This document shows positions 1 through 21,259 of a DNA stretch of 21,259 nt, piece by piece. Under the pieces are notes generated by a model, which had not been told where the DNA came from, ran no database searches, and was given only the letters and a program-made list of their open reading frames with translations. Every line of letters starts with the position of its first letter. Position 1 is the stretch's first letter. The stretch covers positions 1-21,259 of the IMG/VR virus record IMGVR_UViG_3300032323_001524; one strand, written 5' to 3'. Position numbers and translations under genes: made by a program. The stretch is from a virus.

Positions 1-180
1 CCGAGTTTGATTAGGCTGCTACAGCGTAATCAGCACCTACGAATGCCATAGCATCTTCGAAGGTGAATGAAGATAATTCTTCTGCGTTTATTTGTTGATT
101 CCGAGATTAAAGTGGTTGGAGAGCCATCCCACTACATGTAATACTATACTTCTCATTGTAATCAATTCCGAGTCACCCCC
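1..180 (-). ncRNA. ssrA: Phage-encoded tmRNA (ssrA), 5' part; 3' part lies outside the window
   Basis: tmRNA acts with SmpB to free stalled ribosomes and add a degradation tag. Read on the minus strand, the RNA starts GGGGGUGACUCGGAAUUGA at 180, which fits the tmRNA 5' acceptor/D-arm pattern (GGGG.UGA....GG.UU.GA). Next come AUGUAGUGGG and CCACUUUAAUCUC. These form a 5-bp stem (111-115 with 129-133) where tmRNAs have pseudoknot 1, and both closely match Bacteroidota tmRNAs as I recall them. Then comes AAUAAAC before a GCA resume codon (E. coli has AAUAGUC-GCA) and a tag frame ending ADYAVAA-stop, like the usual YALAA ending. The T arm and the 3' acceptor strand would lie beyond position 1, so they cannot be checked here. 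It lies directly downstream of the baseplate genes, on the same strand. No other RNA class fits this combination. Confidence 0.87.
11..85 (-). other. tmRNA tag reading frame, 24 codons plus stop
   Basis: The frame starts at the GCA resume codon (83-85) and runs to UAA (11-13). The tag begins AEELSSFTFEDA and ends FVGADYAVAA. The end is a typical hydrophobic degron (YAVAA). Known tags are mostly about 8 to 15 residues, so 24 is long. The middle of the frame (34-65) folds into a hairpin. CACCU pairs with AGGUG, CGA with UCG, and AUGC with GCAU, around a UAUG loop, with one mismatch and one 2-base bulge. This suggests that an inserted hairpin lengthened the tag. The GCA start is inferred from alignment to other tmRNAs by eye. 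Confidence 0.75.
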
Positions 181-185
181 ATATT

Positions 186-225
186 GATAAATACAAATAT
201 ACGAAAAAATAATTAAACCACCAAA
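186..225 (-). promoter_or_regulatory. Promoter-like sequences in front of the tmRNA
   Basis: On the minus strand TTTG (225-222) is followed 20 bases later by TATATTTG (201-194). This fits the Bacteroidota housekeeping consensus TTTG-N19-21-TAnnTTTG. Directly after it is TATTTATC (193-186), a one-mismatch copy of the phage intergenic motif TATTTATA, ending 5 bases before the tmRNA 5' G. Either could serve as the -10 element. With the first, a short leader would be trimmed by RNase P; with the second, transcription could start close to the mature 5' end. Confidence 0.5.
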
Positions 226-591
226 TTAATATCCGCTAAATTGTAAATAATTTACTAAATAGAAAATTAAATTTTTCATTTTTTTAGAACCCAATTTTAC
301 TGATTTTCCGTTTGATAATTTTATATTTTCCAAATTACCAGTCAATCTCCAATCTATATTAACTGTGTTGTATAAAACATCTAATGAAAATTTTGCATAA
401 TCAGTTGCGTTTACCTCATATATAAGTGCATTATCATCATTAATCATTTGTATAAAATATCTAACAATATACCCCCTCCGATAATCATCGGCAGTTGGAT
501 ATGGAACATGGGTTCTAATTGTATGTGGTTGTATTAAAGATTTTCCCTGTTCTTTTATTAAATCATTATATTCTATTGCACTAACTCCCAT
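226..591 (-). CDS. Small conserved-looking phage protein of unknown function, baseplate region
   Basis: 121 residues, starting ATG one base after the hub stop codon, so it is probably translationally coupled to the hub. I do not recognise a named family. The protein has no signal peptide or membrane segment. Its features are a PYPTADDYRRGYIVRYF block (about residues 30-46), then NDDNALIYEV, then an 'IDWRLTGNLENI' stretch, and a C-terminal 'NLIFYLVNYLQF'. This arrangement (P.P...DY..GYI.RYF, then a W-x-hydrophobic-T-G motif) is one I associate with small proteins next to baseplate genes in marine and environmental myoviruses. A structural or assembly role in the baseplate or neck is inferred from position only. 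It is the last protein gene before the tmRNA, and no terminator hairpin is seen between them. Confidence 0.75.
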   Translation of the reverse strand: MGVSAIEYNDLIKEQGKSLIQPHTIRTHVPYPTADDYRRGYIVRYFIQMINDDNALIYEVNATDYAKFSLDVLYNTVNIDWRLTGNLENIKLSNGKSVKLGSKKMKNLIFYLVNYLQFSGY

Positions 592-592
592 A

Positions 593-3500
593 TTATTGCT
601 GTTGTCTATATTCCCCTTGAACTCTAGTTGTCCATTTCATATTTTGAATAGTTTGTTCAATTTCTGTAACTTGGAATAACCCATTTTGCTCATATTTTTT
701 AGGTATTCCATCTATATTAAACGTATCTCCTCTCCTAATACCACTTTTTCCTAAAATTGTAAATGAATATTTTATAGGTAATGGATGTGATAATCTACCA
801 CCACCTCCGGATTTAACACCCATAGCATTCGTTTTAAGTATATTTAAGTATTTAGCATCTCTACAACAATATATTCTAAATTTTTGTTTAAATAAAGCAG
901 GGTCAGTAAGAAAATTATTTAAGTCTGTTGCTGTTATTGAATTCTCAGCTGGATTGGGTACTACATCAATTTTATCTAAATTTGTTGAAATGTTTGCTAC
1001 AATTTGCTCATTAGCTCCTTTTTCAAAATCTTCCACAGATTTGTTAATTTCATCCTCTTTGGTTTTTATAGCAGCACTACCGTCATTTACTTTCTTTTTT
1101 AAAGCAGCTATTTCTTTATCAATATCTTCTAATTTTTTTCTTTCAATTGCAGCTTGTTTAGGGTCATCTATTTCATCACCATCAACATCAAAATCCGTAC
1201 CACGTGTTCCATCATATTTATCTAATATAGCTGCTTGAGCTCTATATCTTGAGTCACGTGTGGATTCCAACCCCTTTAATCTAGCCTTCTCAGCATCCAA
1301 ATCCGTTGCTGCTTTACTATTAGCGTTTTGTGCATCTTTTAGTGTCTGCATCTCTTTTTGTTGCGCTTCCGTTAGTGTTCCTTTTGGAATTTTATTAAAT
1401 CTTTCTTCTAATTTTTTATCAGCTTCACTTGTTGCCGTTGTTGTAGTTGTGGTAGTTGTATTTGTAGTTGTTGTACCCGTTGATGCTGAACCTGCATCTA
1501 TATATGCTTTTAAAAATTGGTCCACTCCTTTTGAAAAAATTCCACCCAATTCTAAATTTGGTTGTGATGGATTCACAGATAATGATAATCGTTTTGATAC
1601 AATTTGACTTGCCATCGAACCCGGAATATCTATATTCAAATCCGCATCTAAAAATCTAGATTGTTCACCACTATGTGTAAATTTTACAGGAGCTGGATTT
1701 GGGTTTGCTCCTATCCAATTTTCATCAACTACAGTATAAATTAAAGTGTTTCTTTCTGTACCTGTGTTATCTTTAACTGCTTCACTTTTCTCAACTATTT
1801 GAAAATTCCAAAATGCATCAACAGCTGAACTCATTTCGTTTAGTAGAGATTCTAAAATTTCACGAATCGTTTTATTTGGAGTATCTAATTCTTTTTTAAG
1901 CAATTCAAAATTGATATATAAATTTTCCAATTTTCCCCAATAGTAAGCGTTTTCTTTAAATCCACCGGAATTTAATGCTGTGGATTGTGCAAATGATAAT
2001 GGTCCTATTGATAAATCAACTAACGGTTCATTATCACTTAAATTTGCTAAATTTTGTTCCATAAAAAATTTAGTAAAATCAGGAATTAATCCAGGTATTA
2101 CTAATGTTTCAGGTTTGGTTGAATATATACCCTTAAATGCACCTATTGGTGTATTTTTTACGTTAAGAATAGCATTTACACTTCTACCAGCTACTATATA
2201 TGATTGTATTCCGGAATTTGTATTTATTATATCTACTGCTTTTCCAAATCTAACATATCTATTTTTTGAAAATAATTTTTCTTTTGGAAGAACCAATCCA
2301 CCGGCTAATTTAATTTCAGTTGCAGCAACTGCTTCTACTCGTGCAGTACCACCCCCTCCAGTTTGTTGAGCCGTTGAAGCACCTGCAGCTCCCGAAGTAC
2401 CTGCGGCTCCCGAAGTGCTTGCCGCTGTGTTGGTTGCGGCTGGTGGTGGTTGTTCTGGCTTTTTTGTATATGTTGTTGCTTTACGTGTACCTCCTAAACC
2501 ATCTCCCTTATCGGTTTGTTTTACATCCAAATATGTTGCAATAGCTTTATCAAGTTCAGCTTGAGTTATTGGAGTACCTGCTTTTATTTGCTTTTCAAGA
2601 TAATCTTCCCATAATGTATCTATCCACGGCCCGCCGGGAACATCAACAGTAATTGGTGGTTTTGCTAATTTATCAATTCCAGATTGTACATCAAATAGTT
2701 TATCAGCAATTTCTTTTAATCGTTTAGGTGCAAATCCACCAGCTTCTTCAATTTCTTTTGCAGTATTACCCGCATTCTTAGGAACTATTGGTTCATCTTT
2801 AGGGAGTTCTGCACCAGATGCATCTCTACCTTCTGCAAAATTCGATATTTGTACTTGAATAACAGGATCGAAATTTATAAAATCCAAATTACTAAATTTA
2901 CCATTATTACCAATCAAATCTCTAACAAATGTGGTTTGTCTTGTTTTTGGTAAATCATTAAACATTTGTTTAAAACGTCTTTCAGCCATTTGTTCAGCTG
3001 CCTCTAAATTCAATTCAGTAACTCCAAATGGTGTAACTGAATATTTGTTACTAACTTTTCCGTCTACTATTTCTTCTATACTGGCTTGAGATTGTAAATA
3101 TGTTGGTAGTCCAGGTGCCCCTCTTAGTTTTATACTAATATCAAATAAATCTCCATTTGATGTAACAGTACCTCCAACTATAAATCCTAAAAATGAATCA
3201 TATTCCCCATGTGTATCTACTCTTTTTTTATGTAAGCTAATTTGGTCTAAACTATATTTACCAGCATCAGATACAATAGTATTATATTTTATTGGTATCA
3301 ATCCACTCACTCCTAAATTGGTATTCCAACCATATTCTATAAAAAGAGAAAAGCCGGGTTCCATCATATAAGTTTGTAATACTTCAACTTGAGCGATTGT
3401 ATATGCTGTTATTTTTAGGTCACAATGTCTTGATATCTGGTCTTTACCTTCTTTAACATTTATAGCTGTTACTATTGGTGATGGTTTAAAAGGAACATCT

Positions 3501-3769
3501 TGCCCCATCGATTGCTGAGCTGCATATACAGGTTTTCCTGTCCAATTAACCCCAATTGTACCACTACCAGCCGAATCTCCATAAAACGTAGGTTCACTAA
3601 AACCAGCAGCACTAAAAAGTTTCCAGTCAGGATTTGAAGTCATAATCAATCCCGTTCCCACACCAGATATAATTCTAACAAAACAATTTAATTTAGATGC
3701 TTGAATGGTATCGTTAGACTTTATGCTTGCCGAAATGATAGGTTCTATATTTGTAAGCTTTGGAAACAT
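593..3769 (-). CDS. Large baseplate hub protein (gp27/gpD-type) with coiled-coil insertion
   Basis: 1058 residues. The family forms the trimeric ring at the centre of the baseplate that carries the spike and receives the tube. The N-terminal part has hub-like text such as ITAYTIAQVEVLQTYMME followed by GFSLFIEYGW (about residues 120-150). The C-terminal part reads 'YSFTILGKSGIRRGDTFNI', then 'IPKKYEQNGLFQVTEIEQTI' and 'MKWTTRVQGEYR', which is the usual end of gp27/gpD-like hubs. Between them are unusual low-complexity segments: an Ala/Ser/Gly linker (about 435-480), a Thr run (766-778), and a charged coiled coil (about 783-925) holding an acidic DFDVDGDEIDD loop (about 858-868). No lysozyme domain is visible. 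It starts two bases after the LysM gene ends. T4 gp27 is under 400 residues, so this is far larger; the hub role is likely, the role of the insertions unknown. Confidence 0.72.
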   Translation of the reverse strand: MFPKLTNIEPIISASIKSNDTIQASKLNCFVRIISGVGTGLIMTSNPDWKLFSAAGFSEPTFYGDSAGSGTIGVNWTGKPVYAAQQSMGQDVPFKPSPIVTAINVKEGKDQISRHCDLKITAYTIAQVEVLQTYMMEPGFSLFIEYGWNTNLGVSGLIPIKYNTIVSDAGKYSLDQISLHKKRVDTHGEYDSFLGFIVGGTVTSNGDLFDISIKLRGAPGLPTYLQSQASIEEIVDGKVSNKYSVTPFGVTELNLEAAEQMAERRFKQMFNDLPKTRQTTFVRDLIGNNGKFSNLDFINFDPVIQVQISNFAEGRDASGAELPKDEPIVPKNAGNTAKEIEEAGGFAPKRLKEIADKLFDVQSGIDKLAKPPITVDVPGGPWIDTLWEDYLEKQIKAGTPITQAELDKAIATYLDVKQTDKGDGLGGTRKATTYTKKPEQPPPAATNTAASTSGAAGTSGAAGASTAQQTGGGGTARVEAVAATEIKLAGGLVLPKEKLFSKNRYVRFGKAVDIINTNSGIQSYIVAGRSVNAILNVKNTPIGAFKGIYSTKPETLVIPGLIPDFTKFFMEQNLANLSDNEPLVDLSIGPLSFAQSTALNSGGFKENAYYWGKLENLYINFELLKKELDTPNKTIREILESLLNEMSSAVDAFWNFQIVEKSEAVKDNTGTERNTLIYTVVDENWIGANPNPAPVKFTHSGEQSRFLDADLNIDIPGSMASQIVSKRLSLSVNPSQPNLELGGIFSKGVDQFLKAYIDAGSASTGTTTTNTTTTTTTTATSEADKKLEERFNKIPKGTLTEAQQKEMQTLKDAQNANSKAATDLDAEKARLKGLESTRDSRYRAQAAILDKYDGTRGTDFDVDGDEIDDPKQAAIERKKLEDIDKEIAALKKKVNDGSAAIKTKEDEINKSVEDFEKGANEQIVANISTNLDKIDVVPNPAENSITATDLNNFLTDPALFKQKFRIYCCRDAKYLNILKTNAMGVKSGGGGRLSHPLPIKYSFTILGKSGIRRGDTFNIDGIPKKYEQNGLFQVTEIEQTIQNMKWTTRVQGEYRQQQ
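1436..1474 (-). repeat. Imperfect ACN triplet run encoding poly-threonine in the hub
   Basis: Thirteen codons read four Thr, one Asn, eight Thr, using ACA, ACT, ACC and ACG. It separates the conserved hub part from the coiled-coil insertion and looks like a flexible or glycosylatable linker. Because the unit is a triplet, length changes would stay in frame. Confidence 0.85.
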
Positions 3770-3771
3770 TT

Positions 3772-4065
3772 TTATATTTGATTTTCGTTATTTACAATTT
3801 CTATATATTGTATTGGTATTCTAAGTATAGTTCCGTCCGGAAATGAAAACTTAGCATCATGTATATTATTAGCAGTTGCTATTATCCACCAAAGAGATGA
3901 ATTATTATAAAAATAATTAGCTAATGTATCTAACCTATCACCAGTTTCGGTTGCCACATAAATATCAGTTTCTCTTAATGGTATATTTGCATATCGTTTA
4001 GCTTTATATACTACTCTACCATCTTTAGTTATTTTAGTACTATTTCTTTCGTATCTACTTCTCAT
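3772..4065 (-). CDS. LysM-domain baseplate protein (gpX / gp53 type)
   Basis: 97 residues. Residues about 34-85 form a LysM-like unit: 'IYVATETGDRLDTLANYFYNNSSLWWIIATANNI', then 'PDGTILRIP'. This is the pattern of the small LysM proteins of phage baseplates (P2 gpX; the LysM part of T4 gp53), where the fold clamps other baseplate proteins rather than binding peptidoglycan. The double Trp (LWWII) is typical of this phage branch. It starts next to the stop of the upstream gene and ends two bases before the hub, an order common in contractile tails. The short N-terminal strand rich in Lys and Arg probably contacts a partner. Confidence 0.8.
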   Translation of the reverse strand: MRSRYERNSTKITKDGRVVYKAKRYANIPLRETDIYVATETGDRLDTLANYFYNNSSLWWIIATANNIHDAKFSFPDGTILRIPIQYIEIVNNENQI

Positions 4066-4066
4066 A

Positions 4067-6220
4067 TTATCCTATATTATCTATATTGGGAGTAAATGGA
4101 TTAGCCACAACATCCACTTTAGTAACAAAACTTAAATCAGGTCCAATACTTGCAGGGAATCCAGTATATGGTGTACCATCACCAAAATATAATTTACCAG
4201 TTTTCTTTTGTTTATAAATTGGTCTTGCTTTGGTTTGTCCTACTGCAGTATGAGCCATACTTGTTTTAGTAAGTTTAAATTGTTTTTGAATAAATAATGC
4301 TTCGTTTGTTGAATCTTGTGGATATGGGTCTCCCTGTTCTTGTTGATTTGTTTCAGATTGTGGTTTTGATGGGTCAGGCCTTACATCAGGTTTATTTGTT
4401 GATGTGAATCTTTTATCATTTTCTTGACTTTTATCACCAAAAAATTTATCTGAATAGCTATATAATTTTTTACCTAAAAGTACTGGGTTTAATTTCTTAT
4501 CTTCACCTATTTCGTAGGTATGTGTATTGGATTTTGCTTCAACAAATTTCAATGTAATTGTTACTTCTACAATCATTGGTAATCTATAATTTTGTAAATC
4601 TTTACGATTTAATCCAATTTCCCAAGGATAGTTATCATCTATATTATAAGACATGTTTTCAATAAAACATTCTCTGTCTCTATACATATCACCCATTGTA
4701 AATTTTAAAAATGGAGCAGTAACAGCACCAGCTCCACCTGTATATTGCTGTGGATAGCATAATGAACTTAAATACGCCAATTTACTCCAATTATTTTTAT
4801 GTTCTATGCTACTAAGTGAAAATACTTTAAACGAAAATTGTACAGTTCTTTCTATACTTTGATATGTATAAAAGTTAAATGGCGAACCTATAAATCTACT
4901 ACTATCCCAAGATGGAGAAAATTGCTCACTCAATCCCGTTATAGTTCCTCTAAAATTTACAGCAGATGAATTACCAACAGATACAAATTTTAATGGTATC
5001 ATATCCAGTTTATCAGTCTCCTCATCTCTTTTAATACTAGCAGCATCAGTTCCAGTGTTATATGGCTCTCTTTCATTAAAAACATCTCGTCTTTCATATA
5101 GGCCATACTTTGTTCTAGATTTTGTTCTTGGAACTGATGAATATTTCCAAACACCATTAGCTTCACCATCAATATAATTCGATTCGGCTTGATTTTTTTC
5201 TTTTAAAAATCTAGCTTTTCCTCTTTTCTTTTCATCAGCTTCACCACTAAATTCTATTGCGTATTTAGTTGAAAGGTCTAATCTATCATCTATTAATGTA
5301 TCTGCGCTAGTATATTCCTGATTAGCAAAATTTAATGGAGGTTTTCCAAATTGTCTTTCATTTTTTACAACATCAGAATATTTTTTTAAAGATGACCATC
5401 TAAGAAAAACAACTTGACTTTGTTGTAATTCTTTAGCCATTTGCTGTGCTTTATCACCACCTTTTGATAAAACTTTTACTATTTGATTTGATACAAATTT
5501 TCTTGTTTGTTGTTGTGCTATATTCAATCCCTGTCCAATAACCGCTTGTTTAATTTGGTCAGGTGTACCAGTTGCGTTCTTTGCTAAAAATGATGCCAAT
5601 CTAGTCCCAGATGAAAATGCTTTTAAATTTGCTAATGTTTCATGAACTCTATATTCTTCATTGAAGCCAGGAACTTTAGCTGTAAATGCTGGACTTGCTA
5701 CTATTTTAGATGGAATTAATACATCAGGAAATAAAGCACCTATTGTATTTTTTATAGCTGCTCCAGCTCTTGTAATTGCTGTTTTTGCATTAAATGTTGA
5801 AGGTACTTTTAATAATCGAGAACCACCAAATTGTACAGCTTCTCCAATAGTATCACCTGCTACCCTAGCCGCAGTTGCTACCAATCCCCTACCACCAGTC
5901 CCAGCTTTCATAGCTTCTCCTAATGATGTATTTTGAGATGAGATTCTTAAAATATCAGTACCATATAATACGGCTGAGGAAAAGTTAGCAAATGGAAGTA
6001 ATCCAATCAATTCACTTTCAACTCGAGTTTCCCTAAATCTTTCAGAATTTGTACCTAATCTTATTTTATTTATAAGTTGAACGGATGTAGCATTAAGTAA
6101 AGGACTTACAGTTGATATCTGAATATCTTTACTATTTCTTACAGCAAATGCTTCTTGTGGAGTCCTATCCCCAAGTCTATCGTATTTTTTGTTTCTAAAT
6201 AATTCTTCTAAAGTTGGCAT
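4067..6220 (-). CDS. Baseplate / tail-tube initiator-like protein (gp48/gp54 type)
   Basis: 717 residues. The C-terminal half (about 405-575) has a tube-protein-like region: 'FRGTITGLSEQFSPSWDSSR', then 'FNFYTYQSIERTVQFSFKVF', then 'AYLSSLCYPQQY', and finally 'IENMSYNIDDNYPWEIG'. Proteins with this order (W..., P..Y....R...F.F, L..L.YP.Y, ...Y.ID..W) cap the baseplate and seed the tube. The N-terminal 400 residues are less familiar, with Ala/Gly-rich amphipathic stretches (about 100-180). The last 120 residues are polar and Gln/Pro-rich. It sits between the tape measure and the LysM gene, as tube initiators often do. The family link is judged from pattern, not a search; it could be another tube-fold baseplate subunit. 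Confidence 0.55.
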   Translation of the reverse strand: MPTLEELFRNKKYDRLGDRTPQEAFAVRNSKDIQISTVSPLLNATSVQLINKIRLGTNSERFRETRVESELIGLLPFANFSSAVLYGTDILRISSQNTSLGEAMKAGTGGRGLVATAARVAGDTIGEAVQFGGSRLLKVPSTFNAKTAITRAGAAIKNTIGALFPDVLIPSKIVASPAFTAKVPGFNEEYRVHETLANLKAFSSGTRLASFLAKNATGTPDQIKQAVIGQGLNIAQQQTRKFVSNQIVKVLSKGGDKAQQMAKELQQSQVVFLRWSSLKKYSDVVKNERQFGKPPLNFANQEYTSADTLIDDRLDLSTKYAIEFSGEADEKKRGKARFLKEKNQAESNYIDGEANGVWKYSSVPRTKSRTKYGLYERRDVFNEREPYNTGTDAASIKRDEETDKLDMIPLKFVSVGNSSAVNFRGTITGLSEQFSPSWDSSRFIGSPFNFYTYQSIERTVQFSFKVFSLSSIEHKNNWSKLAYLSSLCYPQQYTGGAGAVTAPFLKFTMGDMYRDRECFIENMSYNIDDNYPWEIGLNRKDLQNYRLPMIVEVTITLKFVEAKSNTHTYEIGEDKKLNPVLLGKKLYSYSDKFFGDKSQENDKRFTSTNKPDVRPDPSKPQSETNQQEQGDPYPQDSTNEALFIQKQFKLTKTSMAHTAVGQTKARPIYKQKKTGKLYFGDGTPYTGFPASIGPDLSFVTKVDVVANPFTPNIDNIG

Positions 6221-6231
6221 CTAATTATTTT

Positions 6232-8634
6232 TTATTGTAGTGCAAAATTATTTCTAGTACTACGGTCCATTGTTGTAGCCACTTTTGATGAAACCTTATC
6301 ATTATCCATATAAACTCCAATTTTACCACTTGCCATATCCGCTCTTACCCCTCTAAATTCGTTTATTAATGCACCAATCATTGATGATTGACCACCACCT
6401 CCACCACCAGATAATGCACGTGCTGCTCCAGGTGCCGCAACTACATCATCGTTTTTAGATAATTCAAGTAATCCACCCTCTTTGGTTGATATTCTAGTCT
6501 TACCATCAGCAGGTGCCATCACATCCCCAGCCTTACTATACCATTGATAACCTAATGCTAATGCTCCAGCTGCTGCCGCTACACCCAATACAGGACCTAC
6601 AAATGGTATTGCTGCAATAGATGTGTATGCTCTCATAGCCATTTCTGCGATAGCAGATAATAATCCTTTTTTCTTTATAAGGTTACCAGCGGATACAATT
6701 CCGTTATATGTAGCTTCTGCTCCAGTTTTTATTACCGTCCAAGCGGCAGATGCTTTATCTGCAATAGCTGCTTGATTTTTTAAGTATAAATAGGTTGTAG
6801 CCCCTGCTATTAATGCAGCTGTTATCGGATAGAATTCTTTTAAAAATCCTAAAGCTGCTGATAACCCATCACCCAATCCATATATTACTTTTGCTAAAAC
6901 ATCAAATACAGGAGTAAGTCTACCACCAACGGCTTCAACCATTCCTGCTATTTTATCTTGTATATCAGTCATTACTCCAGCAATTCTTTCTTGCTTTGCT
7001 AATTGCTCTGCTTGCTTTTTAAGTTCCTCATCACTTAAATTACTTATATCTACTCCACTATCTATAAGCTTATTTGCTTTTGCTAATTGGTCTCCACTTA
7101 ACTTTCCCAATTTATCTCTAACACCCAATTCTTTAACAATTTCTTCAACTGATTTTCCCGCTGCTTTTGCTAATTGTTGTTGTGTATAATAATCTTGCTT
7201 TCGGAAATCACCACTTCGTTGAATTTGATTTAATATTTCATCATTTGCATCTGCAATTTTTCCTTCATACGCAAGTGCTCTAGCTCTACTTAAATTAAAT
7301 TGCCCTCCTACAAAAGTTGCTGCCGTTAATTCTTCCTCAATACTACTTTCAAAATCTAATAGTTTTTCTGAAGTTTCTGCCATGTCTTTCAACGTAGTTC
7401 CAAGCATTTTAGCTTTAACGGATTGTTGGATAAACATTTGAACATTTCCCTTCATGTGGCTAGCTAATACACCAGAATTTTTAGCCATATCTTGGAACAT
7501 TTCTTTTGCAGATACACCTGTTTGTTTAGCTAAAGATGCAGCGGCTAATGTAACACTAGCAGCAGTTTCTTCACTTAACCCTCCAATTTGTTCAAACATA
7601 GATGATACCTCTGCAGTATCTTTTGCAGCGATACCCATTCTTTTATTTAATATAGAAAGCGCACCCACCGTAGCTTCACTAAAATGAAACATATCACTTT
7701 GTGCATTTGCCATTTCATCAATAACATCGTATGCAGCTTCTGCCGTAATACCCAATCCTCTATATCCAACTACTATATGATGTACATCCGCATCTATTTT
7801 TTTAGTCATTTCAGCTGTAAATCCCGTAGTTTCTCTATATTTTTGAGCTGCCGCATCTAATTCCATATAAGCATGTAATCCGGCTCCCAAAGCTGCTACT
7901 AATAGTATTAATGGACCAAAAGCCATACCAGCGTTTTTGACAGATTTAGCCAAATCAATTGCACCAGTTACAGCATCCCTTATACCTTCCGGTAAATGAT
8001 GTGCTTCATGTGCTACTTTATGCTGTAAGTCATGTATTCTTTGATGCTGTTTATTTACTTTTTCCATGTACTTTTCAAGAATAATCATACTTTGTATCTC
8101 ATCCTCACTAGCACCTTTCATTCTTTTTCTTACAGATTCTTCAATAGAAACTGCTTCATTTTTTTTATGGTGATGACTTACCATTTTAGCAAGATTATTT
8201 GCAGAAGCTTCTTGCTGGTCAATTATTTTTTGTAAAGCTGCTCTTTCTTCTTCTGTTGCATTTATTTGTTTTTGCTTATTTTCCGCAATTTGTCCTGCTA
8301 TACTTGAAAAAGCGTTTAATTCTTTATTATTACCTTTTAATCCATGTTGTACTTCCTTTTCTAATTTAGCAAAAATACTTACAGTATCAACTATTTCCTT
8401 TTCCTTATTTTCTTTATATTTTAATTGTTTGTTATGTTCTTCTTCAAGTTTAATTTGTTTTTCTTTAATTTTAATTAACTCTTGCTCTTTATCAATTCTT
8501 TCTTGAAGTTTTTTAGCATTCTTTTCATTAGACACAGCTTGTCTTTTCAAAAGCTCATCAATTCTTTTTTGAGCATTTTCAATTTCACGTAGAGCATCTA
8601 GCGTCTGTTCGCTTTGTTGGTTATTTTCAGCCAT
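6232..8634 (-). CDS. Tail tape measure protein
   Basis: 800 residues. Tape measures lie inside the growing tube, set its length, and help DNA cross the host envelope. Residues 1 to about 215 are a highly charged coiled coil (runs of Lys, Glu and Gln). A hydrophobic helix follows at about 236-255 (AFGPLILLVAALGAGLHAY), and two more lie near 592-622 and 674-698. The middle has the helical 'GGLSEETAASVTLAAASLAK' type repeats common in tape measures. The C-terminus has a Gly run (SGGGGGGQ) after 'GGLLELSKNDDVVAAPG', a motif I know from tape measures of environmental phages. At about 1.5 angstrom per residue the length predicts a tail near 120 nm, an inference. It starts six bases after the 78-residue gene, downstream of the chaperone gene, as expected. 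Confidence 0.88.
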   Translation of the reverse strand: MAENNQQSEQTLDALREIENAQKRIDELLKRQAVSNEKNAKKLQERIDKEQELIKIKEKQIKLEEEHNKQLKYKENKEKEIVDTVSIFAKLEKEVQHGLKGNNKELNAFSSIAGQIAENKQKQINATEEERAALQKIIDQQEASANNLAKMVSHHHKKNEAVSIEESVRKRMKGASEDEIQSMIILEKYMEKVNKQHQRIHDLQHKVAHEAHHLPEGIRDAVTGAIDLAKSVKNAGMAFGPLILLVAALGAGLHAYMELDAAAQKYRETTGFTAEMTKKIDADVHHIVVGYRGLGITAEAAYDVIDEMANAQSDMFHFSEATVGALSILNKRMGIAAKDTAEVSSMFEQIGGLSEETAASVTLAAASLAKQTGVSAKEMFQDMAKNSGVLASHMKGNVQMFIQQSVKAKMLGTTLKDMAETSEKLLDFESSIEEELTAATFVGGQFNLSRARALAYEGKIADANDEILNQIQRSGDFRKQDYYTQQQLAKAAGKSVEEIVKELGVRDKLGKLSGDQLAKANKLIDSGVDISNLSDEELKKQAEQLAKQERIAGVMTDIQDKIAGMVEAVGGRLTPVFDVLAKVIYGLGDGLSAALGFLKEFYPITAALIAGATTYLYLKNQAAIADKASAAWTVIKTGAEATYNGIVSAGNLIKKKGLLSAIAEMAMRAYTSIAAIPFVGPVLGVAAAAGALALGYQWYSKAGDVMAPADGKTRISTKEGGLLELSKNDDVVAAPGAARALSGGGGGGQSSMIGALINEFRGVRADMASGKIGVYMDNDKVSSKVATTMDRSTRNNFALQ

Positions 8635-8640
8635 TTACAC

Positions 8641-8877
8641 TTATATATTAGGGCCCACCAATCCTTTATCTACCATTAGTTTCCAAAGTTCAGGGTTTCG
8701 TTTTTTCATTCTTAATAAAATTGGAAGTTGGCTATCAACCAAATCTTTCATTTCTTTATCAAGTTTTTTCAATTCAGGATCATTATCTATTACTTTTTGT
8801 AATGATTGTGGTTTCTTTTTACCAAACCAACCCCAAAATTCATTTAAATTCCTTTCTGATATTTTATATTTTTTCAT
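8641..8877 (-). CDS. Small protein between tail chaperone and tape measure, unknown function
   Basis: 78 residues, no family recognised. It has an N-terminal 'EFWGWFGKKK', a helical charged centre 'DNDPELKKLDKEMKDL', and 'KKRNPELWKLMVDKGLVG' near the end, which resembles a short helical adaptor. It has its own upstream copy of the TATTTATA motif (20 bases from the start), lies just after the chaperone terminator, and ends six bases before the tape measure. That position suggests a tape measure partner or assembly factor, perhaps in the role of T4 gp51, but this is inference only. Confidence 0.72.
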   Translation of the reverse strand: MKKYKISERNLNEFWGWFGKKKPQSLQKVIDNDPELKKLDKEMKDLVDSQLPILLRMKKRNPELWKLMVDKGLVGPNI

Positions 8878-8897
8878 AATGAATACAGTTTAACATC

Positions 8898-8905
8898 TAT
8901 AAATA
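8898..8905 (-). promoter_or_regulatory. TATTTATA motif upstream of the 78-residue gene and tape measure
   Basis: Exact octamer, preceded by A, in a 50-base spacer just after a terminator and 20 bases before the ATG. It would drive the tape measure and baseplate unit. The case for a promoter rests on recurrence of the same octamer in five other spacers. Confidence 0.45.
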
Positions 8906-8915
8906 TCCCATAACT

Positions 8916-8951
8916 AAAAAAAGTTAGGATTATCGTCTAACCCTAACTTTT
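8916..8951 (-). terminator. Rho-independent terminator after the chaperone gene
   Basis: On the minus strand AAAAGTTAGG (8951-8942) pairs perfectly with CCTAACTTTT (8928-8919) around a 13-base loop, and the T run continues to 8916. The stem overlaps the last codons and stop of the frameshifted reading frame (stop at 8930-8932), which supports that frame being the real gene end. Confidence 0.8.
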
Positions 8952-9881
8952 GATGCTGATTTATTTCCTTTTTCTATTTCGTCATTCTCTTTCTTTTTTG
9001 CCTCAACTAATTTGTTATAATAAAACATTCTTAGTCTGGTTGGCATTTGGTACAATTCCATAACAGTAAACCCATTACCATAGTGTACCATATCAAAAAT
9101 TTGAGTATGTAAGCTTATACTATGATTCGGTGGTAGGCCAAAAAAAGTTCACTCCCAAAGAGATAGGCGCCTCCTCCACCTCACCATCTTCATGGGTATA
9201 TTGTACTTTCATATCCATATCAGGTGATATAGTCTTAACATATTCTCTAAATGCTCTACTATCCAATGCCCTCATATTATTAACAAATCTAGTAATAGTA
9301 CCTATTTCTGAATTGCCATCTACCGATTTAATCATATATCTTAAACGAGTTGTAACATCCGATGATAAATCTTTATTTAATTTTTTAAGTGCATCTATTT
9401 CTTTTTCAATCTCTCTTTCGTCACCATGTGTTAATAATTTAAACACAATTTTGTTTTTTCCATAAGGTGTTATATATTCCAATTCGTTTTTATTATCAAA
9501 AAGTGATATATCAACCTCTTTAGTTTTAACTTGAGTTAAATCTGCTTTTACTTCAACACTATCACCTTTTTTAGATGAATAAAAAGTAAAATCATATTCA
9601 GGTCCATAACCCAATACTCTAGTTGCTAAAAGGATTGCGTTTTTATCACCAATTATAATATCATTTGGATTAACTTTATCAACTATAATAGATTCAAATA
9701 ATTTATCCAATACAATACCTTTTTTGATAAGGTTTGTAGAAGAAAGAATATCTTCTTCCTTTGCTGTCATTAATTTAATTGTAATCCTTCCAGATGATAG
9801 TGGGTTATCTTTTGGATATACCTTACCTTCTGATGGCAAATCCAACACTTCGGTTGGAAAATCATATTGCTTTTCGTTCAT
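8930..9881 (-). CDS. Tail assembly chaperone, long form made by ribosomal frameshift
   Basis: Proposed fusion: residues 1-247 of the frame starting at 9881, then 69 residues from another frame ending at 8930, giving 316 (with +1) or 317 (with -2) residues. Near the end of the first frame the codons are AAC TTT TTT TGG, a run of seven T (9140-9146). Moving to the frame that reads GGC CTA CCA opens 69 codons. That frame is closed by TGA just upstream (9149-9151), so the two frames overlap only in about 26 bases around the T run. The extension begins GLPPNHSISLHTQIF, has 'FTVMELYQMPTRLRMFYYNK', and ends in a Lys/Glu-rich helix. It looks like a real tail protein segment (a gp51 or GpGT-like T domain). 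Many tailed phages make such G/GT pairs between tube and tape measure genes, exactly where this lies. Perfect Phe-tRNA re-pairing on TTT favours +1; -2 (known in phage Mu) is also possible. A one-base sequencing error in the T run would give a plain fused gene. Confidence 0.72.
9120..9881 (-). CDS. Tail assembly chaperone, short form (T4 gp26 / T4_baseplate PF12322-like)
   Basis: 253 residues. The N-terminus has the family pattern 'LDLPSEGKVYPKDNPLSSG', followed by 'IKLMTAKEEDILSS', 'KGIVLDKLFESII' and 'NDIIIGDKNAILLATRVLGYG'. I associate this order with T4_baseplate (gp26) proteins, which help build the hub or tail tube. A charged helix (about 155-170) follows, then 'GTITRFVNNMRALDSRAFREY', and the end is 'GVNFFWPTTES'. 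It lies between tube and tape measure genes, the usual site of tail chaperones. The start ATG is 27 bases downstream of a TATTTATA motif and has no Shine-Dalgarno sequence, which is normal for Bacteroidota. This form results when the ribosome does not shift frame at the T run close to the 3' end. Confidence 0.72.
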   Translation of the reverse strand: MNEKQYDFPTEVLDLPSEGKVYPKDNPLSSGRITIKLMTAKEEDILSSTNLIKKGIVLDKLFESIIVDKVNPNDIIIGDKNAILLATRVLGYGPEYDFTFYSSKKGDSVEVKADLTQVKTKEVDISLFDNKNELEYITPYGKNKIVFKLLTHGDEREIEKEIDALKKLNKDLSSDVTTRLRYMIKSVDGNSEIGTITRFVNNMRALDSRAFREYVKTISPDMDMKVQYTHEDGEVEEAPISLGVNFFWPTTES

Positions 9882-9908
9882 AACTTTAATTGTTTTTAAG
9901 TTTGTATA

Positions 9909-9916
9909 TATAAATA
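9909..9916 (-). promoter_or_regulatory. TATTTATA motif upstream of the tail chaperone gene
   Basis: Exact octamer preceded by G, located between the tube terminator and the chaperone start, 27 bases before the ATG. It is placed to restart transcription after the terminator. Confidence 0.45.
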
Positions 9917-9939
9917 CATAGTTTTTAAAAAAATGGGAA

Positions 9940-9971
9940 ATAAAAAACCCCCACCATTTCTGATGAGGGTT
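9940..9971 (-). terminator. Rho-independent terminator after the tail tube gene
   Basis: On the minus strand AACCCTCATC (9971-9962) pairs with GGTGGGGGTT (9955-9946) around a 6-base loop, 10 pairs with two G-T wobbles, followed by a T run. It lies about 30 bases past the tube stop codon and probably limits read-through from the heavily expressed sheath and tube genes. Confidence 0.85.
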
Positions 9972-10002
9972 GTCCTTCGGTAGCTTCCGTAAGGAATATT
10001 TT

Positions 10003-10500
10003 TTAGAATTCTAAGATTGCGTAATCGTAAGTTAATGTTAATGTGATTGTCACAGGTTCGTTAGTTGTACTATATGCTAAATCTCCAAAGTTTGCTTGAG
10101 AGATAAATGCACCTTTCAACTTCCATTGTTCAATCTTATCACCAACAGGCCCTAATAGGTAAAAATCGATATCTTTTTTATACATTTCTGCATATCCATC
10201 TCTACCAGTAATAGATTCGTGTGATAAACGAACCCACTCCATTACTGCTTGCGCTGCTGATGGTACGATTGGGTCATACAAAGTAATTTCCAAGTCCTGC
10301 CATTCACCTTTACCTTTCAATTTTCTATAAACGTTGATGTGGTCTATTTTTACAGTCTCAAATTGAATTGTTGGTCGGTTAGCCGCACTTACCGTAAATG
10401 ATGGGATTGACGTATCAGTCAACTCCATTATGTAACGGTTTTTCATTTTTGGTTCGAAGTTCGTATAGAACATCTTATCGAAGGATAGAATATCTGCCAT
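10003..10500 (-). CDS. gp19: Tail tube protein (T4 gp19-like)
   Basis: 165 residues, against 163 in T4 gp19. The protein stacks as hexameric rings to form the inner tube through which DNA passes. The N-terminus 'FYTNFEPKMKNRYIMELTD' followed by 'IPSFTVSAANRPTIQFETV' is the usual gp19 pattern. It continues with 'DLEITLYDPIVPSAAQAVMEW', 'YKKDIDFYLLGPVGD', and a C-terminal beta strand region 'EPVTITLTLTYDYAILEF'. It lies directly after the sheath gene, has its own TATTTATA motif 21 bases before the ATG, and is followed by a strong terminator. These fit a very abundant protein. A weak AAAGGG sequence precedes the start. Confidence 0.95.
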   Translation of the reverse strand: MADILSFDKMFYTNFEPKMKNRYIMELTDTSIPSFTVSAANRPTIQFETVKIDHINVYRKLKGKGEWQDLEITLYDPIVPSAAQAVMEWVRLSHESITGRDGYAEMYKKDIDFYLLGPVGDKIEQWKLKGAFISQANFGDLAYSTTNEPVTITLTLTYDYAILEF

Positions 10501-10521
10501 TTTATTGCCCTTTTATTTAAT

Positions 10522-10529
10522 TATAAATA
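10522..10529 (-). promoter_or_regulatory. TATTTATA motif upstream of the tail tube gene
   Basis: Exact octamer preceded by A, in the 50-base sheath-tube spacer, 21 bases before the tube ATG. No hairpin separates the sheath from the tube, so the tube could be transcribed from both this site and sheath read-through. Confidence 0.45.
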
Positions 10530-10550
10530 TCTAATTTGTTTGTTTTTGTA

Positions 10551-12893
10551 TTATGCTGAGAAACTTGCTCCAGTTGGTAAGATGTTGAAATCAATTACGA
10601 TGAATTCAGCTGTCTTAGCCGGTTGTAAGAAAATTTGTCCCGCCATAATATTTCTATCTATTACATCCGGTGTGTTGTTGGTTTCATCCATCACCACTCT
10701 GAATGCGTATAGACCTTGTCTTTGTTGAATTGTTTCCAAATACGGATTAACAGTGTTCAAGAATCTTCCTCTTGTCTCTGAAGTATTTTGTTCGAATACT
10801 AAGAAACGAGATGTAGAAGCGATAAACTTTTTAACAGTGATAAGTAATCTTCTTACGTTGATTCTATCTAATGCTGAAGCCTTATCTTGCAATGTCTTCT
10901 GTCCGAATGCTACAATACCTTGTCCAGGAAATGCTGCGATTGGGTTTACTTTGTTCTCATATAGAGTATCTCTCTCCGCATGTGTTAATCTATTCAATAC
11001 ACTAACTGCTCCTACGATACCACCTCTATTTAAACCAGCAGGTGCGAACCATTCAGCTGCCAATCTATCGTTAGAAGCGTAAACCGCTGGTAACAATGTA
11101 GATGGTGGAACAGTTGTAAGTTTGTTAGTATTTGTATCAATTGTTTTAACCCAAGGATAGTAAGTACCAACATAGTTTGAATCAACTGCGTTAGCTTGTT
11201 CGGTTGCTTGAGTTATTGTATCTGAATAATCGTTGAAATCAGAGATATAGAATGCATCTTGTCTTTCTTCAACCATATCAATTACTCTAGTAACAATAGC
11301 TGGGTGTAAACTTCTTACAATACCAGGAGTTGCTACCATATTAATATCATACTCGTCAGGATTAGATACTGCCGCAATTGCTTTAGTATATGCTACTGAA
11401 CCAGATGATGTTGAAGTAGAACAATTGAATCCTTGTGTATTACCAGCACCCCATCCACTCTCACCAGCTTTTAATATTGGTGTTATTGGATTCATACCAT
11501 CAAATCCATGTTGGAATCCTAATACAAATTGTCTCTTAACCATATCAGATGAAACTGAACCAGTCATTTGGTAATTTAAACCATTTGCATCAAATGCGAA
11601 TGATACGTTAGAACCAATTTCGGTTAATGCTGTGTGTGTTGGTATTGGTTTTAAATAATTTAAGTTATCTATTTTGATACCAGATGTTTCAAAATCAAAT
11701 CCACTAAAATAGATTGGAGATGATGATGTGTTTCCAGTTGAATTTGTTTGGTATGTTACAGCAGGAACTAAAAGTGATTCTGCATTGTTTGTTGCTTCAA
11801 TTGGAAGTGAGTATGGTGCATGTCCAAATGGTGCTGCTGAAATTGGATTTGCTACACTATTAGGTGCCATTTCAACTCTAACATATTGTGATTTGTTTGT
11901 ATAATCACCAAATTCTGTCATTTTACCATCTAAACCAATTGTGAAATATCTATCACCAATTCTTCTAGCGATATAGTTTGGAGAAGCAGGGTCTAAGTTT
12001 ACATTGTTATATGTTTCAACAACACCCTTTCTCTTATCGGTATCATCAAATGAACGGATTGTCACAGTAAATGTAGAATAATCAGTACCACCATCTTCAC
12101 CAGCTGCTTTTACATTAGAAATACCAACTTTAAATTTAGTATTATATAATGTACCATGTCCTAAAGTTACAAATTTGAAAAGATTATATCTATCACCACT
12201 AATTAATTGTGATTGAACAAACGGAGTTTCAGCTGCTTTAGCATCGTCTGTAAAGTCTTGTGTTGGTAATACAACTCTATCTATTACAGTATTATGTGCA
12301 ATAGAACCAGTTGCAGAACCTGAATAATTAGATGCTAGATTTTCAAAGTAACTATATACATAAGCTGCTTTACTACCAAGTGGAGATTCCCCAAATACAT
12401 CACCTAAATCATTAGGGTCTGATGGTAATATAGATGCTGATATAATTCCGATACCACTTGCAGATACTACAAACTGTCCATCTAATGCATCATTACTAAC
12501 TACAGTTGCTCCCTGAAATCCGTAATTTTGAAATCCATTTTTTGTTGAGTGTAGTACACCAATTAGTTTTCTACCTAATCCAGCAGAACCACTTGCAAAA
12601 ATTCCTAAAGGTGCAGTTTGTTGGTATCCACCAATTCCACCTACTCTTACGATTGTTGCTATTCCAGCTTCTCTTAAATAGTTTTGTACTGCATATTCAG
12701 TATAATAAGTCCCATCAGGTGTTCCGAATATACTTTCGAATTCTGATTGTGTTCTCACAATAGTTGGAACGAATGCAGGTCCTTGCTTAAAAGGTCCTAT
12801 GAATGCTGCTCCAATTTCACCAATTCCTTGCGCTAAGAAGGATAGGTCATTTTCTCTTGTGAATACGCCAGGTGATACGATTCTTTCTGCCAT
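10551..12893 (-). CDS. gp18: Contractile tail sheath protein (T4 gp18-like)
   Basis: 780 residues (T4 gp18 has 659). The sheath forms a helical sleeve around the tube and contracts on infection. The N-terminus 'SPGVFTRENDLSFLAQGIGE' followed by 'GAAFIGPFKQGPAFVPTIV' and 'SEFESIFGTPDGTYYTEYAV' is diagnostic. The C-terminal domain has 'VNPIAAFPGQGIVAFGQKTL', 'LDRINVRRLLITVKKFIAS', 'FEQNTSETRGRFLNTVNPYL' and 'GQIFLQPAKTAEFIVIDFN', the conserved core that binds neighbouring subunits. The middle (about 120-450) is beta-rich and variable, as in other sheaths, and accounts for the extra length. A GGAG sequence lies 10 bases before the ATG. The gene follows a terminator and so starts a new unit. Confidence 0.96.
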   Translation of the reverse strand: MAERIVSPGVFTRENDLSFLAQGIGEIGAAFIGPFKQGPAFVPTIVRTQSEFESIFGTPDGTYYTEYAVQNYLREAGIATIVRVGGIGGYQQTAPLGIFASGSAGLGRKLIGVLHSTKNGFQNYGFQGATVVSNDALDGQFVVSASGIGIISASILPSDPNDLGDVFGESPLGSKAAYVYSYFENLASNYSGSATGSIAHNTVIDRVVLPTQDFTDDAKAAETPFVQSQLISGDRYNLFKFVTLGHGTLYNTKFKVGISNVKAAGEDGGTDYSTFTVTIRSFDDTDKRKGVVETYNNVNLDPASPNYIARRIGDRYFTIGLDGKMTEFGDYTNKSQYVRVEMAPNSVANPISAAPFGHAPYSLPIEATNNAESLLVPAVTYQTNSTGNTSSSPIYFSGFDFETSGIKIDNLNYLKPIPTHTALTEIGSNVSFAFDANGLNYQMTGSVSSDMVKRQFVLGFQHGFDGMNPITPILKAGESGWGAGNTQGFNCSTSTSSGSVAYTKAIAAVSNPDEYDINMVATPGIVRSLHPAIVTRVIDMVEERQDAFYISDFNDYSDTITQATEQANAVDSNYVGTYYPWVKTIDTNTNKLTTVPPSTLLPAVYASNDRLAAEWFAPAGLNRGGIVGAVSVLNRLTHAERDTLYENKVNPIAAFPGQGIVAFGQKTLQDKASALDRINVRRLLITVKKFIASTSRFLVFEQNTSETRGRFLNTVNPYLETIQQRQGLYAFRVVMDETNNTPDVIDRNIMAGQIFLQPAKTAEFIVIDFNILPTGASFSA

Positions 12894-12947
12894 TTTATTT
12901 CTCCAATTTGTATTTTAAGTTTGTATTTGCTAGTTGTGAAATACAGA

Positions 12948-12955
12948 TATAAATA
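12948..12955 (-). promoter_or_regulatory. TATTTATA motif upstream of the sheath gene
   Basis: Exact octamer preceded by A, a few bases after the terminator of the upstream gene and 54 bases before the sheath ATG. This is the longest leader of the set. Confidence 0.45.
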
Positions 12956-12997
12956 TAAAGAAAATATCCAAAACATAATATAATGCTTTGGATATTT
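12956..12997 (-). terminator. Terminator hairpin between the small-gene cassette and the sheath
   Basis: AAATATCCAAA (12997-12987 on the minus strand) pairs perfectly with TTTGGATATTT (12972-12962) around a 14-base loop, followed by TTCTTTA. It sits 24 bases past the stop of the 129-residue gene. The stem is AT-rich and the T tract is broken by a C, so it may be leaky. Confidence 0.65.
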
Positions 12998-13020
12998 AAT
13001 CTATGTTATTTTTTATAATA

Positions 13021-13410
13021 TTATCCTGCTATTGAACCAGAATTAGAACCAGATACCGGTGACCAAGGTAAATTAATTTCATCTACATCTTGAACAACTC
13101 CTCTGGAAGCTTCAATTGCTTTTTGTATTCTTTCACTAATGTGAGGCCAATAGTTTGTTGGTGCTGAACCACTAACATGATTTTTAATCCATCCTAATAC
13201 TTCCGTTTCGGTTAAAGATGAATATTCTATGAAATTATCAGGATTTACCGAATTCAATGAAAACGGTGTTGCTCCTACAAAAGTACCAGATACTCCATCG
13301 GAATCATCTGTACCAATACATTCCCATCGTGTTCCAATAATAACGTCATTCAAATCGTTAGTATTTGATTTTTTTAAGGATGTTATTCTCCAAGTATAAT
13401 TAATTGCCAT
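13021..13410 (-). CDS. Small phage protein resembling the DUF7936-type family
   Basis: 129 residues. The N-terminus 'YTWRITSLKKSN', then 'VIIGTRWECIGTDDSD' and 'GTFVGATPFSL', then 'SLTETEVLGWIKNHV' and 'YWPHISERIQKAIE' match the pattern of small proteins found near tail genes in cyanophages and other marine phages, which I recall as DUF7936. Function is not known to me. The end is Ser/Gly-rich. It is the last gene of a three-gene cassette between fibre and sheath, has a TATTTATA motif 16 bases before its ATG, and is followed by a terminator. A role linked to fibre attachment or assembly is only suggested by position. Confidence 0.7.
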   Translation of the reverse strand: MAINYTWRITSLKKSNTNDLNDVIIGTRWECIGTDDSDGVSGTFVGATPFSLNSVNPDNFIEYSSLTETEVLGWIKNHVSGSAPTNYWPHISERIQKAIEASRGVVQDVDEINLPWSPVSGSNSGSIAG

Positions 13411-13426
13411 TTTTGTTATTGTTTAG

Positions 13427-13434
13427 TATAAATA
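13427..13434 (-). promoter_or_regulatory. TATTTATA motif upstream of the 129-residue gene
   Basis: Exact octamer preceded by A, in the 38-base spacer before the gene, 16 bases before the ATG, the closest spacing of the set. Confidence 0.4.
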
Positions 13435-13448
13435 TATTAAATTATAAA

Positions 13449-13736
13449 TTAACCATTCTCATGTCTTAATATTGTGAAATCAAAACTTTCACACATTTTT
13501 TCTGCTAAATAAAAATTACTACCAGTCCATGCATTCAATACATTTTCAGGAACGGTCCATTCACCACTTGATATAGTAGTATCAGGAACAGCTACAGATT
13601 CTCTATTTGGGTCTCTATATCTTAGTTCATATCGTATAACGCACTCATCATCATTCAAATCATATCTAAGTAGATTAGTGAAAACAGTGTTTATTGTTTT
13701 TCCGAATAAATTTTTACCTTCTATATGTGTTATCAT
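13449..13736 (-). CDS. Small phage protein of unknown function, fibre-sheath interval
   Basis: 95 residues, family not recognised. It starts 12 bases after the 141-residue gene with an A-rich leader and no Shine-Dalgarno sequence. Visible features are 'INTVFTNLLRYDLNDDECVI' followed by 'RYELRYRDPNRESV' (a strand-rich first half), a Thr/Ser loop, 'WTVPENVLNAWTGSNFYLAE', and 'FDFTILRHENG' at the end. There is no signal peptide or membrane segment. Its placement between two other small genes suggests one transcript and a shared role in the virion. Confidence 0.7.
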   Translation of the reverse strand: MITHIEGKNLFGKTINTVFTNLLRYDLNDDECVIRYELRYRDPNRESVAVPDTTISSGEWTVPENVLNAWTGSNFYLAEKMCESFDFTILRHENG

Positions 13737-13748
13737 TTTGTTTTTATT

Positions 13749-14174
13749 TTATACATCTTGCAATACTGTTGCTGATTGTATTACATTTCTTTCAATTAAG
13801 TCAGCTGCTATTTTTGCTTTTAATAAAGGATATGCTTTTGCAAATATATCCCCACCTTCCAATGTACTAAAATCAGGAACTTTTTTCTGATATACTCTAC
13901 CATCAATAACTTCTTCTTCAATTCTAGCCATTTGTATTGAATGCCAATGAGGTATTGCATCTACTTTTGCAAGGAATCTTTCTTGAATTGGTGCCCCCAT
14001 ACGATTAGAAATGTTTGTTTCTAACAATCTTGCGGTTTCTTCATCTTTAAAAATATTCACATACAATTCTAATGCTCCTTTATTTCTATCCACTACATAA
14101 CGATGAATTCTTACATAAGCTTCATTAGTTATACCTTGTGATGTTCCAATTTCTGCTGCTATTTTAATTGCCAT
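13749..14174 (-). CDS. Small conserved-looking phage protein next to the tail fibre
   Basis: 141 residues. It begins 'MAIKIAAEIGTSQGITNEAY' then 'VRIHRYVVDRNKGALELYV', a start I have seen in proteins near fibre genes of environmental phages, though I know no function. The second half is helical, with 'EGGDIFAKAYPLLKAKIA' and 'IERNVIQSATVLQDV'. AGGAAAG lies 5 bases before the ATG, one of the better Shine-Dalgarno matches here. It is the first gene after the fibre, 35 bases downstream, with a TATTTATA motif in that spacer. A fibre connector or adaptor is possible but not shown. Confidence 0.75.
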   Translation of the reverse strand: MAIKIAAEIGTSQGITNEAYVRIHRYVVDRNKGALELYVNIFKDEETARLLETNISNRMGAPIQERFLAKVDAIPHWHSIQMARIEEEVIDGRVYQKKVPDFSTLEGGDIFAKAYPLLKAKIAADLIERNVIQSATVLQDV

Positions 14175-14193
14175 AATTCTTTCCTTTTATATA

Positions 14194-14201
14194 TATAAAT
14201 A
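14194..14201 (-). promoter_or_regulatory. TATTTATA motif upstream of the 141-residue gene
   Basis: Exact octamer preceded by A, within a longer alternating TA stretch, 19 bases before the ATG and directly after the fibre stop codon. Confidence 0.4.
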
Positions 14202-14209
14202 TATGGTTT

Positions 14210-14530
14210 TTACTCAAAACCTATTTTTTCTTTTAAATTTTTTATTTCAGCTCTAGCTTCATCCAATTCAGTTTTTAGTTCTTTAATAGCTTCCAATAGT
14301 AATGCTGGGATACCTCTATCTCTAAGTGCTAAATACCCATCAGAATCTTCTCTAACTAAATCAGGAATTATATCTTCAACTTCTTGTGCTATAAAACCAA
14401 TATCATGTCTTAGTTTTGTAGTTTCATATTCATCAGTACCTTCTCTCCAATCAAATTCAACCCCTCTCATTTTCATTACTTTTTCTAATGAATTTTCTAA
14501 AGGTTTTACATTATCCTTTAATCTTCTGTC
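14210..14530 (-). other. Peptidase S74 intramolecular chaperone domain of the fibre
   Basis: The last 106 residues begin [19 protein letters not shown] directly after a Ser (14531-14533), and continue 'GVEFDWREG', '[18 protein letters not shown]', '[20 protein letters not shown]', ending in a coiled coil. This is the conserved S74 layout. In the family, this domain trimerises, drives folding of the fibre and then cuts itself off at the conserved Ser-Asp, so the mature fibre should end at the Ser. Cleavage is inferred from the family. Confidence 0.92.
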
Positions 14531-17500
14531 CGAAGGAGAACCATACGCAATAATGTTGTTTGATGCAATAATCACACCATCATATCTTAAGTTGATAGTT
14601 GCACCACCACCTCTATTACCAGAAAATATTCTTAATCCTAAACTAGCACGAAGTGATAAGTACCCATCGTTTACATCTGCCAAATCTCCATCATCAGATA
14701 CCCAAATACCACCACCACCATAGTTATCAAAGTTTGCACGAAGTACATAGGGAGTACCCAAAGTATCATCGTTCAAATAGTATCTCTGCCATCTAGAAGA
14801 CCAACCACCCCATCTTATAAGGTTATCACCATCTAATCCTAAGTTAATAGCGTAATATCCAGATTTATGGAATGACATGAATGCTCCGTTATTACCAGTA
14901 GAGTATGGTTGACACATTGCCGAATCGGTTTGTGTACCATAGTATCCTCTATTGTATAAGAAGTATAATCTTGATGTTGTAGTAAAATCGTATGTTGGTA
15001 AACAATATTCAGCTCTGTTGTTAGAATCAATCATTGCTTTCCAACCAGATGGACCTGCCCAAGAGTTTCTAAACCACAATCTATCAACAGGTCCTCCTGT
15101 TATCTGCCATCCATAACCAGCACCATAAGTCCAAGAGTAGTGATATGCTTGCATACCCGTCCAATGCGAAGTACCAGGAGGTTGGTTACCAGGGTTTGAC
15201 CAGGTATCAAAGAAACAAGAACCCCAATCCATTATCCAGTTAAAGTCTACCGTACCCCAACCTTCAGCTCCGGTCCAATAGTTTCTATCTCCAGTATAAT
15301 CCTGAGGTCTACGATAATTTGATTTACCAGTCAGACCTATGTTACCTTTACCTCTATCAGTTAAACCTAACCATTGAGAACGAGAGTTAGAATCGATATA
15401 ATATCCAGTATCATCTCTATCATAGAAAATGTATGCTCTAGCATCATTCATAAATGTAATACGATACAACTCCATGTGAGCGTTACCATATTCAATACGA
15501 ATCTGCCAGTTACCAGAAGAGTTCAACATACCAAAACCACTACCATCCCAATATCCACAATATCCTCTTAAATCGGAGTTGTAGTTTCTATACATTAAAA
15601 TACCACCGTATCCATATCCACCACCGGCTGCTCTCCAATACCCATCATTTGTGTACCAGTGCATTCCGGTTGATTGGCTATATAAACCATGCCCGTTTGT
15701 ATTGTTTCTAAACCATCCGTTTACATAAAGGTCATAGAATGTAGGGTTTGCATCAGTTCTAACGTTTTGGTTGATGTAGTTACTCATCCAACCCATATAT
15801 CTATTCCAATAGTTTCCATCTCTAGCAAATTGGTGAGATTCTAAACCATCAGAACCATATCTCATAATATGATATCCGTTTTGAATTGCCTGAAAATATA
15901 AGTGAGCACTATGCCATTGTATTTTGTTATGTTCACCAGTCCAACCACCAGTATCCGAATATAACATGTGACCAGGCTGAATATATAAGTTGTTAGTATG
16001 TACAAAGTTCAATCGAGAAGAACCATTAGGGTCTAATCTATATCCAGTATCGTTTGTATCATACCAAATAGTTGCGTACATATCACCACCACTACCAAAG
16101 TAAGTGTTACCCCACCATAAGTTATGCACAATCATGTGATAACCATTAGCGTATAAATCATTTACGTTGAAATAGAAGTTTGAACGGTCAGTATAAATGT
16201 GAGCATGTGATGTGTTAGCAGGTCCAAATTCGATATATCCGAATGGAGTTTGATGTCTCCAACCCCAGCTACCACTTCTCCAAAAATATCCACCATCACC
16301 ATAATCGATTGTTGAAAGGCGAGAACGGCCGGCTGGGTCTACAAAGAATCCAGAGTTATTTCTATCATAATAAATTGGAGATTGTATTGCTCCCGGTACG
16401 TGAAATTCAGAACCATAAAAATATCCACTACCTTCAATGTTACCAGTACCAGCAGCTGATATGTAATCATTTACGTTTTGATACGTTGCTGTTGAATGGA
16501 ATACAACTCTACCCGTTGTTGCAATTCTAATTCTATCATGTATAGTTGCTGTATCAACATCATTACCTTTAAAAATTAATAATTCAGATTCGTCAGCATT
16601 TCTCCATAATCTTTCAACTAATGCAGTGTGGTTATATGAACCAGGGTTATCACCAGTAACCCCTCTAAAGTAAATACCTTGTGTAGAATCGTTTGGTGAA
16701 GATATTTCAATACCACCAATTCTAGATGTACCAGTTGGGTCTAAATAATATCCAGTATTATTACTATCATAAAATATAGGTGTTCTGATATCACCACTTA
16801 CAACAAGTATACCATTATGGTCTAAACTCATTTTAACATTAGACCAATCTGAACTACCTGCTCTACTTGTAAACCAAAAATGAGAGTGGTTTTCAGAAGA
16901 TACAGCTCCAATATTTTGCCAGTGTCCAGAATAATATCGTATATCATTTCCATAACTACGAATCATACCATCATAGTTACCAAATATACCTAATTCCAAT
17001 GAAGGATAATCACCTAAACCAGCAATTCGTAATCCAACAGTTCCATTAGAACCACCTCCACCTTGTCCATTTTGAATATTTAATCTCCATATACGAGATG
17101 TAGAAGTTGGGTCTATATAATAGTTAGTATCATTGTAATCATAGAATATTGGTGAACGCATCTGATTGTATGCGTAGAAAATACCACTACTAAATTCACC
17201 CCAGTTACTATTAGTACCAGCACCAAAGTATATTACACTACCATCATAATAGTTAATATAAGTAGCGTATCCACTACCAGCATCTAAGTGTAGGTTACCA
17301 TTTGTTGTTGCTACTGATGCGAAGGAACTATCAACATATCCATTTCTACCATCACCGCCAACTAAAAGGTATGCTCCCCAAGTTGGATTTGGTCCAAACA
17401 AGAAACCACCTCTCATTCTACCTGCGGATTGTCCTGTTGAGTTAGGGTCTATATAATACCCACTATCATTCGAATCATAAAATATACTACCATAAACAGA

Positions 17501-20500
17501 CCCACCAAACCATGCAATAGGAGAACCACTTTCTCTACCAATATATGCGTATTGGTTATTACCGGTGGTATTATCCATAAATCTCACATAAGAGTTGTTG
17601 TTGTTGTTATTACTATCAACTCTAAGGATAATATCATTGTATGAGTTAATACTCATTGAATCGGTAAATGAACCATTTAAATCAGTAGATGAAATACCAT
17701 GTTCAGCATAGTTATCATACGATGCGTTCCAGTCAAATGAAAGATATGCTAATCTTGATATGTAAGTACTCCAAACACCATAGTTACCCCATATAGAACG
17801 TTCACTCTGCATTCTAAATGAATTATCAGAACGAATGTAGCTATCATTGTAAAGAACCTTAGAACCTCTTACTCGTAAGAAAGTACTATCCGTCATAAAC
17901 CAGCCACCACCCCAGCCAAATCCTAGTTCTTCATCTTTTAAGAATGATGATGTACCTCTACCAAATACAATAGCATCGTTATTACCAAGTAATTGAATAG
18001 AACCATTTACAAATACTCTATTATTTGTAAAACTACCAACAGTTGCACTATTATCAGATGCGGTAAATGAAAAATCTGATGTTGCAAATCCTACCCTTGC
18101 TGATGAATCGGAGAACATTATTATTCCACCGCCATATCCATCTCTATTGAATTCAAATCCGTTATTGTTAAAGAATTGTCTACCACCGGATGCATTAATA
18201 CGAGTTTGCCAACTTCCCAATGTACCATTTGTATGTCCAAAGTATAAGAAGTTTGCAGAAGTTATAGCAGCATCTCCATTTATGTTTATACCAGTTACAT
18301 CATTTGCACCACCACCAACAGCTACTCTACTTAATCTACTAAATGAATTAGCATCTAAATAAAATCCAGTATCAGTTTGGTCATAATAAATTGTTGCAAA
18401 TAAATCACCACCACCATTAGCATTTACACCATAAATTGCAGGGTATCTCCAAGCATTAAAAGTACCATTATCACCATTTCTAGTTCTATATGCAAGTCCA
18501 GTTGAATTACCATAAGTTGCATTTAATTGTAGTGCATATCCACCGGCTCCAAACGAAACTAATTGTCCTGTATATGGTGCATTATTTGAATAAGTGAATC
18601 CCATTATAGGGGCTCCAGTGTATGAATTTGCATTTAATCCAGGGAATCCATAAGAACCCCAGCCCGGATCGAATAAAACGTTACCACCAAACGCAACATT
18701 CAAAACATTTAAATTTGATGTACTATTAGGGTCTAAATAAAATCCAGTGTTGTTTGAATCATAAAATATTGGTGCTCTTGCATCACTAAATAAAGCGATA
18801 GGTGAATTTGTTGTAAAATTTAATTGAGTACCATCCCAATTAAATCCTCTACGTCCATTCCAGTTATTATCAGATGGTAATGACCAGAAACCATTATTTT
18901 CTCCAGCAACATACGCACCATCAATAAGGATACCCATTTGTCCGTTGTTTGGTAAATCTCTACCAAATACTATTTCACCACCATTTACTGAAAATCCATA
19001 CCAACGAGAACCCGGCATATTTACTCCATACCAACCACCACCAATAGGAACAGTGTATGAAGTATAGTTTCCAGCATGTAGAGTTGTATTACCATTGATG
19101 TTAATGTAATCAGGACCAATAAGAACATCAGGTGTACCACTAAGTGCGTTACCACTAACATCTATTCTTAATGTATCAGGAGAAGATTCGTTATAAACAA
19201 TACCAAATCCAGGGTTTCCTGCATTATATTGCCAAATTGGAATATTTCCAGTTGTACCAGGTCCATATAATCCATTACTTGTAATTCTATTAAACGTTAC
19301 ACTATCAGTTGTTCTAATATTTTGATTCATTAAATGAACTTCCGTTGCACCCTGCCCAGTATCAACTGTGGCAAATATTACAGCATCAGTTGTACGAAGG
19401 TTTTGGTTCATTAAGAACACTTCGGTTGCACCTTGTCCAGTATCAATTGTTCCAGTAAGAACCACATTACCACTTACTGATAAAGTATTATCTGCTGTCC
19501 ATCTATCCGTACTTTCATCCCAATAAAATGATACGTTTGCCGATGAACCCCTTCTAACTTCTATACCAGCGTTTTCAGTTGGTGTACCTGTTGTGAAGTT
19601 TGAGTTAAGAGTTATAATATTATCAGCTAATAGGATTGTTTCAGTATTAATTGTGGTTGTTGTACCACTAACTGTTAAATTTCCTGTAATTGTAGCGTTA
19701 CCAGTTACGGTCAATAAAGTTCCATCAAAAGTTAAATTACTTTCAACAGTTCCATTTGGTGCAGTTCCGTTTAAGGTAATCACACCATTATCAGTTGTAC
19801 CAGTTAATGATAACAATCCAGATGTACCACCACTTCCAGATGAACCAGCTGAACCAGAAGTTCCTGAAGTTCCTCCGCTGCCACTTGTACCCGCACTTCC
19901 AGTAGTTCCTGATGTGCCACCACTTCCAGAAGTTCCTCTAGTGCCTGATGTTCCACCACTACCTGCCGTACCAGCTGACCCAGATGTTCCCGAAGTTCCA
20001 CCACTACCAGCAGTACCAGCTGACCCAGATGTACCAGACGTACCTCCACTTCCAGATGTACCTGTTGTTCCTGATGAGCCTCCACTACCAGACGTTCCTC
20101 TAGTTCCAGATGAACCACCACTTCCAGAACTTCCAGCTGAACCAGAAGTTCCAGCTGACCCAGATGTGCCAGTGGTACCTGATGTACCCGATGTGCCAGC
20201 ACTTCCAGATGTACCAGTAGTACCGGATGAGCCGGATGTACCACTATCTCCTGTTCTAGCAAATCCTACTACTAATTGTGCATTGTTAGAAGGTAATGTA
20301 CCACTTACATAAATTACAGGTATTTTAAAATATCCAGATGCATTTGTTACATTACCTGTAATTGTGAATATATTGTTTACCGTACCACTATCTCTTGATG
20401 AGAATATAAGATTACCTCTATTATTTGGTGTATTACTATCATCCCAACTATTAAACCATGCTAATTGGTTGTTACCACTTTGGTCTAATATATCAATGTA

Positions 20501-21259
20501 AATAAATGTTACAGATGCAATTGTTGCGTTATTATACTGAACCCTACCATTACCAGGATCGGAATCAGTTATTGTTGTAGAAAAATCATATTTTATTCCA
20601 CCACTTTGTCCGCTTGTACCACCACTACCACTTGTACCAGTTGTGCCAGAAGTTCCAGCCGAGCCAGAAGTCCCTGTTGTACCCGCCGAACCAGTTGAGC
20701 CTGATGTACCAGCTGAGCCGGTTGTACCAGAAGTTCCCGATGAACCTCCCGTACCAGACGAACCTGTTAATCCAGAAGAACCAGATGTTCCTCCACTACC
20801 GCTTGTGCCAGAAGTTCCACCACTACCAGAACTTCCCGATGAACCAGAAGACCCAGATGTACCAGCTGAACCACCAGTACCACCTGCTCCACTCAATCCA
20901 GAAGAACCCGATGTACCACCAGTACCTGTTGTGCCAGACGAACCAGATGTTCCCGATGTACCGCCTGTGCCAGACGTACCAGCCGAACCACCAGCGCCAC
21001 TTATACCACCACTACCAGCAGTGCCGCTTGTTCCACCACTACCAGACGTACCATTTATTCCCGATGAGCCATTTGTTCCAGAAGTTCCCGATGAGCCTGT
21101 TAATCCAGATGTGCCACTAGAACCAGTTGTACCAGATGTACCAGCTGAGCCTGTTGTACCAGCCGAACCTGTTGTACCCCCAGAACCGGTAGAACCAGAA
21201 GTTCCCGATGTGCCTCCACTTCCAGATGAACCACCACTACCAGAAGAACCAGATGTTCC
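14210..21259 (-). CDS. Giant collagen-like tail fibre with S74 chaperone, 5' end outside the window
   Basis: 2349 residues lie in the window and the frame stays open to the edge, so the start is elsewhere. The TTG at 20894-20896 is a Leu inside the repeat, not a start. Order, counted from the window edge: Gly-X-X block A (1 to about 218); a globular island (about 219-336) with '[19 protein letters not shown]'; Gly-X-X block B (about 337-482); a T4 fibre-like part with '[20 protein letters not shown]' and two '[18 protein letters not shown]' units; eight FYD modules (about 830-1960); and a peptidase S74 domain starting near the Ser-Asp at 2243-2244. Such fibres are trimers that bind the host surface. 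No separate gp38-type adhesin or fibre chaperone is seen. Receptor specificity is unknown. Confidence 0.93.
15381..18770 (-). repeat. Eight copies of an [18 protein letters not shown] module in the fibre
   Basis: Copies lie near 18720-18770, 18345-18395, 17443-17493, 17105-17153, 16731-16780, 16325-16375, 16021-16070 and 15381-15430. Each encodes a line like '[19 protein letters not shown]'. Spacing between copies is about 300 to 400 bases, except for two larger gaps (about 900 and 640). Each copy seems to open a new domain, so the segment is likely a chain of related beta domains with diverged sequences in between. Confidence 0.85.
19293..19450 (-). repeat. Two tandem [14 protein letters not shown] units in the fibre
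   Basis: Two adjacent units of about 75 bases encode '[20 protein letters not shown]' and '[20 protein letters not shown]', at about 19378-19450 and 19293-19375. They resemble the short shaft repeats of T4 long tail fibre proteins (...QN.RTTDS.TF...). DNA identity is moderate, so the duplication is not recent. Confidence 0.8.
19815..20252 (-). repeat. Collagen-like Gly-X-X block B
   Basis: About 146 residues in which every third residue is Gly, and the others are almost only Ser, Thr, Ala and Gly, with two Arg (GTRGTSG). No Pro is present. A unit of about 45 bases coding for [13 protein letters not shown] is repeated in tandem near 19940-20040. All four Gly codons are used. Confidence 0.92.
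20605..21259 (-). repeat. Collagen-like Gly-X-X block A, continues beyond the window
   Basis: At least 218 residues of uninterrupted Gly-X-X with Ser, Thr, Ala and Gly, and rare Leu, Asn and Ile (GLTG, GINGTSG, GTNG). No Pro is present. I checked the frame by eye and it has no stop up to position 21259. Confidence 0.92.

What the first reader, a model, noticed from the sequence alone, without database searches (positions are those of the whole stretch)
19815..21259. Proline-free Gly-X-X fibre shaft with an inserted globular island
Two long blocks of perfect Gly-X-X (at least 218 and about 146 residues) contain Ser, Thr, Ala and Gly but no Pro. Without Pro or hydroxyproline, a classic collagen triple helix would be weak, so another fold (for example a polyglycine II bundle) deserves thought. 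A 118-residue island with '[13 protein letters not shown]' separates the blocks. The 45-base tandem units in block B could change in number by recombination and so alter fibre length.
Basis: partly seen in the sequence, partly recalled or inferred. Interest (0 to 1): 0.55.

Follow-up and report, generated by a model that had tools for sequence, protein, structure and literature searches.

The report
Proline-free collagen-like phage tail fibre
A phage tail-fibre gene codes for two long collagen-like rods that lack proline and nearly all charge, joined by a small unnamed domain that also sits beside collagen-like rods in many other viral proteins.

Summary
On the minus strand, window 14210-21259 is one 2349-aa frame, cut by the contig end: block A (74 perfect Gly-X-X triplets), a 114-aa island, block B (49 triplets), then about 1,870 aa ending in an S74 endosialidase-type chaperone. 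There is no Pro; charge is 1 Asp and 2 Arg. Twelve relatives show a block A of 103-112 triplets and a block B of 36-68; complete ones give the missing start.

A polyglycine-II bundle gains no support. The runs are far longer than helices of known bundles, Gly is invariant among 10 homologues while neighbours vary, and AlphaFold2 finds no bundle. The same island lies between Pro-containing collagen repeats in other phages; one fibre has Pro-free repeats before it and GPT repeats after. Best reading: a trimeric fibre with collagen-type triple helices lacking both usual stabilisers, proline and charge pairs, held by the island and the S74 end. The triple helix is inferred, not shown.

The more interesting object is the island: a confidently predicted beta domain, unnamed in Pfam and NCBIfam, without a significant PDB fold match, encoded at 394 places in IMG/VR and predicted in giant-virus collagen proteins. 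New variant of a known kind.

The parts
14210..21259 (-). Tail-fibre gene, 2349 codons seen, 5' end cut off by the contig end
20594..21259 (-). Gly-X-X block A, at least 74 triplets, no Pro; 103-112 triplets in 12 relatives
20252..20593 (-). Island: unnamed 114-aa beta domain between the two blocks
19811..20251 (-). Gly-X-X block B, 49 triplets, no Pro, with a 45-base tandem unit
19297..19450 (-). 81-base tandem duplication after the shaft (about 1.9 copies)
14534..19810 (-). Distal fibre region with eight copies of a YD..[ND][ST][GN][YF].[LIV]D motif
14351..14533 (-). Peptidase_S74 intramolecular chaperone domain (residues 2243-2303)
   Evidence: PF13884, E 4.7e-18
10551..12893 (-). Tail sheath protein; shows that the window is a contractile-tailed phage

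Best explanation
The gene encodes a long, S74-terminated tail fibre of a contractile-tailed phage. Three parallel chains assemble from the C-terminal S74 end; blocks A and B each wind into a collagen-type triple-helical rod, and the island forms three folded domains side by side between the rods that keep the chains in register and re-nucleate the helix. Shown: reading frame, perfect register, S74 domain, invariance of Gly, the island as a separate folded domain (predicted), its repeated placement between Pro-containing and Pro-free Gly-X-X rods. Inferred: trimer state (from S74 and collagen-like fibres in general), triple helix, clamp role of the island. How the helix stays stable without proline or charge pairs is open; Ser/Thr hydration, cold water, the clamps at both ends, or sugars on Thr are candidates.
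For: S74 domain E 4.7e-18 and Pfam Collagen E 1.3e-21, 76.6 bits against a cut-off of 27.2 (the second reflects Gly periodicity). Among 10 aligned homologues of block B, Gly positions show 0 amino-acid differences in 2038 codon pairs although 53% of the pairs differ synonymously; X and Y positions differ in 34% and 38%. Indels change length by whole triplets. X and Y are unlike each other: Gly/Ala 3 in X against 39 in Y, Thr 63 against 17. The island has at least 4 Gly-X-X triplets on both sides in 97 of 114 distinct copies, 29 of these with Pro and 68 without. On a tree of 105 distinct islands, Pro and Pro-free neighbours exchange at least 9 times on the best tree, and starred branches force at least 4 changes for the Pro group. 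L063 has Pro-free GSS/GTS repeats before its island and GPT repeats after it. Phage DSL-LC01 (L015) and L014 hold the island between Pro-containing repeats.
Against: No trimer or triple helix was predicted or measured. Both stabilisers named in the literature, imino acids and arranged charges (passage of PMC13138384), are absent. A lone-chain model of block B is disordered, which fits several readings. The island also occurs without Gly-X-X rods: 6 of 114 copies, and mostly so in the 8 cellular-genome loci, so it is not strictly a collagen partner. The sample is the 80 best of 394, nearest to the window, which raises the share with rods.
Confidence: 0.66

Rival explanations
1. Polyglycine-II bundle: each chain folds back on itself into a compact stack of short 3-1 helices, as in snow flea antifreeze protein or phage S16 gp38.
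For: Gly every third residue without Pro also fits PPII bundles; Gly is 40% of block A (89 of 222).
Against: Bundle helices are short: sfAFP 10-11, gp38 6-9, ALK 4-9 residues between turns (table passage of PMC13243192). Here 222 to 336 residues run with no turn and no or few breaks. AlphaFold2 places no bundle in block B. The same island is flanked by GPT/GPQ repeats in kin.
Confidence: 0.05
2. Untwisted parallel trimer: three PPII chains side by side without the collagen superhelix, a state between collagen and polyglycine II.
For: Such a trimer was described for the C1q stem by cryo-EM and likened to sfAFP and S16 fibre packing (passages of PMC11869133); regions poor in imino acids already shift collagen symmetry to 10/3 (passage of PMC13138384).
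Against: In C1q hydroxyproline was found important for the assembly; nothing here tests twist.
Confidence: 0.12
3. Flexible, disordered Gly/Ser linker that only spaces the folded parts.
For: Composition is like artificial GS linkers; AlphaFold2 gives pLDDT about 30 for block B.
Against: A linker does not need register, yet Gly positions show 0 of 2038 amino-acid differences with 53% synonymous change, and lengths change by whole triplets; block A length is nearly fixed at 103-112 triplets in 12 relatives.
Confidence: 0.12
4. Glycosylated collagen-type rod: sugars on Thr/Ser supply the stability that Pro gives elsewhere.
For: Thr and Ser fill nearly all X positions (113 of 124); Thr glycosylation as a stabiliser is mentioned for other collagens in PMC3368898 (passage).
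Against: No Glycos_transf_2 in 8 of 8 contigs of the window's kin, Glycos_transf_1 in 1 of 8; these contigs are fragments and host enzymes are not excluded.
Confidence: 0.05

Closest known systems
Collagen-like side tail fibres of E. coli prophages (EPclA to EPclD)
   Same: Phage fibre with Gly-X-Y rods between folded domains, differences in length by multiples of three; rods up to 322 aa (passages of PMC3368898)
   Different: EPcl rods have Pro in 48% of X positions and many charges, and EPclA melts at 42 C; here no Pro, almost no charge, and Pfam hits only Collagen and Peptidase_S74 in the frame
Polyglycine-II or PPII bundle proteins (sfAFP, phage S16 gp38, ALK)
   Same: Gly-rich, Pro-poor periodic sequence
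   Different: Short helices with turns in one chain; here uninterrupted hundreds of residues
S74-terminated long tail fibres (several PHROG tail-fibre and baseplate families)
   Same: C-terminal chaperone region matches, e.g. phrog_8215 E 3.8e-27
   Different: Nearly all of the 19 PHROG matches cover only the C-terminal region; the island and a relative's start have no match
Collagen triple helix repeat proteins of uncultured phages and giant viruses in BFVD
   Same: Share the island fold: 25 of 43 matches at E<=0.001 bear that name, with Marseillevirus LCMAC102, Klosneuvirus and Indivirus entries
   Different: Only predicted models and names were seen; their repeat composition was not read here

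Membership tests
Collagen-like protein (Pfam PF01391 sense) | Long uninterrupted Gly-X-Y repeat | tested here: met
   74 and 49 perfect triplets; PF01391 76.6 bits over cut-off 27.2
Collagen-like protein (Pfam PF01391 sense) | Imino acids or charge pairs that stabilise the triple helix | tested here: not met
   0 Pro; 1 Asp and 2 Arg in 369 residues. I therefore say that it works like a collagen rod, not that it is a typical collagen
Collagen-like protein (Pfam PF01391 sense) | Triple-helical trimer | not testable with these tools
   Only single-chain prediction is offered; block B alone has mean pLDDT 39
Polyglycine-II / PPII bundle | Short PPII helices (about 4-11 aa) separated by turns in one chain | tested here: not met
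   No regular breaks in 222-336 residue blocks against helix lengths quoted in PMC13243192
E. coli EPcl collagen fibres | PfN / Pf2 / PCoil / PfC domains of the lambda Stf kind | tested here: inconclusive
   Pfam scan of the frame gives only Collagen and Peptidase_S74, but the start of the window's own protein is missing; a relative's 225-aa start has no match in phage records, PHROGs or NCBIfam
Peptidase_S74 / endosialidase chaperone fibres | C-terminal S74 domain | tested here: met
   PF13884 E 4.7e-18, residues 2243-2303, whole model 1-58
Peptidase_S74 / endosialidase chaperone fibres | Autocleavage and trimeric product | not tested
   Known for the family from memory; needs protein

The most novel reading that the evidence does not exclude
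A widespread viral module: an unnamed beta domain of a fold not yet seen acts as a trimeric clamp that lets Gly-X-X rods of almost any composition, even without proline and charge, fold into stable triple helices, and it has moved between tailed phages and giant viruses together with collagen-like rods.
Probability: 0.3. Interest if true: 0.75.

Novelty: new variant of a known kind. Interest (0 to 1): 0.5.

Why it matters
Collagen is taught to need proline or charge pairs. Natural rods of 100 or more triplets that hold Gly at every third place under selection, with neither stabiliser, would be a direct test of what a triple helix needs, and could serve as plain, genetically coded rods. The island offers a handle: a recurring, compact domain beside collagen-like rods in many viral sequences and, by predicted fold, in giant viruses, with no Pfam or NCBIfam name and no significant solved-structure match.

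Tried and rejected
Polyglycine-II bundle: rejected as main reading (see rivals). Disordered linker: unlikely because of Gly invariance. Triple beta-spiral with 15-residue repeats: considered because of the 45-base unit and dropped, as the units have almost no hydrophobic residues (inspection). Dedicated modifying enzymes: PF13640 (2OG-Fe oxygenase) 0 of 8, PF00535 0 of 8, PF00534 1 of 8 contigs of near kin, all fragments; I gave 8 of the kin contigs, not all.

Length variation in near-identical genomes: L012 against L011 (otherwise identical) differs by gaps of 37 and 217 bases, which break the frame, and has 12 triplets fewer in block B; I take this as assembly collapse and did not count L012. 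L009, L013 and other duplicate contigs were dropped before the count of 12 relatives. No long reads were available, so all lengths rest on assemblies.

Fold of the island: Foldseek against PDB gave 530 matches, 0 at E<=0.001. The VIA-align second look gave Z 5.6 at best (Upf1 helicase, 85 residues, rmsd 3.2), with PpaGal, an Sf11 phage tail chain, pyruvate kinases and T5 pb9 close behind. By the tool's own note such Z values may mean only a common arrangement, so I name no family. phmmer against PDB: 0. Pfam on 91 island members: only scattered weak matches, best E 0.0037. PHROGs: phrog_35140 matches 4 of 91, no function; four more families match 1-3 members at E 0.0013-0.0071. NCBIfam on the window's island: 0. 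The sequence match of block A to collagen chains of the PDB reflects Gly spacing only.

Low GC as a cause of Pro loss: Pro-free loci median GC 0.379 (39 loci), Pro loci 0.431 (15 loci), Mann-Whitney p 2.5e-4; loci are not independent, so this is only a hint.

Literature: nine searches. I saw the listings of all, and word-found passages only of PMC3368898, PMC8968730, PMC13243192, PMC11869133, PMC7029224 and PMC13138384. In what I saw, none describes this island or proline-free fibres of this kind; the library lacks most subscription papers.

Full report
What is there. The minus strand of the window carries one open frame, 14210-21259, that runs off the contig end. Its first 222 residues are 74 perfect Gly-X-X triplets (block A), then come a 114-residue island and 49 triplets (block B), with no Pro. 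Charged residues in the blocks are 1 Asp and 2 Arg. After block B come about 1,870 residues that end in a Peptidase_S74 domain (PF13884, E 4.7e-18). The record is a virus fragment of 21259 bases. Neighbours are a tail sheath (best phage-record matches: Microcystis phage Mel-JY01 48%, an uncultured 484-kb phage 45%, Flavobacterium phage immuto 38%), a gp19-like tube protein (E 3e-06, just under Pfam's cut-off) and a DUF7936 protein. So this is a tail fibre of a contractile-tailed phage.

The missing start. Ten IMG/VR loci carry the island with 55-94% identity. Complete relatives begin MEYLG and have 220-252 residues before block A. The 225-aa start of L006 has no match in phage records, PHROGs or NCBIfam. 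The window therefore lacks about 220-250 residues and some 29-38 triplets; this is inferred from kin.

Lengths. In the 12 relatives that I kept, block A spans 103-112 triplets and block B has 36-68 Gly triplets (window 49); Pro occurs once, in L031. Block A of L006, L010, L011 and some others holds one or two breaks. Length changes are whole triplets: pairwise gaps in the block B alignment are multiples of three residues in 180 of 210 cases, and the other 30 come as 4-and-1 pairs with a net of three. So repeat number does vary in block B between lineages, and hardly in block A.

Selection on glycine. Across 10 homologues of block B, the Gly positions show 0 amino-acid differences in 2038 codon pairs while 53% of the pairs differ synonymously; X and Y differ in 34% and 38%. 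The register is kept by selection, not by fresh duplication. X and Y are also unlike: Thr 63 in X against 17 in Y; Gly or Ala 3 against 39. A disordered linker does not predict this.

The island. It gave 10 matching phage records by tblastn: Actinomycetia phage DSL-LC01, Pelagibacter phage HTVC010P (two records), a spring siphovirus and six Synechococcus records. A profile of 12 sequences found 394 encoding stretches of 455 pattern hits in IMG/VR; the best 80 were fetched. In these, the earlier loci and the window I found 240 copies in 102 frames, many from duplicate contigs, or 114 distinct copies with their flanks. Of the 114, 97 have four or more Gly-X-X triplets on both sides, 11 on one side, 6 on none. 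Of the 97, 29 contain Pro and 68 do not. The repeats differ widely: GTS/GSS, GPT, GPQ, GAQ, GTQ and GNQ kinds. Some fibres hold up to 12 islands as beads between GNQ repeats (L092). This sample is nearest to the window and so overstates the link. In cellular genomes, 8 of 107 pattern hits are relatives (Kaistia, Devosia, Mesorhizobium, Pelagibacteraceae and others), and there the domain is mostly in tandem or alone without long rods.

Exchange of rods. On a tree of 105 distinct islands (119 columns, weakly resolved), Pro-containing and Pro-free neighbours need 9 changes on the best tree, and starred branches force at least 4 for the Pro group; the labels are clustered all the same (0 of 500 shuffles as low for these two groups). 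The 12 rows with few Pro and the 6 without rods were left out of the count of 9. L063 holds Pro-free Ser/Thr repeats before the island and Pro-rich GPT repeats after it. The two kinds of rod thus stand in the same place next to the same domain, which is the best argument that both fold alike.

Structure. AlphaFold2 with 91 aligned islands gives a confident domain (pLDDT 90.5, pTM 0.86; seven strands and one helix). Foldseek finds no PDB match at E<=0.001 among 530; the second look gives Z 5.6 at best, which is not enough to name a fold. Against predicted viral structures there are 43 matches at E<=0.001, 25 of them named collagen triple helix repeat proteins, including five from Marseillevirus LCMAC102, Klosneuvirus KNV1 and Indivirus ILV1 with TM-scores of 0.76-0.84 on the query. 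Pfam has no convincing family in 91 members; PHROGs has one family without function for 4 of 91. Block B alone gives no packed structure (pLDDT under 50 over residues 1-148).

Reading. Known polyglycine-II bundles use helices of about 4-11 residues between turns (PMC13243192 passage), unlike these blocks. Phage collagen fibres of E. coli are trimers with globular ends, and their rods differ by multiples of three (PMC3368898 passages). The S74 domain at the end of this fibre makes a parallel trimer likely (family knowledge, recalled). The simplest reading is a trimeric fibre with collagen-type rods, and the island as a folded joint between them. By the recalled rise of about 0.29 nm per residue, block A of the relatives would be about 90-97 nm and block B here about 43 nm long. 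What is unusual is that both stabilisers listed for triple helices, imino acids and arranged charges (PMC13138384 passage), are missing. An untwisted trimer as reported for C1q (PMC11869133 passages) is not excluded.

Limits. No trimer was modelled, no protein was measured, all relatives come from assemblies, and in one of them (L012) repeats appear collapsed. Novelty statements rest on the libraries and paper searches named under Tried and rejected.

Noticed in passing
L006:3-4274, L008:2-4279, L011:3-4253 (+ strand of each locus): In relatives a second gene upstream of the fibre codes for a Gly-X-X region of 1019-1040 residues with 316-335 triplets, 8 copies of a GL[DN]GT[FY]FG interruption, 27-35 acidic and no basic residues.
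   Followed up: partly
window 14210-19810, fibre residues 833-1956: Eight copies of a YD..[ND][ST][GN][YF].[LIV]D motif, 102-302 residues apart, in the distal fibre; they look like repeated shaft modules.
   Followed up: no
window 19297-19450: 81-base tandem duplication in the fibre gene after block B.
   Followed up: no
L092:2-8380 (+): A 2793-residue frame with 12 island copies strung between Pro-poor GNQ repeats, a beads-on-a-rod design.
   Followed up: partly
BFVD entries A0A481YTC9, A0A1V0SHP6, A0A1V0SIY6, A0A1V0SD64, A0A1V0SCQ2: Giant-virus collagen-like proteins share the island fold by Foldseek; direction of transfer unknown.
   Followed up: no
L012 against L011: Otherwise identical contig with gaps of 37 and 217 bases that break the fibre frame, probably assembly collapse in repeats.
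   Followed up: partly
L015:1-6671: Actinomycetia phage DSL-LC01 has three nearby genes annotated as collagen-like and, among them, one annotated as photosystem II assembly factor.
   Followed up: no
loci: Pro-free rods lie in loci of lower GC (median 0.379) than Pro-containing ones (0.431), p 2.5e-4 without correction for kinship.
   Followed up: partly
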